IMG/VR virus record: IMGVR_UViG_3300027816_000087
Coordinates: 1-64,000 of that record
Source of the DNA: a virus
Reading direction: 5' to 3' (one strand)
Length of the DNA: 64,000 nt
The notes beneath the pieces are model-generated. The model saw only the letters and a list, made by a program, of their open reading frames with translations. It ran no database searches and was not told the DNA's origin. The stretch's first letter is position 1. The number at the start of each line of letters is the position of its first letter. Positions 1 through 64,000 of the stretch are shown one piece after another. Made by a program: the position numbers and the translations under genes.

Positions 1-24
1 ATTAAATCATTAAAATTAAACATT

Positions 25-270
25 ATGGAAAAAGCAAAACGTATTGTATTAGGAGAAGGTGAAGTGGCAGGTCACAAACACATTCTTGAAAGTAAATCAA
101 ATATTTTTTACAAAGAAAATTTTAACTCAATTGACTTTGAACTCAAAGCATTAGGTGTACTCACACATGATGAGCATGCTAAAATGGTATTTGAACAAGG
201 TAAGTATAGAAGTTATAATCAGGTAGAATTCAACCCCTTTGATCAAACTGTTAATCGTGTATTTGATTAA
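25..270 (+). CDS. Conserved phage protein of unknown function
   Basis: An 81-aa protein starting at an ATG behind an AT-rich leader. It has no membrane segment or signal peptide. The middle and end (LTHDEHAKMVFEQGKYRSY, then VEFNPFD) resemble a small family in many phages and bacteria with a 'GEVTGH ... THEEH ... G-Y-x-V ... Q-E-Y-D-P' pattern; here the first part reads GEGEVAGHKH. I recognise the pattern but know no function for it. It heads the left (+) operon and is followed 21 bases later by a DNA-binding peptide gene. The family resemblance is from memory and unproven. Confidence 0.7.
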   Translation: MEKAKRIVLGEGEVAGHKHILESKSNIFYKENFNSIDFELKALGVLTHDEHAKMVFEQGKYRSYNQVEFNPFDQTVNRVFD

Positions 271-291
271 TAACTATAAAACCCAACAATT

Positions 292-441
292 ATGACAAAG
301 TACATGTCAGTTTCTGCAAACATTTGCAAAGAAAACAACGTTTATCGTGTTCGTTTCCAAAAGAACGGAAAACGTGTTAGCAAATATTTTGCAACAAAGA
401 AGGCTGCTATGCAGTTTAGAAAAGCAAAACTAGGATTTTAA
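292..441 (+). CDS. Small AP2/integrase-arm-like DNA-binding protein (49 aa)
   Basis: A 49-aa basic protein beginning MTKYMSVSANICKENN and continuing YRVRFQKNGKRVSKYFATKK. The Y-R-V-R-F ... G-K-R-V-S-K-x-F-x-T-K-K-x-A pattern is the three-stranded AP2-like or integrase arm-type DNA-binding fold; such tiny free-standing versions occur in crAss-like phages. The ATG follows an 'ACCCAACAATT' leader, one of the recurrent A-rich leaders of this genome. Its stop overlaps the helicase start (TAATG), implying translational coupling. It could be a regulator or a helicase partner; the target is unknown. Confidence 0.7.
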   Translation: MTKYMSVSANICKENNVYRVRFQKNGKRVSKYFATKKAAMQFRKAKLGF

Positions 442-1541
442 TGAACAAAAGAGAGCAAGTCCAAAAAGAAGCTCTTGATATTGCATTACAACATAAAAAA
501 TGTGGTTTAGCAATTTCAATGGGCGTAGGAAAAACTCTCATTGGTCTTAAATATCTTAAGCACTTTTGGGACAACAAGAGCATGAAAAGTGCTCTTGTTG
601 TAGCCCCAAAGTTGTCAATATTCCAATCTTGGCAAGATGACGCTGTAAAATTTGGTATTGATCCTGATATGATGGAGTGTATTAAATTCACTACATATCT
701 ATCATTACATAAAGAAGAACACAACTATGATATTGTCGTTCTTGACGAATGTCATTCTCTTCTTAGTTCACATTTAAGTTTTCTTGGAACATTTCCTGGT
801 AGAATACTAGGACTAACAGGTACACCTCCACGCTATCAAGACTCTGAAAAGGGTAAGATGGTTAAAGAGTTCTGTCCTATTAGATATAAGTATATTACAG
901 ATGATGCTGTAGAAGATGCAATTCTAAATGATTATCGCATAATTGTACATAGAATGGCTCTTTCTACAGATGCTAATATACCAGTGAAACTTAAAGACAA
1001 ATCATTTTACACATCAGAAGTAAAGAGTTACGAATATTGGAACTATAGAGTGTTAGATGCTCAGACAAAGAAGCAACAACAAATTGCTGCTGTAATGAGA
1101 ATGAGAGCAATTATGGAGTTTCCTACAAAAGAACGTTATGCAAAATCCTTGTTACAAGGAATAGATGATAAATGTATAATATTCTGTAATACACAAGATC
1201 AAGCTGATAGATTATGTAAAGACTCATATCATTCTAATAATCCTGATTCAGAAGAAAACTTAGAAAGATTTAAAAGAGGTGATATATACAAGCTTTCTTG
1301 TGTAATGCAGCTTAACGAGGGTGTAAATGTTCCCAACTTACGAAGTGGAATTATACTACACTCTTATGGAAACGAAAGAAAATCTAATCAACGTATTGGT
1401 AGATTGTTAAGGCTTAATCCTGATGAAACAGCAACAATACATATATTATGTTATGCAGGAACTGTTGATGAAAAATGGGTTACAGAAGCTCTTAAAGATC
1501 TAGACAAAGACAAAATTATGTATTACGATGTAAAGGTGTAA
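441..1541 (+). CDS. Superfamily 2 (SNF2/DEAD-like) DNA helicase
   Basis: A 366-aa ATP-dependent helicase or translocase. It has Walker A GVGKT at residues 28-32, Walker B DECH at 102-105 within VVLDECHSL, motif III as LTGTPP near residue 128, and motif VI QRIGRLLR beginning at residue 317 with the usual arginines. The two RecA-like lobes are compact and no accessory domain is visible. crAss-like phages commonly carry one SF2 helicase of this kind. It overlaps the upstream DNA-binding peptide by one base and is followed two bases later by the next gene, so it belongs to a tightly packed operon. Remodelling of replication forks or transcription complexes is likely; the exact substrate is not visible. 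Confidence 0.88.
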   Translation: MNKREQVQKEALDIALQHKKCGLAISMGVGKTLIGLKYLKHFWDNKSMKSALVVAPKLSIFQSWQDDAVKFGIDPDMMECIKFTTYLSLHKEEHNYDIVVLDECHSLLSSHLSFLGTFPGRILGLTGTPPRYQDSEKGKMVKEFCPIRYKYITDDAVEDAILNDYRIIVHRMALSTDANIPVKLKDKSFYTSEVKSYEYWNYRVLDAQTKKQQQIAAVMRMRAIMEFPTKERYAKSLLQGIDDKCIIFCNTQDQADRLCKDSYHSNNPDSEENLERFKRGDIYKLSCVMQLNEGVNVPNLRSGIILHSYGNERKSNQRIGRLLRLNPDETATIHILCYAGTVDEKWVTEALKDLDKDKIMYYDVKV

Positions 1542-1543
1542 TT

Positions 1544-1939
1544 ATGGATTTAAATTTTGTAGGTAAATATGTCAAGAAAAGTGGAAGGCTAGAATTTGCT
1601 AGCCTTTCTTCTTCTAAACAATATGAGTTATTTGTTTCACGTCTACCGGAAGGACAAATAGTAGAATGTTTTTATGAAGCTACACATGATGATGGCACAC
1701 TTCCACAACTTGCTAAGCTTCATGCTATGATAAAAGCTTTAGCTACGCATATAGGTGAAACAGCTGAAAATATGAAGCTATTAGTAAAAGATAGAGCAGG
1801 ACTTTGTATAGCTAGAGAAGTGAGTGGTAAAGAATACTTTTTAGCAAAATCATTTGCAGAATGTTCTAAACAAGAACTATCACTTGCAATACAAGCAGCT
1901 ATAGAAATAGGAGAAGAAGTTAACTTTCTAGTTGGCTAG
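1544..1939 (+). CDS. Conserved hypothetical protein, possibly NinB-like
   Basis: A 131-aa soluble protein. The stretch KLHAMIKALATHIGE followed by KLLVKDRAGL has the look of phage recombination-accessory proteins of the NinB kind, but I cannot confirm this. It is two bases downstream of the SF2 helicase and its 3' end overlaps by 20 bases the convergent small gene on the other strand. It stops with TAG. The position among helicase and repair genes suggests a DNA-processing role by association only. Confidence 0.6.
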   Translation: MDLNFVGKYVKKSGRLEFASLSSSKQYELFVSRLPEGQIVECFYEATHDDGTLPQLAKLHAMIKALATHIGETAENMKLLVKDRAGLCIAREVSGKEYFLAKSFAECSKQELSLAIQAAIEIGEEVNFLVG

Positions 1940-2201
1940 GATCAGATTCATAACTAAGACCTTGTTCATCTGCTTTATCTTCAATATCTTTTAATAAAGC
2001 AGATAAGGTAACAATATGATCTACAATTTCATCATCTGTTTGTTTTTTTTCAACAATTATTGTTTTATACTCTTCTAATTTTTCTTTTGAAATATCTTTT
2101 AAAATAAAAAACAATAGCTGTTGAAGTCTAGATACAAATGATGTGCTTAATTTTATTTCAACTAAAACATCTGGTTTTAAAAACTTTAACTTTTCACTCA
2201 T
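1920..2201 (-). CDS. Small hypothetical protein, reversed within the (+) operon
   Basis: A 93-aa acidic, mostly helical protein (MSEKLKFLKPDVLVEIKL...). It is the only minus-strand gene in the left (+) operon. The coding call rests on ordinary charged amino-acid composition, its fit into a 290-base gap with no other open frame, and a Bacteroidota-type promoter box directly upstream on the same strand. Its 3' end overlaps the end of the 131-aa gene, and its promoter lies next to the start of the uracil-DNA glycosylase gene. Function unknown. Confidence 0.6.
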   Translation of the reverse strand: MSEKLKFLKPDVLVEIKLSTSFVSRLQQLLFFILKDISKEKLEEYKTIIVEKKQTDDEIVDHIVTLSALLKDIEDKADEQGLSYESDPSQLES

Positions 2202-2214
2202 ATATTATTTTTTA

Positions 2215-2222
2215 CAAATCTA
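2215..2222 (-). promoter_or_regulatory. Candidate Bacteroidota promoter -7 box (TAGATTTG)
   Basis: On the minus strand this reads TAGATTTG, an exact match to the Bacteroidota -7 consensus TAnnTTTG. A TTG lies 17 bases upstream, slightly short of the usual spacing of about 19. The ATG of the 93-aa minus gene lies 12 bases downstream, so any leader would be very short. A pattern match only. Confidence 0.35.
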
Positions 2223-2229
2223 AGTAAAA

Positions 2230-2949
2230 ATGGAACAAACAACAATTAATTTAGAAGAAATTAAGGACAAACTTATTAAAAAGTTTGAAGGAACAGGATG
2301 GGATGTAAAACTACGCTCTTTTATAAAAAGTGATGATTTTAGTAAGATTATCAACACTTTATATGCTCAAAGAGAAGATGGTAAACGTTTCACTCCTCCC
2401 CTAAAATATGTATTTAACGCGTTTGAAAAGTGTAAACTAGATGATTTAAAAGTGGTAATTATAGGTCAAGATCCCTATCCACATTTAGGAGTGGCTGATG
2501 GATTAGCATTTAGCTGTAGTTTAACAGGTAAACCACAACCTAGTCTTAAGAATATATTTCAAGCTATAGAAGAAACTGTATATCAGGGATTTCCAACACA
2601 TCAAGATCCTGATTTAGAAAGATGGGCTGAACAAGGAGTGTTACTACTTAATACAGCACTCACCTGTCAAATAGATAAAGTGGGTAGTCAATATGATGTA
2701 TGGCAAGACTTTATATCATACATTATTGATATGCTTAGTCTTACAAATAGTGGAATCATATTTGTACTACTAGGAGCTAAAGCTCAAGAGCTGGAATCTC
2801 TTATAGGAAACAATCATTATGTATTAAAAGCATCGCACCCAGCATCTGCTGCTTATAGTGGAGGTAAATGGGATTGTAATGATGTATTTAATAAAGCGAA
2901 TGAGATTATAGAAAAAAATAACGGTAAATCATTTAAAATCAATTGGTAA
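2230..2949 (+). CDS. ung: Uracil-DNA glycosylase, family 1
   Basis: A 239-aa enzyme that excises uracil from DNA. Visible motifs are the water-activating loop G79-Q-D81-P-Y (GQDPYPHLGVADGLAFS), the LLLNTALT strand, and the minor-groove loop H203-P-A-S-A-A-Y-S-G corresponding to HPSPLS. Asp81 is the expected catalytic base; the usual His after the Tyr (GQDPYH) is Pro here, as in some phage and bacterial members. The length matches the family. The ATG follows AAGTAAAA, and the stop overlaps the next start (TAATG). With the family B polymerase and the dNMP kinase it suggests the phage keeps uracil out of AT-rich DNA. Confidence 0.93.
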   Translation: MEQTTINLEEIKDKLIKKFEGTGWDVKLRSFIKSDDFSKIINTLYAQREDGKRFTPPLKYVFNAFEKCKLDDLKVVIIGQDPYPHLGVADGLAFSCSLTGKPQPSLKNIFQAIEETVYQGFPTHQDPDLERWAEQGVLLLNTALTCQIDKVGSQYDVWQDFISYIIDMLSLTNSGIIFVLLGAKAQELESLIGNNHYVLKASHPASAAYSGGKWDCNDVFNKANEIIEKNNGKSFKINW

Positions 2950-3296
2950 TGGCAGTAAACAAAGTAGACTTATATGTAAGTCAAATTAAAGAATTATTAG
3001 ACCAAGGATACACATGGCTTGAAAAAGACAACCTTGGATATGGAAGTATAGAAACTAAATATGGAGCAAATGCTGTACAAATAGCAGCAATTAGAAAACA
3101 TCCTAAGCTTAAAGACTTAGAAACAAATATCACTATTTTTAATGTAATTGATGACTGCGATGAAACCACTGATAAAACCAAAAGATCTGCATCTACCAGG
3201 TCAACAGCTCCTGTGGAACAACCAATGGTATCTGTGGATACCAGAAAAACAAGTGTGGAATCTAATGACGCAGCAAACATCTTTGCAAATCTCTAA
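2949..3296 (+). CDS. Hypothetical protein with disordered tail
   Basis: The ATG at 2949 overlaps the ung stop, giving 115 aa (MAVNKVDLYVSQ...). A longer form would need a TTG start inside ung and is less likely. The N-terminal ~65 residues look like a small helical domain (YVSQIKELLDQGYTWLEKD ... AVQIAAIRKHPKL), faintly like a helix-turn-helix. The rest is Ser/Thr-rich and probably disordered. It precedes the MoxR ATPase by ten bases. I do not recognise the family; an adaptor for the ATPase is possible but speculative. Confidence 0.65.
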   Translation: MAVNKVDLYVSQIKELLDQGYTWLEKDNLGYGSIETKYGANAVQIAAIRKHPKLKDLETNITIFNVIDDCDETTDKTKRSASTRSTAPVEQPMVSVDTRKTSVESNDAANIFANL

Positions 3297-3306
3297 ACCT
3301 AAAACA

Positions 3307-4461
3307 ATGGCTAAAACAAAATCTATTACAAAACGTAAAGCATTAGAAACAAGAACAATTGAGACTTCCTTAATTAATAAGGAAGAAGTATTTAAGATGT
3401 TAGCATTAGCAGAATCTACAGGTTTACCTTTATTATTAGTAGGTCCTCCAGGTGTAGCTAAGACTAAAACTATTATAGAGTATGCAAAAGCGTGGTTAAA
3501 TAAAGATGGAGCTATGACAGCTCATGACTTTGCTAATAAAATGTATATTCTAGAAACTGACGAAGGCACTAAAGCATCAGAGATTAAAGGTATGCCAGAT
3601 CTTGGTAAGCTATTTACTAAGAATGAATATGAAATCAATGCTCCTATTGCAGATGCAGAGATTGTAATTATTAACGAGGTGGATAAGGCTAGTTCAGCAA
3701 TTAGGAATGCAATGCTTGGCGTTATGAACGAGAAGTTTCTATTCAATGGTAAAAGTAAGATTCCTTGTAAATGGAAGATATTCGTAGCCACTTGTAATGA
3801 AATTCCTAAAGAAGAAACCAACTCTCCTTTCTGGGATAGGTTTATTCTTAAAATGCAAGTGGGTAGGGTGTCAGCAGGTGAAATGAGTAAGTATTACCAA
3901 AAAGGTACACGTGAATATCGTGAGAAGTTTGATATTAGCATTCCTAACAAAGATGAAATATCTGCAATAGAGATTGCTACTAACAAACTAGAAAAATATC
4001 TTGAAGTGGGTTATCAATACAGCTCAGATAGAACTCTTACGTTTGTTCCTATGTTGGCTAAGTCTATTAGCTACATCTGGGATATTAGTGTAGATAAAGC
4101 TCTTGTTAAAACTGCACAGATTATGATTAGCTCTACAGCAGGTAGTGAGCTTTCTAATAAGCTTATGAATGCAGAGATGAAAGCAGTTGTAAACAAAGTG
4201 GAGATGCTGCATAGTTACACTACATCAGAACAACTTGAACTTGCAATTGCAGAGATTGAGAGTTTGATTAATGTGTACACTACACGTGGTCAAATTGATG
4301 AGTCTCAAGTGATGGAGATGGAAATGTCTATGTCATATATACTTAACAATCATCCTGCGTATAAAGGAAAAGTTAACAGTAGTGAATTTGATAGTATGTT
4401 AGAAAATGCTGAAGTTGAAGAGCATGCAAACAACGCTATTAATACACAGCACGATTTTTGA
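3307..4461 (+). CDS. MoxR-type AAA+ ATPase
   Basis: A 384-aa AAA+ chaperone-like ATPase. The start is taken at the ATG of AAAACAATG rather than at upstream starts inside the previous gene. Motifs are Walker A G46-P-P-G-V-A-K52-T, Walker B IVIINEVD with E124 and D126, sensor 1 ATCNE near residue 164, and a candidate arginine finger in FWDRF (R178). The layout and the adjacent VWA-domain gene are diagnostic of MoxR/VWA partner systems, which remodel or activate protein complexes, often with metal-dependent VWA adaptors. Target unknown. A hairpin terminator separates it from the VWA gene, suggesting more ATPase is made than partner. Confidence 0.87.
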   Translation: MAKTKSITKRKALETRTIETSLINKEEVFKMLALAESTGLPLLLVGPPGVAKTKTIIEYAKAWLNKDGAMTAHDFANKMYILETDEGTKASEIKGMPDLGKLFTKNEYEINAPIADAEIVIINEVDKASSAIRNAMLGVMNEKFLFNGKSKIPCKWKIFVATCNEIPKEETNSPFWDRFILKMQVGRVSAGEMSKYYQKGTREYREKFDISIPNKDEISAIEIATNKLEKYLEVGYQYSSDRTLTFVPMLAKSISYIWDISVDKALVKTAQIMISSTAGSELSNKLMNAEMKAVVNKVEMLHSYTTSEQLELAIAEIESLINVYTTRGQIDESQVMEMEMSMSYILNNHPAYKGKVNSSEFDSMLENAEVEEHANNAINTQHDF

Positions 4462-4480
4462 TTTTTGAGTGAAACAAAAC

Positions 4481-4516
4481 GAGGGAGTGTTTCTACACTC
4501 CCTTTTTAATTTTTTA
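4481..4516 (+). terminator. Rho-independent terminator between MoxR and VWA genes
   Basis: A perfect 8-bp stem (GGGAGTGT with ACACTCCC) closes a TTCT loop and is followed by TTTTTAATTTTTT. It lies 19 bases after the MoxR stop and 12 bases before the VWA start. It probably acts as a partial terminator or attenuator within the operon. Stem and loop closely resemble the hairpin at 19544-19571. Confidence 0.8.
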
Positions 4517-4527
4517 AATTAATTATT

Positions 4528-6021
4528 ATGAAATCAGGAGGAAGACAATATAAGAATGTATACACTATTCTTGAGAAAGTAAAGAAAGGAGAAATACAAT
4601 CTTATTATAAAGAAGAAGAAAGTTTATTCTCTAAATTAAAATTCTATAAAAAACCAGATCTTCTTAAACCTTATGTTCACTATATAGATGAAAGTAAGAT
4701 AGAAAGTATTGTTAAAAATTTTATGTGGGATTTTAATGAGGTAAAAAAAGAGTATCAAAAACTCAAAGAATTTATTCATAGATTACCTGTTGCAAAACAA
4801 ATAGGAGATAAAGCCTTTCACAAACTATTTATGGATAATTTTAGTAAAATTCCAGAACATCTATATTATGATATATTCAAGATGTACTATCATAAAATAG
4901 AAAAAATTGATTTTGAAGATAGAACTCCTGAAAATAAAATGAGATATAAGTTCTTAGAGAAAGGTAATAGTCCTGTAGGTAAAATTATGAGTGAAGGATC
5001 TAATTTAAAAAGTGCAATATTTACAAGAAATATTCTTTTCTATTTTGCTTTACAGCTTACTAAACTATCTCTTGAAGATCCAAAGAAAGCAGAAGACCTA
5101 CGTAAAAATCTAGAAAACTCTAATGACCTAAATGATTCTCAGTTTGACAATTTGATGAATAGTATGTTTGAAAGTGATGATGCTCAAAAAGAATTACAAG
5201 AGGCAGTGAATAAAGCTTCTAATTTTTGTAAGCAAATAGATGAAGCAGGAGATCAAGAAACTCAAGATATTCTATTTGACAACTGTACATCTCCAGATGG
5301 TGCAGGTAAACTTTCAACAGAGTTTATGAAAGAAGCTGCAGCAAATATGAAAAACATTAAATTTTCAATGAACTCTTTAAAAGATAAAATTAAGAAGCTT
5401 ATGGATAAAAGCACTTCTTATTTTTCTGCTAAGAAAGAAACAATCATTGAAGATTTATTTAATGCAGATAGTATTGCTGGGCTCGATGACTATTTAGAAT
5501 TTCATCCCAAACTAAGAAAGGTGTTTATAGAAGACATCAATGTAAAAGAAACAAAATCTATTGGAAAGATAGACTTATACGTAGATATTTCAGGATCTAT
5601 GAGTAACTCTTGTACAGAACAGGATGGGTTTAAAATATCTAGAATAGACTTTGCTAAGGCTTTTATTCTAAAAATGAAAGAATTAGATTTACTAAATGAA
5701 GTGTATATATTTAACACAAGAGTGAGAAAATATAAACAAGATGATTTTAGTATTGCTATTTTAGATGCTGATGGAGGCACTGAGATAACTAAAGTGGTAA
5801 ATAATATAAAAGCAAATAGTAACAATGCTATTATTATTACAGATGCTGAAGATAGATGTAATATTTATTCAGAAAAAGCCTTCTTTATAGGTGTTAAAGG
5901 TTGTAGATTTCATCATTTTGAGGCTGCTGCATTAAAACAATATGTAGATGCTGATCAAGTTGTTATATTTGATGGAGTGAAAATAACAAGAATTAATGAA
6001 GATGGTTTTCCAATTAAATAA
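4528..6021 (+). CDS. VWA (von Willebrand factor A) domain protein, MoxR partner
   Basis: A 497-aa protein. Residues ~1-340 are helical and charged without recognised motifs; residues ~345-490 form a VWA domain. The metal-ion-dependent adhesion site is visible as D353-I-S355-G-S357, the threonine ligand as T418 in DGGTEIT, and the second aspartate as D439 in IITDAED. VWA proteins next to MoxR ATPases form chaperone pairs (known for the family). It is separated from the MoxR gene by a terminator hairpin and is the last gene of this (+) segment. No signal peptide or membrane segment is seen, so it acts in the cytoplasm. Substrate unknown. Confidence 0.85.
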   Translation: MKSGGRQYKNVYTILEKVKKGEIQSYYKEEESLFSKLKFYKKPDLLKPYVHYIDESKIESIVKNFMWDFNEVKKEYQKLKEFIHRLPVAKQIGDKAFHKLFMDNFSKIPEHLYYDIFKMYYHKIEKIDFEDRTPENKMRYKFLEKGNSPVGKIMSEGSNLKSAIFTRNILFYFALQLTKLSLEDPKKAEDLRKNLENSNDLNDSQFDNLMNSMFESDDAQKELQEAVNKASNFCKQIDEAGDQETQDILFDNCTSPDGAGKLSTEFMKEAAANMKNIKFSMNSLKDKIKKLMDKSTSYFSAKKETIIEDLFNADSIAGLDDYLEFHPKLRKVFIEDINVKETKSIGKIDLYVDISGSMSNSCTEQDGFKISRIDFAKAFILKMKELDLLNEVYIFNTRVRKYKQDDFSIAILDADGGTEITKVVNNIKANSNNAIIITDAEDRCNIYSEKAFFIGVKGCRFHHFEAAALKQYVDADQVVIFDGVKITRINEDGFPIK

Positions 6022-6060
6022 GAAACACAAAAAGCCCTCTGTAATAAGAGGGCTTGTTTC
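6022..6060. terminator. Bidirectional terminator closing convergent operons
   Basis: The core stem AAGCCCTCT / AGAGGGCTT (6032-6040 with 6047-6055) has a GTAATA loop and is extended by outer GAAAC/GTTTC pairing. U-rich tracts follow on both strands. It lies between the end of the VWA gene (+) and the 3' end of the tail block (-), so it can stop both transcripts. Confidence 0.8.
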
Positions 6061-6061
6061 T

Positions 6062-6117
6062 TTTCTAGCTGCATTCTAAGAGGGGTACGGAGAAGAGTGC
6101 ATTGTAATAACTAGAAA
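6062..6117. other. Imperfect inverted repeat in the 3' untranslated region of the tail operon
   Basis: TTTCTAG (6062-6068) pairs with CTAGAAA (6111-6117). Inside it, TGCA-TTCT can pair with AGAA and a later TGCA around a purine-rich centre. The segment lies between the terminator and the stop of the 41-aa basic gene, a gene-free stretch of about 65 bases. It may be a structured 3' end of the minus transcript. There is no independent support for a functional RNA. Confidence 0.35.
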
Positions 6118-6127
6118 TGGGTAGGAA

Positions 6128-6253
6128 TTAACGACCTTGTCCACGATATTGGGACACTTTCTTGCATTTAGGACCACGTGATTTAGCAGCTTTGCCACCT
6201 TTACGTTTACCAAATGTAATTTTTCTAGAGTCTGTAAGTTTACCTTTTGCCAT
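6128..6253 (-). CDS. Tiny, highly basic protein (41 aa)
   Basis: Reading MAKGKLTDSRKITFGKRKGG then KAAKSRGPKCKKVSQYRGQGR, this peptide is almost half Lys, Arg and Gly. It starts with ATG after an AT-rich leader, is the last gene of the minus tail operon, and fills an otherwise empty interval. A complete start-to-stop frame with such a coherent composition supports a real gene. It might bind nucleic acid or the virion; function unknown. Confidence 0.7.
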   Translation of the reverse strand: MAKGKLTDSRKITFGKRKGGKAAKSRGPKCKKVSQYRGQGR

Positions 6254-6273
6254 TAATTTATGTGTTTATTGCT

Positions 6274-6729
6274 TTAGTTATTTGTAATAGATAATGTAGT
6301 TGGAATTTCACATGTACAAAGATTACTTAAACTACTTAAAAGAGTAAGACTTATTTCTTCAGGTCCTGAAACACTAAATGTTCCATAAAATGAAAAATTT
6401 TCATTTAAAACTTGAACTAGATCATTAATGTTATTAACTGTTACACTATTATCACTAATTATATTAAAATAATTAAATTCTCCTATTCCTCCTTCGCAGT
6501 TAGCTCCAGCTAATTGGAAAACTATTCCTGTTGTAGCAGGATAAACAAAACTATCTGTATTTCTTGTTAATGTACAAGTAGAAATGCTTGTAGTTTCACA
6601 ACATAAGTCTGCTGGAACCTCTTTCCATGTAGAAGGTCCATTGGGATGTGATCCTGCTGTGAGAATCAAGCTCCCAGGTACAATTTTTCCTTGTTTGCTG
6701 TACCTTACAAATGCGCGTTTTTTTGACAT
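6274..6729 (-). CDS. Modular tail-appendage protein with KKRAFVRY/WKEV anchor module
   Basis: A 151-aa protein. Residues 1-44 (MSKKRAFVRYSKQGKIVPGS, then LILTAGSHPNGPSTWKEVPADLCC) form a module shared with the proteins at 13211-13681 and 13800-14600; it ends in Cys43-Cys44. The remaining ~105 residues are unrelated to the other two and look like a beta-rich domain (TDSFVYPATTGIVFQLAG ... SLLSSL). The shared N-terminus with divergent C-termini fits a virion-attachment module joined to a variable surface domain. The start follows AAAAACA. Role inferred from modular structure and tail-operon context. Confidence 0.72.
   Translation of the reverse strand: MSKKRAFVRYSKQGKIVPGSLILTAGSHPNGPSTWKEVPADLCCETTSISTCTLTRNTDSFVYPATTGIVFQLAGANCEGGIGEFNYFNIISDNSVTVNNINDLVQVLNENFSFYGTFSVSGPEEISLTLLSSLSNLCTCEIPTTLSITNN
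6598..6729 (-). repeat. KKRAFVRY anchor module, copy 1
   Basis: Codes for the 44-residue N-terminal module ending in Cys-Cys. Related to copies 2 and 3 at protein level, with differences such as SKQGKIVPGSLILTAGSHPN. Confidence 0.8.
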
Positions 6730-6752
6730 TGTTTTTAATTTTTATTTGTTAA

Positions 6753-7253
6753 TTATACACTCTTATTATTTTTTCTTTTTAAAGCAGCCTCTCTCATTTT
6801 TGCTTTTCTTTCTTCACTATGAGGACCAATCTTTTTACCAAGTTTAGCTTTTTTCATCTTTTCTTTAGTTTCTTCTGTGTGACCCTTTCTTTTTTTACCT
6901 CTATTAGGTTGAGGTCTTCCTTTCATAGCTAAACTTCTTTTTATATTAGATTCTTTAGTTATAATTATGTTTTGATTACCTTCCCCTCCATCTGTCATGT
7001 TTACTAAAGGTCCTAATTTTAAATCTTTTCTACCTATTAGTTTTATATAAAATTTTTCTTTCTCTACAGCCTCCTCCCAACTTAAATTCTTTTCAACAAT
7101 TATTATGTTATATCCGTACTTATTAACAATATTGTGCCAATGATTATTTCTATTTTGTTTACTATGTGGTCTCTTTTCATTACCTATACCAACATAAAAT
7201 ATTTCTTGTTTTACTGGATTATAGTGAAAATATATACAATTATTATTGCTCAC
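6753..7253 (-). CDS. GIY-YIG homing endonuclease with NUMOD3 repeats
   Basis: A 166-aa nuclease. The N-terminal GIY-YIG domain is degenerate (IYFHYNP ... FYVGIG), with a catalytic-type R in GNEKRPHSKQNR and a Glu in AVEKEKFYIKLIG. NMTDGGEG follows, as in T4 Seg/I-TevI-like proteins. The C-terminal third contains several NUMOD3-like Lys-rich DNA-binding units (SLAMKGRPQPNRGKKRKGHT, KLGKKIGPHSEERKAKMREA). It starts at a GTG overlapping the upstream gene's TGA; no in-frame ATG precedes the domain. It is a selfish element in the tail operon and is not required for tail structure. Confidence 0.85.
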   Translation of the reverse strand: MSNNNCIYFHYNPVKQEIFYVGIGNEKRPHSKQNRNNHWHNIVNKYGYNIIIVEKNLSWEEAVEKEKFYIKLIGRKDLKLGPLVNMTDGGEGNQNIIITKESNIKRSLAMKGRPQPNRGKKRKGHTEETKEKMKKAKLGKKIGPHSEERKAKMREAALKRKNNKSV

Positions 7254-7849
7254 GAGTACACTCTTATTTCTATTGGGGTGTTATTAGGTATCCCATCTTG
7301 TAAAGCTCCTTCAGTTTGAATAACTAATGTATTAATTGTTGATTCAGACCCACCAACAAATTGTATAGTTTGGCCTAACGAATCACCAGAATTTTGAACA
7401 GTTGGTGATATGGTTACAAAAGTTTTATTTTCATTAAACAAACCAATAGAATTAATATGATATACTCCAACATCATTATACGTAAACCAAATATTCCCAA
7501 TAGTATTCTCTAACACTGTTACTACTGGAGCTCCTTCTACATATGCTAAAGTACTACCTCCCCAATTATTGGGTGTAGTTCCTGTTGCTACAAATGATGT
7601 TCCTACATTATTATTTGGTGCTCCTACATTTGTAAAATCACCTCCAGAATTTTGTATAGTATATGTTACACCTACAATTAAATCTCCATCATTTCTTTCA
7701 GAACCAGTATCTCCACCACTCTGTGTTAATAAAGCTGTATACACTTTATATGAACCAGCTCCACTATCTAATAGAGCGTTCACCTTACAGCAAATAGATT
7801 TTATTTGCTTGTTAATGTTGTTTATCAATTCGTATAGTCCTAGTGCCAT
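7250..7849 (-). CDS. Tail/virion protein with INKQ-CC N-terminal module
   Basis: A 199-aa protein. It opens with a helical segment (LYELINNINKQIKSICC) ending in Cys20-Cys21 that recurs in the next two virion genes. The body is beta-rich and Gly/Thr/Asn-rich. Residues ~60-95 (GVTYTIQNSGG...FTNVGA... VGTSFVATGT) match the 'TYTI...DFT.(I/V)GA...VGT.F.ATG' repeat seen in many phage tail-fibre and virion proteins. It is probably a surface appendage. Its stop overlaps the homing-nuclease start. Confidence 0.72.
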   Translation of the reverse strand: MALGLYELINNINKQIKSICCKVNALLDSGAGSYKVYTALLTQSGGDTGSERNDGDLIVGVTYTIQNSGGDFTNVGAPNNNVGTSFVATGTTPNNWGGSTLAYVEGAPVVTVLENTIGNIWFTYNDVGVYHINSIGLFNENKTFVTISPTVQNSGDSLGQTIQFVGGSESTINTLVIQTEGALQDGIPNNTPIEIRVYS

Positions 7850-7851
7850 AG

Positions 7852-8079
7852 TTATCTAAGTTTTAAAATTTTATTATCATCTATATATGCTTCTGTAGGT
7901 GTAGAAGATGATGACATTAATAACGGTTGATTAACTGTTAATACACCATCATAATAACTTACACCTAATAACACTGTATTTATTGCAATACTTGATATTA
8001 ATGTTTCTTCTGAAACACTAATTGTTAATGCTCCAAACTCCATTCCTTTAATTAACTGATCTTCTATATTATATTCCAT
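7852..8079 (-). CDS. Small tail-operon protein of unknown function
   Basis: A 75-aa, mostly hydrophobic and beta-prone protein (GALTISVSEETLISSIAINT ... PTEAYIDDNKILKLR). It has no Cys pair and no membrane segment of full length. It starts with ATG behind an AAAACAATAAATT leader and is tightly packed between two virion genes. I do not recognise it; a small virion component or assembly factor is possible. Confidence 0.6.
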   Translation of the reverse strand: MEYNIEDQLIKGMEFGALTISVSEETLISSIAINTVLLGVSYYDGVLTVNQPLLMSSSSTPTEAYIDDNKILKLR

Positions 8080-8090
8080 AATTTATTGTT

Positions 8091-8921
8091 TTACCATCCT
8101 GGAGGTATTGTAAAGTTTTCTCTTATAGTTATACCAAATGCTGGTATTGTTGTAACATTATTTACCCAAGATGTACTTGGTGAATATAAACTTATTGGAG
8201 TATTAGAAAGAGTTGCTGTAGCAGGTCCTCCAAAATATGAGTTATAAGGAAAAGGTAATGTAATTGTTCCAGGTAAATTTATTTGATTATACGGTTGATA
8301 TAAATAGTTATATCCTTCAAGTTCATTTCCTGTTGCATCAAAATCAATTCCTATCAAAAATAAACCATCATGAGCTACTCCAGTGCCTAATCCATTAGGA
8401 GAACTCACTCTTTTTACAAATGGTACAGCATTTCTAGTTGATAAAAATGTACTATTAATAATTTTTACAGCATATTGATAATTTTCTTTTATACTTGATA
8501 AAAGACCTGCGTTTGTAATAGTATCAAATGTAGTGTACGTAGGACTTACTGATTGTAATGGTGATAACGATGTTTCTCTGAGAGATCTTGTTAATCTTGT
8601 AGTAGCCCCACCCGTTGCTTCATAGTTTACAATCACCATATTTACAAAATTAGGATTGCTAGCACCGATACTTGCAACTGTATTACCATTATACCAACCA
8701 TTTCTTTGTGCTACAACTCCTTGTCTTAAACATGAATCTAATGAAAGAAACCAACTAGCTCTAAAAAATTCACCTGGTTGTGTTGTTGTGCTAGTTGTTG
8801 TACTAGTAGAAGTTGTAGTGGTACTAGGAGGAGGAGGCGTAGGCTCACAACAAAGCTGTTTGTTAATATTTGTTAACAACTTAAGTGTCTCTTCTAATTT
8901 ATCGTATATTCCTTGTGTCAT
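8091..8921 (-). CDS. Tail/virion protein with INKQ-CC module and Thr/Ser linker
   Basis: A 276-aa protein in three parts. Residues 1-25 are a helical module (KLLTNINKQLCC) ending in Cys24-Cys25. Residues ~26-50 are a low-complexity Pro then Thr/Ser linker, typical of extended, possibly O-glycosylated stalks. Residues ~50-276 are a beta-rich globular domain with many aromatic and Asn residues (GYNYLYQPYNQINLPG). The shared N-terminus and flexible stalk fit a host-binding virion appendage. Receptor unknown. Confidence 0.7.
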   Translation of the reverse strand: MTQGIYDKLEETLKLLTNINKQLCCEPTPPPPSTTTTSTSTTTSTTTQPGEFFRASWFLSLDSCLRQGVVAQRNGWYNGNTVASIGASNPNFVNMVIVNYEATGGATTRLTRSLRETSLSPLQSVSPTYTTFDTITNAGLLSSIKENYQYAVKIINSTFLSTRNAVPFVKRVSSPNGLGTGVAHDGLFLIGIDFDATGNELEGYNYLYQPYNQINLPGTITLPFPYNSYFGGPATATLSNTPISLYSPSTSWVNNVTTIPAFGITIRENFTIPPGW

Positions 8922-8922
8922 A

Positions 8923-10242
8923 TTATCTACTTATTTCTTCCCAATCCATAGAAGCATAAGCTCCTTCACCACCAGATGTTGTGCTAACAGACATTTCTAC
9001 AACTAACTCATAAGGTGTTCCTGTTAAACTATTTCTTTCTAACTGATTGCTAAACAATGCTTCTTTTAGTATGCTTAAATATGGAGATCCTTGATTAGAG
9101 GAGTTTACAAACCCACTAGCTAACACTCTTCCTCCAGTTGCAGATGTAGCTGAAACATTATATTCTACAGAAGAATCGGCTGCTGCTGTTAACCATGATC
9201 CACCAGTAGTTGTAACACCACCATTCACCACTCTCCATTGGTAGTTTTTACCATTACCTAGTCCTAAAAGAGAAACAGCTGTTGGGATAACAATAGCATC
9301 AAGTCTTGTAGATTTAAGTCTTATAGACATAATTGGGTAATATGTACCAGCTACAGCAAAAGTTCTTGGTGCAGTGATGGTTGTACCAGCAGAAAGCTGT
9401 GCACCTCTAAGTTCATAACCTCCCTCAGATATCACTGTAGAACACACTTGTTTTAATGTAGAAGTATCAACTTCATTAGAAGCAAATGATGTATTAAATA
9501 TCTCATAACGCAGTGGTAATGAGGCTGTTGTAATGTATGTAGAAGCTAATACATTAGCATGTTGGAACGTGTGACAAAGAATAAATTGTCCATCAATAAC
9601 AAATCCCATTCTTACAGAACCCACTCCTAACCACTCAAGATCCATCCAAAGAATTTGAGCTTTAGTAAGATCAAGTGTAATTCCTGAAGGACCTGTTCCA
9701 TCTAGTTTATCTCCATTCCAACTCGCTTGAGGAATAGGTGTATTAATTAATGCACCAGTTACAATACTTCGTTTTACAAAAGAAACTGTACTTCCTGCTT
9801 GCTCTAAGTAGAAACCATTATTAGCCCCATAGTATCCCACTCTTTGTGTAAGCCAATTTTTTGCAGGATTCATTACAAAAGTACTAAGAGCTAAGAGTGA
9901 CTTACCTGGTTGATAAGCAAATACTTTGATAGTTTCTCTAATAACAGAAGATCCTAAAGAAGATCCCACTGAAAGGTCTACAAGACCTTGGTTAGCATTA
10001 AATACAGCTGTTCCACCAGTAGCAGTGGCTGTAGCCCACAAATCATTATCATCAAATCTATGACTAGAATCAAACATTGTAAGAGGAGAAGATGTTCTCA
10101 ATCTCCCAAAACTATCTTGTGCTGTAGAAGGAGCAAATGTAATCTCTGTAGGACCTGTTGGAACAACTGGATCATTATTTAAACAGCACACCTTATTGTT
10201 TATACTCTTTAATAAGTATAACATTTGTGAATCTAGATACAT
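8923..10242 (-). CDS. Large virion surface/tail protein
   Basis: A 439-aa protein. Residues 1-20 (LYLLKSINNKVCC) carry the helical module ending in Cys19-Cys20. After a short linker the body reads DSFGRLRTSSPLTMFDSSHR, then SVIRETIKVFAYQPGKS, TQRVGYYGANNGFYLEQ and an ILWMDLEWLGVGSVRMGFVI segment. That 'FGRLRxS.P...FD...RY...R.T..Y..YQPGKS....RIGYFD..NG.F.E' pattern is a widespread phage virion family known from several unrelated tailed phages. It is probably exposed on the tail or capsid. The start is an ATG preceded by AAC. Confidence 0.82.
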   Translation of the reverse strand: MYLDSQMLYLLKSINNKVCCLNNDPVVPTGPTEITFAPSTAQDSFGRLRTSSPLTMFDSSHRFDDNDLWATATATGGTAVFNANQGLVDLSVGSSLGSSVIRETIKVFAYQPGKSLLALSTFVMNPAKNWLTQRVGYYGANNGFYLEQAGSTVSFVKRSIVTGALINTPIPQASWNGDKLDGTGPSGITLDLTKAQILWMDLEWLGVGSVRMGFVIDGQFILCHTFQHANVLASTYITTASLPLRYEIFNTSFASNEVDTSTLKQVCSTVISEGGYELRGAQLSAGTTITAPRTFAVAGTYYPIMSIRLKSTRLDAIVIPTAVSLLGLGNGKNYQWRVVNGGVTTTGGSWLTAAADSSVEYNVSATSATGGRVLASGFVNSSNQGSPYLSILKEALFSNQLERNSLTGTPYELVVEMSVSTTSGGEGAYASMDWEEISR

Positions 10243-10243
10243 G

Positions 10244-11077
10244 TTAAACAGGTATTAATTCGTTATTCATTATTTTTTCTAACTTTCTCTTCACCTTTTT
10301 TTCTATATCTGGTTCTCTTTTAGAAGCAGCAATAAGATGTGTATATCCTAATGCTTTAGCAGCATCTTCAAGAATCCATCCTTTTCCTCTAGAACTTGGA
10401 TGATGATTTGATAATACATCCACTCGATATTTTCTATGTTTTAATAGATGATATATAGCAAACTGCTCATATATCAAACAAGAAAGGTGATGGTTATAAT
10501 CAAATCCTGAATTATCAAGATATTTTATATATTTAATAGCCTCATCCCACCACTCTTTTATAATACCAAGTTTATTAAATGCTATAAACCCACAGTTGTA
10601 TGCTTTTATCTCTTTACAATTAAACCATTCAGGTTTGTCTTTGTAATGTTTATCAGCGTGATCTATTAAGAGCTTATACCAATATTCTTGTGTTTGATCT
10701 TCTACACATTGAAAGCTTGCGTCAGATGTTAATATACTTTGTGGTGGTTTCTTAAACCATATAACATCTATATCAATATGCATGAAAGGCTTGTCTTGTA
10801 TTTTACATGCATGTATCTTTCCCAAACTCCAATGATTCTTATAAACACCTTTCATAACATGCTCTAAATCAGTGTTTATATTATCAAACTCTAGTGCATG
10901 TTTTTCTACAAGCTCTTTTCCTTTCACATCTGTCACCAAATGCACTTCTTTAAACCACTGTTTAGTGTAATGTAAAGAAAGCTTAAAGCAATCAAACAAC
11001 GCTTCCTCTGTATTAAATCCTACATGTTCTCCTTCCATAGGACTTGTCCATAGTGAATACACTGCTCTTTCTATCAT
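10244..11077 (-). CDS. Putative glycosyltransferase (GT-A-like)
   Basis: A 277-aa protein. The DxD motif is visible as D102-I-D104 in MHIDIDVIWFKKP, the usual metal/nucleotide-sugar site of GT-A enzymes. Further family-like features are VHLVTDVKGKELVEK near residue 45, YNCGFIAFNK, and EQFAIYHLLKHRKY. The pattern resembles GT8/GT32-like or DUF6734-like proteins. It lies inside the tail operon and overlaps the following adhesin-type gene by four bases. It may decorate a virion protein or modify the host surface; the acceptor cannot be read from sequence. Confidence 0.65.
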   Translation of the reverse strand: MIERAVYSLWTSPMEGEHVGFNTEEALFDCFKLSLHYTKQWFKEVHLVTDVKGKELVEKHALEFDNINTDLEHVMKGVYKNHWSLGKIHACKIQDKPFMHIDIDVIWFKKPPQSILTSDASFQCVEDQTQEYWYKLLIDHADKHYKDKPEWFNCKEIKAYNCGFIAFNKLGIIKEWWDEAIKYIKYLDNSGFDYNHHLSCLIYEQFAIYHLLKHRKYRVDVLSNHHPSSRGKGWILEDAAKALGYTHLIAASKREPDIEKKVKRKLEKIMNNELIPV

Positions 11078-12651
11078 ACTTTATATTTATCAAATATTCC
11101 TAATTGATCGTATATTTTAGCAATTTGAATAGAAAGCTTTTTAGCTTCTAAGTCTTCTGTATATGTAACACCATTTATTTCATATGTAAGAGCTACAATT
11201 TCTTCTTCATCTTCAAGATTAGAAGCTCCAAGAGCAACAGATAGACCACTTCCATAATAAGCAGGAGTGTATTCTAATATTTCTACATAAACATAAGAAA
11301 TTTGTGATTGAATATAGTTATTTAAATCTTCTATTGTAATAGCTCCTGTATTATCTCTTTTTGTAGGTCTAAAAGTAATATCTTGAATTCCTTCAATAGC
11401 TGTTCTTATTAAAAGACTTCTTTCATTAATTGTAGGAAAATCACTTACATCATATCCTGGAGTGATTTTAATATGAGTTTTATTCCATTTTAATCCTTGA
11501 CCTTTTGTTAATGTATATACTGGGCTACCTAAAAAATCAAAAGCTAGCCAAATAGGAACTCCTCCATCTAATGTATTTTCTAATACATCATTGTAGAATA
11601 GTCTAACACTGGTTGGGTTGTATTCTACTGGATAAAAAATACCTCCCGAAAAGTATCGATATGCAGTCCAAGCACCTTCTTGGATTGTTCCTTTCGATTG
11701 CCATACACCATTATCTGAATCACCTCCTAAATAAGAGCAATTTGTAATATCACTATTATCATTATATTTTGTCTCTCTAAGATTTTGAGCAAGCCATATT
11801 TGTGTTCCTATTTTAACTGTAACATATGTCTTACCATCATTTCCTGTATAAGGATCTAAAGAGCTTGTATCTGACGTATCACCATCATTAAGAAGAAGTT
11901 CTCCAGCTGTTGCTTCTCTCACTAGTCTCACTGAAAGACCATTTGATTTATCATAAGCTTGTTTAATAAAATCTGGAGAATTGAAATTATATACCCAAGA
12001 ATCTGTAGCACTAAAAGATATTGATGTCCAAAAACCACTATAAACACCTATACTAGCAAATACTCCAATATTATTACGTACTCCACCAGGTAAAGCACTA
12101 AAATTATAATCATCTGTTCCTCCACCATTACTTAACCATCCATAAAAAGGATAACCTGTAGAAGTTAATGTAGATTTAAGTTTATTAAAAGAAGATGAAC
12201 TACCACCAGCAAATGTTTGCAATGTATCATAATCTGTATCACTAGGAACTCTCCATTCATTAGGAGCTGTAAGTCCTGTACCACCACTAGGATTTTCTAA
12301 TTTTCTAACATCTGTAACAGCATACCAATTATACAAATAACCATATCCAGGCCATGCTACTGTTTGCATAGCTATTTTAGCTCTATATACTTTATAGGGT
12401 AATGGTTCACTTATAACTTTTAATGTCATCTCTCCTGTATTACTCCAAGATTGAACACTAGTTCCTTCAATTGTTAAATTATTAACAGGTGAAAATCCAT
12501 TAACAGTGAGAGATCCTCCACCACCTCCTCCACCATTATTAATTGCATCAATAACATAGTTAAGATGGGCTAGACGTGCTAGTTCTGTGTCTCCTTGTAT
12601 TTTTCCTAAATAAGGATCAGGACTTTGTGCTTTAATTCTTCTGATTGGCAT
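11074..12651 (-). CDS. Tail protein with FISUMP (Fib_succ_major) domain
   Basis: A 525-aa protein. Residues 1-45 (MPIRRIKAQSPDPYLGKIQG...) are a separate N-terminal module, followed by a Gly-rich hinge. Residues ~105-320 read YLYNWYAVTDVRKL, EWRVPSDTDYDTLQTFAGG, LPGGVRNNIGVF, GFWTSISFSATDSWVYNF, SVRLVRE and IGTQIWLAQNLRETKYNDNS. This is the FISUMP domain, common in surface proteins of Bacteroidota and Fibrobacter and probably lectin-like. The C-terminal ~200 residues are beta-rich and unrecognised. It probably binds host-surface glycans. It is the largest adhesin-like protein of the block. Confidence 0.82.
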   Translation of the reverse strand: MPIRRIKAQSPDPYLGKIQGDTELARLAHLNYVIDAINNGGGGGGGSLTVNGFSPVNNLTIEGTSVQSWSNTGEMTLKVISEPLPYKVYRAKIAMQTVAWPGYGYLYNWYAVTDVRKLENPSGGTGLTAPNEWRVPSDTDYDTLQTFAGGSSSSFNKLKSTLTSTGYPFYGWLSNGGGTDDYNFSALPGGVRNNIGVFASIGVYSGFWTSISFSATDSWVYNFNSPDFIKQAYDKSNGLSVRLVREATAGELLLNDGDTSDTSSLDPYTGNDGKTYVTVKIGTQIWLAQNLRETKYNDNSDITNCSYLGGDSDNGVWQSKGTIQEGAWTAYRYFSGGIFYPVEYNPTSVRLFYNDVLENTLDGGVPIWLAFDFLGSPVYTLTKGQGLKWNKTHIKITPGYDVSDFPTINERSLLIRTAIEGIQDITFRPTKRDNTGAITIEDLNNYIQSQISYVYVEILEYTPAYYGSGLSVALGASNLEDEEEIVALTYEINGVTYTEDLEAKKLSIQIAKIYDQLGIFDKYKV

Positions 12652-12669
12652 GACATATTGTTTTAAATT

Positions 12670-13197
12670 TTAAGCTTCATTTGTTGATAGAGCACCATTA
12701 GATGCTAAGAACACTCTACGAATATTAGTGGGTTGTGAATTATAAGCTGGGCGTCTAGCTTGTGATAGGCGTGATTTAGCTATTCTTGCTACACTCACCT
12801 TATTTCCTTGATTTCCTCCAAGAACATGATATGCTGTATCATCTTCTCCTACATAAAAACCTACATGCCCACCTGATTTTCTAGTGAATGTAAGAACATC
12901 TCCAAGCATTGGAGTGGTCACTCTTACACCAAAATTATTCCAATTGAGAGCCCAAAGAGGTTTTTCTACAACAGGACGCTGCGCTCTATGTATAACAACA
13001 GCAGTGTAGAGTCCACACCAAGGAATCTCATCCGATGTATATACATTCTGTAGTCCTAGTTCTCTAGCCCATCCCATAATAACAGGATTGTGTATAGATC
13101 CCACTGTCTCTGTAACACCAAAAAGCTCTACAGCTTTAAGAAGATGTCTAGGAGCAGGTTCTTGAGCTAACCATTGATATGCTTTAGGTAGGTTCAT
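12670..13197 (-). CDS. Endolysin, CHAP/NlpC-P60-type amidase or peptidase
   Basis: A 175-aa cell-wall hydrolase. The papain-like cysteine is C61 in the EIPWCGLYTA motif and the histidine is H111 in KSGGHVGFYVGED, followed by YHVLGGNQGNKVSVARI. This matches the TIGR02594-type phage endolysin family (TPW-C-a-xF ... G-H-V-G-fv ... vLGGNQ). It has no signal peptide, so release would depend on the holin-like gene downstream in the genome order (14610-14885). The start follows AAAACAA. It lies inside the tail/lysis operon. Confidence 0.88.
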   Translation of the reverse strand: MNLPKAYQWLAQEPAPRHLLKAVELFGVTETVGSIHNPVIMGWARELGLQNVYTSDEIPWCGLYTAVVIHRAQRPVVEKPLWALNWNNFGVRVTTPMLGDVLTFTRKSGGHVGFYVGEDDTAYHVLGGNQGNKVSVARIAKSRLSQARRPAYNSQPTNIRRVFLASNGALSTNEA

Positions 13198-13210
13198 TTG
13201 TTTTATTCTT

Positions 13211-13681
13211 TTAAGCTTCTTGTAAAATTAAGTCAATCCTAAATGGAGAAGGACATAGTGTAAATTCAGTAGTTGTATTTAGTATAATATCTGATCCATT
13301 AAATACAAATGTTCCAATGTTATACCCTAAAATTGATGAAAAATCACTATTTAAGTAATTAATTACATCACTAATACTAGTAAACACAATATTAGGAAGA
13401 AATATAGTATAATTGTGACTAATATAAACTTCACTAGTAAATTCTCCACAGTTTATGCGAATACCAATTTCATTAATTGGTACATTTAAACTTAAATCCC
13501 CATAATTTAACTGTTTTATAACAGGTTGAAAACACTCACCACCATCACAACATTGATCCACTGTCACTTCTTTCCATAAAGAAGACTTATCAGGATATCC
13601 ACCATTAGTAGTGATGATAAGTGATCCAGGTACTATCTCTCCTGATTTAGTGTAGCGTACAAACGCGCGTTTTTTTGACAT
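13211..13681 (-). CDS. Modular tail-appendage protein with KKRAFVRY/WKEV anchor module
   Basis: A 156-aa protein. Residues 1-45 carry the shared module (MSKKRAFVRYTKSGEIVPGS, then LIITTNGGYPDKSSLWKEV...QCC) ending in Cys44-Cys45. The first 36 residues are identical to those of the gene at 13800-14600, yet 25 of 36 codons differ. The C-terminal ~110 residues form an unrelated, probably beta-rich domain (PINEIGIRINCGEFTSEVYI, IIVFT-like strands). Interpreted as an interchangeable virion appendage. Function of the variable domain unknown. Confidence 0.72.
   Translation of the reverse strand: MSKKRAFVRYTKSGEIVPGSLIITTNGGYPDKSSLWKEVTVDQCCDGGECFQPVIKQLNYGDLSLNVPINEIGIRINCGEFTSEVYISHNYTIFLPNIVFTSISDVINYLNSDFSSILGYNIGTFVFNGSDIILNTTTEFTLCPSPFRIDLILQEA
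13547..13681 (-). repeat. KKRAFVRY anchor module, copy 2
   Basis: Codes for a 45-residue module ending in Cys-Cys. Residues 1-36 are identical to copy 3, with 25 of 36 codons different. Confidence 0.85.
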
Positions 13682-13687
13682 GTCTAA

Positions 13688-13786
13688 TTATTTTTTAGGT
13701 CTAGGAAGTGTTGTAGGTCTTGGTCTAGTGGTTCCACCTTTAGGTTTTCCACATCCACATCCGTAAATTGCTGTTTCTTTTATCAT
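13688..13786 (-). CDS. Tiny Cys/Pro-rich peptide (32 aa)
   Basis: A complete ATG-to-TAA frame reading MIKETAIYGCGCGKPK then GGTTRPRPTTLPRPKK. It fills the 118-base gap between the two anchor-module genes. The C-G-C-G motif and the Pro/Arg/Thr tail give it a defined composition. A metal-binding or disulfide-forming virion peptide is imaginable. No family recognised; coding status moderate because of its length. Confidence 0.55.
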   Translation of the reverse strand: MIKETAIYGCGCGKPKGGTTRPRPTTLPRPKK

Positions 13787-13799
13787 GGTTTAAGGTTTT

Positions 13800-14600
13800 T
13801 TATATATCTTTTATTAAACGTACCGATTGTCCATAGAGTTTATCATTACCCTGATACTGTACTCTATGATATTGTGAATCAAAAATTATACAACCAACCC
13901 AACCTGGATTTGTTATATTTTCTTCCTGTGTCCAAAAATTTGCATAATTGTTACCACCTGCTACAATACCTGTAAAATTTGTTGAACTTAAAAATTGTCC
14001 ATCAGTAGATCTATACCCTGAAGGTAAAATTGAAAAACCATATTCATTAGTAGATGAAGAAATTCCAAAACCTATTGTCCACAAACCCGTATTATTATCA
14101 ATAAAACCTGATGTTTTTAATTTACTACCTGGTCCAAATAATAAATCGTTTGGACTACAATCTATGCAATTAAATAAATTTTGCCAGTCTTCTAAAACTG
14201 GAATTCGCCATCCTTCTGGTGCTAAACCTCTAGGGTCCATAATTGCATATCCATTATACAATTTACCATACACTCTTCCAAATGCAGTATCATTATTATA
14301 ATAACACCATGCAGGTGTAGTTAAAGAAGCCCATGCTGCATCATCTGTCACTTCAGGAATAGGATCACCATTTCTAAATGTTGTTCCATCAAAGTTTTCA
14401 AATGCCCAGTTCTCTGTACAAAAAGGTGTTATTGGAGGACAATTCCCACCATTATCACCATCACCACAACACTTATCAGCAATTACCTCTTGCCACAATG
14501 AACTTTTATCTGGGTAGCCTCCATTGGTAGTAATAATTAACGACCCTGGAACTATCTCACCAGATTTTGTATAACGTACAAATGCTCTTTTCTTGCTCAT
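13800..14600 (-). CDS. Anchor-module protein with C-terminal FISUMP domain
   Basis: A 266-aa protein. Residues 1-45 are the KKRAFVRY...WQEV...KCC module ending in Cys44-Cys45. Residues ~60-266 are a FISUMP/Fib_succ_major domain: GKLYNGYAIMDPRGLAPEGW, RIPVLEDWQNLF, LPSGYRSTDGQFL, YANFWTQEE, and the terminal GQSVRLIKD. It therefore joins the virion module of the small appendages to the adhesin fold of the 525-aa tail protein, strong evidence for domain swapping in this operon. Probably a glycan-binding receptor protein. Starts with ATG after AACTAACAAT. Confidence 0.82.
   Translation of the reverse strand: MSKKRAFVRYTKSGEIVPGSLIITTNGGYPDKSSLWQEVIADKCCGDGDNGGNCPPITPFCTENWAFENFDGTTFRNGDPIPEVTDDAAWASLTTPAWCYYNNDTAFGRVYGKLYNGYAIMDPRGLAPEGWRIPVLEDWQNLFNCIDCSPNDLLFGPGSKLKTSGFIDNNTGLWTIGFGISSSTNEYGFSILPSGYRSTDGQFLSSTNFTGIVAGGNNYANFWTQEENITNPGWVGCIIFDSQYHRVQYQGNDKLYGQSVRLIKDI
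14466..14600 (-). repeat. KKRAFVRY anchor module, copy 3
   Basis: Codes for the 45-residue module ending in Cys-Cys, joined to a FISUMP domain. Protein-identical to copy 2 over residues 1-36. Confidence 0.85.
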
Positions 14601-14609
14601 ATTGTTAGT

Positions 14610-14885
14610 TTATTCTGCAGGTGGCGCAAGTGGTTGATTATCAATCTTACTACTTACATAGCTTGAATAAGTTGTTAAAGACAAAAGAGCTGCTATAAGA
14701 GCAGCTTCAAGTCCAAGTAGCATTGCTACATCTGCGTAAGATTTTCCCATCTCCCACTTATGTATAATGTGAGAGGTGTTTCTTACAAGATCTACAGAGA
14801 ACACTAACGCAAGTACTCTTCTAATAGAAAGCTTGTTGTTAGTTCCCAACCAAATTGGTTCTATATATTTAAACAACTTTTTCAC
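14610..14885 (-). CDS. Putative holin (two membrane segments)
   Basis: A 91-aa protein with a basic N-terminus, a first hydrophobic segment around residues 24-38 (VLALVFSVDLVRN) and a second, strong one around 54-76 (MLLGLEAALIAALLSLTTYS), ending in a Pro-rich tail. Size, two helices and closeness to the endolysin gene fit a phage holin. It begins at a GTG overlapping the upstream TGA (GTGA), a translationally coupled start. It could alternatively be another small membrane lysis protein. Confidence 0.65.
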   Translation of the reverse strand: MKKLFKYIEPIWLGTNNKLSIRRVLALVFSVDLVRNTSHIIHKWEMGKSYADVAMLLGLEAALIAALLSLTTYSSYVSSKIDNQPLAPPAE

Positions 14886-15196
14886 ACAGACTCTGTTTCA
14901 AATACTTTTTTATTTCTACCATCTATACACAATCCATTACAAACTAACATCATATCAGTATTAGGTATAGTTGGTAGATTTTTTGTTGGTTTAGGTGTTA
15001 CTACCCCTCTTGAAAACACATGTCGCTCCAAGTTGTCAATTCTAGTTTTATCAATGTTTGATTGCTGCATTAATGCTTTAACATCTGATTTAATCTCTCT
15101 TATATCTTGCCAGATATATGTTGCAAAAATTGATAAAAGAATAGGGAAAACCCATGCTTTTATTTGTTCTACAGCAGATAATTTACGAGCAACCAT
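14882..15196 (-). CDS. Membrane-anchored coiled-coil lysis-associated protein
   Basis: A 104-aa protein with one N-terminal membrane segment (residues ~13-29, AWVFPILLSIFATYIW). A short coiled coil follows (DIREIKSDVKALMQQ, NIDKTRIDNLERHV), then a Pro-rich part with two Cys (LVCNGLCIDG). This layout is common for small phage proteins next to holins, such as i-spanin-like or holin-accessory proteins. It is the first gene of the minus tail/lysis operon, just downstream of the divergent promoter region, and overlaps the holin-like gene by four bases. Confidence 0.62.
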   Translation of the reverse strand: MVARKLSAVEQIKAWVFPILLSIFATYIWQDIREIKSDVKALMQQSNIDKTRIDNLERHVFSRGVVTPKPTKNLPTIPNTDMMLVCNGLCIDGRNKKVFETESV

Positions 15197-15349
15197 TGAT
15201 AAAAAAGTTAGAAGTTTACATAAAAAAAATTTGTTGGTTTCTTATCCACACCATACCTTTACAGCATGCTGATGTTGTAAAAACTATGGAGATTACAATA
15301 TAATATACGATTTTTTAAAGATTTTTCCTATTATAAACAATTAAATTTA
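15197..15349. promoter_or_regulatory. Divergent intergenic region with a long hairpin
   Basis: These 153 bases separate the divergent tail (-) and replication (+) operons and must hold promoters for both. I find no exact TAnnTTTG box here. The main structure is a hairpin: TTTACAGCAT (15258-15267) pairs with ATGTTGTAAA (15272-15281) around a GCTG loop, with one G-T pair, and outer arms CCATA/TATGG (15251-15255, 15285-15289) extend it. It could be an operator for a dimeric regulator or a transcript structure. The rest is A/T-rich leader. Confidence 0.45.
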
Positions 15350-15877
15350 ATGCTGATGAGTGAAATCAATTATGAAGAGAAATTAGAGTACAAACTTATT
15401 GGAGAATTCAAAAGATTGTTCTATAGAAAGATGGGCTATGAGCCTGTTGTCATCTCTAGAAATCACAAAGAATTAGATCCAACAAAAGATGGACATTATG
15501 AATTAAAACCTGTAAATCTAAAAAGTTTAAGAGAGTGGTTTAATGAAATCACGCCTTTTAAAAGTGGTGAAAGATTAAAATTAGAAACACGAAAAAGGTA
15601 TAGAGAAGTTGTACATTTTCGTATGATTTATTCTTTTATAGCAAGAATGATGGGTCATTCCTTTGTTGGGATAGGTAGAGCATTAGGTAGAGATCATAGT
15701 ACTATTATGCATAATGTTCAAACTACCAAAGATCTTTTAGAAACAAACCCTCAGTTTAGACAAATCTATTCTGAAATATTTGAATATATAAAAGAAAAAA
15801 TACAAAAAAATGACTCAAAACTTCTGGAATGTAGCAATCAGACACAGGATAACGATGAACCAACTCTACTTTCTTGA
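15350..15877 (+). CDS. DnaA domain IV-like DNA-binding protein
   Basis: A 175-aa protein. Residues ~80-150 read RYREVVHFRMIYSFIARMMG, then HSFVGIGRALGRDHSTIMHN. The signature G-R-x-x-G-R-D115-H-S-T-I-x-H is that of the C-terminal DNA-binding domain of DnaA. No AAA+ ATPase domain is present. The N-terminal ~80 residues are unrecognised. As first gene of the replication operon it is a candidate origin-recognition protein or a competitor for host DnaA boxes. Starts MLMS; an in-frame ATG two codons later is an alternative. Confidence 0.85.
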   Translation: MLMSEINYEEKLEYKLIGEFKRLFYRKMGYEPVVISRNHKELDPTKDGHYELKPVNLKSLREWFNEITPFKSGERLKLETRKRYREVVHFRMIYSFIARMMGHSFVGIGRALGRDHSTIMHNVQTTKDLLETNPQFRQIYSEIFEYIKEKIQKNDSKLLECSNQTQDNDEPTLLS

Positions 15878-16400
15878 TTGCTGTAGATATCGCATACAAC
15901 CAGATAGTCTTATAAACAAAAATGCAGAAGCTATGATATGCCAATCTAAAGGATTGATATCTGAAGATGGCATACTTACACCAAAAGCTTTGCAGATACT
16001 AGAAGAGTTAGACATCTATGTTGTAAAAACTAAGAAAAAGGTGGCTGCTGAAGTGTTAGGTGAAGACTTCATGACGAAGATTAAAGAGTATAGGGAGATA
16101 TTCCCTGCTAAACGTCTTCCATCAGGTGAGCTAGCTAGACAAACAGTAAATGAGCTAAAAGACAAATTCGTGTGGTTTTTCAAAACCTACCCCGAATTTA
16201 CATGGGAACTTGTATTAGATGCTACAGATTATTATGTAGCTAGATACGCAAAAACTGATTATTTGTATATGCAAACTAGTAGTTATTTTATAAAGAAAAA
16301 GACAGATTCTAGTGGAGGATATACATCTAAACTAGCAGATACGTGTCAACAGTTATTAGATAACCCAAATATTGTAAACGAAATAAACGAAATGGTATGA
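15810..16400 (+). CDS. Hypothetical replication-operon protein
   Basis: A 196-aa protein. The first ATG overlaps the DnaA-like gene by 68 bases; an internal ATG at 15855 (MNQLYFLDCCRYRI) would shorten the overlap. The N-terminal half resembles a small helical domain (LYFLDCCRYRIQPDSLINKN ... ILTPKALQILEEL). The second half contains SGELARQTVNELKDKFVWFF and repeated aromatic residues. No known motif identified. Its place between the DnaA-like and DnaB-like genes makes a helicase loader or initiator accessory plausible but unproven. Confidence 0.65.
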   Translation: MTQNFWNVAIRHRITMNQLYFLDCCRYRIQPDSLINKNAEAMICQSKGLISEDGILTPKALQILEELDIYVVKTKKKVAAEVLGEDFMTKIKEYREIFPAKRLPSGELARQTVNELKDKFVWFFKTYPEFTWELVLDATDYYVARYAKTDYLYMQTSSYFIKKKTDSSGGYTSKLADTCQQLLDNPNIVNEINEMV

Positions 16401-16597
16401 TAGAATATAATCAAGCTAAAATCGATGAAATGTATCAAGCATGCACCACTCAATTATCAGATGAAATAAGAGTGACTAGACATGACTTATTTGTATTAGC
16501 AGCTAAAAATCTTATGAGCGATGCTTTTATACAAGGCATGAACTATGCTATGAATAGATTAAATGAAAAAATAGTAGAGAATGATCAAAAACACTAA
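16397..16597 (+). CDS. Small hypothetical protein
   Basis: A 66-aa helical protein (MIEYNQAKIDEMYQAC ... GMNYAMNRLNEKIVEN). It overlaps the upstream gene by four bases (ATGA) and the DnaB-like helicase gene by 17, so it is translated as part of a tightly coupled replication operon. No motif recognised. Confidence 0.65.
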   Translation: MIEYNQAKIDEMYQACTTQLSDEIRVTRHDLFVLAAKNLMSDAFIQGMNYAMNRLNEKIVENDQKH

Positions 16598-17615
16598 TAG
16601 ACCAGGTGGAGCTAAGTTTATTCATGAGATATACGAAGAAGGTCTACAGTATATCAAAGATAGAAGAGATGGTAGAATTAGATCGTTTAAAACTCCATGG
16701 TTAGGATTAAATGATGCTACACTAAACGGACTAGAATGGGGATCACTACTCACTATAGGAGCTAGACCTGGTCAAGGTAAAACTCTTATGGTGGGTCAAA
16801 TACTTAGAGAAAGCTATCAGCACAATCCAGATCAACACTTTAACATTTTAGAGTTTCAGTTTGAGATGGGTCCCAAGCAATCTGCATCTAGAGAATTTGC
16901 TGCACAAGTAGCACTAGACTATAATCAAGTGTTAAGTACAAAGGAACAGATAAGCACCTTTGCATTACAACATATTGAGAGGTTTACAAGACACTCTAGA
17001 CAATTAGCTGACAAAGGTGTGTTTAGAATTCAAATCAATAAGCCCTGTAATTGGAGACAAATAAAAGAATATGTCCACTATTACTATGATGATATGGGAT
17101 CTAAACCACTGATTGTCACCATAGATCATAGCTGGCTTATTAAGCAAGCATCTGATGAGAAAGAAAAGCTTAACACTCTTTATAACACTGTAGAGATGCT
17201 CATGGAACTAAAAAACGAGCTTCCTGTTATTGTTATGATGATTACACAGCTTAACAGAACATTAGATGAGGCAAGTAGAAAAACTCCAGGAAATATTGCT
17301 AATTTTCCTACTAGCTCAGATATATTTGGTGGCGATGCTCTTATGCAGGGTAGTGATGCTGTACTTGCAATGGCTAGACCAGGTATAAATGGTATAAAAC
17401 AATATGGCCCAGATAAGTTGCCGTGTGATCCAAATTTAGTATATTTACATCCATTAAAACTTAGAAATTCCAAAAACGAAAATGAGCTATTGTACATGCA
17501 AGCAGAGTTTAGCTTACAGAAATTAGTAGAAATACCAAAACCTATAAGTACAACCTCTACATCTTATGTACGTAGATCCATTAGACCATCAGCCGATATT
17601 GGCTCAGAAATTTAA
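16581..17615 (+). CDS. DnaB-like replicative helicase (RecA-fold)
   Basis: A 344-aa helicase made of the RecA-like C-terminal DnaB domain without the usual N-terminal helicase domain. Walker A is G60-A-R-P-G-Q-G-K67-T68, following WLGLNDATLNGLEWGSLLTI. Walker B is VTIDHS with D182. The MITQLNR element follows, then SSDIFGGDALMQGSD, as in DnaB (S-DLRESGAIEQDAD) and T7 gp4-like enzymes. A late HPLKLRNSK holds the basic residues of the trans-acting site. It would unwind the fork ahead of the family B polymerase and work with the separate primase at 19579. Confidence 0.9.
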   Translation: MIKNTNRPGGAKFIHEIYEEGLQYIKDRRDGRIRSFKTPWLGLNDATLNGLEWGSLLTIGARPGQGKTLMVGQILRESYQHNPDQHFNILEFQFEMGPKQSASREFAAQVALDYNQVLSTKEQISTFALQHIERFTRHSRQLADKGVFRIQINKPCNWRQIKEYVHYYYDDMGSKPLIVTIDHSWLIKQASDEKEKLNTLYNTVEMLMELKNELPVIVMMITQLNRTLDEASRKTPGNIANFPTSSDIFGGDALMQGSDAVLAMARPGINGIKQYGPDKLPCDPNLVYLHPLKLRNSKNENELLYMQAEFSLQKLVEIPKPISTTSTSYVRRSIRPSADIGSEI

Positions 17616-17626
17616 AATTTACAAGT

Positions 17627-18175
17627 ATGAGTAAAGAAAGAGAAGAGTTGCTCCAAAGAGCAAGAAACTATCATCGAACTCTCATTAATGATCTTAAGAT
17701 TAATGAGACAGATTTCACTATTAAGAAAATCTTTAGACATGAAGGTGTTATTGTTGTTCCTATTATGGGATATGAATTTCAAAAACCAAAAGGTCTTTAT
17801 TTTGAAATAGCAAAAGGAGACTATAGTGGTTTTGCAGATGAAGAAAGAACAGTGTATAGACTTCCTAATTCTGAGAAAGAAGAAGCTATTCCTGATCCCA
17901 TTTATGAAGATAGATATTTAGTACCATTAGAAGTTCTAAGAAAAGTCGATCCTCATTCAGTGGCTATTAGTAAAGAAGCTGCTGTTATGAGTGGAGATAG
18001 TATTCTTAAGAAAATGAAAGAAGAGTCTTCTTCAACTATGAAGATCTTTAGTACAAAGATAACAGATGATGCACCTTATAGTGATATGACTATAAGAGAT
18101 TATGTAGCAATACATAAGGGTATACCTGTAAGTGGTAAAGAGTGGCTCAATGAACTAATTAAACAATTACCTTAA
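17627..18175 (+). CDS. Hypothetical protein in replication operon
   Basis: A 182-aa soluble, charged protein (MSKEREELLQRARNYHRTLI...) with a middle beta-rich part (GVIVVPIMGYEFQKPKGLYF) and an acidic, helical end (TIRDYVAIHKGIPVSGKEWL). No catalytic motif recognised. It sits between the DnaB-like and Sak4-like genes, two bases before the latter. A role in recombination or replication is by association only. Confidence 0.65.
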   Translation: MSKEREELLQRARNYHRTLINDLKINETDFTIKKIFRHEGVIVVPIMGYEFQKPKGLYFEIAKGDYSGFADEERTVYRLPNSEKEEAIPDPIYEDRYLVPLEVLRKVDPHSVAISKEAAVMSGDSILKKMKEESSSTMKIFSTKITDDAPYSDMTIRDYVAIHKGIPVSGKEWLNELIKQLP

Positions 18176-18177
18176 AT

Positions 18178-18861
18178 ATGGCAGTAGGAATTCTTATTAT
18201 TGCAGAATCAGGAGCTGGTAAATCTACTAGTATTGAAGCTCTAGATCCAAAAGAAACATTCATTATTAATGTAGCTAACAAACCTCTTCCTTTCAAAGGA
18301 TGGAGAAAAAAGTACACAACATGGAGTAAAGAAAACCCTGGTGGTAATCTTTATGACAAAGCTGCTCCTGAAAATATCGAAGCATGTCTTCGTTATATAA
18401 GCGAGAAGCGACCTGAGATTAAGAACATTGTTATTGATGATTTTCAATACATGTCTTCTTTTGAGTTCTTTGATAAAGTGGATGAGAAAGGTTACGAGAA
18501 GTTTACTAAGATAGGTGCACATTTAGCTAGAATAGCTAGGCTACCAAAAGATCTTAGAGATGATCTTATGATCTTTATTCTCACTCACGCAGAGGAAGCA
18601 ACAGACATTGAAGGTAAACGTAAGTTTAAAGCAAAGACTATTGGTAAAATGGTTGATGAAAAGCTTACATTAGAAGGTTTGTTTTCTATTGTTCTCTTTG
18701 GTAAAGTGAAGAAAAACAAAGAAGGTGTTATACGCTATGTTTTTGAAACACAAACCAATGGAGAAAATACATGCAAATCTCCTAGAGGAATGTTTGACAG
18801 TTTGGAAATTGAAAACAATTTGCAAATGGTGCGTCAAGCTATTTTGGATTACGAAAATTAA
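18178..18861 (+). CDS. Sak4-like single-strand annealing/recombination ATPase
   Basis: A 227-aa P-loop ATPase. Walker A is G12-A-G-K15-S-T17 at the very N-terminus (LIIAESGAGKST), Walker B is IVIDDFQ with D87-D88, and sensor-like FILTHAEEATD follows. Size, extreme N-terminal P-loop and adjacency to an SSB gene are typical of phage Sak4 (RecA-core, AAA_24) recombinases, which need SSB for activity (known of the family). It probably supports recombination-dependent replication with the PD-(D/E)XK nuclease at 21200. Confidence 0.82.
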   Translation: MAVGILIIAESGAGKSTSIEALDPKETFIINVANKPLPFKGWRKKYTTWSKENPGGNLYDKAAPENIEACLRYISEKRPEIKNIVIDDFQYMSSFEFFDKVDEKGYEKFTKIGAHLARIARLPKDLRDDLMIFILTHAEEATDIEGKRKFKAKTIGKMVDEKLTLEGLFSIVLFGKVKKNKEGVIRYVFETQTNGENTCKSPRGMFDSLEIENNLQMVRQAILDYEN

Positions 18862-18893
18862 TTTCTTATATTTACATTTTAAAAACAACAATT

Positions 18894-19517
18894 ATGTTTA
18901 GTACAAAAGGACAAGAAGTAAAAGGCAGCAGTGGACCTTCAAAATCTCTGCAACCAGGTGTAGTGTTAGCTCACGTGCATAGTGCAACAGTTAAGCATTC
19001 TGAAAAAACAGGTAAGAAAATGTTAGAGTTTGTGTTGGAAGGACCAGCACTTGAGAACTTTGAGGGATGGGCTATTGATAAAGCTAATCCTGAAGGACCT
19101 AAATTTACAGGACCTTCTTCTAGAGTGAGTGCAACTATCTGGACTGATCTTTACAATGAAGATGACATTAACAAAAATCAAATCCTTAATCGCTTTGTTG
19201 TTATTGCACAAAAGCTTGGTCTTAAAGATCAACTAGATAATATTTCTGAAGAGCATCAAATCACTTCTATTGAGCAGTGGGTTGAAAAAGCTACAGAAAT
19301 CATCAAAGGTCATGATCTTTATTGGTTCTTGAAAGGTAATGAAGAAGAGTATAACGGTAAAACTATTGTTAAACTTTCTCTTCCTAAGTTTAAGTTCTGC
19401 GGTAACTTAACATCAGAGATTGATACATTTGATAAAAATAATCAATATCATTATAAGCCATTGGCTCAAAGCACAACAGTGAAGAGCTTTGAAGCTGCTA
19501 GTGATTTTGATCTATAG
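18894..19517 (+). CDS. Single-stranded DNA-binding protein
   Basis: A 207-aa protein that follows the Sak4-like ATPase. Its core is consistent with an OB fold of the DUF669 phage-SSB kind (KSLQPGVVLAHVHSATVKHS, TGKKMLEFVLEGPAL), and it ends in an acidic-aromatic tip (AASDFDL), the type of tail by which SSBs recruit partners. The ATG lies behind AAAAACAACAATT, preceded by TATATTTA, one base away from a Bacteroidota -7 box. A perfect terminator hairpin follows the gene, consistent with abundant separate expression. Confidence 0.72.
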   Translation: MFSTKGQEVKGSSGPSKSLQPGVVLAHVHSATVKHSEKTGKKMLEFVLEGPALENFEGWAIDKANPEGPKFTGPSSRVSATIWTDLYNEDDINKNQILNRFVVIAQKLGLKDQLDNISEEHQITSIEQWVEKATEIIKGHDLYWFLKGNEEEYNGKTIVKLSLPKFKFCGNLTSEIDTFDKNNQYHYKPLAQSTTVKSFEAASDFDL

Positions 19518-19543
19518 TTTAGAGTTTAAAACCAACATGTCCA

Positions 19544-19571
19544 GGGGGTGTTTTTACACCCCCTTAATTTT
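19544..19571 (+). terminator. Rho-independent terminator after the SSB gene
   Basis: A perfect 8-bp stem GGGGGTGT / ACACCCCC around a TTTT loop, followed by TTAATTTTT. It lies between the SSB stop (19517) and the primase start (19579). Same architecture as the hairpin at 4483-4502. Confidence 0.85.
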
Positions 19572-19578
19572 TAAGCTT

Positions 19579-20565
19579 ATGTTTAGAATTAGAAATTTAG
19601 TACACGATATAAAAGATGTACCTGATACATGGATATTTGAACATTATTGTAAACTTAGTTATAAATTAGAAGGACAGCACATAAAGATTAAATCATTATT
19701 TAATCAAGAGCGCACACCTAGTATGTGTATTTATACTAACAAGTATAATACGTATAGGTATAAAGACTTTTCATCTGGTAAATCTGGTGGAGGTGTAGAT
19801 TTAGTTAAAGAACTCTATGGATTGAACTATTATCAAGCATGCGAGAAAATAATACTTGAATATAATGATTGTATTCTCAAAAACGGATGTGGTTATGAGT
19901 CTAAAGAGTTAAAACAATTTTCTAAATTCAAAGTGAGCTCCTTTACTAAAAGAGATTGGACAACTAAAGATCAATATTATTGGACACAATTTAATATTGG
20001 TTCTAAGCTTTTAGAAGAACATTGCGTCTATCCATTAGACAATTATGTTATGACAAAAGATGAAGATCAAATTGAAATTAAAGGAACTTACATTTATGGT
20101 TATTTTAGAAAAGATGGAACACTCTATAAAATATACCAACCCAAAAACCAAGACAAGAAGTTTGTAAAAGTGAAGAGTTACATCCAGGGTATAGAACAAT
20201 GTAAACCTGGCAACAAACATCTTCTCATCACTTCTAGTCTTAAAGATGTAATGTCTATTAAGTCCTTAAAACTTTCTGGGCTAAATATTATTGCAGCAGA
20301 TTCTGAGAACACTATGCTACCACAATCTGATATAGAGGTGTGGCAAAATGAATATCAGAATATTATTCTTCTATTTGATAATGATAATGCAGGCATAGAA
20401 GCTATGAGAAAATATCAGGAAAAATATCCTTTTATTAAAGTGGCTTTACTACCTTTGAGTAAAGATGTTTCTGATAGTATCAGAGACCATAGTGCTAGAA
20501 AGGTGAGAGAACATCTAGTTCCTATATTAAATAGAAAAATAAATGAAACGCAAGAAGACATATAG
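19579..20565 (+). CDS. DNA primase (CHC2-like N-terminus and TOPRIM domain)
   Basis: The start is the ATG at 19579 just past the terminator hairpin, giving 328 aa; upstream in-frame starts lie inside the SSB gene and hairpin. The N-terminal part (LFNQERTPSM ... YRYKDFSSGKSGGGVDLV) resembles the CHC2 region of DnaG-like primases but lacks the zinc cysteines. The TOPRIM domain has the D-x-D pair D267-N-D269 in LLFDNDNAG. Its first motif reads LLITSSLKD223 rather than the usual E-G-x-x-D, so the catalytic Glu is replaced. Similar variants occur in Bacteroidota phages (recollection). It would prime synthesis beside the DnaB-like helicase. Confidence 0.85.
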   Translation: MFRIRNLVHDIKDVPDTWIFEHYCKLSYKLEGQHIKIKSLFNQERTPSMCIYTNKYNTYRYKDFSSGKSGGGVDLVKELYGLNYYQACEKIILEYNDCILKNGCGYESKELKQFSKFKVSSFTKRDWTTKDQYYWTQFNIGSKLLEEHCVYPLDNYVMTKDEDQIEIKGTYIYGYFRKDGTLYKIYQPKNQDKKFVKVKSYIQGIEQCKPGNKHLLITSSLKDVMSIKSLKLSGLNIIAADSENTMLPQSDIEVWQNEYQNIILLFDNDNAGIEAMRKYQEKYPFIKVALLPLSKDVSDSIRDHSARKVREHLVPILNRKINETQEDI

Positions 20566-20956
20566 CAAACCCAGAAAACCAAAGAAGCCAACAGTTCCTA
20601 AACCAAGAAACGCAGGAACTATGACTGAGAGTGCATTCTGGTCATTCATTAGAAGTGCACTTAGACAGAAGTCTAGATTTTGGAAACCTATTATGGAATG
20701 CAAGAGAAAATCTCGCAAACCATATCAAGGCCCAAATAAAAGACAAAAGTTTGAGTATCAGTGTAACCAATGTAAAGGTTGGTTTGCTGAGAAAAAAATC
20801 AATGTCGATCACATAGTTCCTGCTGGTTCTTTGAATTGTGCTAATGATCTTCCAGGGTTTGTAGAAAGATTATTCTGTGAAGTGAATAATCTACAAGTGC
20901 TTTGCACCACTTGTCATGATTTAAAAACTAAAAAAGAAAAAAATGGCAATTTATAA
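20543..20956 (+). CDS. HNH endonuclease
   Basis: A 137-aa protein with a Lys/Pro-rich N-terminus and a zinc-stabilised HNH domain: C74-x-x-C77 (YQCNQCKGWF), D89-H90 in NVDHIVPAG, N in EVNNLQVL, and C121-x-x-C124-H125 (LCTTCHDLKT). It overlaps the primase by 23 bases and the next gene by 14, so it is built into the operon rather than sitting in an intergenic space. It may be a resident replication/processing nuclease of the phage or a captured homing nuclease; tight coupling favours the first. Confidence 0.87.
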   Translation: MKRKKTYSKPRKPKKPTVPKPRNAGTMTESAFWSFIRSALRQKSRFWKPIMECKRKSRKPYQGPNKRQKFEYQCNQCKGWFAEKKINVDHIVPAGSLNCANDLPGFVERLFCEVNNLQVLCTTCHDLKTKKEKNGNL

Positions 20957-21209
20957 TAACGACAGAGATCCCAATGAAGAGATGTGGGAAAAACAGCAAT
21001 TTGACATAGAAGTAGAAAATGAAAGATTAAATAAACACAAAGATATGATGAAACAAGTTGTTGATCTTAATAACGAGCTAATTGATATTCAAGTGGAAAA
21101 GTTTAAAATACTATGTGATTTTCTTGAGTATGAAGAAGCTCTTACAAAAGATAAAGACACTGCGTCTAGAATACAAACACTTTTAAAAGGAATGAATGTA
21201 TGGAAATAG
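20943..21209 (+). CDS. Small acidic helical protein
   Basis: An 88-aa highly charged protein (MAIYNNDRDPNEEMWEKQQF...) with a probable coiled coil in its centre (HKDMMKQVVDLNNELIDIQV). It overlaps the HNH gene by 14 bases and the nuclease gene by 10. Stops with TAG. No family recognised; it may be a partner of the following nuclease. Confidence 0.65.
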   Translation: MAIYNNDRDPNEEMWEKQQFDIEVENERLNKHKDMMKQVVDLNNELIDIQVEKFKILCDFLEYEEALTKDKDTASRIQTLLKGMNVWK

Positions 21210-22258
21210 ATGATTTCTTTGAAGATAAAATGCTAACAGAATTAGTAACAGAATCTGTTAAGATGTTAGAAGATGAGTTTTATAGTAAACGATTTGAGTT
21301 TTCTTACAGTAGTCTTAATAAATTATTATGGAACCCTGTAGTGTTTCATCAGCTTTATGTTCTTAAAATGAAAGAAGAAAAAACTGATGCTCACTTAGTG
21401 CAGGGTAAGGTGATACATTGTCTTTTATTAGAAGAGAATAAGTTTAATGATCAATTTATTATTAGCCCTTCTAGTTTACCAACAGGTAATCTTAGAAGTG
21501 TAATAGATAGAGTGTATAGTCATTATAAAGAGTTATCATCTAATGGAGATCAGAGAACTAGACTAGAAGAGTTTTCTGAAGCTATTCTTGATATTCTAAG
21601 AGATATAAACTATCATCAGAGTTTAAAAACAGACGAGCAAAGATTAGATAAGGTGCTCACTGGAGAAGCTATATCATATTGGGATTTTCTTATGACAAGA
21701 AACGGTAAAACTCTTGTAGATCAGGACACTTATAATTTCTGTAAAGGAGCTGTAGATCTTATTAAATCAGATCCTAATGTATGTGAGCTTATAGGAGCTA
21801 ATGTAAATGACTTTAGTAATAAAGATGTTTACAACGAGCTTCCCTTAACAGCAAACATAAGTGGAAAACCTTTTGGTCTTAAAGGAATTGTAGATAATAT
21901 AGTTGTTGATCATAATAAAAAAATTATTTTTATCAACGATTTAAAGACTACAAGTAAAGAGTTAAAAGATTTTTCAGAGTCTGTTGAATATTATAACTAT
22001 TGGATGCAAGCTGTGATATACACAACTCTTGTTTCAACCAAGTTTTTTCATTATATTCATAGTGAAGGGTATTCTGTACAATTTAGATTTCTTGTAATCG
22101 ATAAAATGTTCAATGTCTATCCCTTCTTGGTAAGTGAAAAAACTCTAACTGATTGGTTAACAAGGTTTTTAACATGCTTGGAAAAAGCCGAATGGCATTA
22201 TATAAACAAAAGATACGATCTACCATACGAATTCGCATTAGGAAAGGTCGTTCTGTAA
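21200..22258 (+). CDS. PD-(D/E)XK nuclease (RecB/YqaJ-like exonuclease)
   Basis: A 352-aa nuclease of the RecB-like family. The N-terminal helix-strand element is FSYSSLNKLLWNPVVF and GKVIHCLLLEEN. The catalytic core is D232 in GLKGIVDNIVV and D247-L-K249 in IFINDLKTTS, followed by the YNYWMQAVIYTTL helix that corresponds to the Q-x-x-x-Y motif. This arrangement is typical of phage 5'-3' exonucleases acting with an annealase. With the Sak4-like ATPase and SSB it completes a recombination set. Confidence 0.87.
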   Translation: MEIDDFFEDKMLTELVTESVKMLEDEFYSKRFEFSYSSLNKLLWNPVVFHQLYVLKMKEEKTDAHLVQGKVIHCLLLEENKFNDQFIISPSSLPTGNLRSVIDRVYSHYKELSSNGDQRTRLEEFSEAILDILRDINYHQSLKTDEQRLDKVLTGEAISYWDFLMTRNGKTLVDQDTYNFCKGAVDLIKSDPNVCELIGANVNDFSNKDVYNELPLTANISGKPFGLKGIVDNIVVDHNKKIIFINDLKTTSKELKDFSESVEYYNYWMQAVIYTTLVSTKFFHYIHSEGYSVQFRFLVIDKMFNVYPFLVSEKTLTDWLTRFLTCLEKAEWHYINKRYDLPYEFALGKVVL

Positions 22259-22268
22259 AAAGAAAACA

Positions 22269-22820
22269 ATGAATAGTATCTATTCTAAGTATTTTCAAAA
22301 GTCAAGATCCTTTTTATATCCCATCCTTGGTATAAAAAAAACAAGCTATGCAGCACCTAATGGTACTTATATTGCTATTCAAGGTTTAATAGACGCTGAT
22401 GACGTTAAACTAATATGCACATTTAAAGAAGATAACTCCGAAAGCTTCAAGAAATTTGAAGAACAAATGTTAATAACTAATCCACTTTTTGATAGAATTC
22501 TTGAAGTGGATGGTTATAAACTTTACATATTTGATCTTAAGGTTTATGAATCTGATTGGTTTAACTTTTTATTGGGTAAATATTCTAAGTTGTCATCAAC
22601 TATGAAAAGAGCAATTAAGCTTTATTATGGTGAAAATTCAGCAGAGTATAAATATATGGATAGCTATCTCCACCCTGAAAAATACTTTGACGACTACGCT
22701 AAAATTTTAGATGTAGATGTTAAAGAGCTTAAAAAGATAGGTGAGCTATGTGATCCTTGTGATCTTGATAAAGAAACTTTAGTTGTAGAAAACTTGGAAG
22801 TTTCAAAAAAAGATGATTAA
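22269..22820 (+). CDS. Hypothetical protein
   Basis: A 183-aa soluble protein with a mixed fold (TYIAIQGLIDADDVKLIC, KLYIFDLKVYESDWFNFL) and an acidic end with a C-D-P-C-D cluster. The ATG follows AAAGAAAACA, the leader type of this genome. It lies between the exonuclease and a small gene before PolB. I do not recognise it. Confidence 0.65.
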   Translation: MNSIYSKYFQKSRSFLYPILGIKKTSYAAPNGTYIAIQGLIDADDVKLICTFKEDNSESFKKFEEQMLITNPLFDRILEVDGYKLYIFDLKVYESDWFNFLLGKYSKLSSTMKRAIKLYYGENSAEYKYMDSYLHPEKYFDDYAKILDVDVKELKKIGELCDPCDLDKETLVVENLEVSKKDD

Positions 22821-22839
22821 ATTTACAAAAAAAACAATT

Positions 22840-23241
22840 ATGAAGAATTCAATGATGTTAGTTACCTCTACTTGGGGGCAACAAAAGACATTCAAAATGA
22901 TCCCAATGCTACTTGAATGTCCTTACAATGAAGCTATTTATGACCCACAAGCTAAAGTGCTTGCTCTTATTTCTAAAGAAAGAAAGCAAACAATGCATAT
23001 GATGGCTAAGCTTAATGAGTGGGGAGATGTAGTTCCTATGAAAGTAGGTAAGCGTTCTAATGGTAAAGACTATGCAGAAGAGCGCAAAACTCTTGAGACG
23101 TATTACGAATATTTTATAGAAAATGCTGAAGAGATTGCTACTATTGTAGATCGTTTAGCTATGAATGCAGATAGCTTTGATTTCAAAGCGTTAATGACTA
23201 CAGAACCTGTAGCTGAGAAATCACTTCTTACCACACTGTAA
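22840..23241 (+). CDS. Hypothetical protein
   Basis: I take the ATG at 22840, directly behind AAAAAACAATT, giving 133 aa; the ATG at 22813 would overlap the previous gene and bypass this leader. The leader also holds TAAATTTA, one base off a Bacteroidota -7 box. The protein (MKNSMMLVTSTWGQQKTFKM ... EERKTLETYYEYFIENAEEI) has no recognised motif. It is followed by a perfect terminator hairpin, so it ends a transcript unit. Confidence 0.65.
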   Translation: MKNSMMLVTSTWGQQKTFKMIPMLLECPYNEAIYDPQAKVLALISKERKQTMHMMAKLNEWGDVVPMKVGKRSNGKDYAEERKTLETYYEYFIENAEEIATIVDRLAMNADSFDFKALMTTEPVAEKSLLTTL

Positions 23242-23262
23242 GAAAATTAAAATAAAATATAG

Positions 23263-23293
23263 AAAGGAGAGATTTTATATCTCTCCTTTTTTT
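23263..23293 (+). terminator. Rho-independent terminator before the DNA polymerase gene
   Basis: An 11-bp perfect stem (AAAGGAGAGAT with ATCTCTCCTTT) around TTTAT, with a T-run continuing after it. It lies 21 bases after the preceding stop and overlaps the start of a promoter-like box, so transcription of the polymerase is probably re-initiated. Confidence 0.85.
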
Positions 23294-23300
23294 ATATTTG
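23293..23300 (+). promoter_or_regulatory. Candidate Bacteroidota promoter -7 box (TATATTTG) for PolB
   Basis: An exact TAnnTTTG match immediately after the terminator and 29 bases before the polymerase ATG, a spacing that fits a short leader. No clear -33 TTG lies at the usual distance, because the terminator stem occupies that space. Confidence 0.5.
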
Positions 23301-23329
23301 TAACTTAAGGGGGAACAGCTTAACTGAAC

Positions 23330-25273
23330 ATGACATGTATGGATAAGAAAAATCATTGGGTGATGGACTACGAAACTATCTGCAATTGTTTTGTAGCAGT
23401 GTTCATCCACTACAAAGATGACTCTATTAAAAGGACATTTGTCATAAATAAATCGACAAATGACTTTCCTAGATTTATATCCTTTCTCAAAGGAAATGTC
23501 AAACATAAGGAATGGCACATCTCTTATAATGGTTTAGCATTCGATGCTCAAATCACACAGCACATTCTTAATAATGAATCTAAATTTGCAAAACTCTCTG
23601 GAGAAGATTTAGCTAAAGAGTTATATAAGTTTGCACAAGAAGTGATTGATCGTACAGACAAAGGAGAGTTTCAAAAGTATTCACCACATAAGTTAAAGAT
23701 TAGACAAATAGATTTATTTAAAATGAATCACTGGGATAATCGTGCTAAGATGAGTTCTCTAAAATGGGTGCAATATTCTATGGATTGGCAGAATGTAGAA
23801 GAGATGCCACATCCTCACTTTGAACCTGTGACAGATGTTCACACTTTGAATTCTGTTGTTAAGTATTGTATTAATGACGTAATGTCTACTAAACAAATCC
23901 TCAAGCATTCTAAAGAACAGATAGCTCTTAGGCAAACTCTTACAGCAGAATATGGTATAGATCTTTATTCAGCTTCAGAACCTAGAATATCTAAGGAGTT
24001 GTTTTTACATTTCTTAGAAGACAAGATTAAAATGGAAAAGTCTGAGATTAAACAACTCAGAACAAAACGTTCTATGATTGATCTTGGTTCCTGTATTCTT
24101 CCTTATGTGCAGTTTGAAACATCTGAGTTTCAAAAGGTGCTAAACTATTTTAAGAATAAGGTGATCACTTCTACGAAAGATGGGTTTAAGTATTCTATTG
24201 AGTATAAAGGAGTTAAGACTGATTATGGTTTAGGTGGTATTCATGGTGCTACATCAGCAGGTGTATATGAAGCTAAACCAGGTTGGACTATTATGACTTC
24301 AGATGTAACTAGTTTCTATCCCAATCTAGCTATTAAGAATGGTTTTCATCCAGCTCACCTTCCTCAAAAAGAGTTTTGTGAGCTGTACGAATGGTTCTTT
24401 GAAGAGAGAAAGAAGCTTCCTAAGACTGATCCTAAAAACTATGTGTATAAGATTATTCTAAATTCTACTTATGGTTTGACAGGTGATGAGAATAGTTTTC
24501 TGTATGATCCTAAAATGACTATGCAGATAACTATTAATGGTCAGCTTCTACTATCTATGCTTTATGAGATGTTATCCTTAGCAATTCCTGATGGTATACC
24601 CTTAATGCAAAATACAGATGGTTTGGAGATGATGATTCCAACAGAATCTGTACCTTTGTACATGAAGGTGTGCGAGAAGTGGGAGAAGCTTACACAGCTT
24701 AACCTTGAGCATGATGAATACAAAAAGATGGTTATTAGAGATGTCAATAACTATATTGCTATTCATAAAAATGGAAAGGTTAAGTGTAAAGGTGCATTTG
24801 AGTGGGAAGATCTAGAAAAGAAAAAGGTGGCAGTGTTTCACAAGAACAAAAGCTTTTTAATCATTCCCAAAGCTATATATGGTTATTTTGTTCATGGTAT
24901 AAAACCTGAAGAATATCTAGAACAAAACCAAAACATATATGACTATTGTGCTGGTGTAAAAGCTAAAGCTGGATGGAAGTTTGAAGAAACATGTGTAGAG
25001 AAAGGAGAGCTCAGTGTCAAAAGGCTTCAAAAGATTGTAAGGTATTATGTTTCTAAGGGAGGATGCAAACTTCTTAAAAAGCATAATGATGGTAGAGAGA
25101 TACAAGTTGAAGCAGGACAATGGATGCAAACAGTTATAAATCAATTGGATGAGTCTATTCCTTTCTCAAGTTATGACATTAATATTAAATATTATTTGGA
25201 AGAAATCTATAAACAGATTGAACAAATAGAAAAAGAAAGTGTCAAAGAATATACACAACTAACATTGTTTTAA
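23330..25273 (+). CDS. Family B DNA polymerase with 3'-5' exonuclease
   Basis: A 647-aa replicative polymerase. Exonuclease motifs are D13-Y-E15 (VMDYET), D72 in YNGLAFDAQI and Y179-C-I-N-D183. Polymerase motif A is D325-V-T-S-F-Y330-P, motif B is K374-xxx-N378-S-T-Y381-G, and motif C is N-T-D430-G, in which the second aspartate is kept but the first is replaced by Asn-Thr, as in several family B phage enzymes. It is short for the family, without a large N-terminal domain. An ATG three codons downstream is an alternative start. crAss-like phages carry either a PolA or a PolB; this one has PolB. Confidence 0.93.
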   Translation: MTCMDKKNHWVMDYETICNCFVAVFIHYKDDSIKRTFVINKSTNDFPRFISFLKGNVKHKEWHISYNGLAFDAQITQHILNNESKFAKLSGEDLAKELYKFAQEVIDRTDKGEFQKYSPHKLKIRQIDLFKMNHWDNRAKMSSLKWVQYSMDWQNVEEMPHPHFEPVTDVHTLNSVVKYCINDVMSTKQILKHSKEQIALRQTLTAEYGIDLYSASEPRISKELFLHFLEDKIKMEKSEIKQLRTKRSMIDLGSCILPYVQFETSEFQKVLNYFKNKVITSTKDGFKYSIEYKGVKTDYGLGGIHGATSAGVYEAKPGWTIMTSDVTSFYPNLAIKNGFHPAHLPQKEFCELYEWFFEERKKLPKTDPKNYVYKIILNSTYGLTGDENSFLYDPKMTMQITINGQLLLSMLYEMLSLAIPDGIPLMQNTDGLEMMIPTESVPLYMKVCEKWEKLTQLNLEHDEYKKMVIRDVNNYIAIHKNGKVKCKGAFEWEDLEKKKVAVFHKNKSFLIIPKAIYGYFVHGIKPEEYLEQNQNIYDYCAGVKAKAGWKFEETCVEKGELSVKRLQKIVRYYVSKGGCKLLKKHNDGREIQVEAGQWMQTVINQLDESIPFSSYDINIKYYLEEIYKQIEQIEKESVKEYTQLTLF

Positions 25274-25274
25274 T

Positions 25275-25907
25275 ATGGCATTAATTGGACTTTCAGGTTA
25301 TAGTGGATCAGGTAAAGATACCTTTGGTCGTCTCATACAATACCACATTGCTAAAAATACTAAAGATATTAGCACGATTGATGTAATTAGCAATTACATG
25401 GAAAATCAGTGGTGGTTAGAAGAAAAATCAGAATGGGAAATAAAAAAGTTTGCAGGGAAGCTAAAAGAAATAGCTTCCTTGCTCACTGGTATCCCAGTGT
25501 ATAAGTTTGAAGATCAAGAATATAAAAACACTTATCTAGGTGATGAATGGCGTATCCATGGTCTACCTATGAAGGTGAGAGAGTTTTTACAATATCTTGG
25601 TACAAATGCACTTAGAGAATGTCTTCACCAAAACACATGGGTTAATGCTTTATTTGCAGACTATAAAGAAAGTGACAATTGGATTATTACAGATGTTAGA
25701 TTTCCTAATGAAGCCAAGGCTATTAAAGATAGAGGTGGTTTAATGATTAGAATTGATCGACCTTTTGTTAAACCTATTAATAGTCATCAATCAGAAACAG
25801 CACTTGATAATTGGAATTTTGATTATAAAGTGGCAAATGTTTCTGATCTTATATCATTATCATTTACAGTTGAAACTATTTTACAAGAACAAAAACTAAT
25901 ATTATGA
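25275..25907 (+). CDS. Deoxynucleoside monophosphate kinase
   Basis: A 210-aa P-loop kinase with G8-Y-S-G-S-G-K14-D-T (LIGLSGYSGSGKDT) and the late motif ITDVRFPNEAKAIKDRGGLM, followed by IRIDRP. This is the T4 gp1-like dNMP kinase family. It phosphorylates dNMPs to feed replication. The start is one base after the polymerase stop and its end overlaps the membrane protein by four bases. Confidence 0.9.
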   Translation: MALIGLSGYSGSGKDTFGRLIQYHIAKNTKDISTIDVISNYMENQWWLEEKSEWEIKKFAGKLKEIASLLTGIPVYKFEDQEYKNTYLGDEWRIHGLPMKVREFLQYLGTNALRECLHQNTWVNALFADYKESDNWIITDVRFPNEAKAIKDRGGLMIRIDRPFVKPINSHQSETALDNWNFDYKVANVSDLISLSFTVETILQEQKLIL

Positions 25908-26662
25908 TTTTTAAAATTAATTTTCAAAGCGTTATCATCGCTGCTCTTTTAGTAATTCTTTTTATGATGCTATTAGATAAATGTAGTTCTGAAGAAGAAT
26001 TTAGAACATTAAAAATGAAATACGATGAAGACATTACACGTATCAAAGATAGCTTAGGTAATGTTATCACTGTTAAAGATGCTGAAATTGTTCAGAATCA
26101 AGAAAGTATGAAAGATTTAAGAGCTCGCTTGTTTGAAACAACAGAAAAGTATAACAAGAAAGTAAAAGAGGTACAAGCTCTTATAGGACAAGAAACAGAA
26201 GTTGTTATTAAAGAAGTACCAGTTCCCTATGTAGATAGTGCTAAAATGAAAAAGTGGGCAGATAGTATCGCTATTAAATGCGCTGAAGTAATTAAATATT
26301 ATGAAGACAGCACTATTAGAATTGGTGCAAAAGCTAAAGACTCCACAGCTTATTACAAAATAGATGCCATAGTTGAAAAGAAAGGAATTAAAATGAATGA
26401 AATCAAATTCATTGATTCTCAGTATGTAGCAATTACAAAGATGAAAGGAGGCATCTTAAAAAGAAACACTAAAGGAAAATTTCGATTATATGTCCCTCCA
26501 ACCACTAGAGTGGAGATTAAGCATACGAATCCCCATTTCCAAAATACAGGTGTTAATTCATTTATCTTTGAGAAGAAGACTAATCGTGGATATGGAGCTG
26601 GTATATTACATGGAGCTATAGGAGGACTTGTGTTTGGTTTACTATTAACATTATCCCCATGA
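25904..26662 (+). CDS. Membrane protein with coiled coil and C-terminal membrane segment
   Basis: A 252-aa protein with an N-terminal membrane segment (residues ~8-25, FQSVIIAALLVILFMMLL), a long charged helical and coiled-coil region, and a second hydrophobic segment at the extreme end (GILHGAIGGLVFGLLL). The middle has a Val/Pro-rich turn (VVIKEVPVPYVDSA). Both ends would be in the membrane with the centre on one side. A spanin-like or envelope role is possible. It overlaps neighbours by four bases on each side. Not recognised as a named family. Confidence 0.65.
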   Translation: MIFKINFQSVIIAALLVILFMMLLDKCSSEEEFRTLKMKYDEDITRIKDSLGNVITVKDAEIVQNQESMKDLRARLFETTEKYNKKVKEVQALIGQETEVVIKEVPVPYVDSAKMKKWADSIAIKCAEVIKYYEDSTIRIGAKAKDSTAYYKIDAIVEKKGIKMNEIKFIDSQYVAITKMKGGILKRNTKGKFRLYVPPTTRVEIKHTNPHFQNTGVNSFIFEKKTNRGYGAGILHGAIGGLVFGLLLTLSP

Positions 26663-27516
26663 AGATAATACATCAAAAAACAAAAACCCTTACAACAAAA
26701 GATAATGGGAGAAGCTCAGATGCAGTTTCTCCCAATTTTATCTATGGTTGTTTAGGAGGCTGCATGAACAGTTATTGTTATGTAGGTAGATACAATCACG
26801 ATAAGGTGTATATAAATGAGAACTATGGTCAAATACTACAATCTATACATAACTGGGTAAAAGATAAACCTTGGCCTAAAACTCCTAATCAAGTAGATGA
26901 TAAGTATTATGTCATAGACATAGGATGTAGTACAGATGTGGCTCTTATGAGTAAGCACTATGACTGGCAGGAAAATGTATTTCAGTTTTTTAATAATACA
27001 GATAGAGTAAAAAGTACATTTGCCACTAAGTATCCTAGTATGTTCCACCCTGAAACATATGACTTAGCCCCAGGTAAGCATAGAATTAGAGTGAGCTTAA
27101 TGCCTCAGAAGTATAGTAATGTACTAGAACCTAACACAGATCTTATATCTGATCGCATACAATCTATCCCTAGACTACAGAAATATATGGAAGTGCATAT
27201 AAATTTCAGTCCTATTATTTATGAAGAAGGGTGGTTAGATGAGTATAGGAAGCTTTTTGAAGAAATAAAAAGTTATGGTATACAAAACATAAAATGTGAA
27301 TGTATATTCTTAACACATAATGTATTTCAACACGAACGTAATGCTCCACAAGTGAGAGATCTACTATGGAAACCTGATATACAAGAAGCTAAAGACTCAC
27401 AATACGCACCAGATAATATACGTTATCGTTATGATCTAAAGAGAGAGATGATAAAAGACTTCACTAAACTGTATAGTGAATACTTTAATCCATCTCAGAT
27501 TAGATATATTTTTTAA
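26659..27516 (+). CDS. Radical SAM protein, spore photoproduct lyase-like
   Basis: A 285-aa protein. The cluster motif is GCLGGCMNSYCYVGRYN: three cysteines near residue 31 spaced C-x3-C-x4-C, where classical radical SAM enzymes have C-x3-C-x2-C. The aromatic C-Y-V-x-R-Y tail resembles spore photoproduct lyases and related phage proteins. Further elements are YVIDIGCSTDVALMSKHYDW and YMEVHINFSPIIYEEGWLDE. DNA photoproduct repair or base modification is the natural guess from the family; the altered spacing makes the reaction uncertain. It overlaps the membrane protein gene by four bases. Confidence 0.75.
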   Translation: MKIIHQKTKTLTTKDNGRSSDAVSPNFIYGCLGGCMNSYCYVGRYNHDKVYINENYGQILQSIHNWVKDKPWPKTPNQVDDKYYVIDIGCSTDVALMSKHYDWQENVFQFFNNTDRVKSTFATKYPSMFHPETYDLAPGKHRIRVSLMPQKYSNVLEPNTDLISDRIQSIPRLQKYMEVHINFSPIIYEEGWLDEYRKLFEEIKSYGIQNIKCECIFLTHNVFQHERNAPQVRDLLWKPDIQEAKDSQYAPDNIRYRYDLKREMIKDFTKLYSEYFNPSQIRYIF

Positions 27517-27534
27517 ACTTTAAAACTAAATATT

Positions 27535-27702
27535 ATGACAAAGAACAAATTTCAAATACATTTTCTTCCTATTAATCATATGCTTATAGGATTTAGCTAT
27601 CAAGAAGGAACATCAGGAGATAATGAATCAGAACAAGTTGAAGAATTTTCAATTGGTTTTGGCTTAATATCATTTTCTTTATATAGAATACACAAAGTAT
27701 AA
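27535..27702 (+). CDS. Small hypothetical protein (55 aa)
   Basis: A complete ATG-to-TAA frame (MTKNKFQIHFLPINHMLIGF ... FSIGFGLISFSLYRIHKV) behind an AAACTAAATATT leader. It is the last gene of the replication operon, ending at the bidirectional terminator. The FxIGFGLISFSLYR end is beta-prone and hydrophobic. No function recognised. Confidence 0.65.
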   Translation: MTKNKFQIHFLPINHMLIGFSYQEGTSGDNESEQVEEFSIGFGLISFSLYRIHKV

Positions 27703-27733
27703 AAAAAGGGGAATTAACTTTCCCCCTTTTTTT
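27701..27733. terminator. Bidirectional terminator between replication and giant-protein operons
   Basis: A7-GGGG, a short AATTAACTTT centre and CCCCC-T7 form a hairpin with a U-run on either strand. The 55-aa gene (+) and the 1608-aa gene (-) both end on it: the stop codons overlap the A- and T-tracts. It ends both major transcripts. Confidence 0.9.
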
Positions 27734-30700
27734 ATAACTTAAGCCCCATGCTTTTTCGAAAGTCTTCATTAAACAATCCTATTATATCTTGAACAGGTCT
27801 TACAATAGGAATCATTTTATTAAAATATTTCATTGGATGCGACTCATCAACAAGTTTTTCATTTTTAGTTCCAAGTCCCCAAAGTTCTGTAATTATATTT
27901 TCAAAAAAGTTTCCTATATCAGTAAGTAAACCCATAACTGGAATAGGACTTTTAATTAGTTCTCTAAACTCTGTAGGATTATAGAAAAATGCCACCTCAT
28001 TAAACCATTTATCCACTGCTTTAGCAAAACCTTTTCTAATACTTTTTGCATCTTCATCTTCATTATCTGGACCACTTCTCGCCCACATTAATAAACTAAA
28101 GAATGCAAGCAATATTAGTAACTCACGCATCATTGATCTAAGATTACCAATATACATATCAACAAACTCAGCCTCAGACATTCTATCTTTAAAGTTTAAG
28201 TCCCCTTGCTCAGCTTTTCTTATAAGCATCTCTTGATATCTTGCTTTTGCTCTTTCAATTGTATTAGTTCCAAACCCTGTTACAAGCTCACCAACAAGAG
28301 GTAAAAACTTTTCTGATATTAAATGTTTAAAGAATATACGTGCCTTACCATAATTGTATGTTTCTAAATCTGTATCATAAGCTAAATCACCAAATCTTTC
28401 AATTACAAGACCAGGAATCCATGATCTAAATTGCATTATTACTTGACCTAACATTGTAGTTCTAACTAAATTAATATCTTCAGTTGTTGAGTTACCTAAT
28501 ATTAATTTATTTACTTTCTTTATTTTATTTCTAAACTCAATAAATGTATCACTTTTTCTATCAACACCTTCTATTTCAAGCTTATCATTTACCACTTTAC
28601 TTTTAGCATACAAAGAATTATTTTTTGTATATTCTTCTATTTCATCTTGAACTTTTTTCATTAACGCTTTGCGTTCTTGAGAAGGAAGATTGTATATATT
28701 ATTATAGTTATTTTTAGCTTTTACATATTCACGTATAGAAACTATTTCTCCTTTTTCATCAACCATGTGAGACCTATACATAGCTACTGATACAGGGTAT
28801 GTAACAATTTTATCACCTGCTCTTTGAATTAAAAAGAATTTATCTGCTGTCCATTTTTGAAGAACACCACTAACAGAAAGTTGATTACTTTTTAAAAAAG
28901 ATTGATCTTCAAGATCTATACCTGCATAATCTATGAATGCCCATGCTTTTTCATCTTTTGATGTTAAAGCGTATTGTCCAAATCCCCAATCACCATCACC
29001 AAAATAAATATTCTTTTTAGCAATAAATGATGCATTCACTGTACCCCCCACTAAGTTAGCTGTTCCTGATATAGGATTAAAAGCAAGTGTTTTAATTGAA
29101 AAATATCTTAATACAGCTTGTAATGATTTAGTTGCTGATATTTCTTTTCCAGCAATTTTAAATGTAAAGTCAGCTCCTGCATCCATTTTTTGACCATATA
29201 CATAAAAGTTTACAAATTTTTCTAATACTTCATAGTTAATTTTATTATTTTTTACAGGTTCACCACCTTGTTTAACCTTACCCCATTGATTTGTTTGTAA
29301 AACATCTTTATTCTTTTCAATGTATAATATCAAGTTAGCACTATCTTCTATAGAACTCATTGCTTTATAGTTAGATGTATGTGTTCCCCATATACTAAAC
29401 ACTTTAAATAAATCAAAGCTTTTATCTGCACCAAGTTCATATGTATAATAAACAGGTATTTTTTTAATTTGTTGCCCGTTAATATCTAGTTGACCAAATT
29501 CTTGAGCTGAGTCAACTGTAAGTGATTGTAAAAAAGATTGCATATTAAAAGCTTTTCCCATATCACCAAGAACAGCAGATTCCATTTTAGTTCTAATAAT
29601 AGAAGGAATAAAACCAAACTCATAATCAATCATGCCTGCTTTTTCAGAATCTCTTAACATTTGTTGAAACTCATCATATACAGCTTTAAGAGGAGCATTC
29701 TCAGCTTTGTTTAAATCCTTATATTTATCACTCCACCAAATATCTTTTGGCTTTAAAAAATTTCCTTTAGGGAGTAGTGCAGCAACATTAGACTTTTCAC
29801 CATTATGAAGCTCAACCCATTTGATAATAGCAGCATCTTTCTTTTCTCTATCTAGTTTAGGATCAGCACTATATGTTGTTCCTTCTACTAATTCTTTATA
29901 TCTTTTAAATGCTTTTAAATATCCTTCTGAATCAAAAACAGTATTAGCTCTAATCCAAGCAAAGTCTCCTTTTTTAATAGCTTGATTTTTTAATCTAATG
30001 AACTCATCGCTATATATCTTTAAGAAGTCACCCGTTTTTTTACCTTCTGCATCAATATCAAGTATACCATCAAATATATTACTAATTGATATACCTTTTG
30101 CAGATGCCCATTTTTCTAAATTAGTTTTTAATTCAGCAAGTTTTGTGTTTGTTTCTTCTATTTCTAAATCTCTAGTTTGAAATGCTTTGTTACGAATTTT
30201 ATAAAACACTTGAGCTGCTGCTGTTTCTAATTGTGAAAGAGCCCTAAAATTACGTTTTAATAAATCCATCACACGCTCAGGATTTAACAATCCTTTTACA
30301 CCATTCTTTTTGGCTTCAGCATCACCAAGTTCTCTAGCTCTTTCATTAAGTAAAAAAACTAAATCTTTAGCGTTTAAGCTCATTGTTTTAAAATCATCTT
30401 GTATTTTCTCAAGTTTTCTTTTTTCAGAAGCATCTTGTTCATTTGCAATTTCATTTTTTAATTTTTTAAGAAGATCTCTTAAATAAACAGAGCTTTCAGA
30501 ATATACATTAATAATATCTCTTGCTTCTAATATTTCTGATATGCCAATATCGTTATTGTCATACTTGTCAAAGTATTTATTTATTTCAATTAATCCACTA
30601 TCCACAAAGTTTTTTAAATCCTTCTTAACTTGAAGTGTTCTAATTGTCTTTTTTAATTTGTTTAATTCAATACTCTTTTTATCTTTTTCTTTAGATGATT

Positions 30701-32558
30701 TATTTGCTAATGTTTCATAAATAATATAAAGTCTTCTGATAAACTCATCTAATTTTTCATCGCCTGTTGATTCTGCTTTTGCAACAACAGGAAGCAAGTA
30801 TTCTTTATTTTCAGGAATAAGCGCAGGATCTAATGGTCCAATTTCTATATTTTTAAGATTTTGAGGAACCCAACCTCCTGACACTTTACCCATTTTAAAT
30901 TCTGTACGAATTGGAATTGCTCTTATTTTGTTAAACTGTGTTATTCCAAATTGTTGTTCTATAGCTTGTTTATATTCATCAAGCTGTAATCTATATGCAG
31001 GTTCTTTAAACCATTTTAATTCTGTTTCACCATCTCTAATTTCTTGAGATTTCCAATCATATATATCAGCTGAACCATCGTTTAAAAATACAAGTAAGTC
31101 AACAGTTCCAGGTAAGTTCTTCTTTGAATTATATATTCTTGCTTCAAACATAAATCTAGTACCTGGAGGATATGATCTAATTAATGCTTTTATATATCCA
31201 TCTAACTTTCTTTCCACTTCAGCATTAACATCTAACTTATCACCAGGAATTGCTGATGCACGTACTAATCCTGTAGCAGGATCAACATATCTATTTCCTA
31301 TTTTTTCTATGTCTTTGTGTAATCCTATACCATACTCGGCTTTTAAATCATCTATAACTTTTTGAACATCAGATCTTTTATCTGTAGGAAACATTTTCTT
31401 ATACCATGGCTTCACTACATTTTCATTAACACTTCTTGGTGTACCATCTGCATCTACAATTGGTTTACCATCTTCCATGTAAATATGTTTCTTCTTACCT
31501 GTCTTAGGATCAATATCATCATCTAATGTTATTTTATTACGCAATGCCATAGCTTTATTAAAGTTAGCTTCAGCTGCATTACTCATTTGTAGATATTGCT
31601 CTTCACTTCTAAATTCTAAATTTAAATCACTAACATCTGCTTCCATTATTTTTTGAGCAGCTACTTTAAAAGGATTGTCTAATTTTTCGTTTATCTTTTC
31701 TCCTCTATTAAACATCTTTAACAAAGCTACCCACACTTTCTTCCACCAAGATTTTGCTGCTTCTACTCTTTTAGTAGTTTCTTGTTCATCAAATTTTTCT
31801 ATAACATGCTGAGCAATAAGTTTACCTATTGCTTCTTTCTTAAGTTTGTCAAAGTTTATTGTACCATCTGAGTTTCTATATAACTTGCTGTTTTTATATT
31901 TCTCTACTGTTTCTGTATATAAAGCATAAGACGTAATCTTAGAATACATGTCCTTGTACAAAGGATGATTCTCTCCAAGCATCTCTACAAAGAAGTGAGC
32001 AGCTTCTTCAGGAAGTGTGGTGATATCTGCTTCACCATTAACCACTTGAATGATCTTATTAAGCATGTCTGCTTTAGCTATAGCATCAAGCTTATTTCCT
32101 TCTCTGTCTCTTATTTCATCTAATGATTGTACAGATACTCCTATACTTGCAAGAAATTTATTAATCTTAGAATTTAGTTCTTGATTTGAAGGTCTTTCAG
32201 ATGCTTTTTCTTTTTGAAAAAATTCACCCCTATCTTCTTCTGTATACATTCCTCTTTTTCTTTCTTCTTCTTGTAAAGCAGCAGCATCTCTAAGTAATTT
32301 ATTTTGCTCATCTGTTTTATATTGTTCAAAATATACATTAACAAGCTTATCTGAGGGGTTAATGCTAAAAGATCCTTTCTCACCTTCTTTTACTAGTATA
32401 TCTTTAAAAGATTTATTTACTTCAGATATAGCTTTTGATGCTTTTGAAGGATTAGGAAAATACCCTGTATCACCCATAACATCTGCACCTCTTTGTGCAA
32501 GCATGTTTCCAGCTTTATCAATTATATCTTTCTTAATATCTAATGAACACTTTGCCAT
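27732..32558 (-). CDS. Giant cargo-like protein with PD-(D/E)XK nuclease domain (1608 aa)
   Basis: I use the ATG at 32558, two bases after the RNA polymerase giant's stop; the longer frame would need a TTG. Residues ~180-200 hold LPEE184-AAH188-FFVE, a metallopeptidase-like but non-canonical motif. Residues ~460-540 hold a RecB-like nuclease core: E472 in MFEARIY, D487 in GTVDLLVF, D501-W-K503 in DIYDWKS, then the QLDEYKQAI helix. Residues ~620-900 are Lys/Glu-rich coiled coil. Late hydrophobic stretches (LLILLAFFSLLMWAR near 1510) could insert in a membrane. Last gene of the giant operon and probably ejected with it. Nuclease activity inferred, not shown. Confidence 0.8.
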   Translation of the reverse strand: MAKCSLDIKKDIIDKAGNMLAQRGADVMGDTGYFPNPSKASKAISEVNKSFKDILVKEGEKGSFSINPSDKLVNVYFEQYKTDEQNKLLRDAAALQEEERKRGMYTEEDRGEFFQKEKASERPSNQELNSKINKFLASIGVSVQSLDEIRDREGNKLDAIAKADMLNKIIQVVNGEADITTLPEEAAHFFVEMLGENHPLYKDMYSKITSYALYTETVEKYKNSKLYRNSDGTINFDKLKKEAIGKLIAQHVIEKFDEQETTKRVEAAKSWWKKVWVALLKMFNRGEKINEKLDNPFKVAAQKIMEADVSDLNLEFRSEEQYLQMSNAAEANFNKAMALRNKITLDDDIDPKTGKKKHIYMEDGKPIVDADGTPRSVNENVVKPWYKKMFPTDKRSDVQKVIDDLKAEYGIGLHKDIEKIGNRYVDPATGLVRASAIPGDKLDVNAEVERKLDGYIKALIRSYPPGTRFMFEARIYNSKKNLPGTVDLLVFLNDGSADIYDWKSQEIRDGETELKWFKEPAYRLQLDEYKQAIEQQFGITQFNKIRAIPIRTEFKMGKVSGGWVPQNLKNIEIGPLDPALIPENKEYLLPVVAKAESTGDEKLDEFIRRLYIIYETLANKSSKEKDKKSIELNKLKKTIRTLQVKKDLKNFVDSGLIEINKYFDKYDNNDIGISEILEARDIINVYSESSVYLRDLLKKLKNEIANEQDASEKRKLEKIQDDFKTMSLNAKDLVFLLNERARELGDAEAKKNGVKGLLNPERVMDLLKRNFRALSQLETAAAQVFYKIRNKAFQTRDLEIEETNTKLAELKTNLEKWASAKGISISNIFDGILDIDAEGKKTGDFLKIYSDEFIRLKNQAIKKGDFAWIRANTVFDSEGYLKAFKRYKELVEGTTYSADPKLDREKKDAAIIKWVELHNGEKSNVAALLPKGNFLKPKDIWWSDKYKDLNKAENAPLKAVYDEFQQMLRDSEKAGMIDYEFGFIPSIIRTKMESAVLGDMGKAFNMQSFLQSLTVDSAQEFGQLDINGQQIKKIPVYYTYELGADKSFDLFKVFSIWGTHTSNYKAMSSIEDSANLILYIEKNKDVLQTNQWGKVKQGGEPVKNNKINYEVLEKFVNFYVYGQKMDAGADFTFKIAGKEISATKSLQAVLRYFSIKTLAFNPISGTANLVGGTVNASFIAKKNIYFGDGDWGFGQYALTSKDEKAWAFIDYAGIDLEDQSFLKSNQLSVSGVLQKWTADKFFLIQRAGDKIVTYPVSVAMYRSHMVDEKGEIVSIREYVKAKNNYNNIYNLPSQERKALMKKVQDEIEEYTKNNSLYAKSKVVNDKLEIEGVDRKSDTFIEFRNKIKKVNKLILGNSTTEDINLVRTTMLGQVIMQFRSWIPGLVIERFGDLAYDTDLETYNYGKARIFFKHLISEKFLPLVGELVTGFGTNTIERAKARYQEMLIRKAEQGDLNFKDRMSEAEFVDMYIGNLRSMMRELLILLAFFSLLMWARSGPDNEDEDAKSIRKGFAKAVDKWFNEVAFFYNPTEFRELIKSPIPVMGLLTDIGNFFENIITELWGLGTKNEKLVDESHPMKYFNKMIPIVRPVQDIIGLFNEDFRKSMGLKL

Positions 32559-32560
32559 AA

Positions 32561-35500
32561 TTATCCGCAATTATTTTGATTATTGTTATCAATTGATGGT
32601 AGTCCTTCAGGTTGGATTTTTGATGGTCCAGTTACAGCTTGTGTAGGTTGAACTAGTGTATTTTCTCCTAAAGTGTTAACAGAATTTGGTTTAATGTACG
32701 TTGTAGAATCTGGATTTAAAAAATCTTGTCTCCTGTTTTCATTAGGATTTACATTTGTAATAAATCTAACTTTTACACCAGCTTTAGTTCCAATTCTAGA
32801 TTCTTTTTCATACTCTTCTTGTGATATAATTTTCCAAACATTATATTTATCATCTTGCACTTGTTCACCAACTTTAAACTCTTTTATGGTTTTTTTACCA
32901 CTTACAGGAGCTTGTGTAATACTAGACAACACTCTATCTAACTCTTGTCTCCAATTAGGATTAGCCATATTAATTGTAGGAATTCCTTTTCTTCTAGCCA
33001 TTTCAACAGCTTGTCCTGTACCACCCTTGGGTCTTAAAGGATTATCTGTTTCTTCTGCATAGAATAAAACAAAGTCTACTGTACTATCAAGATTTTTACC
33101 AAATATTTGATTGGTATTTCTAGCCATTAATTTTAACCCACCAGGTGTTAATCTATCTGGAGCAGGATGAATTTCTTTAACAACAGCTTCAGAAATTTTA
33201 GAAACATTATTATCATAAGTTTCTAAAGATGTATTTCCATTTACTGTTCTTCTAATACCAGAAGGACCAAATAATATTTTATTTTTTGACCCATCTGAGA
33301 ATGCTTTATCAGCACCTTCTTCATCTAATCCAGTTTCTTTATCTTTAAAAGTAAATCCTGTTTGTAAAGTATATCCAATTGAGTCTAAATATTTTGAAGC
33401 TTCAGTCATTAATTTTAGAACATCTGTTGGAGTTTCTCTACTACCAATACCTGCATAAGTCATTGTTCTTGTAGAAGATCTTCCTGGAAGTTTATCAAAC
33501 TCAGGTAGTCCACTCTCTATTGTTTCTAAACTAACTTGTTTTCTCCATGCCATAACTGCTTCATCATGCATTGATTCATTTACATCACCATTAACTGCAA
33601 ATCTTGATGCTTCTGTTAATGGATTAGGAGTTGTCTCTACTAAATACATACCATTTCCTAATTTATTAATAGGACGATATTTAACCACTGACTTATCTAA
33701 TGTAACATCACTTCCAGTTGTATCTGTTATTTTAATTCTTTCATATAAGTTAAGCTTAAATCTTTCATCAAATGGTAATTTATCATTTTTCGTATCAACT
33801 CCATCAACAGGAACATACATTTTAATATACTGATTTCTAGCAATATTTCTATCACCTCTTATAACAAGCAGACCATTTTGAAGGTATTTTGCAGAATACT
33901 TTTGTTTAGGAACTATTTTATTGTTCTTATAGTTATTCTGATGAAAAGTTTTCCACACTTGATCTACATTTACAACATCTGGTGAATTAGCATAATTTTT
34001 AAATATATCTGCTGTTAATCCTGCATACAGATTAAGTGGTAACACTTTTGTAAATGTTACAGGACTAAGCTGCACACCAGATTGCAAGATAGCTAATCTA
34101 GCTAAATTATCAATAAATTCTTTTAATTCAAAATCACCAATCATCTCAGCTTGAGAATATAATATGTCAATAGACTCACTTATAACATTAACATCATAAG
34201 ATGACATTTTATTATTAAACATCTTAATGTTATCTGTACTAAGTCTATTCTGATTAATCACTGGGAATAAGTTCTTAAGAGCTAAGCTATCAGGATACTT
34301 ATCCTTCATCCTTTTAAGACGTTTAGCCAAAGACTCGTTTTTACCATCTGTAAATAAGTTGAAATATTGGTTAAGTCTTTCATTATTTCCAAATGGTGTA
34401 TTCTGTAATATATATGCAATAAAGAAGTTTTGGTATCTATTAAGATATTCAGCTTTATCTTCATTGGTCATAAATATACCATCGTCATCAAGCTTTTCTA
34501 ATATAGGCTCAAATGCAGGTAGAGATTTAGGATTAAGAACAACAAAGAATTTCTCAAACATATTACGCACATCATCTTTAACTTCCTTCACCTTTCCTAA
34601 GAATGTTTTATCAAACACTCTATCTAATGAATCTTGTTTAATAAAATTATCATTAACAGCACGATTATATCTAGATTGTTGTAAATGACTCTCAACTATG
34701 TTTTTAGTTTTAGTTGTATCATAAGATATACCTCTAATAAAGTTTGATAATTTATCAGCTTGTGTTTTATAATCAAGCATATCCATAAGAATAGCCACTT
34801 GCATTAAGTTCTGTTCTTTTGTAAGTGTTTTACTTGATATTGCTTCTGCTAATTGTTGAGGAGTATATTGTTTGAATTGTTGTTGAATACCTCTAAATAA
34901 TGCTAATGTTTTATCTGGATATTGTGTTGTATCAATAACATTCCCAGTTCCTTGTGTGTAATAAAGAGAAGCTGCTTTAATTATCACTTCGTTAAAATAT
35001 AAGGCCTCATCATTCACTTCATTAACAAATGTCTTATTAGCATCTCTATATTTAAAGTAATCATCTATAACAGGTTGATTAAACATCAATGCTATATTCT
35101 CTTGAGACACACCACGTTTTGTTAAATAAAACCACGTAGCAGCAGTTTCTAGATTAAGACGTATATCAAATATAAATGGATCTTTTGCAGCATCCACTGA
35201 TCCTGTAAGAGCTTCATTAAACAAGTCAAATATATACATTCCATCTTCATCTACTGTAAGATCTAGTTTATTTGTATTTGAGTTTGGAAGTTTAATTTTC
35301 ACTTGTCTAGTAGTACCATCATAATCTTTATATGTACCTGTTAACTCCACCTCACCAATTTGACTCATTGTGTGTGATGTAATCTGCAATGCTGCTACAC
35401 CCACCAATTGTTTTGATGTTACAAATGTTTCACGCGTTTCTGACATAGTAACCCATTCAGAAAGCTTAGTCATATTTGTGTCATCTCTTTTTATTCCTTT

Positions 35501-38500
35501 AAGCTCAAGAATATATTCAGATAGTTTTTTAAGTTTTGAAGCACTATTAGGAGTAAGAAGCTGACGTTGATTATCAGGATGTTCAAGAATTGTCTTTATT
35601 ATTTCAATCACCCTATTTTGTAATGCCTTTTTACTATTTTGGTCTTCAATAGATCTTTTTGAAAACTCTTGCAAACTATCTTTTGTAGTAATTTCAGTTT
35701 TAAGAGCATTGTAGTCATCTGCTGCTTTATCTAATGCCACTGATAAAGCTTCAACATTTAACTGATTCATTTTTAATTCTTCATCAGCTAACATTGCTTG
35801 TTGAATATTTTTAATCTTTTTATTAAAAAGATCAGAAACTAATTTTCCTTCAATAGCATTACCTTTATAAATAAGCTCTTCAAAATAATATAATTCTTCT
35901 TCTAATTGTTTTATTTCTTTAACACCTGTTCTTATTTCTTCTTTTAGATTATTAATAATATTTATTACAGGTTTAATTATATCTGCATATTTATCATTAA
36001 TGTATCTATTATAACGATTGTTTAATTCATCTGGTGATGAACTATATTTAATGTATTTAATCTCATTAGTTTTCTTACTAATATAGTAGTTAGCTAAAAA
36101 CATATTGAGTTTATCCACGTCAAAGTCAGATCCTGTTTTACCTACCATTTCAGAAGGAACAACCACCATATCTCCATATGAAGGATCTAAGAATCCTTTA
36201 ATAACAATAGAGTCAATCATATTTAACCCTGATGTAGGAATACGAGAACCTATAGAATTTAATAAGTCAGCAAAATCTTTACCTTCAGGAGCAACCCAAA
36301 TTCCTTCTTCGTTTTGCACAAAGCCAGCTTCTTGTGGTGTAATTCCTTTAAAGTACCAAGGAGTGTACACTTCAATGTATCTACCGTAATCAGTATTATA
36401 GAAGTTAAGATTACTAGAAGATATTGTAACAGATTCTTTTTCTTTCTTTGAAAGTTTAGAGTAATCCTCTACATTTTGATACACTCCGTCTTTTATATAA
36501 AGTAGCTTTCTACCCTGAGCAAACAATGTAGATGACACCTGAACATTAGCCTTACCAAACATTTCTGTTCTGATAATTCTATTGTCAACTAGTGAATTTA
36601 AAACAGATTCAATACGTTCTCTAGCTGGGTTTGCATCTAATGGATATTTTGGTACTTCTTTATTATCATCTATAAATGTATCAAGCATTTCAACCACATT
36701 GTCAGGAAGATTTCTTTTTATAGCTTCTTGACGTAATGTTTCCATTAGTTTTCCAACATTCTCAATATCGTATGAACCATCTTCATTTTGTTTTAATCCA
36801 AGCTCTTGTAAAAGAGCTTCTCTTTCAATATCTAATAAAGCATTTAATACATTTTTGTATTCTTCTGCATAAGGCTTAAGACTTTCAGGAAGATCACTTA
36901 GAATAAGTTTTCTTATCTGGCTACCAAAGATTACAACATTTTTAGCATAGTCAGGGGTAGATACCTGTATACCAAAATATTTACTGAATATATCTTGCAG
37001 GATGGGAACTTCTTTAGATATAGTTCCATCTTCATTATAAAATGGTGTAAGCTTTCCATTAGGTTTAGTCATTGCACCCACTTTATGTCCTGATCCAAAG
37101 TCAATAATATCAACACCTTGATTTTTAGCATCAATATATTTAGACATCATCTCTGGATTGTTCTTCACTCTACTCCAAGTTAAAGGAAACACTGAGTTTT
37201 TAAGGAAATTAATATGGGACATTCCATCAGTGTTTTGAAATCCAAAACCTTGTGGTTTTAACACTTGAAGAATAGCTTCTGGTTTTGGTTTACTAAGAAC
37301 TTCTTTAGCTTTTTGAATTTGTTCTTTAGTGTATTTAGGATTATAATAAGGATGAGATTTATCAGAACGATCAATTATTTCTAAAGCATTTTCATAATCC
37401 AATAATGCTTCTTGTTCTTTTGATAACATTCCAGATAGATATAACATATCTCTAAAATAATCAGGCATAATCATTGCTTGACCATCAGCTTCATCCATAT
37501 TAATATATGAACTAATATATGTTCCTTTACCCCCTACTATAGATTTAAGAGAACCATCTTCATTAAACTTAGCACCAATCAATTGCTCTGCTCTTTTCTT
37601 ATCAACCTTAGTAGAAATATCTTTGAACAATTCTTCAGCAATATATTTTAAATAAGGACTTGTCACCTTTGGATCAGCATAAGATATACTTCTCATTACA
37701 GGATTATCTGCATCACGAACTCTACCATCATAACGAGGTTTGTTTTGTTCCATCCAAGAAATAACATGAGGATTTTCGCTTATAACATTCTTTTGAGAAT
37801 TAGCACCACTAGAACGTTTAGCTAAGTCTTTATATAATGCAGGATGACCATAAAACAACTTATGTTGCTCATATACAGCAAGTTGTCTATTTACAACGAG
37901 GAATCTAGCAAGTTTGTTAAACTCCGCTTCACTCATTTCTTTAGTGTTAATACCAGATATAGCATCTGCATCTTTTGGAATACCAAGAGCTTTAAATCTG
38001 TTTAGCACATTTATAACAGTGACCCCTGCATCAATTTCAACAGTTTTAACTATTTCTTTATTTACCAACCATTGTTTTGTTTCCTTCACTTGAGATTCAA
38101 CATAATCTTTTAATATACCTTCATTCTTTACCGTGCTAACAAAGTTTTCTGTTAATGCTTCAAATATTAATGTAGCATTTTCAATTTTTGTTCTTTTAGT
38201 TATTTTAGTATCCTTAACAAGTTTTTCAAAATAATTACGAAGGTTTGATCCTTTCTCTAGTCCAGGGATATTAGAAAAATGTCCAAGCTCAAGTATTCTA
38301 TCTTGATGATTCTGAATATTATTAGGATAGAAATGAAATCTTAAAGCATGCATCACCTCAGCTTTAAGAGCATTGATATACTTATCTTCAATTAAACCAA
38401 GATTAGATATCTCACTCATTTTTACAAAGTGACCCATTTTAACTGCAAACTCACTAGACTTATCTGAATTGATTACAGTGAAATAAGATCCTCTTAGTAT

Positions 38501-41500
38501 GTGATAGATTTCTTGAATAATCTTATCATTAAAGTTAAGTTTATCAGTGTTCTCACCATCGCTTTCACGTTCTGCAGCCATACCTGATATATACTCATAA
38601 TCTATTTTAACACCTTCTCTTTTTCTTCCCTTAGCATCAAATACAATACCACCAGGAGAAAGTATTTCAGACGTAGAGTTATATGGATTTAACTTTATAA
38701 TATCCCCAACCACTGTACCATATTGTGGGTTGGACATAATAAACTCTTCTAAAGTATTTGCACTATTAAGAGAATGCAATACATAAGATATTTCAGAAGG
38801 AAGTGTAATAGCATACTGAGTTTTACCATCAGCAGTTTGGTGAGAAAGCAATGTATCTTCTGAACGGAAGTTTAGTTCTAATTCAAGAAGAGCATTTAAA
38901 GGACCACCTATTAAATCAGTTCCAAATAAAGAATCATATTTAATAGTTTTATTATTTTTAACAGCATCTTCTAATACATATTTTAAACTATTATATGCAT
39001 TCTTAATTATATTCTTATTAGTCTCAGAAAGATTTTCTGGTTTAGTAGATAGACTAATACCTAATGCATTAAACGCACCTAAATGTCCTTTTACATCAGA
39101 AGCACCTAAAATATATGTAAGTCTTGGACTACTTAAGTTTATTTCAATTGTATTAGCAGGACTAATATAAACTATTCCACCTGTATCAAGTTTTGAAATA
39201 TCTACTTTGTATGCCTTCTCTTTAATACCATTTCTCCACTCTTCACGTATCTTTTCTTTTGTATTAACGCTTACAGCATTAACGTGACGTATTTTACCAT
39301 CAGCACCTACAATAATTTTAAGAGGATTATTTCTGTTTCTTGTAAAAGAAGTTTCAAACGCTACAAGAAGACGAACATCATCATCAGAAACAATACCACC
39401 ATTTTTTAATGTATCATATTTAAGTCTTGATTTTAAGTTCTCAATCCACTGATATCCATCCTTATATCTAAATTTATAAATGGGATCTTTAAACTTCTTA
39501 TCAAGCTTATTAAACATTTCTTCTAATGCACTAGTCTTTTTAAACGTACCATCTTCTTGCTTTCTCATCATTGGTACAACGTCAGAAAGTTCGTTAAGAA
39601 GAATATTCATTTTACGTTTATAAGAAACAAGAGAAGGAAGATTTAACTTATTTCTTACATCACTAACTTTTCCTGATTCATCCGTTTTATTATCTGGAAG
39701 AGAAAGAATAAGAAGTCTTACAGTGGGGTTAGTTAAACTAGTAGGATCTACATATATAACATCTCTAATCCCTAGTGTATTAGCATTTTCTTCTTTTGCT
39801 TCTATTTCAGCAATATCTTCTTCAGATTTCTTAACATCTTCAACTTGTTTAAATTTCAAGCCAAACTGAGAAAGGTAATTTTTAAATTGCTCTTTAACTT
39901 CTGTATTATATATTTCGCTATTTAAAACACGTTCTTTTTGAAAATAAAGATTGCTTGCAATTTTTTGATCTTCAGCTATTCTATATTCTCTATATTGATT
40001 TATAAATTCAGTTTGTACTTCAGGAGATGCATATTTAAATTCATCTCTTTGCATTACATCATTTAACCCTGGCATAAACCTGTTAAATATTGTAGACCAG
40101 CTAGCTTTAAACAAATCTTCAAAAATGTTATTGTCTTCATCAAACATTTTTTCAATAGTATATCCCTTAGCTTTATATGATTCATTATTAAGTTTACTAA
40201 AGAATATAGCTGTCAAGCCTTCCATAAGTTGCTGTGTAAACTCTACAGAGGTTCCACTTACAGAAGCGCGATTGTGTTTAACAGAAGGATCAAAGTTTTG
40301 TAGTGGTGTAGCATCTTTAAATTCACCCTTAGCAATTTGACCAAATAGTTTTGTAGTTTCATCTTCTATCTCAGCCACCTTTTCTTTGGTTAATCCAAGA
40401 ATCTTTTTAAGCCAATTCCAGAGTCTTCTAAAAAATGTGTTTCGTTTAGGAGATTCTGCTTTTACTTCTGTACCTTCTTTAAGCATGTATTCTCTAAACT
40501 CTTCAGCAAGAGCTTCTTTTATAAGTCTTTTTTCATCTTGAGTTTTGTAGTTTGCTACAGCCCACAGATAAGAAGGTTGTGACTTGTAATCTTTTCTTTT
40601 CTTATATTCATCTATAAGAGCTTGTTGTTTTTCAGGAGATAGATATGCATTCCATACAGCTTCAAAAGCTTCGTGGAAACCTGTACCTTCTTCAGCAAAC
40701 TTATACATGCGAATCATTCCATTAACGAATTGACCCATGTATTTACCATCTACTAATTCATCTAATATATCTAATGGAATTTGAGGAAGCACCTTACTAA
40801 GCCACTCTTTAAACTTAGCAATATCTTCTGTTTTAGTAGCAGCTGTTATTTCACCCACCCTTGCATTAGCATCATAATCATCTTTTGGCTTAGCTTGTTT
40901 AGCCATATCCAAAAGATTTTGAGCTGAAGTTTGAGCTGATACTTGTACCTTACTTTTATATTCTAAGTTTAATTGTTTATTATATTTGGTAGTGTATTCT
41001 TCTTTTGACAAAGGTGTAGCACCTTGAGACCTAGCTTCACTAACGTAGTCTTTATATTTCTGATTTACAAAATCATCAAATGTAATACCACTAGCTGCTA
41101 GTGTTTTACCAACAACAGGTGCAGCTGTAGATTTTAAACTAATTGGTTGTTTAGATGCTAACGCTTTATTAATCAAATCTTGATCAAACAAAACAAACTC
41201 GTTTTGTAAAGCCCCATCTATAGAACCTATTTCAGCTTTAATGCCAAGGTTTTGTTTAAACTCATGTAGTGTTTCTAAAGAAGGTCTTGCTTGATTTTTC
41301 TTATTAATAAACTCATCTTCTGAAATTTTTCCATATCCAAACTTTCTATCTAATAGATTTTCAGGAGATATCTCAATCTCAACTGTATATATTTCTTCTC
41401 CAGGATAAGGTTTATCTAGAGATAAGTACAATCCTTTACCTCTTTGAAATTGATTTTTAGAAGTAGGTCCAACTTTTTCAGTCCTATAAGCAACTATTCT

Positions 41501-44500
41501 TAAGTTTCCATTAGGTAAAACAGTTATTCCTGGTTTTCTTTCTATATCAGACGTTTTAGTAACATCATAGACAACACTTCCATCAGGATTTTCTATCTTA
41601 ACAATAGTTGATAAATCTACTGTTACTCCTTTATTTCCTATACCAAGCTCATTACCACTTAAAGATATTCTAACCGCAGACTCTCTAGTACCATCTGATA
41701 GAGTTACAAAGAACTGTCCACCTTCTCCTTGTCCTGCTTTTTGTATAGCAGCTCTCACTTCTTTTCTTTTAGCTTCTACATTAAAGACAGGAGCTGTAGA
41801 AGCTATTTCATCTTTATACTTCTCATCAATTTGCTTTAAAACATCTTCTCTTGTATCTCCAATTAATTCATCAGCAGAAGCTCCACCTGGATCATCAGCA
41901 ATAGCTCTCCATCCATCTGTTACTTTTTCTATAGATGCAATTGCTTTATTTTTTCTAGTTTGTGCATCAGAAACAGAAACTGGTGTTACAGGAGTAGATT
42001 GACTTGTAAGAACTTGAGCCACCTTAACATCATTAACTGTTTCTCCTTGTTTAGCGTATTCTTCTATGCGAATAAATGTTTCTTTAAAACTATCTATCAT
42101 TTCCAACTGAATAGATTTTCCCTGCGCAACAGTTTGAGAAAATTTATTAACAGCTTCAAATCTTTTATCAAATTCACCTTGATAGAAGTCTTTAACTTTT
42201 TGACCATTTAAATCTGCATTAGTTAGATCTTCTCCTTTTTCATCTATAACTTGAAATATTTCATATTTACCATTTTTATATTCAGTGTGTAAATACAATT
42301 CATTTCCATTTCTACGTCTAGTTACAAATGTAACTTTACCTTCTTTTGGAATGTTGTTTTCAATATTATAAAATATAGATCCATCATCTGCTCTTACTTC
42401 TTTTTGATATAAAGAATATTGCTTAATGCTTTTTGGTGTTGTAGTGGGTTGATCACCAGCAGCTTGTACAGGTTCTGCTACAAATCCTGAAGCATCATAT
42501 TTAAAATAAACATTTTTAAGTTGATAGTTTTGAGCCTCAGTTTTATTTTCTGAAGGAGATGTGTATGGTTTAATATTAGTGTATAACACTGATCCACCAG
42601 GTCTTTCAGCTAAAAGATAATGTTGATAGTTAACATATTGTTTTCCTCTAACTATCTTACCATCTATCACTTTAACATCATAAAATGACTCTGTTTTGTT
42701 CTTATCATTTAATAATGTATTATTAACTTTATGATATTGAAGAGCTTCTAATATTTTATCTCTATTTTTTTCTATAGAGTCAGCTGTAAATAAAATATTA
42801 GTAGAGCCAATATTTAATCCACTCTGTACAGATAGTTGAAAAGGACTTGGTTTTTTACCTTCTTGAACAGGAGACCAATATGTAACACCTTGCAAATATC
42901 TTAAAGCTGTTTGAAACTCAGCAAGTTGCTCTTCATTAAGTCCTAATTCAGAATTCTTTTGAATGAATAATTCTGAAAGTCTTTTTAATATATTAATTAC
43001 ATTCTCTTGTTCTTCTGCTGTAAACTTACGATTGTAAACAACAATAGGAGGTTCACCAGGTCTAACAACCATGGCTCTACCTGCTTTCACCCTAGTATCG
43101 TTCTTACTAATTACAATTCTTACAGGTCTACCATCAGGATGTTTAAGATTTGTAAAATCAGGATTGTCTTCTATAAGTCTACCTTCTAAAGAAAGCTCTT
43201 GAGGACGTTGAGGTGTAGGATTACCATCTTCATCATAACCACCTACCAATGGTTCTCTATTATATATACCAGGACTTTTATCAATAATAGGTAATACAAC
43301 TGTTTCACCAGCTTTTACCTTTTCTTTAATAGCATTACGTACTTGTTTAAAATAAGTTGCAAATGCTAACGCTTGTTCTTTTGTTACACGATTCTTTTGT
43401 GTTTTCTTATCGTATATAGCAAAGTTATCTTTTAACCACTCATATGTAGCATCAGCATCATCACCTAACAACTCTTTACTACCATGCATTCCTGTATAAA
43501 CCATGTTCTCTTTAGTGGGATTTTCAAGTATGTTCCCATCCATTCCAACTGGTTTAAAATTACCCATTGCATCTCTTCTAACAACAACTAGTCTAATATC
43601 ATCCTCAAATCCTTCAGATCTTAATTCTTGAAACTCCTTTGAGTCTTTTGTAACAGGCATTAAATAAAACACAGACCCATTCTCATCACTAAGTTTAGCT
43701 GTTTCACTAAATTTAAAAAATCTAGCTTCTTGTGGTGATGTAATTTGTGTATCATTTTTATCAGCAAAATGCCTACCTGCTGTTTTAAATAAAGCATTCT
43801 CATCTAATATAGGAGCAAATGCTTCCATTTGCTTAAATGTTTCTGCTTCTTCTTCACTACCAGGTGCAATATCTATAATAGGTTCTGTACTAAAAAGAGC
43901 ATCTACTCCTTGAATCATTTCATCTTTTACAGGAACTGAATTTGGTTTTGTTATTATTTTATTTCCTTCTTGTTTTATTATTCCTTCTTTTTGTTGAATT
44001 AAATTATAACCAAGAATAATTCCTTCTTGAACAGCTTGAAGCATTCCAATTCTTTTTTCAAGAGCTGAAATTTCACCTCTCTGTTGATAGGCTAAAGTGA
44101 GTCTATCATATCTATCTTGAAGATATCTAGCTTGTTCCAATAACTCTTTAAGTTCCTTTTTAGAATCAACCACTCTATCTACTAATTCAAATATATAAGC
44201 CAACTCCATAGAGTCGCCATCATTTAATGAATTAATAATATTCTGAATTGTTTTTTTATTATCAGCATCTTTCTCTTGTCTTTTCATTAGAACAAGCTGA
44301 TTAAGAAGCTGTTTTTTATCGTTTATACCTGCAAGCGTATCAAATAAATCTGTAACACGATTAATTCTTTCTAATAGTTTATTAGAATAATCAATCATGT
44401 TTTGAAGAATAGATATTCTTTCATTAACTAAATCTAATTCAAGTTCAGTTTCATCAAGCATACCACTAATTTGATCTGTAGTAATACCTCTTGATGGTTT

Positions 44501-47500
44501 AATTATTTCTTGTTGCTGAGCTTCATTTAATCTTTCTTGTTCAGATGTGTAAATTTTACCATCAACCATTGTAAATGGTTGACCAGATTGTTCAATTTCT
44601 TCAATACCTTCAAAATAATATTCTAAAAGTTGATTTAGTACATCTTGTTGTTTTTGTAACTCTTGACTTTGAATTTGTAAATTCTCAATTAATCGCTCAG
44701 CACTTTGAACAAGATTTATCAATACCTCTTTACGTTGTTCAAGTTCAATTCTCACCTTAGACTTTCTACCTCTTACATAAGGTTTATTTTGAAACTCTTC
44801 TTCAATTAATTCTATTTCAGCAATATAATCTTCTAATTCTTTTTTAATTTTATTATATTCTTCTTCATTTTTATTTCTATCTACCAACAATTTATCACTC
44901 TTAGACATAACATCTTCAAGAGCTTCATTTAACATTTTTAATTGCGACTGTCTTCTAGTTTCTGTTCTTCTACTAACAACTTCATCTTCACTTTCTGTTA
45001 TATCTAAAACATCTTTTTTATTACTAGCATATTTTTTTAGATATTCTGCATTATAATAAATAGATTCTTTAACATTTCTTACAGGGTTTATATAAACAAT
45101 TTTTAAAACATATTCTCCATTTTCTTTAATTAATTCTAAACGAGCTTTAACATTTATTCCTGTAGAACTAAAATCTTTGTTAGCATATTTACCTTTTGTA
45201 TAATGTGGTTTACCAGTCTTTTTAAATACATTTAGATCAAATACAACATCTCTATTTTTAAAATATATACGTTCATGATCTGTCATTGAACTTAATGGAT
45301 AAAGTTTTCCTATTTGTGAAAACTCATCCACTGACATTATTATCACTTCTTTTTCATCATTATATGTAAAACTAATACCTCTATCATCAATAGATACAAT
45401 TTTAATTATATCTTGATCATATTGTATTACTGGTACTTTTCCTTTATATATACGTTTTTTAGGACTTGATTCAGTTATATAATTCTCACCTTCTTTTATT
45501 TCAAATGTTACTTCTTTACCTTCTTTGTCTTTTGTAACAATTGTTGTTACTGCTTTAGGTGTATCATCTTCAACTCCAGCATTTTTTTCTATTTCTTTTA
45601 AATGCTCCTCTAATTTCTTTTTCTCAACAGCTATAATTGCATCAGTTATTCTTTCTTGCATTTTAGCAAACTCAATTGGATTGGCCAATTTATTATAAGC
45701 ATCAATATATTCTTTATTATCTTTATTTAATTCAATATAGTCTAATAAATTAGTATATATTTCATCCAACTGATCTTCTTTAATTACAATATCAATTTTA
45801 GATTCTTTATTTTTAGAATTTAAATATGTAACTAAAGCTTTTTTAGCTTTATCAGATTTTAACTTATCTCCGCGTTCCATGTTAGCTAACTGAGAATAGT
45901 TTTCTTTCCATTCTTCTAAACTAGCTAATTGTTCTTTTTTTGCTTCTATTAAATCTTTTGTTGCATTGTCTTTTGTTTCTTGAGACTCTAAATTTTTAAT
46001 CTCCATTTTTAGAAGATCTATTTCTGCCTCTGTATTTTTAGTAGCGCCAATATTTCTAAATGCTATAGCTGCTGTAGATCCTAATACAGGAACACCAGCC
46101 ATTTTAACTTGCAATTCTCCAGCGCGCATTGTAGCTTTTCTAGCTTTGTAATCAACTGTGGCAAGCACTTCAATAGCATCATCCAAAGCTCGTTTAGCTC
46201 TTAATGCTGTTTTTCTCTCAGGTGTACCTTCTTTATAAAGTTCAGGAATAACTAAATCACCAAAACGATTTTTTAAATCTCTCCATGTTTTATGAAAATC
46301 AATAACATTATCAGCAATCTTATTAAAGAATTCTTTAGTTGAAGCTACGTTTTCTTCTGTCTTATCAAATCCAAAAGCTTCTTTAAATTCATTATCATTA
46401 AAAGCATCCCCGTAGGCACGAATTGTTTCAATAACACCATCAATCATATCTGTCTTAATAGCAGCAGATATCATTTTAGCAAATGCTGAATCTTTATTAT
46501 TATGAAAAACATATGCATCTCTATTAGCAATAGCCTCTTGCATATTTTGTGCAGTTTTGTTCTGCACTTTGACATTAGCTATATGCTCAGGTAGATACTT
46601 ATTAGGATTTTCATAAAAAGCATTAAGGGCTTGAATACTTTCTGTAAGTTGTTTTTTTCTTTCTTTTACTTGTAGTGGATCACTGCCTATTTTTTCTTTT
46701 GCTTTACCAACAGCAAAATTAATAGGTGATAACAATCTACCTGTTAAAGCACCCATTAAGAATGTCTTTAAGCCTTGTGTACTATACTGTTCTTTAGCAG
46801 CTTTACTTATGTAGTCAGTTAATTCAGAACCTTTTGCTCCATGATACAAATCATAATAATAATCTTGTAAAGCTTTATTTGATGTTTCTTGAAAAAGTTC
46901 TTGAATACCTTCACTTGCTTCCCATTTAAATACATTTCTACCTACAGACTTAGTTGCTTCCCAAGCTGCTTTTTTAACACCAAAATCTTTAGAAATTTCA
47001 GAAAACAAACCTAAAGTTCCTAATGTACCTTTTTCATACACTTTAGTTAATGATTTACCAACACCTTCTTTTGCAGCTGCTTTACCAGAAACTTTTAAAA
47101 CATCTTCAGCAAACTCAGAAGTTCCTTCACCTAACACTTTTCTACCAAAAGAAAACTTGGTAAATAAGTTATCAAATTGAAGTCTATTAGCAAGCATTAA
47201 AATACCACTATTTACTTGAAAGTTATCAAATGCTGCATCTTTAGCTATTTGTTCTATAGCAGTTAATTTATCAGGTGTAGGAGCTTCACCTGTTTTAAAT
47301 AACTCTTCATCGTATAGTTTAGTATAAAGATCACCATATGTACCAGCTGCTTCCATTCTAGCTTCTGTCATTGCCATATTAGCTTCTGATAAGAAACGTC
47401 TCACCCCACCTAATCCAATAGCACCTAGTTGCAAAGCTCCAGCTCCTGCTTTACCATACTTAGCTAGTGCATATCCTGTATCAACAAATGGTATTATTTT

Positions 47501-48340
47501 ACGAGCTCCTGTTACAAGAAACTCAGGAATACTATTTGACTTCCAAATAGGCGTACCTAATTTTACCATATCTTTGGCAATATCAGCTTTGGTAACTATT
47601 CTACCTGCCCACTTAGGAGCACTTAAACCAAGTTTAGCTACTGAAAATTCTGTAGATAAACCTAAAGTTAAAAGTTCTTCAGAAAGAAATTGACCTATAG
47701 TTCCAAGAGCAAATCCTGATTGCTGAAGCATGTCACCAAAAAACTTCCTATTAAATATGCCTTCTTCATATTCAGGTAAATTATAAATGGCATATTTATT
47801 CATTATTTCTTTAGTAGCTCTATCTTGCTCTAATAAATCTTCAGGTGAACCTATTAAATCTGTTTTAGCTTCATCCCAATTTGTACTCCATATAGCATCA
47901 ATTAGATTACCCCATCCTTTCCATCCTTCAACAAATGTATTCCCAGCAAGTTTAAACATTCCTGTTAATCCATTACCCCATACATCACCCCATGTTTGAC
48001 GTTTAGCATATGCAAATTCATTTTGAGGACCAAGATATGGATTATAACCAAGTTGGGCAAAGTCACGTGTATTACTAGTATATCTCTCTACTTGAGATCT
48101 ATCCCAATCAAAAAATACAGGAGCAGCCATAGCTGTGCCTGAAGGTGCTTTATTTTCAAATGATTGCAAACCTTTTTCTACTGGATCAAGTTGAGCTGGT
48201 GGTTGATATCCAAAACCATCGTTAATACTAGTATTAATAAGATCCAACATATCTGGACCTCTATCTGGAAGTGGAAGTTCAGGCTCACTTAAATATGCAC
48301 CTTGTAGTTGTTCAGGAATTATACCAGTACCAAAATCCAT
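32561..48340 (-). CDS. Giant virion RNA polymerase polyprotein (5259 aa)
   Basis: Residues ~1-400 include RQTWGDVWGNGLTGMFKL and hydrophobic helices. ~1130-1450 are coiled coil. An ADP-ribosyltransferase-like segment spans ~2270-2390 (LRIVAYR2286, GKGLYLS, E2381-F-V-L-F-D). HEAFE lies at 2556. RNA polymerase elements lie at ~3700-4150: K3753 in DFGSGHKVGAM, R4033 in IGSRIPTSGLN, and the catalytic loop D4072-F-D4074-V-D4076-K in TGSDFDVDKL. A SLOG/DprA-like Rossmann domain (YAGIGSRETP, HPAPDRLTPGGLKLMARN, GGTGQAVEMARRKGIP) spans ~4960-5138. crAss-like phages package such a single-chain RNA polymerase (phi14:2 gp66) and eject it to transcribe early genes. One uninterrupted frame under the standard code. 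Boundaries approximate. Confidence 0.85.
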   Translation of the reverse strand: MDFGTGIIPEQLQGAYLSEPELPLPDRGPDMLDLINTSINDGFGYQPPAQLDPVEKGLQSFENKAPSGTAMAAPVFFDWDRSQVERYTSNTRDFAQLGYNPYLGPQNEFAYAKRQTWGDVWGNGLTGMFKLAGNTFVEGWKGWGNLIDAIWSTNWDEAKTDLIGSPEDLLEQDRATKEIMNKYAIYNLPEYEEGIFNRKFFGDMLQQSGFALGTIGQFLSEELLTLGLSTEFSVAKLGLSAPKWAGRIVTKADIAKDMVKLGTPIWKSNSIPEFLVTGARKIIPFVDTGYALAKYGKAGAGALQLGAIGLGGVRRFLSEANMAMTEARMEAAGTYGDLYTKLYDEELFKTGEAPTPDKLTAIEQIAKDAAFDNFQVNSGILMLANRLQFDNLFTKFSFGRKVLGEGTSEFAEDVLKVSGKAAAKEGVGKSLTKVYEKGTLGTLGLFSEISKDFGVKKAAWEATKSVGRNVFKWEASEGIQELFQETSNKALQDYYYDLYHGAKGSELTDYISKAAKEQYSTQGLKTFLMGALTGRLLSPINFAVGKAKEKIGSDPLQVKERKKQLTESIQALNAFYENPNKYLPEHIANVKVQNKTAQNMQEAIANRDAYVFHNNKDSAFAKMISAAIKTDMIDGVIETIRAYGDAFNDNEFKEAFGFDKTEENVASTKEFFNKIADNVIDFHKTWRDLKNRFGDLVIPELYKEGTPERKTALRAKRALDDAIEVLATVDYKARKATMRAGELQVKMAGVPVLGSTAAIAFRNIGATKNTEAEIDLLKMEIKNLESQETKDNATKDLIEAKKEQLASLEEWKENYSQLANMERGDKLKSDKAKKALVTYLNSKNKESKIDIVIKEDQLDEIYTNLLDYIELNKDNKEYIDAYNKLANPIEFAKMQERITDAIIAVEKKKLEEHLKEIEKNAGVEDDTPKAVTTIVTKDKEGKEVTFEIKEGENYITESSPKKRIYKGKVPVIQYDQDIIKIVSIDDRGISFTYNDEKEVIIMSVDEFSQIGKLYPLSSMTDHERIYFKNRDVVFDLNVFKKTGKPHYTKGKYANKDFSSTGINVKARLELIKENGEYVLKIVYINPVRNVKESIYYNAEYLKKYASNKKDVLDITESEDEVVSRRTETRRQSQLKMLNEALEDVMSKSDKLLVDRNKNEEEYNKIKKELEDYIAEIELIEEEFQNKPYVRGRKSKVRIELEQRKEVLINLVQSAERLIENLQIQSQELQKQQDVLNQLLEYYFEGIEEIEQSGQPFTMVDGKIYTSEQERLNEAQQQEIIKPSRGITTDQISGMLDETELELDLVNERISILQNMIDYSNKLLERINRVTDLFDTLAGINDKKQLLNQLVLMKRQEKDADNKKTIQNIINSLNDGDSMELAYIFELVDRVVDSKKELKELLEQARYLQDRYDRLTLAYQQRGEISALEKRIGMLQAVQEGIILGYNLIQQKEGIIKQEGNKIITKPNSVPVKDEMIQGVDALFSTEPIIDIAPGSEEEAETFKQMEAFAPILDENALFKTAGRHFADKNDTQITSPQEARFFKFSETAKLSDENGSVFYLMPVTKDSKEFQELRSEGFEDDIRLVVVRRDAMGNFKPVGMDGNILENPTKENMVYTGMHGSKELLGDDADATYEWLKDNFAIYDKKTQKNRVTKEQALAFATYFKQVRNAIKEKVKAGETVVLPIIDKSPGIYNREPLVGGYDEDGNPTPQRPQELSLEGRLIEDNPDFTNLKHPDGRPVRIVISKNDTRVKAGRAMVVRPGEPPIVVYNRKFTAEEQENVINILKRLSELFIQKNSELGLNEEQLAEFQTALRYLQGVTYWSPVQEGKKPSPFQLSVQSGLNIGSTNILFTADSIEKNRDKILEALQYHKVNNTLLNDKNKTESFYDVKVIDGKIVRGKQYVNYQHYLLAERPGGSVLYTNIKPYTSPSENKTEAQNYQLKNVYFKYDASGFVAEPVQAAGDQPTTTPKSIKQYSLYQKEVRADDGSIFYNIENNIPKEGKVTFVTRRRNGNELYLHTEYKNGKYEIFQVIDEKGEDLTNADLNGQKVKDFYQGEFDKRFEAVNKFSQTVAQGKSIQLEMIDSFKETFIRIEEYAKQGETVNDVKVAQVLTSQSTPVTPVSVSDAQTRKNKAIASIEKVTDGWRAIADDPGGASADELIGDTREDVLKQIDEKYKDEIASTAPVFNVEAKRKEVRAAIQKAGQGEGGQFFVTLSDGTRESAVRISLSGNELGIGNKGVTVDLSTIVKIENPDGSVVYDVTKTSDIERKPGITVLPNGNLRIVAYRTEKVGPTSKNQFQRGKGLYLSLDKPYPGEEIYTVEIEISPENLLDRKFGYGKISEDEFINKKNQARPSLETLHEFKQNLGIKAEIGSIDGALQNEFVLFDQDLINKALASKQPISLKSTAAPVVGKTLAASGITFDDFVNQKYKDYVSEARSQGATPLSKEEYTTKYNKQLNLEYKSKVQVSAQTSAQNLLDMAKQAKPKDDYDANARVGEITAATKTEDIAKFKEWLSKVLPQIPLDILDELVDGKYMGQFVNGMIRMYKFAEEGTGFHEAFEAVWNAYLSPEKQQALIDEYKKRKDYKSQPSYLWAVANYKTQDEKRLIKEALAEEFREYMLKEGTEVKAESPKRNTFFRRLWNWLKKILGLTKEKVAEIEDETTKLFGQIAKGEFKDATPLQNFDPSVKHNRASVSGTSVEFTQQLMEGLTAIFFSKLNNESYKAKGYTIEKMFDEDNNIFEDLFKASWSTIFNRFMPGLNDVMQRDEFKYASPEVQTEFINQYREYRIAEDQKIASNLYFQKERVLNSEIYNTEVKEQFKNYLSQFGLKFKQVEDVKKSEEDIAEIEAKEENANTLGIRDVIYVDPTSLTNPTVRLLILSLPDNKTDESGKVSDVRNKLNLPSLVSYKRKMNILLNELSDVVPMMRKQEDGTFKKTSALEEMFNKLDKKFKDPIYKFRYKDGYQWIENLKSRLKYDTLKNGGIVSDDDVRLLVAFETSFTRNRNNPLKIIVGADGKIRHVNAVSVNTKEKIREEWRNGIKEKAYKVDISKLDTGGIVYISPANTIEINLSSPRLTYILGASDVKGHLGAFNALGISLSTKPENLSETNKNIIKNAYNSLKYVLEDAVKNNKTIKYDSLFGTDLIGGPLNALLELELNFRSEDTLLSHQTADGKTQYAITLPSEISYVLHSLNSANTLEEFIMSNPQYGTVVGDIIKLNPYNSTSEILSPGGIVFDAKGRKREGVKIDYEYISGMAAERESDGENTDKLNFNDKIIQEIYHILRGSYFTVINSDKSSEFAVKMGHFVKMSEISNLGLIEDKYINALKAEVMHALRFHFYPNNIQNHQDRILELGHFSNIPGLEKGSNLRNYFEKLVKDTKITKRTKIENATLIFEALTENFVSTVKNEGILKDYVESQVKETKQWLVNKEIVKTVEIDAGVTVINVLNRFKALGIPKDADAISGINTKEMSEAEFNKLARFLVVNRQLAVYEQHKLFYGHPALYKDLAKRSSGANSQKNVISENPHVISWMEQNKPRYDGRVRDADNPVMRSISYADPKVTSPYLKYIAEELFKDISTKVDKKRAEQLIGAKFNEDGSLKSIVGGKGTYISSYINMDEADGQAMIMPDYFRDMLYLSGMLSKEQEALLDYENALEIIDRSDKSHPYYNPKYTKEQIQKAKEVLSKPKPEAILQVLKPQGFGFQNTDGMSHINFLKNSVFPLTWSRVKNNPEMMSKYIDAKNQGVDIIDFGSGHKVGAMTKPNGKLTPFYNEDGTISKEVPILQDIFSKYFGIQVSTPDYAKNVVIFGSQIRKLILSDLPESLKPYAEEYKNVLNALLDIEREALLQELGLKQNEDGSYDIENVGKLMETLRQEAIKRNLPDNVVEMLDTFIDDNKEVPKYPLDANPARERIESVLNSLVDNRIIRTEMFGKANVQVSSTLFAQGRKLLYIKDGVYQNVEDYSKLSKKEKESVTISSSNLNFYNTDYGRYIEVYTPWYFKGITPQEAGFVQNEEGIWVAPEGKDFADLLNSIGSRIPTSGLNMIDSIVIKGFLDPSYGDMVVVPSEMVGKTGSDFDVDKLNMFLANYYISKKTNEIKYIKYSSSPDELNNRYNRYINDKYADIIKPVINIINNLKEEIRTGVKEIKQLEEELYYFEELIYKGNAIEGKLVSDLFNKKIKNIQQAMLADEELKMNQLNVEALSVALDKAADDYNALKTEITTKDSLQEFSKRSIEDQNSKKALQNRVIEIIKTILEHPDNQRQLLTPNSASKLKKLSEYILELKGIKRDDTNMTKLSEWVTMSETRETFVTSKQLVGVAALQITSHTMSQIGEVELTGTYKDYDGTTRQVKIKLPNSNTNKLDLTVDEDGMYIFDLFNEALTGSVDAAKDPFIFDIRLNLETAATWFYLTKRGVSQENIALMFNQPVIDDYFKYRDANKTFVNEVNDEALYFNEVIIKAASLYYTQGTGNVIDTTQYPDKTLALFRGIQQQFKQYTPQQLAEAISSKTLTKEQNLMQVAILMDMLDYKTQADKLSNFIRGISYDTTKTKNIVESHLQQSRYNRAVNDNFIKQDSLDRVFDKTFLGKVKEVKDDVRNMFEKFFVVLNPKSLPAFEPILEKLDDDGIFMTNEDKAEYLNRYQNFFIAYILQNTPFGNNERLNQYFNLFTDGKNESLAKRLKRMKDKYPDSLALKNLFPVINQNRLSTDNIKMFNNKMSSYDVNVISESIDILYSQAEMIGDFELKEFIDNLARLAILQSGVQLSPVTFTKVLPLNLYAGLTADIFKNYANSPDVVNVDQVWKTFHQNNYKNNKIVPKQKYSAKYLQNGLLVIRGDRNIARNQYIKMYVPVDGVDTKNDKLPFDERFKLNLYERIKITDTTGSDVTLDKSVVKYRPINKLGNGMYLVETTPNPLTEASRFAVNGDVNESMHDEAVMAWRKQVSLETIESGLPEFDKLPGRSSTRTMTYAGIGSRETPTDVLKLMTEASKYLDSIGYTLQTGFTFKDKETGLDEEGADKAFSDGSKNKILFGPSGIRRTVNGNTSLETYDNNVSKISEAVVKEIHPAPDRLTPGGLKLMARNTNQIFGKNLDSTVDFVLFYAEETDNPLRPKGGTGQAVEMARRKGIPTINMANPNWRQELDRVLSSITQAPVSGKKTIKEFKVGEQVQDDKYNVWKIISQEEYEKESRIGTKAGVKVRFITNVNPNENRRQDFLNPDSTTYIKPNSVNTLGENTLVQPTQAVTGPSKIQPEGLPSIDNNNQNNCG

Positions 48341-48359
48341 ATCTTTATATTAATTTTAT

Positions 48360-51300
48360 TTATTTTAAATTAATTCCATTTTGATTAAAAAACAAATCTC
48401 TACTAATTATTGAAGGCGACCCTCCTCCAGTATTTTGAGTATTTTTTCTATTTTTTAAATACTCTTCATACTTTTGTTGTAGATCAAAATTAGCTTTTAA
48501 ATTATCATAGTAAATCTTTTGTATTTCAAAAACAATTTCATCAGGAGTTTTTTCTTGAAGACTAAATATTCTATCAGTAATTTGTCTTTCTTCAAGTCTT
48601 GTTCTCATTTCATTTGTTTTAGGATCTATTTCGTTTATACGAACATTATATTTTAAATTAAGCCTCACTGTACTAGGCATAGATTGAGGTGTAGATCCAT
48701 CTCTATCAGGAGTTAATGTAAAATTAAAACCTGTTGCATTCATCATATCATCAGATTTAAATTGCTTTCCTCTTAATAATGTTTGATAAATATAATATCC
48801 AGAATTCTTAGGCATATCACGTAAGTTCGGACCTAAACTAGGACTTCCTTCATTAATTGCAAATACAAATTTTTTGCCAGCCAAATCTGTTAATTTTTCA
48901 GTTCCTAAAACAATTTTTGAACCATCAGTAATAGCTCCAAAATCTACAGATATATTTGCTCTTCCTGCTATTAATCCACCACCTGCTGTATTGTATTTAA
49001 AACCTCCAAAATACTGTTCTGTTTGTTTTTCATTTTGTTGCAGTTTTCTTATTGCAGCCATTTCAGGAATAGTAGCTTCTCTTATTGTTCCATTACTTTC
49101 TTCTATATAAACTTCGGCATTTGCAGGTTCTAACACTTCTTGAAAAAGAGCAAATGCTTTATCACCATCTCTTGTACTTTTTTCTGGATCAAATAAATAA
49201 CTAAAGTTAGTCCCCACTTTACCTGTTTGACTTGAAAAAAATTGTAAACTGGGAACTACTGAATTATATACTTTGTTATAGTTTTTTCTAAAATCCCAAG
49301 GTTCTCCAAATTTATCAGTAAAGTTATCTATTGTCTGTTTAAGTTTTAAAAGATCTTTTTCCTGTGCATAAAGAGTTTCTCCATTCATTTCAATTTGAAT
49401 AGACTTTAAAGCTGTTGGATCTGTAGATACAGGTGTTTTATAACCACCAATAATTTTATAACTAAATTTATTATTAAAAATAGCTTGAGCTATTGCTTCA
49501 GGTTTAAGTTTAATATTAAACATATTTGGTACCTGAATTGGTAAATTTGCACCTATAATTGGAACACCAGCATAAGTAGTAAACGTAAAATCTTTAAATG
49601 CTTTAACTTCAGATATTTGTGCAAGTTTTTCAGAAGTTAGTAACTCATATGTACCATCATTTTTTTTAGTAAAATATTTATTTGCTTCTGCTGGATTTGT
49701 TTTTGCATATTTATCTAATATTTGTTTTCTATTTTCTTCATTAGCCAAATAAACTTCTAGGTTTGTTTTAGCAACGTTATAATTAATTAATGCTTTTTGT
49801 TCTTGAGCTGTTAACATAAAATCTAATGGTTGAGGTTTTCCATCTGCACCAATATGATTTTTAGCCTCATCCATTCTATCTTTTAAATAACCCTGCGTAT
49901 ATGCAATTAAAGCATTACGCATTGTTCCTGGTCCTGTAAGTTTTGTTATACCAGCTTCTTTAACATATTTATTTTCAATAAGTAACTTTTCTAATTTTTT
50001 TGAAGCAGCAGCTTGCTCAGGTGTAAATTTATAATCAGGAGCTCCTGGATTAAACAGACCACCTCTTAATTCATTATCAAAAGCTGATGAAATACTTGCT
50101 ACTTCAGCATCAGTTAATCCTAAACCATTCTTTGCAAAATATAATAAACCATCAGGACTAAATGCAAGATTATATGAACTATAAAAAAGTTCTTTTTGAC
50201 GTCTATCAAATATTTCAGCAGCAGTTCCTTGTTCAATAACATTAGTTGTACCTAGTCCAAGATATCTACCACCAGTTACTGTTTCAATTCCTTTTATAGG
50301 TTCAGTTAAAACATTTCCTTTTTTGTCTACTAACTGACCTAATGCATTTGTAGTTACACCTGAAGATCCACCAGATCCACCAGATCCATCAGTTTTTTTA
50401 TTAGGATTAGCTCTTTCCCACAAATCCTGGTCACGTTTCCACTCTGCTTCTTGTTTATTTAACTCATAATTTAAAACATCTAAATCAAATTTTCTTTGAT
50501 TAAGTTGGGCTTCTTGTGCTTTAAAATATGTTTCATTAGGCTTAATCTTTCTAGATTCTAATGAAGACACACCTGTAGACCAATTATCTACAAGACGTTG
50601 TTTAGCAAGTTTACCAAAGAAACCTTCAGGATTTAAAATAATATTGTTTTTAAGTTGGGCTTGATAATTTTTAGGAAAATTAATTTCGTATTCTTTATCT
50701 ATAGCATTTGATTTTCCTAATAACTCAGCTTTTTGTTTTTGATATTGTAACGCAGCTTGTTGATATTCAGGAGTGAGATTTTTTGGAAGAGCGTTTAATA
50801 ACCCATTAATTCTAGCAATTTCTACAGCTACATTATTTTTTCTTTTTTGATATCCTTTATCAAACTCACCTACTACATCATCAGCCATTTTTTCGTAAAT
50901 CTGAGCATCTGTTAGATTAGGAAATTGATTTTTGTATTGTTTGTATCTTTCTTCTTTTTCCACTCTACCTGTTACACTAAATTGCTCATAGAAATTATTA
51001 CCTATCATTGACTCAGCCCATGTAGCAAAATGTTTTTTAGATCTCTCTCCATTTTCTGTACTAATTAAATATGCACCATCAGCACTTGTCTCATCCCAAA
51101 CTATTTTTAAACCATCTTTACCAGCAACTTCATTTAAATATTTTTCAATATTAGTAAAAGGAATAGCTTTACGCTTTTGTACTTTTGAAAAATCATCATC
51201 TGTTCTATTAGCATTAATCAAAACATCTAAACCGTTCTGAAGATCTTTAGCTACAACACCACTATATTGTTCTCTTATCTTAGGGTCATCACTATTTTTC

Positions 51301-51674
51301 CAACTTTCAAGAGTTTGAAATTCATTTTGATAAGCTTTGGTAAGTTGTGCATCTTTTACAATAAAATTATCTTCCCAAAAAGGAGCAAATATTCCACGAG
51401 CAGCAGCTACATTTTGAGGTTGAGCAAAATCAAACCCAGCCATTTTTTGAAGATTTGCTCTAGCTTGTTTAATATACTCATCTCTTATTTGTATATTGTA
51501 CTTATTAGAAAGAGGAGCATTAAGTACTGATTCCCAAGCACTTCTAGCTTTAGAAATACCTTCCTCATACAATGCAGTTTTCCTTTGAAGCATTTTATCA
51601 TAAAATGCTAAATCAGGTTTGTATATATAAGGTTCAGGAAAAACGTCTGTAATATTGGGAATATAAGTTGCCAT
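48360..51674 (-). CDS. Giant virion/cargo protein (1104 aa)
   Basis: A mostly helical, polar protein (MATYIPNITDVFPEPYIYKP, then DLAFYDKMLQRKTALYEEG...) ending in a Gly/Ser-rich tail. The N-terminal 'ATYIPNxTD...P..P..P...FY...LQ.K...Y..G' pattern resembles the large proteins upstream of the RNA polymerase in crAss-like genomes. Repeated Gln, Lys and Glu give long helices; a Gly/Ser linker lies around residue 425. No enzymatic motif seen. It probably fills the capsid or tail and is ejected with the RNA polymerase. It is separated from the next upstream gene by 59 bases with a small hairpin. Confidence 0.72.
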   Translation of the reverse strand: MATYIPNITDVFPEPYIYKPDLAFYDKMLQRKTALYEEGISKARSAWESVLNAPLSNKYNIQIRDEYIKQARANLQKMAGFDFAQPQNVAAARGIFAPFWEDNFIVKDAQLTKAYQNEFQTLESWKNSDDPKIREQYSGVVAKDLQNGLDVLINANRTDDDFSKVQKRKAIPFTNIEKYLNEVAGKDGLKIVWDETSADGAYLISTENGERSKKHFATWAESMIGNNFYEQFSVTGRVEKEERYKQYKNQFPNLTDAQIYEKMADDVVGEFDKGYQKRKNNVAVEIARINGLLNALPKNLTPEYQQAALQYQKQKAELLGKSNAIDKEYEINFPKNYQAQLKNNIILNPEGFFGKLAKQRLVDNWSTGVSSLESRKIKPNETYFKAQEAQLNQRKFDLDVLNYELNKQEAEWKRDQDLWERANPNKKTDGSGGSGGSSGVTTNALGQLVDKKGNVLTEPIKGIETVTGGRYLGLGTTNVIEQGTAAEIFDRRQKELFYSSYNLAFSPDGLLYFAKNGLGLTDAEVASISSAFDNELRGGLFNPGAPDYKFTPEQAAASKKLEKLLIENKYVKEAGITKLTGPGTMRNALIAYTQGYLKDRMDEAKNHIGADGKPQPLDFMLTAQEQKALINYNVAKTNLEVYLANEENRKQILDKYAKTNPAEANKYFTKKNDGTYELLTSEKLAQISEVKAFKDFTFTTYAGVPIIGANLPIQVPNMFNIKLKPEAIAQAIFNNKFSYKIIGGYKTPVSTDPTALKSIQIEMNGETLYAQEKDLLKLKQTIDNFTDKFGEPWDFRKNYNKVYNSVVPSLQFFSSQTGKVGTNFSYLFDPEKSTRDGDKAFALFQEVLEPANAEVYIEESNGTIREATIPEMAAIRKLQQNEKQTEQYFGGFKYNTAGGGLIAGRANISVDFGAITDGSKIVLGTEKLTDLAGKKFVFAINEGSPSLGPNLRDMPKNSGYYIYQTLLRGKQFKSDDMMNATGFNFTLTPDRDGSTPQSMPSTVRLNLKYNVRINEIDPKTNEMRTRLEERQITDRIFSLQEKTPDEIVFEIQKIYYDNLKANFDLQQKYEEYLKNRKNTQNTGGGSPSIISRDLFFNQNGINLK

Positions 51675-51733
51675 ACTGTTACATTATAAATATACTATAA
51701 AATTTTCTAAGTTTAAAACTAAACTTCTAAGGT
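51675..51733 (-). promoter_or_regulatory. Leader with small hairpin and promoter-like box
   Basis: The largest gap (59 bases) inside the giant operon. AAGTTTA (51709-51715) and TAAACTT (51720-51726) form a 7-bp stem around AAAC. On the minus strand TATATTTA follows 8 bases before the ATG of the 1104-aa gene, one base short of a TAnnTTTG match. Possibly an internal promoter; weak evidence. Confidence 0.3.
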
Positions 51734-54289
51734 TTATGACATAAATGGATATGCGCTAGCTCCAAAGTTAAATGCTACATCATCATCTGAAGAAGATCCA
51801 CGTCTTGAAGATGGTCCATATTTTATTTTAAGATATTGATTAAGAGCATCTTTATCCATTGTGCCTTTGTATTTATCGTAGTCTTTTAAAAATTCAGAAG
51901 ACATGTTTGAACCAGAGGCTGTTGAACCCATAATAGCATCAGCTGCATTAACACCTGGTTTAAGTCTAAGTCTACCAAAAGGATCTGATGTATAATATTT
52001 AGATGTATCATAAAGTTGTCCTTTTTTAATACCTGCTTCAATACCTTCACCAAGCGTTTCTGCAAAATCAGTACCATATTTACGCATAGCATTTTGATAT
52101 TGTTGTGCAGCAACAGTTTCACCCGTATATCTTTTATTTCTTGTTTCACGTTTTTGAGCAGCAAGAGAATTATATACTTGAGCTTGCAATGGAGAATACT
52201 GATTAGCCACACCAACATTAAGATTTTGATATCTTCCTATAGTGTCAGCTGATGTTTTAGCAGCATTTGCTTGTATATAGTTAGCCATAGCTCCAGCAGC
52301 TTGAGGATTGATCATACCAGCCATTTGTTCTAATCCTCTAGCAGTTTCTTGTGCTGAAGCAAGTTCTCTTTCAGGATCATAAAATGTAGGTCTAGGTATA
52401 ACTCCTTGAGGCTCATCGTAAAAAGGACGAAGATAGAGAGGAGGATAAGCAGCAGCTGCCATTATTCCTAATGTGTTTTGAAAAGGAATTCCATAATAAC
52501 CACCACCAAAATTACCACCAGTTACATCACCTGCTTTAGGTCCTTCTTCACCTTCTTCATATGTTATATATTCTTGAATTTCTTTTTTTCTTTCACACTT
52601 TCCTGTTTTTTCATTATACTCTAATGTAGGATCAGGATTACCTTTTTCATCAAGACACGTACCTTTTGTTTCAGGAACTACTTCATCTGGTGTTGCTTGT
52701 TGTATAGGTTTATAATATGATTTATATTTTTGTAAACCACTAACAGTACCATGACCCTTTTTAGCAAGTTCTTCTATTGTAACACCTTTTGCTAATTGTG
52801 CTTTAATCCAATCTTCCCAAGCTTTACCAGGTTTACCACCAGAAACAGCTCCTCTAACTTCAACTGATTTACCAGGTGATCCTTTTTTAGTATATCCTGG
52901 TGTACCTGGTTTGTATGTACCAGCTACCTCAATAACTGTATTTCCTTTTCTTGCTTTATTAGTTCCTTGTATACGTTGATATTCTCCACTAGCAACTTTA
53001 GCTTCAAAATCTTTTTTTGACACTTTATTTGGAGATTGTAATCCACCTTGAGCTTTTGGTAGCATGTAGTTATCATAGTCATATATCTCACCACCAAACT
53101 GATCATTATAAGAACTATCTCCATATGTAGGAACAAATGATCCTCCATTAGCAAAATATGTTCCTTGATAATATGTACCACTATAAGAACCTCCTCTTCT
53201 CATTTGTTGAGTTTCTTCTTCTTCTGTAGGTTGTTCTTCTTGAGCTTGTTGCATAGCATAATCTGGTTCTCCACCTGGAGCACTATAGTATCCCGATGTA
53301 TCTTGTTGCTGCATCATTTGCTGATCTCCACCACCACCACCTTGTTGTTGAGAAATAACGTCTTCAACAGTTTGCATAATGTTTTGCAATGCTTCTTGTT
53401 GTTGTGCACGACCAAGCGATTGAAGTGCTTGATATATTTCTTCCTCAGACTTTTTTGTTAGTTGAGCATAAACAGAAATGTATTGAGCTATCTTCTTATC
53501 TTGACTACGAGATGATCCACCAGCTTGATATCTATACATATCACCTATACTACTATAGTCAGGAACAAATCCTCCATAGTTCATAGTGTTATATCCATAC
53601 ATAGCCATAGGTTGTTGACCCATCATAGGTGGTTGTTGCATCATTTGATCTTGAGGTTGCTGCTCCATTTGTTGTTGTTGAGATTGTTGCATATATTGTT
53701 GCATTTTAGCAAATTTTTCTTTAGCAATTTCTGGAATCCCCTGTGGAAAACCTTTTTTAGATTCTTGTAATATAGCTAGACTAGCAAGCTTATCATCATA
53801 TTTTTGTATCATTGCTGCTGCTGTTGCTTTTTGTAAAGGATCTGCTTTATCATTTTGAAGAATATCATAATATTTATTTGGTCTATATTGACCAGCTAAT
53901 TCTGCAAAAGAATAAGTTTTTTTATCTTTTTCTGATTTACCAAATTGAGATAGAACACTACCTTTCACTCCCATTTTTCCTTTTCTTTTAGAATAAACAA
54001 ATGAGTTATCAGGTAGATTCATAGGAACACCACCTTCTTTATTAGGATCGGGATTATGATTAGGACCCACTGCTTTTTGTAATGGACCAGTTGTATATTT
54101 AATTTCTTCACCTCCTTCAACTTCTACATTTGAATCCTCTCTAGGATCAGCACTACGAGTGTTTTTTCTTTCAACATCATTGTAATCAGGATCATAATCA
54201 TCAATCGTTGTTCTCACTATATCAAGTGAGTGTTTCTTTTGTCCACCATAAACCATCTTTTGAGGAGCTCTTGTAATTCTAACTTTCAT
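51734..54289 (-). CDS. Gln-rich giant-operon protein with GG-boxes (851 aa)
   Basis: Residues ~1-110 contain SNVEVEGGEEIKYTTGPLQ, then GGVPMNLPDNSFVYSKR, a pattern I associate with crAss-like virion proteins (NVE-x-E-x-GE ... GG-x-x-LP-x-x-SF-x-x-S). Residues ~190-370 are extremely Gln/Met/Pro-rich. Short Gly-Gly motifs recur: NYGGFVPDY, YQAGGSSRS, RRGGSYSG, FANGGSFVP, QFGGEIYD, AQGGLQSP. The C-terminal ~250 residues are helical (QETARGLEQMAGMINPQAAG ... LAAQKRETRNKRYTGE), like internal virion or ejection proteins. ATG behind AAAACAAACAAT. Role inferred from context. Confidence 0.72.
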   Translation of the reverse strand: MKVRITRAPQKMVYGGQKKHSLDIVRTTIDDYDPDYNDVERKNTRSADPREDSNVEVEGGEEIKYTTGPLQKAVGPNHNPDPNKEGGVPMNLPDNSFVYSKRKGKMGVKGSVLSQFGKSEKDKKTYSFAELAGQYRPNKYYDILQNDKADPLQKATAAAMIQKYDDKLASLAILQESKKGFPQGIPEIAKEKFAKMQQYMQQSQQQQMEQQPQDQMMQQPPMMGQQPMAMYGYNTMNYGGFVPDYSSIGDMYRYQAGGSSRSQDKKIAQYISVYAQLTKKSEEEIYQALQSLGRAQQQEALQNIMQTVEDVISQQQGGGGGDQQMMQQQDTSGYYSAPGGEPDYAMQQAQEEQPTEEEETQQMRRGGSYSGTYYQGTYFANGGSFVPTYGDSSYNDQFGGEIYDYDNYMLPKAQGGLQSPNKVSKKDFEAKVASGEYQRIQGTNKARKGNTVIEVAGTYKPGTPGYTKKGSPGKSVEVRGAVSGGKPGKAWEDWIKAQLAKGVTIEELAKKGHGTVSGLQKYKSYYKPIQQATPDEVVPETKGTCLDEKGNPDPTLEYNEKTGKCERKKEIQEYITYEEGEEGPKAGDVTGGNFGGGYYGIPFQNTLGIMAAAAYPPLYLRPFYDEPQGVIPRPTFYDPERELASAQETARGLEQMAGMINPQAAGAMANYIQANAAKTSADTIGRYQNLNVGVANQYSPLQAQVYNSLAAQKRETRNKRYTGETVAAQQYQNAMRKYGTDFAETLGEGIEAGIKKGQLYDTSKYYTSDPFGRLRLKPGVNAADAIMGSTASGSNMSSEFLKDYDKYKGTMDKDALNQYLKIKYGPSSRRGSSSDDDVAFNFGASAYPFMS

Positions 54290-54309
54290 ATTGTTTGTTT
54301 TAATATATT

Positions 54310-57300
54310 TTAAATATACTCTATGTCACCACCGTTTTCAAGAATTTGTCTTATTTGATCTTCTGTTAAATCATATTCTTCACCTTCATTATAACTCACT
54401 TCTCCTCCTAATTCAAAATATTTTTTAAGATCTTTCATTTTTTTATATAAGATATTATCTTCATATTTTACAAATAAAGAAGCAAGTTTATTAAATTGAT
54501 CTTGAGTTAAATCTCTAATCTTTAAATTAGCACCAACTCCTAATTCTTTTAAAATAAATTTAGAAGAATCAGTAATTTTATTAGGATCACCAGTAACCCA
54601 TTTATTCCTAGCCTGTTCTATAGTAAAATCACTATAATCTGGTCCCGACAAAAGTTTTTTGTGTGCATCCCATCCTTCATCTAAAGATTTAAATTTAGCT
54701 ACATGTCCTTTGTTATCATACGCTCCTTTTTCAGCTCCCCATTGACTTGTAAACTTACCAAAGTGAATGTTACCAGGATTGTTATGTGTTAAAGCTATAC
54801 TTTCTCCAGTTTTTTTATCATTCTTTTTTCCTTCATAGGGAAAGAAACTTATATGAACATGAGTGGTATGTGGATTATTGCCATTAGCTTTAGTGGGTAT
54901 ATATTTATGCCAACCTTCTTGTGGATTCCATACTCTTCTATTAAATATAACATATTTTACTCTTTTTTCTTTTGCTTGACTAATAATCTGTTCAGCAATC
55001 TTATTACCTTGATCAATGTTAACTATACCAATATCAAGAGCATTACCTGTATTATGATCACTTTCTCTTTGTCTATGTTTTTTATCACCCCATATACCAG
55101 ACATTCTTACACCTGCATATTGTTTAAGAATTTCATCCCATGTTTGTTCTATCACAGGATTTACACCAGCAAAATTATATTTTTTTGGTTTAGACGAAGA
55201 TGATGATGGTGGAGTTGTTGTTGTATTTGTAGTTTGTGGTTGAACAGAAGAAGCAGGTGTTTCAACAACAACTTCAGGAGTAACTATAGGAGAAAATTCA
55301 GTTTCTGGAACTACTAGTTGCTCACCAATAATACCTCCACCAAATTGAGCAAACTGTTGTGTACCTACTATTGCACCTGGCATATTAGATGTGTACATTC
55401 CTTTATTTACTGTATACTCATTAGGTCTAAATGCTCCAGTTTGTGTATAGTCTCCTCTAGATCCTGATACAGAAGGCATTACAGGTTGTGTAAATATTTT
55501 ATTTCTTAAATTCTTTTCATAACTTTTTTGAAAATCTCTATGTTGTTTTTCAGCAGCAAGTCTATTACCAAGAGCAAATCCTGTATTTAAACCTTTAGCT
55601 ACTTGAGTAAAAGCAGCTGCGCCTTTTTTATCCATCCATTCTCCAAACTTACCAAAAAGATATCTAGGAGCTTTTGTAGTGGTACTAGTTATTACATTAC
55701 CATACATATCTGTTTCCTTAGAAGGATCGTATGTAGGATCACCCTCCCATTTCATATCCATAATACTTTTTCCACTTGGAGGATCAATAACAGAGTTTGC
55801 TAAATTTTGATTATACCACTGAACCCATGTAGTTGTAGTTGAAGTTGTAGAAAATGGATCACCAAATGTCTCATCATCCATAGATGGTGGTTTAAACATA
55901 GCAAAAATATTAGGATCTTGAATACACTTTGTAGGATCATTTGGATCAGGCATATAACCAGGATCACAATTAGGTGGTGTTCCTCCTCCTTGCATTTTAG
56001 AAAGAACAGATCCTCCATGTCTTTTTTGTTTTAAATAAAAAGCAGCTCCACCTGTATGATTAAAATTATCATATCTATTTTGATCTTTATTTGTTATAAC
56101 GCCATCTTTTGTAAACAAACCTCTAGCAAATGTACCATTATCAAGTGGAATTAATTTAATTACTGATAGACCTGTTGCTTTTTTAAACTGTTCAACATAG
56201 TCATCAATATTTTTTAAAGAACCTGCAACTAGTACTTTTTTCTTTAAATCAGGTGTAGCTAAAATATACCTACCACCTCCAACAGCTCCAAATGATTCAT
56301 GACCTTTATCAATTTGTTTTTTAGGAATTAAAATATTTAAATTAACTGTTGGATTACCGTTTTCATCAAAAGCCATTGCTGTTCTTGCTACCTCATAATT
56401 AGATGTAGCATCACTATACATGTATTTTCCATTCTTTTCTTTTGCAATTCCAGTAATTTCCGCAGATCTAAAATCAGCCATTTCTAAATTCTTTCCTTTC
56501 AAATTTTTACCATAATCTAAATAGAATTTACCTTCAGCATCAATTCCCCCGTATATTTTATCATCTGCTATTTCATTATCGCTGTATCTTCTAATTGTAT
56601 TTGTACCATTATTATCAGTATACCCCTCACCCATTCCATATTCTTTTGCAAATGGTGTTATAACAAAACCTTCCGTTTTAATATCACCTAATCTACTACC
56701 TCTATTTCTTGCTCCTAATCTTAAACTAGAACTGCTTAGATCAAGCCATAATGGTTTTGTAATATATCTTTTATTCTTTTTATCATACGCTTCATTTTTA
56801 TCATACATTTCTATTGCACTACCTTCTGCATATGGTGTACTTTCAAGTACTAATGGTGATTGACTAACAACTGGTTTTTCTACTTTTGGAATTGAAATTG
56901 TTGACTTTGATTTATTAAGATCATCACCTTCTTTAAGTGCATTTTTTCTTGCAAAATAATTTTGACCGAGTTGAAATATATCATTAACACCGCTGCTTAT
57001 TCTTTCTATGTTTTTAGTAGGATCTAAAAATTCACCCAAAAAAAGTCCAGCAGCTTTAGTACCAAGATTTAAATAATCAAAAAAACCTAAGTTGTTTTTT
57101 TGATTTTGTTTATTAGGTAAACCTTCTTCAGGTAATACATCAAACTCAGTATATTCTTCTTTTCTTTGTGAAATAGGTTGTTGACCAGGTCTAAATGGAA
57201 TTTGAAGCAAACTTCTAGAATAATCTAAATATTTATTAAACTGATCCATTGCTCCTTTTTTAGCTTTAATTTCTTGAATTTGTTTTTTAGTTACAGGTGA

Positions 57301-59820
57301 TGTAACTACCACTTCAGGAAGAACAAAAGCTTCTTCACCTTCTTGTATGGTTTTATAATAACCACCAGGATCTGCAGTGTAATCTTCAGTAGTAGGATCA
57401 GATGAGTATTCTTCAGTAGAGACACTTGGTTTTTTATTCATTGCTGCATATTGAGAAGCATTATTAAAACCAAACTGAGGCATTGTCCCCATTCCTTTAT
57501 TAATGTCCATAGTAGCAATATCTAAAAGAGCATTTAGTTTATCAGCATTATAATTACTTCTAGCTTCTTCTTTTCCAGGAAGAGATGAATGTCTATCTAA
57601 TCCTGCTTTATTTTTTGCATGCAATTGCTCAATTGTTTCAACACTAACTGGAGTAAATGATTGTTGATGAGCTAAAAGAATATCTTGATTTTGTCTAAGT
57701 TTTTCAAGAAGCTCTAAGTTTTTTGCTGCCGAATAATCATACCCTTCAACACCATATTCTTTAGCAAGTTGTCCTCTAAATGGTTTAGATCCTTGATACC
57801 CTTTTGTTGCTAAATAGTCTACAATACTTGAACCTGTATATTCTGCACCATCTTGTGCTTTTACTAAACCACCATCTTGTTTTTTATTTCTTTGACTTCC
57901 TAAATATGCTCCTGAAGCTACTGATCCTGTACCAAGTCCTAATTGAAGTGCTGTTTCTCCAACTTTACCCCAATCAATAACTCTAGATGGTGTTTCACCA
58001 AAAGTAAAAAATCTTCCTGTTTCACCAAAAGGATCTATTTCACCTCTATTCATTCTAGAAATTTCATCAAAGTTTACTTCAAATTTTTGAGGTCCTCCAG
58101 GTTTAGTAAAATATTGTTTTGGGTTACGAATCATTTGTCCAAGATCCCTTGTATTTAATAATCCAGATTGTAAAGGTTGACCTTGAATCCCACTTTTACC
58201 TACAAAATTAAAACTACCCGATGTCAGATTAGGTTTAGGACTTTCAGAAATTAAAGTTCCAAAATTTCTACTATATTGACCTTGATAAGGTTTAATAAGC
58301 TCTAAAGGATCTGGAGTATGTCCATATAGTCTATTTAACCAATATCTTGTATTTTTATCCCATATCTTACCTGTTGGATCTATAACTAATCCTTGGTCAT
58401 TATTCGTAGGAATTGATTTACCAATTCCTTTAAAATTTTTTCTAAACCAATGTTCTACAGGACCAATTTTTAAATCCTTTAATAAACTTGGTATTTTATG
58501 TTGCACATCTTCAAACGATCTTCCTGGTATAATCTGTTCTGGTATATCAACAAGTCTAGTTTCATACATTTTAGTTTTAGGATTAAATGATTGTATTGTA
58601 GCTTGTCTTGTTGATGTAGAAGTTGGTGCTACAAGTCTACTAGCAGTTCTACCTGCCATTGGTATTGCTCTAGCTCCTAAAGAAAGTGCACCTTCTAACA
58701 AAGGTGCTGCTGTTAAACCAACATTTAATATTCTACCTAATCTTTCTTTATACTTATTTGCTTCATCTAAATCTCTTTGTGTAGTTCCTTCAGGAATACC
58801 TAGTACTTCTGTTCTATATTTATTAACATCATCTACTTTTTGCTGCGCAACCTTTCTTTCATAATCTGTTCTATTATCTTGACCAACTGTTACATTTGAT
58901 TTTTTCTGTGTTTGTTGTTGACGTATTTGTTGAGCAACAGGCCTACTTGCTCCTGTTTTTTTCATTATTTGTTTAACAACTTGTTCCTCTTTAATTTGTG
59001 GTTGAATTGCAGCTTTTGTTCCAACACTCATTCCTCTGTTTACTATATCCCCTTGACTACCATATTGTTTATCTCTAACTTGAAGATAACCAGGAAGCGA
59101 AGCGTTACTACCACCTGGTTGAAATTGAGTTAATGCACCACCTGCTCTAAAATATGAAGGTGCAATTTGATTTTTAGGAGTATATCTTTCATTAACTAAA
59201 TTTTCTATATCATTTTTATTTAGTTTGTAGTCTTGAAAATATCTCATTATAGTTTCACGACTTGGAGTGGGATTATTAAACGTAGATCTCACCCAAGGAA
59301 TATAAGGTTGTGAAGAATATGCACGAGGATCTTTCCCTTCTATTGGATTACCTTGTTCATCAAAATAGTTATTGTATTGAGATTGATTTAATCTATTATT
59401 TCTTTCTAGTTGATTAGCAGCAAAAAATTCATCATATGTTAAACCAGGATAATTTTTACTTGTTTGCTCCCATTCTTTTTTTAACATCTCATTCTCATTC
59501 TCAAGTCCTACTTTTGATGTTATATTTTGCCAAGGAGTTGTAGGTTTTGCTTCTTTTTGTTTGTTAATAATATTCATCATCCTATTATCAACAAAATTAT
59601 CTGGATTGTTACAACCTCCTTTGCCACATGTTGCAGCTGGTCTTGTACTTTCACTTGTAACATTAAACCCACCAACTGCTTTTACTAAACCACCATACCT
59701 TTTTTGTACTAGTTTTTTAGCTTCAGGAAACATGCCAAAGAATGCTTGTTCTGTTGGAAACAATTTGTAGAAATCTTTTTCATTTTCTACACCAGCCATT
59801 TTTAAAAATTCTTTCTTCAT
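54310..59820 (-). CDS. Giant virion protein with two cell-wall hydrolase-like domains (1836 aa)
   Basis: The ATG at 59820 is preferred; a TTG nine codons upstream would overlap the previous stop. The long N-terminal and middle parts are mostly unrecognised and contain GG-boxes (KRYGGLVKAVGGF, FRAGGALTQFQPGGS, KKQDGGLVKAQDG, KRHGGSVLSKMQGGG, LGGEVSYNEG). Near residues 1560-1665 lies an M15-like peptidase pattern: SDH1589-NTGNALD1596-IG and THV-H-type H1654-V-H1656-IS. Residues ~1675-1800 start NNPGNIHFGKFTSQWG and contain FKSLDEGWDAHKKLL, like phage virion-associated muramidase domains. Together they could cut peptidoglycan cross-links and glycans during DNA entry. Hydrolase roles inferred from motifs. 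Confidence 0.77.
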   Translation of the reverse strand: MKKEFLKMAGVENEKDFYKLFPTEQAFFGMFPEAKKLVQKRYGGLVKAVGGFNVTSESTRPAATCGKGGCNNPDNFVDNRMMNIINKQKEAKPTTPWQNITSKVGLENENEMLKKEWEQTSKNYPGLTYDEFFAANQLERNNRLNQSQYNNYFDEQGNPIEGKDPRAYSSQPYIPWVRSTFNNPTPSRETIMRYFQDYKLNKNDIENLVNERYTPKNQIAPSYFRAGGALTQFQPGGSNASLPGYLQVRDKQYGSQGDIVNRGMSVGTKAAIQPQIKEEQVVKQIMKKTGASRPVAQQIRQQQTQKKSNVTVGQDNRTDYERKVAQQKVDDVNKYRTEVLGIPEGTTQRDLDEANKYKERLGRILNVGLTAAPLLEGALSLGARAIPMAGRTASRLVAPTSTSTRQATIQSFNPKTKMYETRLVDIPEQIIPGRSFEDVQHKIPSLLKDLKIGPVEHWFRKNFKGIGKSIPTNNDQGLVIDPTGKIWDKNTRYWLNRLYGHTPDPLELIKPYQGQYSRNFGTLISESPKPNLTSGSFNFVGKSGIQGQPLQSGLLNTRDLGQMIRNPKQYFTKPGGPQKFEVNFDEISRMNRGEIDPFGETGRFFTFGETPSRVIDWGKVGETALQLGLGTGSVASGAYLGSQRNKKQDGGLVKAQDGAEYTGSSIVDYLATKGYQGSKPFRGQLAKEYGVEGYDYSAAKNLELLEKLRQNQDILLAHQQSFTPVSVETIEQLHAKNKAGLDRHSSLPGKEEARSNYNADKLNALLDIATMDINKGMGTMPQFGFNNASQYAAMNKKPSVSTEEYSSDPTTEDYTADPGGYYKTIQEGEEAFVLPEVVVTSPVTKKQIQEIKAKKGAMDQFNKYLDYSRSLLQIPFRPGQQPISQRKEEYTEFDVLPEEGLPNKQNQKNNLGFFDYLNLGTKAAGLFLGEFLDPTKNIERISSGVNDIFQLGQNYFARKNALKEGDDLNKSKSTISIPKVEKPVVSQSPLVLESTPYAEGSAIEMYDKNEAYDKKNKRYITKPLWLDLSSSSLRLGARNRGSRLGDIKTEGFVITPFAKEYGMGEGYTDNNGTNTIRRYSDNEIADDKIYGGIDAEGKFYLDYGKNLKGKNLEMADFRSAEITGIAKEKNGKYMYSDATSNYEVARTAMAFDENGNPTVNLNILIPKKQIDKGHESFGAVGGGRYILATPDLKKKVLVAGSLKNIDDYVEQFKKATGLSVIKLIPLDNGTFARGLFTKDGVITNKDQNRYDNFNHTGGAAFYLKQKRHGGSVLSKMQGGGTPPNCDPGYMPDPNDPTKCIQDPNIFAMFKPPSMDDETFGDPFSTTSTTTTWVQWYNQNLANSVIDPPSGKSIMDMKWEGDPTYDPSKETDMYGNVITSTTTKAPRYLFGKFGEWMDKKGAAAFTQVAKGLNTGFALGNRLAAEKQHRDFQKSYEKNLRNKIFTQPVMPSVSGSRGDYTQTGAFRPNEYTVNKGMYTSNMPGAIVGTQQFAQFGGGIIGEQLVVPETEFSPIVTPEVVVETPASSVQPQTTNTTTTPPSSSSSKPKKYNFAGVNPVIEQTWDEILKQYAGVRMSGIWGDKKHRQRESDHNTGNALDIGIVNIDQGNKIAEQIISQAKEKRVKYVIFNRRVWNPQEGWHKYIPTKANGNNPHTTHVHISFFPYEGKKNDKKTGESIALTHNNPGNIHFGKFTSQWGAEKGAYDNKGHVAKFKSLDEGWDAHKKLLSGPDYSDFTIEQARNKWVTGDPNKITDSSKFILKELGVGANLKIRDLTQDQFNKLASLFVKYEDNILYKKMKDLKKYFELGGEVSYNEGEEYDLTEDQIRQILENGGDIEYI
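59110..59142 (-). repeat. Paired GG-box in the 1836-aa protein (AGGALTQFQPGG)
   Basis: AGGALTQFQPGGSNASLP carries the same two Gly-Gly pairs at eight-residue spacing as the units in the neighbouring gene, showing the motif is shared across genes. A further pair of GG elements lies at 59668-59694 (YGGLVKAVGGF). Confidence 0.7.
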
Positions 59821-59825
59821 ATTAG

Positions 59826-62800
59826 TTAGTTGTAGTTTTCTAGCCAATTAGTTTGTCCAGTATTTTTAACATTAAACCCTTTATTTGCAATAGGTAAAGA
59901 AGAACCCTCCACTCCTACTAATAAATTATTTAAATTGTTTAATTTCTCAAAATCATTTCCATGAATATTAAATAAATCAAGAAAATGTTCATATCTTAAT
60001 CTCTTCTCTGAATCTTTATTTTGAATAGCTTCCTCATAAGATTTTTTAGCTTTTTCGTAAATATTTTTAAAATCTTCGGATGTAGTGTTTGCTGCAGGAT
60101 CAATTCCGTATTCTGTTCTAAGTTCCATCAAGGCTCTGTAAAGTTCTGAATTTTTCATATTTTTTACATTTCCTTTTTTATTCACTCTAAAATTAGGAAA
60201 TCCTGTTCCAGTCATCCAATCATAAGCATAACCAGCATCTCTATCAAAATTAGCTTGAGCCCATTTACCAGCAGCTTCTTTTGATAAATCTGGTTTACCA
60301 ATTCTTTCATAAAGATGTTGTGCATAAACTTCAGGTCCAGCAAATCCAGAATATATTTGATCACTATATTGATCTAGAATTGGTTCAACAGTTTTATGAA
60401 GATCTCTATGTTTGCCCTCATGTTTTATAGGTTCTTCTGTTCTTGAAAGCTGATGAGCTTTTATATAACGATCTCTTAATTCTGGATTTTTATTTATATA
60501 GCCAAATCCTGGTTTTTTTAATTGTTCTTCTATTGAAAGATATGGGTTAGCTATTTCTATTGTTTCATCATAAGGCATGTATTGTCCTAAAAGACCTTGT
60601 GGAATTAAATAATGAACTCCTTTATACTCAATACCTTTAGAAACATCAGATGGAAGTTTACTAAAATTTTCTAATACTTGTTTAGCTTCATTGCTAATTC
60701 TTGGATCAGAATGGTTTACACGTGCTGTATACCAATCTAAAAGTTCTTTTCTTGCTTTATTTAAAATATCTACATCAGATTGAAGAGGAGGATATTTTGT
60801 TGTTTCATCTGTAGTTAAAAATCCACCTGGTGCAAATTGTTGTAATTGTCCACCTGCTTTAAATTCTTTTCTATCTTCTTCATTTAATATACCTGTATTT
60901 GAAATACTCGTTCCTGTGTATAATTTATTTTCAGATAGATATTTCATAAAATCATCTGCCTCATTTCCTCTTAATAATCTTCTATGGGGAAGATTATCTA
61001 AACCACGCCACTCTACCATTCTATCAGCTTTAGACAATATCCTTTGATTTGCTCTTGGTGTTTTATATAATTGTTCAAAATTTGGTCCATAATTAAGATC
61101 CTCAGATTCTCTAGATGCTCTAATAATATCATCAGTAAGAACTACATCATCTACCGATTTTCCAAGAGGTTTGCTAGGTCCTACTTTTACTGTAACACTA
61201 CCTTTTAGTTCATTTTCCCAATCTCTAAGTTGTCTTCTAGTATCTCTTCTAGATAAACCTTTATAATCTCTTAAATAATCTTTTGCTATACCTTTCATTC
61301 TATCCATTGTCCATTCACTAGGATTATAATTACGATGATATGCAAATGCTAGTTCAGGATTATCAACAAACATTTGATTAAAATCTTGCAATCTTTTAAA
61401 AGGATTTTCATTTCCAAAACCAGTAAGGGTACCTGTATTAGGAGCTGTTTTATTTATTATTACATCTCTAAAATATTCATTATTTATTCTTGGATCAATT
61501 TCTTTTCTAACAAATCTTTTAGCTTCTCTCCATGCTTTATCTTTATTATCAGGATATTGTAACATGTAATATTTGTACATATCAGCTAAAACATTATTTC
61601 TATTTTGTTCAACTGTTGTTCCACTTTGATTTAAATTTGGATAATTCTTTCCAAATTCAACATCTATAATCCCTCTATCAATATTCCAATGTTTATCACC
61701 TTTAAATGGAACAGACATAGCATCTTTTTTGTTAGATGCATTTCTATACCAATAAAGAAAATCTACATCTTCACCTGACGTTGGCATTTCTGTAAACTTT
61801 CTTATTTCATCCTCTGTTTTATATGGAGTTACTGTTCTACGTATAGCATAATCTGTTTTACCACCAACAGATGGATTATGTACATATCTAGTTTCTTTTG
61901 GTAAAGTTGTAGTGTCTGTTGTTACAAATCCACCAGGTTGAAATTGTTTAAACTGACCACCACGTTTGTAATTACCTTGTGTTGTTAAATTACCATAATA
62001 TGTTCCTGTTTCATAACGTCTTTGATTTTCTTTTTGTAGAAAATCCATCATATCATCTGCCTCTTTTCTAGTCTTAAAAAAAACTTCTCTTGGTTGATTT
62101 TGTCCTTCAGAATTTAATTCACTAAATCTTAAAACATAATCTCCTGATTGATTAGGTTGTATACTAGGTTGTCTATTTATTGATGGAGTTCCAACACTCA
62201 AAGGTTCTATACCAATTGTATTACGAACCATTTTTAATTGTGGTGGTAAAGAAGAAACGCTAGGAGGAATAACTTTGTTTTCTGGTTTATCGCCATATAA
62301 TTTTTCCCATTCAAGATTTTCTTTTTTACTTCTTAAATGAGGTGGTTTTATATATAAAGGATCATAATCAAAAACTTCAACATTTCCACCTGGATAACCT
62401 GATAAATTTCCTGATACAGGTTCATATCGAATTACTCTTTGTGGCTTTACTCTTTTATCAACAAGTGCAAATGGTGAAACTAAATTTTGAGCTGGCGTAA
62501 CAATATCTCTATAATAAAGTTGATTATTACTATTTGATTTTTGTATTTGTTCAAGAGATTTACGCTCTAAATCTCTAATTTGTGAAGGTGATAAATTATA
62601 TATTTTTTTATAAAGAGCATCGTAAAATGCACCTGGGGGATGTTTATAAAAACTTAAATTTCCTTCTTTTAGTTTATTATACTCACGATTTGAAATAGAT
62701 GGTTGATTAAAAGTTTTAGTACTAGTGCGTTTTAATCTTCCTTGTCTTACTTCATTTTCATAAAAATTGTTAAGTGCAATTTGTGAATTGTATAAAGCTT

Positions 62801-64000
62801 CATGTTCTTCTCGTGTAAGTATAGGAAATGTAGTTTCATCTGTAGTTAATCCACCTTCATCATATCTATCTAACCAATTACCTTCTTCTAGATTTGGTAT
62901 AGATATATCTCCACCATTTTGAGCTTTTTGTAAATAACTTTCTCCACCATATTGTTTTTTATCAACACCTTCATCCATAGTTTTTACATCACTTCCAAAT
63001 TTTAAACCACCAATAGTAGCATTATATAATTTTTGTAAAAGTGTGTAATACTCATCTCCTTTCATTCCTTTCAATGCTTTAGAATAAGGGATAAGTCCTA
63101 AAAGACCTTGTGTATAATCTTCACCAGCCTTACTCCAATTTTTATCAAGAGCATATCTAGTTCCAGTGTAAAAATCTCCTGTTGCACCTGCTAATTGAAT
63201 AAGATATTGAATTTCAGGAGCTGCCATTGTAGAAAGCGCAGCTGCAGAAAGTGCTCCTTTATTATACTTTACAGCATTAGATGGTTCATATCTTTCTACA
63301 GGTTTAGAAGGTCTGTCTAATATCTTTTCATAAAATCTTTTTCCTTGATCATCTAAATGTGGAGCTATAACTATATTTGGAAGAATCCCCACCTCACCTA
63401 TTCCTTCTCTATTTTCATATCGTATTGGATCAACATCAACGATAGGCTCAGTGGAACCAAGAGGTGTTGTTGTTTGAACGGTAGTTGCAAACCCACCATT
63501 CTTAAGTCCTAAAATATTAGAAGAATTAGATGGTTTATAATTAGCAAATGCCTTTATCATTTTATATGGTCCTGCAGTTTGACTAGGATATTTATCATTT
63601 GGATCATAACCTATTAACTCATTATCCATTTTTCTGTCTACAAAACCAACTTTTGGTTTAGGTTGTCTATCATAATGTTGCACGTAACCATCAGCTATAT
63701 TTTTTCTTTCCCAACCAGAAGAATAAATAGGCATTCCTGGAAGATTTTTTATTTTTTTATGATAATATTTATCAAACCCATCATCTTTTCTTAAATAAGG
63801 AGGTTTATTAAAATCTTCATAAAATTTGTTATAATCTTGGTATTCTTTATCTGTATATTCTTTACTATAAGGAACTACTATTGGTCCACCATTTTCAAAT
63901 CTATGTGTAAATCTTAATTCTGGAAAAAATTGCGGTTTACCAAATAATTCTACACCACCTGGATAACCAACAGATACACTATTAACATTTCCTGTTAGTC
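59826..64000 (-). CDS. Giant multi-module protein, 5' end beyond the window
   Basis: The frame stays open from the stop at 59826 to the right edge. The first in-frame ATG in the window (63734) has at least 88 coding-like codons before it (VSVGYPGGVELFGKPQFFPE...), so it is internal and the true start lies outside. The visible ~1390 residues form modules opened by a repeat: KNGGFATTVQTTTP, DEGGLTTDETTFP, QPGGFVTTDTTTLP, APGGFLTTDETTKYP. The last module has a zincin motif, H-E-G-K-H at 60408-60422 (EPIKHEGKHRDLHK). Others are unrecognised (DIVTPAQNL..., NEADDFMKYL and KEADDMMDFL internal copies). Probably a virion cargo polyprotein; self-processing is only a hypothesis. Confidence 0.75.
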   Translation of the reverse strand, partial: LTGNVNSVSVGYPGGVELFGKPQFFPELRFTHRFENGGPIVVPYSKEYTDKEYQDYNKFYEDFNKPPYLRKDDGFDKYYHKKIKNLPGMPIYSSGWERKNIADGYVQHYDRQPKPKVGFVDRKMDNELIGYDPNDKYPSQTAGPYKMIKAFANYKPSNSSNILGLKNGGFATTVQTTTPLGSTEPIVDVDPIRYENREGIGEVGILPNIVIAPHLDDQGKRFYEKILDRPSKPVERYEPSNAVKYNKGALSAAALSTMAAPEIQYLIQLAGATGDFYTGTRYALDKNWSKAGEDYTQGLLGLIPYSKALKGMKGDEYYTLLQKLYNATIGGLKFGSDVKTMDEGVDKKQYGGESYLQKAQNGGDISIPNLEEGNWLDRYDEGGLTTDETTFPILTREEHEALYNSQIALNNFYENEVRQGRLKRTSTKTFNQPSISNREYNKLKEGNLSFYKHPPGAFYDALYKKIYNLSPSQIRDLERKSLEQIQKSNSNNQLYYRDIVTPAQNLVSPFALVDKRVKPQRVIRYEPVSGNLSGYPGGNVEVFDYDPLYIKPPHLRSKKENLEWEKLYGDKPENKVIPPSVSSLPPQLKMVRNTIGIEPLSVGTPSINRQPSIQPNQSGDYVLRFSELNSEGQNQPREVFFKTRKEADDMMDFLQKENQRRYETGTYYGNLTTQGNYKRGGQFKQFQPGGFVTTDTTTLPKETRYVHNPSVGGKTDYAIRRTVTPYKTEDEIRKFTEMPTSGEDVDFLYWYRNASNKKDAMSVPFKGDKHWNIDRGIIDVEFGKNYPNLNQSGTTVEQNRNNVLADMYKYYMLQYPDNKDKAWREAKRFVRKEIDPRINNEYFRDVIINKTAPNTGTLTGFGNENPFKRLQDFNQMFVDNPELAFAYHRNYNPSEWTMDRMKGIAKDYLRDYKGLSRRDTRRQLRDWENELKGSVTVKVGPSKPLGKSVDDVVLTDDIIRASRESEDLNYGPNFEQLYKTPRANQRILSKADRMVEWRGLDNLPHRRLLRGNEADDFMKYLSENKLYTGTSISNTGILNEEDRKEFKAGGQLQQFAPGGFLTTDETTKYPPLQSDVDILNKARKELLDWYTARVNHSDPRISNEAKQVLENFSKLPSDVSKGIEYKGVHYLIPQGLLGQYMPYDETIEIANPYLSIEEQLKKPGFGYINKNPELRDRYIKAHQLSRTEEPIKHEGKHRDLHKTVEPILDQYSDQIYSGFAGPEVYAQHLYERIGKPDLSKEAAGKWAQANFDRDAGYAYDWMTGTGFPNFRVNKKGNVKNMKNSELYRALMELRTEYGIDPAANTTSEDFKNIYEKAKKSYEEAIQNKDSEKRLRYEHFLDLFNIHGNDFEKLNNLNNLLVGVEGSSLPIANKGFNVKNTGQTNWLENYN
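60822..60854 (-). repeat. Paired GG-box (AGGQLQQFAPGG)
   Basis: Two Gly-Gly pairs eight residues apart (AGGQLQQFAPGGFLTTDETT), encoded by GGTGGA twice. It precedes the module with the HEGKH motif. The unit matches the one at 61929-61961 in 8 of 12 core residues and also shares the EADD(F/M)M upstream context. Confidence 0.75.
61929..61961 (-). repeat. Paired GG-box (RGGQFKQFQPGG)
   Basis: RGGQFKQFQPGGFVTTDTTT, the sister copy of the unit at 60822-60854, with the same spacing between Gly-Gly pairs and the same T-T-D-x-T-T tail. Confidence 0.75.
62850..62948 (-). repeat. GG-box cluster (YGGESYLQKAQNGGD ... DEGGLTTDETT)
   Basis: Three Gly-Gly pairs at 62943-62948, 62910-62915 and 62850-62855; the last is followed by TTDETTFP. 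It is the boundary before the second visible module of the truncated protein. Confidence 0.7.

What the first reader, a model, noticed from the sequence alone, without database searches (positions are those of the whole stretch)
6598..14600. Six tail proteins share two N-terminal modules that both end in a Cys-Cys pair
Three proteins open with the ~45-residue KKRAFVRY...W(K/Q)EV...CC module (6598-6603, 13547-13552, 14466-14471). Three others open with a ~20-25-residue I-N-(K/N)-(Q/K)...CC helix (7787-7792, 8847-8852, 10183-10188). After the Cys pair the sequences are unrelated. Adjacent cysteines at the same junction in both families suggest disulfide or metal-linked mounting of interchangeable tail-surface domains. 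A 32-aa C-G-C-G peptide is encoded among them.
Basis: seen in the sequence. Interest (0 to 1): 0.75.

Follow-up and report, generated by a model that had tools for sequence, protein, structure and literature searches.

The report
Cysteine-capped mounts for phage receptor-binding domains
This crAss-like phage encodes six proteins, probably of the tail, that hang very different, often lectin-like, domains on two small reusable N-terminal mounts, each ending in a side-by-side cysteine pair that most relatives keep; with a conserved 20-32-residue Cys-Gly-Cys-Gly peptide encoded among them, it looks like a plug-in receptor-binding system whose parts may be locked together by disulfide bonds.

Summary
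Module A (about 44 aa) ends in Cys-Cys at 6598-6603, 13547-13552 and 14466-14471; module B (about 20 aa) at 7787-7792, 8847-8852 and 10183-10188. One correction: the payloads of 6274-6729 and 13211-13681 are remote homologues, not unrelated.

Module A is an unnamed domain: no significant Pfam, PHROG or PDB match. Of 91 distinct copies in IMG/VR viral contigs, 84 keep both cysteines, 7 have neither, none has one. Module B is a two-heptad coiled-coil helix; at least six homologues replace CC with X-Gly and one keeps a single Cys.

"Interchangeable mounting" is well supported. The 8923-10242 payload, a lectin-like fold, sits on about ten different N-termini in other phages. Payload families are shared between mounts A and B, and apparently B and a third, Cys-free mount. 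The phage is Crassvirales-like.

The CGCG peptide is a conserved microprotein (24 DNA versions). Disulfide locking is plausible, given the published disulfide-stabilised crassvirus tail, but not shown.

The parts
14466..14600 (-). Module A mount (45 aa, ends CC at 14466-14471)
13800..14465 (-). Payload of 13800-14600: Fib_succ_major domain (PF09603)
   Evidence: E 3.8e-31
13688..13786 (-). CGCG microprotein, 32 aa (MIKETAIYGCGCGKPK...RPKK), ending 6 nt before the module A gene 13211-13681
   Evidence: 24 distinct DNA versions in relatives
13547..13681 (-). Module A mount (45 aa, ends CC at 13547-13552)
   Evidence: AF2 of 48 aa: pLDDT 86, three strands
13211..13546 (-). Payload of 13211-13681, about 110 aa; family shared remotely with 6274-6597
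12670..13197 (-). CHAP/NlpC-like peptidase, likely endolysin or tail lysozyme, within the cassette
   Evidence: PHROG 1259, 1e-26
12532..12651 (-). Third N-terminal mount, no cysteine (MPIRRIKAQSPDPYLGKIQGDTELARLAHLNYVIDAIN)
   Evidence: eight versions; collagen-like repeats follow it in L028, L033 and L038
11074..12531 (-). Payload with Fib_succ_major stretches
   Evidence: E 9.2e-26
10244..11077 (-). DUF6734 protein, glycosyltransferase-like by a weak second match; within the cassette
   Evidence: DUF6734 E 8.3e-38
10183..10242 (-). Module B mount (20 aa helix, CC at 10183-10188)
   Evidence: AF2 helix 5-23
8923..10182 (-). Payload: lectin-like (ConA-type jelly roll) domain, PHROG 1645
8847..8921 (-). 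Module B mount (25 aa, CC at 8847-8852), followed by a Pro/Thr-rich linker
8091..8846 (-). Payload of 8091-8921, no known family
7787..7849 (-). Module B mount (21 aa, CC at 7787-7792)
7250..7786 (-). Payload of 7250-7849; C-terminal half resembles DUF285 proteins of Flavobacterium phages; its start (YKVYTALLTQSGGD) recurs in other proteins, once on the third mount
6598..6729 (-). Module A mount (44 aa, CC at 6598-6603)
6274..6597 (-). Payload of 6274-6729

Best explanation
The cassette encodes appendage proteins of a Crassvirales-like phage tail. Each has a short N-terminal mount that docks on, or trimerises at, the tail and a swappable outer domain that touches the host surface. Module B is a short coiled coil, probably trimeric; module A is a small beta domain that can occur in tandem. 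In both, the Cys pair sits where the chain leaves the mount for the payload. Most likely the cysteines are reduced while the virion assembles in the cytoplasm and oxidise after lysis. They would then make disulfides between chains of one fibre, or between fibre and neighbour, and lock the payload in place. Shown by sequence: the modules, the near-invariant all-or-none pair in A, the coiled-coil pattern of B, and the shuffling of payloads. Predicted: the lectin-like fold of one payload. Inferred: tail location, trimeric state, receptor binding, and the disulfide itself.
For: Module A: 84 of 91 distinct copies have CC, 7 have neither Cys, 0 have one. Module B: hydrophobic residues at -1, -4, -8, -11 and -15 from CC; power at period 3.5 is 17.0 against a maximum of 7.2 in 2,000 shuffles. 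Collagen-like G-X-Y repeats, which need three chains, follow mount B closely in L010, L015 and L029 and follow the third mount in L028, L033 and L038. Payload 8923-10242 resembles L-type/legume lectins and the receptor-binding domain of phage TM4 gp23 (best E 4.5e-8, TM-scores only about 0.3-0.6). It occurs on about ten kinds of N-terminus, with 20 changes of mount class on its tree. Payload families are shared between mounts A and B. crAss_MUZ is found in the phage and in all five records over 80 kb of the first module A set. PMC10172136 reports that the crassvirus fibre gp22 is a trimer docking by residues 1-26 and that disulfides join hub and ring proteins. Cys makes up 3.35% of the structural cluster outside the window but 0.07% of the six large proteins at 27.7-63.7 kb, the likely cargo.
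Against: Some homologues keep the mount without CC (7 module A, at least six module B) and one module B has a single Cys, so the link is dispensable. In module B the pair falls on coiled-coil positions e and f, not the core, so an interchain bond is not an obvious geometric fit. Tandem module A (16 of 84 proteins) and module-A-only proteins with Thr-rich tails fit a bead-like domain as well as a docking peptide. The third mount carries collagen-like stalks without any Cys. No structure, proteomics or redox data exist. gp22 of phicrAss001 has no cysteine in its N-terminal dock.
Confidence: 0.5

Rival explanations
1. The Cys pairs bind a metal ion (zinc or iron) between chains and thus stiffen the mount, instead of forming disulfides.
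For: Three chains with two cysteines each would give six ligands around one axis; metal sites in phage fibres and spikes are known (general knowledge). The loss of both Cys together in module A fits a shared ligand set.
Against: No conserved histidine near the pair in alignment A2. A crassvirus tail is known to be stabilised by disulfides (PMC10172136). In module B the pair is at positions e/f, away from the axis.
Confidence: 0.15
2. The pair is a folding or packing feature kept by descent; the cysteines stay reduced and do no linking.
For: CC is replaced by X-Gly without loss of the mount. A conserved CC also occurs in the replication-side protein 15810-16400, which is unlikely to be in the virion.
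Against: All-or-none behaviour over 91 module A copies with divergence elsewhere; the same junction in two unrelated mounts; Cys concentrated in the structural cluster and nearly absent from likely cargo.
Confidence: 0.25
3. The N-terminal modules are conserved mainly as DNA recombination arms that let payloads be exchanged, with no common protein role.
For: Payload swapping right behind the module is common.
Against: Third codon positions of the two closest window copies of module A are little conserved (16 of 45 identical) while positions 1 and 2 are (39 and 41 of 45): selection acts on the protein. Payload 1645 is mounted on many unrelated N-termini.
Confidence: 0.04
4. The proteins are not part of the tail: they decorate the capsid or are lysis-related or secreted factors, since the cassette also holds a CHAP peptidase and small hydrophobic-looking proteins.
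For: The cassette lies apart from the main structural cluster. Capsid fibres exist in phicrAss001 (gp21, gp29; PMC10172136). PHROGs files family 1645 under head and packaging.
Against: In phicrAss001 the genes gp22-gp26 (tailspike, C-type lectin, hydrolase, CHAP) also directly precede the lysis genes gp27-gp28. Lectin-like and collagen-like payloads fit host-binding fibres.
Confidence: 0.2

Closest known systems
Tail fibre docking of Crassvirales phicrAss001 (gp22 on the gp38/gp39 hub; PMC10172136)
   Same: A short N-terminal segment (residues 1-26) of a trimeric fibre docks in the hub; tail parts are stabilised by disulfides; fibre genes sit beside lysis genes.
   Different: No recognisable sequence similarity to modules A or B, and no Cys in the gp22 N-terminus.
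Modular phage receptor-binding proteins with conserved N-terminal anchor and variable C-terminal domain
   Same: Conserved mount, exchangeable outer domain, horizontal transfer of payloads.
   Different: Here several mount types coexist in one genome, two of them ending in Cys-Cys, one repeatable in tandem.
N-terminal connectors of Bacillus endospore appendages (Ena pili)
   Same: As recalled, a flexible N-terminal connector with cysteines, including adjacent ones, links subunits by disulfides.
   Different: Unrelated organism and assembly; recalled from memory, papers located but not read.
Cys-Cys trimer knot of fibrillar collagen type III
   Same: As recalled, two adjacent cysteines per chain beside a triple helix cross-link three chains; here CC lies close before collagen-like repeats in three mount B proteins.
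   Different: Most payloads are not collagen-like; the knot geometry is untested here.

Membership tests
Crassvirales (crAss-like phages) | Crassvirus muzzle protein (gp44 family) | tested here: met
   L004:463-5010 matches PF25731 crAss_MUZ at 4.9e-23, above cut-off
Crassvirales (crAss-like phages) | Ring proteins beside the muzzle gene | tested here: met
   L004:5365-6222 to gp43 (phmmer 7e-5) and L004:6228-6902 to gp40 (blastp 9e-4), weak but in order
Crassvirales (crAss-like phages) | Large terminase, portal and major capsid protein of the crAss type | tested here: inconclusive
   gp19, gp20 and gp32 find no convincing match; the record may be incomplete
Known domain family for module A (Pfam, PHROGs, PDB) | Any match above threshold | tested here: not met
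   No significant hit for 69 members; no PDB sequence or fold hit
PHROG 1645 virion structural protein (payload of 8923-10242) | Full-length profile match | tested here: met
   E 4.4e-134, residues 23-437
L-type/legume-lectin (ConA-like) fold for the same payload | Structural match over the jelly roll | tested here: met
   281 Foldseek hits at E<=0.001; lectin hits with TM-score up to 0.60 by target length, on a model of pLDDT 76
L-type/legume-lectin (ConA-like) fold for the same payload | Sugar binding | not testable with these tools
   needs a glycan-binding assay
Collagen-type Cys-Cys trimer knot | Two adjacent Cys per chain next to a trimeric stalk | tested here: inconclusive
   CC followed by G-X-Y repeats in only three mount B proteins
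Collagen-type Cys-Cys trimer knot | Interchain disulfides | not testable with these tools
   needs non-reducing gels or mass spectrometry
Disulfide-linked N-terminal connectors (Ena-like) | N-terminal connector with Cys joining neighbouring subunits | not tested
   recalled analogy only; no fold match of module A to anything in PDB

The most novel reading that the evidence does not exclude
The CGCG microprotein (20-32 aa, YGCGCGKP core, usually a Lys/Pro-rich end) is a phage-encoded thiol-disulfide catalyst or cross-linker that oxidises or bridges the Cys-Cys mounts and so locks exchangeable receptor-binding domains onto the virion.
Probability: 0.15. Interest if true: 0.85.

Novelty: new variant of a known kind. 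Interest (0 to 1): 0.58.

Why it matters
Crassviruses are abundant phages of Bacteroidota, and how they change host range is an open question. A small set of standard mounts with exchangeable lectin-like and other payloads gives a concrete, testable part list. The anchor sequences (modules A, B and the third mount) allow receptor-binding domains to be recognised in environmental crassvirus genomes where they carry no annotation. If the Cys pairs do lock the fibres, it would be a redox-timed step of virion maturation, and the CGCG microprotein could be a very small virus-encoded redox factor.

Tried and rejected
Invariant Cys pair: rejected by homologues without it. DNA-level conservation as recombination arm: rejected by codon-position counts. 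Module A as a known fold: the PDB search gave nothing; BFVD gave one plausible relative, A0A7S9SUE7 of Virus NIOZ-UU157 (37% identity over 43 columns, probability 1.00, but E 0.17). Module A in one genome each of 84,980 bacterial and archaeal species: no relative found by the pattern scan; in 50,697 phage records: none by tblastn. Fusion of the CGCG peptide to module A by stop readthrough: considered because they are in frame in the window (6-nt gap), but the peptide and module A are out of frame in relatives such as L016, L035 and L036 (spacings against ORF starts), so it is a separate gene. Similarity of L004:9717-10997 (FELLISKVCCLSEI) to module B: most of its homologues keep only one Cys there, so superficial. 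Link between absence of the CGCG peptide and CC-less module A: 4 of 10 against 1 of 21 contig groups, Fisher p 0.027; grouped by hand, few, related and partly fragmentary, and no such trend for module B, so only suggestive. Sequence search of two structural proteins against PDB: nothing.
Full report
What is there. The window is part of an 89,072-base virus record, G000. Between two blocks of plus-strand genes lies a minus-strand cassette, about 6.1-15.2 kb. It holds the six proteins of the finding, a CHAP/NlpC-like peptidase, two small hydrophobic-looking proteins, a DUF6734 gene and a GIY-YIG/NUMOD3-like gene. All six Cys-Cys pairs are at the stated coordinates. Six of 13 cassette genes have CC in their first 50 residues, against 0.18 on average in shuffled proteins, maximum 3 in 5,000 trials. 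The six are two families, so this is about two independent events.

Which phage. The gene L004:463-5010 matches the Pfam crassvirus muzzle family at 4.9e-23, and neighbouring genes match ring proteins gp43 and gp40 of phicrAss001 weakly but in order. The muzzle family was also found in all five records over 80 kb of the first module A set. I call it Crassvirales-like. Terminase, portal and capsid matches were not convincing and the record may be incomplete. Near-identical stretches (L006, L008, L009) come from other IMG/VR records; that these are freshwater samples is my recollection of the sample ids, not a tool result.

Module A. A profile built from the three copies and iterated finds 91 distinct copies in the fetched viral loci: 84 have CC, 7 have neither Cys, none has a single Cys. 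It starts at the N-terminus in nearly all 84 proteins; 16 carry two copies in tandem, and some proteins are little more than the module with a Thr-rich tail. It has no significant match in Pfam, PHROGs or PDB, none in the phage collection by tblastn and none in the genome-contig scan. The AlphaFold2 model of the 48-residue module, made with 69 sequences, has three strands and a mean pLDDT of 86; the CC lies in the less confident tail after the last strand. Codon positions show selection on protein.

Module B. Thirty-one sequences aligned on CC have hydrophobic residues at -1 (100%), -4 (71%, otherwise Asn), -8 (94%), -11 (94%) and -15 (74%). Power at period 3.5 is 17.0, shuffled mean 4.4, maximum 7.2. 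This is a short coiled coil; with -1 as position d, the pair falls at e and f. Relatives without the pair exist: L013:7804, L028:667, L040:6897, L148:1445, L055:4303 and L014:5514, with X-Gly in its place, and L039:6046 with one Cys. Trimeric state is inferred from collagen-like repeats close behind the mount in L010, L015 and L029 and from the published trimeric fibre gp22.

Third mount. 11074-12651 opens with MPIRRIKAQSPDPYLGKIQGDTELARLAHLNYVIDAIN. Eight versions occur in relatives, none with CC, three followed by collagen-like repeats. So a Cys pair is not the general solution even within this cassette.

Payloads. The payload of 8923-10242 is PHROG 1645, about 60% identical to proteins of cyanophages and of phage HMO-2011. 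In S-RIM12 the similarity starts at residue 21, right behind the CC. Across 81 copies the same domain sits on about ten kinds of N-terminus; its tree needs 20 changes of mount class and 8 of CC state (a quick tree with many weak branches). Phages with several of these mounts also carry crAss_MUZ. Its model (pLDDT 76, pTM 0.71) matches legume and other L-type lectins and the receptor-binding domain of TM4 gp23. The E-values are good but TM-scores modest, so I claim the fold class, not sugar binding. The Foldseek list also shows toxin binding domains that share this common lectin fold; that says nothing about toxicity here. Fib_succ_major (PF09603) is the payload of 13800-14600 and its family occurs on mounts A and B; a second family is likewise shared by A and B. 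The start of the 7250-7849 payload (YKVYTALLTQSGGD) recurs on the third mount in L013; this was seen by eye, not scored. Of 103 payloads, 36 clusters were found. The payloads of 6274-6729 and 13211-13681 are remote homologues, so 'unrelated' in the finding is wrong for that pair.

The CGCG peptide. MIKETAIYGCGCGKPK...RPKK at 13688-13786 is a conserved gene. Profile scores of its relatives are 37.6 bits and above; the next small ORF scores 7.0. A pattern scan of 2.9 million viral contigs found 39 stretches, a few of them chance matches. The peptide family has 24 distinct DNA versions with synonymous variation in Gly, Pro, Lys and Tyr codons. In about half of the versions it ends 8-70 nt before a module A gene. 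Cys-Gly-Cys peptides are known as mimics of protein disulfide isomerase (general knowledge; one search located papers holding the terms, not read). That the peptide acts on the mounts is speculation.

Cysteine distribution. The structural cluster outside the window has 3.35% Cys and 26 CC; the six large proteins at 27.7-63.7 kb, which I take for ejected cargo by position and size, have 8 Cys in 11,973 residues and no CC. This fits cysteines used where the virion meets an oxidising outside. But 15810-16400, a replication-side protein, also has a CC kept in relatives.

Conclusion. The mounts and the exchange of payloads are shown by sequence. The link is likely disulfide by analogy with the crassvirus tail structure (PMC10172136), but it is dispensable in some homologues and untested. 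Known in kind (modular receptor-binding proteins), new in form (Cys-capped mounts, unnamed domain, conserved CGCG microprotein).

Noticed in passing
window 13688-13786 (-) and relatives such as L013, L034, L036, L139: Conserved 20-32-aa microprotein with YGCGCGKP core and usually a Lys/Pro-rich end; 24 DNA versions, often 8-12 nt upstream of a module A gene.
   Followed up: yes
window 15810-16400 (+): Replication-side protein with YFLDCC at residues 20-25; a CC at this position recurs in relatives. No Pfam match.
   Followed up: partly
L004:9015-18138 (record 73-82 kb): Run of Cys-rich proteins with Thr-rich linkers (up to 16% Cys) between the muzzle/ring genes and the contig end, where phicrAss001 has its tail hub genes.
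   Followed up: partly
L048, L052, L059, L076, L084, L087: Short proteins of module A plus only a poly-Thr tail; the Thr repeats could allow slippage or recombination with following payload genes.
   Followed up: no
window 10244-11077; L004:11096-11722: Glycosyltransferase-like genes (DUF6734; Glyco_transf_34) near Thr-rich appendage proteins; could glycosylate the virion.
   Followed up: no
L004:18186-19589: Metalloprotease-like protein with five thrombospondin type 3 repeats in the phage genome.
   Followed up: no
window 27732-63734 (-): Six large proteins (851-5259 aa), nearly free of cysteine (8 in 11,973 residues).
   Followed up: partly
window 6753-7253 (-): GIY-YIG/NUMOD3-like gene (homing-endonuclease-like, weak matches) inserted among the mount genes.
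   Followed up: no

What the first reader, a model, noticed from the sequence alone, without database searches (positions are those of the whole stretch)
13547..14600. Identical 36-residue peptide written with different codons in two neighbouring genes
The genes at 13211-13681 and 13800-14600 have the same first 36 amino acids, but 25 of 36 codons differ, including Ser, Arg and Leu box switches (TCA/AGC, CGC/AGA, CTT/TTA). Conservation is strictly at the protein level. Either the duplication is old and the peptide is under extreme constraint, or codon divergence is favoured because it prevents recombination between neighbouring copies that would delete the gene between them.
Basis: seen in the sequence. 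Interest (0 to 1): 0.7.

Follow-up and report, generated by a model that had tools for sequence, protein, structure and literature searches.

The report
Swappable N-terminal docking module in phages
Two neighbouring genes of a crAss-like freshwater phage begin with the same 36 amino acids because both carry a 43-residue "plug" domain, shared by dozens of related phages, that is moved between unrelated proteins as a tiny DNA cassette and probably fastens them to the virus particle.

Summary
But it is not a two-gene curiosity. The peptide is the start of a ~43-residue module (KKRAFVRYxKxGKIVPGSLI...W.EV..DLCC). A third copy lies at 6598-6729. My working set holds 91 copies in 38 phage records, 1-6 per record, nearly always N-terminal, sometimes two per protein, fused to unrelated C-termini: FISUMP, BspA LRR, LCIB-type carbonic anhydrase fold and others. 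AlphaFold gives a confident mini-domain (pLDDT 92). Between phages, a cassette of start region plus 43 codons is ~88% identical in DNA while flanks and cargo are unrelated: it is shuffled. Inside one genome, copies are never that DNA-similar (longest exact run 20 nt). The window pair is an old paralogous split with saturated synonymous sites; its subtype is conserved in other phages. Codon divergence beyond saturation is suggestive at most. By analogy with crAss001 fibre N-termini and the 29-residue KP32 peptide, I infer a virion-docking domain carrying exchangeable surface proteins. No Pfam, PHROG or PDB family matches it. New variant of a known kind; function unproven.

The parts
13547..13681 (-). 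Module copy 1 (45 residues incl. Met), N-terminus of gene 13211-13681
   Evidence: HMM hits in 38 records; AlphaFold pLDDT 92
14466..14600 (-). Module copy 2, N-terminus of gene 13800-14600; residues 1-36 identical to copy 1
6598..6729 (-). Module copy 3 (SKQGK subtype), N-terminus of gene 6274-6729
   Evidence: 68% identity, E 3e-16; the SKQGK subtype is common in relatives
13211..13546 (-). Cargo of copy 1: small predicted beta/alpha domain (residues 68-155), no family match
   Evidence: pLDDT about 75
13800..14465 (-). Cargo of copy 2: Fib_succ_major (FISUMP) domain
   Evidence: PF09603 E 3.8e-31
6274..6597 (-). Cargo of copy 3: member of the commonest cargo cluster in the family
   Evidence: cargo cluster 0 (15 genes in 12 genomes)
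13688..13786 (-). Small gene (32 aa, CGCGKPK...RPKK) lying between the two copies
   Evidence: similar Lys/Pro-rich gene ends precede module genes in L011 and L034 (by eye)
18178..18861 (+). Sak4-like single-strand annealing recombinase of the same phage (possible agent of cassette exchange; inferred)
   Evidence: phrog_2872 E 5e-64
21200..22258 (+). Exonuclease VIII-like PD-(D/E)XK nuclease (same role; inferred)
   Evidence: phrog_412 E 3e-25

Best explanation
The shared peptide is a compact 43-residue N-terminal domain that these crAss-like phages use as a common plug. Shown: it is an independent family, nearly always N-terminal, sometimes in tandem, fused to many unrelated C-terminal domains. 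It is shared between genes of different phages as a DNA unit running from about 20 bases before the start codon to the CC codons. The two window copies are old members of one subtype whose synonymous sites are saturated. Inferred: the plug docks each protein on the virion (head-fibre or tail-fibre socket, perhaps locked by the CC pair), so its sequence is fixed by the socket while the exposed C-terminal part is replaced by recombination to change what the particle binds.
For: Family of 91 copies in 76 ORFs and 38 records, 14 tandem pairs. About 14 cargo clusters plus singletons, including FISUMP, BspA LRR_5, Lcl_C and LCIB_C_CA. In 134 between-phage pairs with unrelated cargo the module is 88% identical in DNA, about 60% over -20 to 0, and at background (~0.30) outside. 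AlphaFold pLDDT 92 for the isolated module. Same strand as the neighbouring CHAP/tail-lysozyme-like gene and virion genes. The phage is related to csAssE and phi17:2 by its tail protein. In PhicrAss001 head fibres gp21 (1-38) and gp29 (1-58) and tail fibre gp22 (1-26) attach by short N-termini, and most crassviruses lack gp21/gp29 homologues (PMC10172136). KP32 second RBPs share only their first 29 residues (PMC6872550). A sister N-terminal module (INKQxCC) in the same phages is joined to a body 60% identical to a cyanophage virion protein.
Against: No proteomics or structure shows any of these proteins in a virion; no isolate carries the family. Adapters of one genome are not more alike than those of different genomes in the whole set (0.573 vs 0.586 permuted), so co-variation with one socket is not demonstrated. 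Tandem copies and an LCIB carbonic-anhydrase-like cargo are odd for simple fibre docking. The fold gives no significant PDB match.
Confidence: 0.62

Rival explanations
1. One reading: DNA-similar copies inside one genome are removed or disfavoured because the phage's own annealing recombinase would recombine them and delete the genes between; only codon-diverged copies persist. (Not exclusive with the docking reading.)
For: Same-subtype pairs within a genome: 8 pairs at aa >=0.75, mean z about 0, one with a 20-nt exact run, none >=25; between genomes without flank homology: mean z 2.2, 157 of 257 with runs >=20 (Fisher P 0.008). Label permutation 0/500 at aa >=0.65. The phage encodes Sak4, an SSB-like protein and an exonuclease. 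Window pair 11 vs 19.4 same codons.
Against: Pairs are not independent. Within-genome z is about 0, i.e. saturated, not below. The pattern also follows if each genome holds one copy per slot and exchange is allelic. The window excess is weak with family codon usage (z -1.9).
Confidence: 0.3
2. Plain ancient tandem duplication of one gene in this lineage with later C-terminal divergence; no module mobility involved for this pair.
For: Adjacent, same orientation; copies 1 and 2 belong to one subtype and are near neighbours in a tree.
Against: Cargo domains are unrelated and copy 2 shares its FISUMP cargo cluster with genes carrying other adapter subtypes (L011, L034, L036, L041). Copy 1 is nearer to L010/L011 copies than to copy 2 (nt 0.85/0.84 vs 0.70).
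Confidence: 0.15
3. The module is not a virion dock but a targeting or assembly tag acting inside the infected cell, or a host-surface binder.
For: One recurrent cargo has an LCIB beta-carbonic-anhydrase fold, an enzyme family; no virion data.
Against: Other cargos (FISUMP, LRR_5, Lcl_C) are families typical of cell-surface or receptor-binding proteins (established knowledge); the LCIB copies keep Cys/His/Cys but have Ala where the compared LCIB proteins have Arg, so catalysis is doubtful; short N-terminal docks are a known crassvirus mode (PMC10172136).
Confidence: 0.2
4. The DNA itself is functional in the shared region (regulatory or overlapping element) and this causes the conservation.
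For: DNA is conserved between phages for one subtype.
Against: In the window the same residues are written with 25 of 36 different codons.
Confidence: 0.02

Closest known systems
PhicrAss001 head-fibre proteins gp21/gp29 and tail-fibre gp22 N-termini
   Same: Short N-terminal segments (26-58 residues) plug fibre proteins into capsid hexons or tail hubs of a crassvirus (PMC10172136)
   Different: No sequence match of the module to any PDB chain. Here many different proteins per genome share one plug, some with two plugs, ending in a CC pair
Conserved N-terminal attachment peptides of podovirus RBPs (KP32viruses 29 aa; K1-5 hepta-/undecapeptides; T7/K1F anchor)
   Same: Conserved N-terminus, exchangeable C-terminal receptor-binding part (PMC6872550)
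   Different: Unrelated phage group; here a separately folding 43-residue mini-domain in several genes per genome, with DNA cassette boundaries visible
Fibrobacter succinogenes major domain (FISUMP) proteins, reported with DGRs (PMC8143477, PMC4159848; found by search, not read)
   Same: Copy 2 cargo is this domain
   Different: No second DNA copy of the FISUMP region, as a DGR template repeat would be, found in the 89-kb record

Membership tests
Phage N-terminal virion-docking module (functional class) | Conserved short N-terminus joined to variable C-termini | tested here: met
Phage N-terminal virion-docking module (functional class) | Present in the virion and bound to a structural protein | not testable with these tools
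   Needs virion proteomics or cryo-EM
PhicrAss001 gp21/gp29 head-fibre proteins | Sequence homology of the N-terminal segment | tested here: not met
   Profile search against all PDB chains: five weak matches, best E 0.064 to an unrelated PCNA chain, none a phage protein
PhicrAss001 gp21/gp29 head-fibre proteins | Fold similarity | tested here: inconclusive
   Foldseek best E 1.1; VIA-align one row at Z 2.1, a pilin
Pfam / PHROG known families | Match of the module region to a curated model | tested here: not met
   No hit over residues 1-45 in the three window proteins
DGR variable protein | Template repeat near-identical to a region of the gene in the same genome | tested here: not met
   Own-genome DNA search with 13211-14600 returned only module copy 3; the 89-kb record may be incomplete
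Crassvirales-like phage | Homologue of crassvirus tail/structural proteins | tested here: met
   L042:463-5010 matches csAssE, phi17:2, phi4:1 over 87-89% at 26-27% identity, and Leptolyngbya phage Lbo-JY46 over 93%

The most novel reading that the evidence does not exclude
A DNA-level rule governs a protein plug: phages exchange the same ~145-bp plug cassette freely between genomes to swap surface proteins, but within one genome copies that bind the same socket must be written in different codons, because the phage's own Sak4 recombinase would otherwise delete the genes between them. Codon divergence then works as an insulation system for a multi-slot display.
Probability: 0.2. Interest if true: 0.8.

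Novelty: new variant of a known kind. Interest (0 to 1): 0.52.

Why it matters
It describes an unclassified domain, probably a docking domain, in crAss-like phages known mainly from metagenomes, and gives a handle on their unknown surface proteins. Anything fused behind the plug is a candidate displayed protein, including a carbonic-anhydrase-fold protein that no isolate phage in the collection carries. The sharp cassette boundaries give a natural case of domain shuffling seen at DNA level, and the lack of DNA-similar copies inside a genome makes the question of how repeats survive in recombining phages testable.

Tried and rejected
Isolate phages: no credible match to the module by tblastn. 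Genome contigs (bacterial/archaeal genomes): none confirmed. PDB sequence and fold searches: nothing significant. BFVD: one weak match, a Virus NIOZ-UU157 protein, 38% identity over 42 columns, E 0.15, probability 1.0, probably a relative but not pursued. Gene-conversion or mosaic tract between copies 1 and 2 using L010 and L011 as references: not significant (P 0.054 and 0.21). Co-variation of modules within a genome: not seen in the whole set; only L086/L087 show a lineage-specific version across different cargos. DGR: no template repeat. DNA-level function rejected because the window copies differ in 25 codons.

Full report
OBSERVATION. The two minus-strand genes 13211-13681 (156 aa) and 13800-14600 (266 aa) begin with the same 36 residues. 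Identity is 41/45 up to a closing Cys-Cys; after that the proteins are unrelated. NG86 gives pS 0.95 over the 36 codons with no amino-acid change, so synonymous sites are saturated. A third copy, 68% identical, starts gene 6274-6729.

WHAT IT IS. Profile searches of IMG/VR found about 45 contigs with the peptide. Each of 34 records searched whole holds 1 to 6 copies. In the working set there are 91 copies in 76 ORFs of 38 records; 14 tandem pairs put two modules in one protein. The consensus is KKRAFVRYxKxGKIVPGSLIxTxGSYPxxxxxWxEVxxDLCC. AlphaFold with 80 family members gives pLDDT 92 for the isolated 45 residues, a three-stranded mini-domain. It matches no Pfam or PHROG model and no PDB chain significantly by sequence or fold. 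The best viral model match is a protein of Virus NIOZ-UU157 (38% over 42 columns, E 0.15).

CARGO. The C-terminal parts fall into about 14 clusters plus singletons: Fib_succ_major (window 13800-14600, L036, L041), BspA-type LRR (L015), Lcl_C (L020), an LCIB-type beta-carbonic-anhydrase domain in nine contigs, a small beta domain, Thr-rich linkers and unnamed domains. The phage is crAss-like: its large tail protein aligns over 87-93% with csAssE, Cellulophaga phi17:2 and Leptolyngbya phage Lbo-JY46.

SHUFFLING. I compared the DNA around modules. In 134 between-phage pairs with unrelated cargo and module identity >=0.85 (31 genomes), identity is 0.88 inside the module, about 0.6 from -20 to the start, and about 0.30 (background) farther upstream and from about 9 bases after the CC codons. 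Local alignments run typically from -15/-20 to +126 and stop. Single pairs reach 97-98% identity with exact runs of 53-65 nt although the cargo is unrelated. In a few pairs the upstream gene is also shared and only the cargo is new (L068/L069, L018/L020). So the unit that moves is the translation start plus 43 codons. The phage has a Sak4-like annealing protein, an SSB-like protein and an exonuclease, which could do this; that link is inferred.

THE WINDOW PAIR. Copy 1 is closer in DNA to copies in L010 and L011 (0.85, 0.84) than to copy 2 (0.70), and a small tree puts copy 2 outside the copy 1-L010-L011 group (support about 0.9, but only 129 bases). The 36-residue sequence is also kept exactly in L010 and with one change in L011. 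So exact identity is best read as subtype constraint on an old split, not recent duplication. The same two copies, with the same codons but for one in L007, occur in the near-identical records L006-L009. No conversion tract was significant.

IS CODON DIVERGENCE FAVOURED? Against random codon choice with the phage's usage, the pair shares too few codons (11 vs 19.4, P 0.002). With the family's own usage it is 12 vs 17.6 (z -1.9), and between-genome pairs reach z of -3 to -4. I therefore do not accept active codon divergence from this pair. Across the family there is a contrast: at amino-acid identity >=0.75, eight within-genome pairs have mean z near 0 and one exact run of 20 nt, while 257 between-genome pairs without flank homology have mean z 2.2 and 157 runs >=20 nt (Fisher P 0.008); label permutation at >=0.65 gave 0 of 500. 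Pairs share sequences, so these P values are optimistic, and one-copy-per-slot replacement explains the same data. Loss of DNA-similar neighbours by recombination remains possible.

FUNCTION. Shown: modular N-terminus, same strand as virion genes, several surface-type cargos. Inferred: virion docking. The precedent is direct in kind: PhicrAss001 gp21, gp29 and gp22 attach by residues 1-38, 1-58 and 1-26, most crassviruses lack gp21/gp29 homologues, and disulfides stabilise its tail barrel and fibre hubs (PMC10172136). KP32 RBPs use a 29-residue conserved N-terminus (PMC6872550). A second N-terminal module with a CC pair, INKQxCC, occurs in the same phages. In 8923-10242 it sits on a body 60% identical to cyanophage S-RIM12 and HMO-2011 structural proteins, whose own N-termini differ. 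That is what phage-specific docks on exchanged bodies should look like. The CC pair as an interchain lock is a guess.

VERDICT. A real, unclassified family that probably works like known fibre-docking N-termini; membership in any named family is not met by sequence.

Noticed in passing
L015:13117-14091; also L026, L031, L032, L033, L035, L039, L040, L041: LCIB_C_CA (beta-carbonic-anhydrase) domain fused behind the module in nine phage contigs. The Cys/His/Cys columns that I take for zinc ligands are kept in 9/9, but the Arg of the compared LCIB proteins' CSDEVxR motif is Ala in 9/9; no isolate phage in the collection has it.
   Followed up: partly
window 7250-7849, 8091-8921, 8923-10242; L010, L011, L019, L034: A second N-terminal module, [YL]xLIxxINKQIKxxCC, on unrelated bodies (one collagen-like). 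Nine of 381 ORFs, all within the first 30 or so residues.
   Followed up: partly
window 8923-10242: Body 60% identical to virion proteins of Synechococcus cyanophages and HMO-2011 with the N-terminus replaced; transfer between unrelated phages.
   Followed up: partly
L042:9717-10997, L043:980-2011, L043:4806-5138: A third recurring segment of the form SxCVxYxGxxxxCxGVxxGDTxxxVIxKL near the start of several proteins; seen by eye only.
   Followed up: no
L043:2570-4774: Three tandem Cys-rich paralogues (CxxCCPDC, GIxxxSC repeats) of unknown function, seen by eye.
   Followed up: no
window 6753-7253: Possible GIY-YIG-like homing endonuclease (by eye) with a weak NUMOD3 match directly upstream of module copy 3; not found upstream of modules in other phages except near-identical records.
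   Followed up: partly
L086, L087: A divergent version of the module (YANNKxVPGS...AP.VGVWKEV.YDLCC) shared by genes with different cargos homologous to those of the main clade; suggests lineage-specific sockets.
   Followed up: partly
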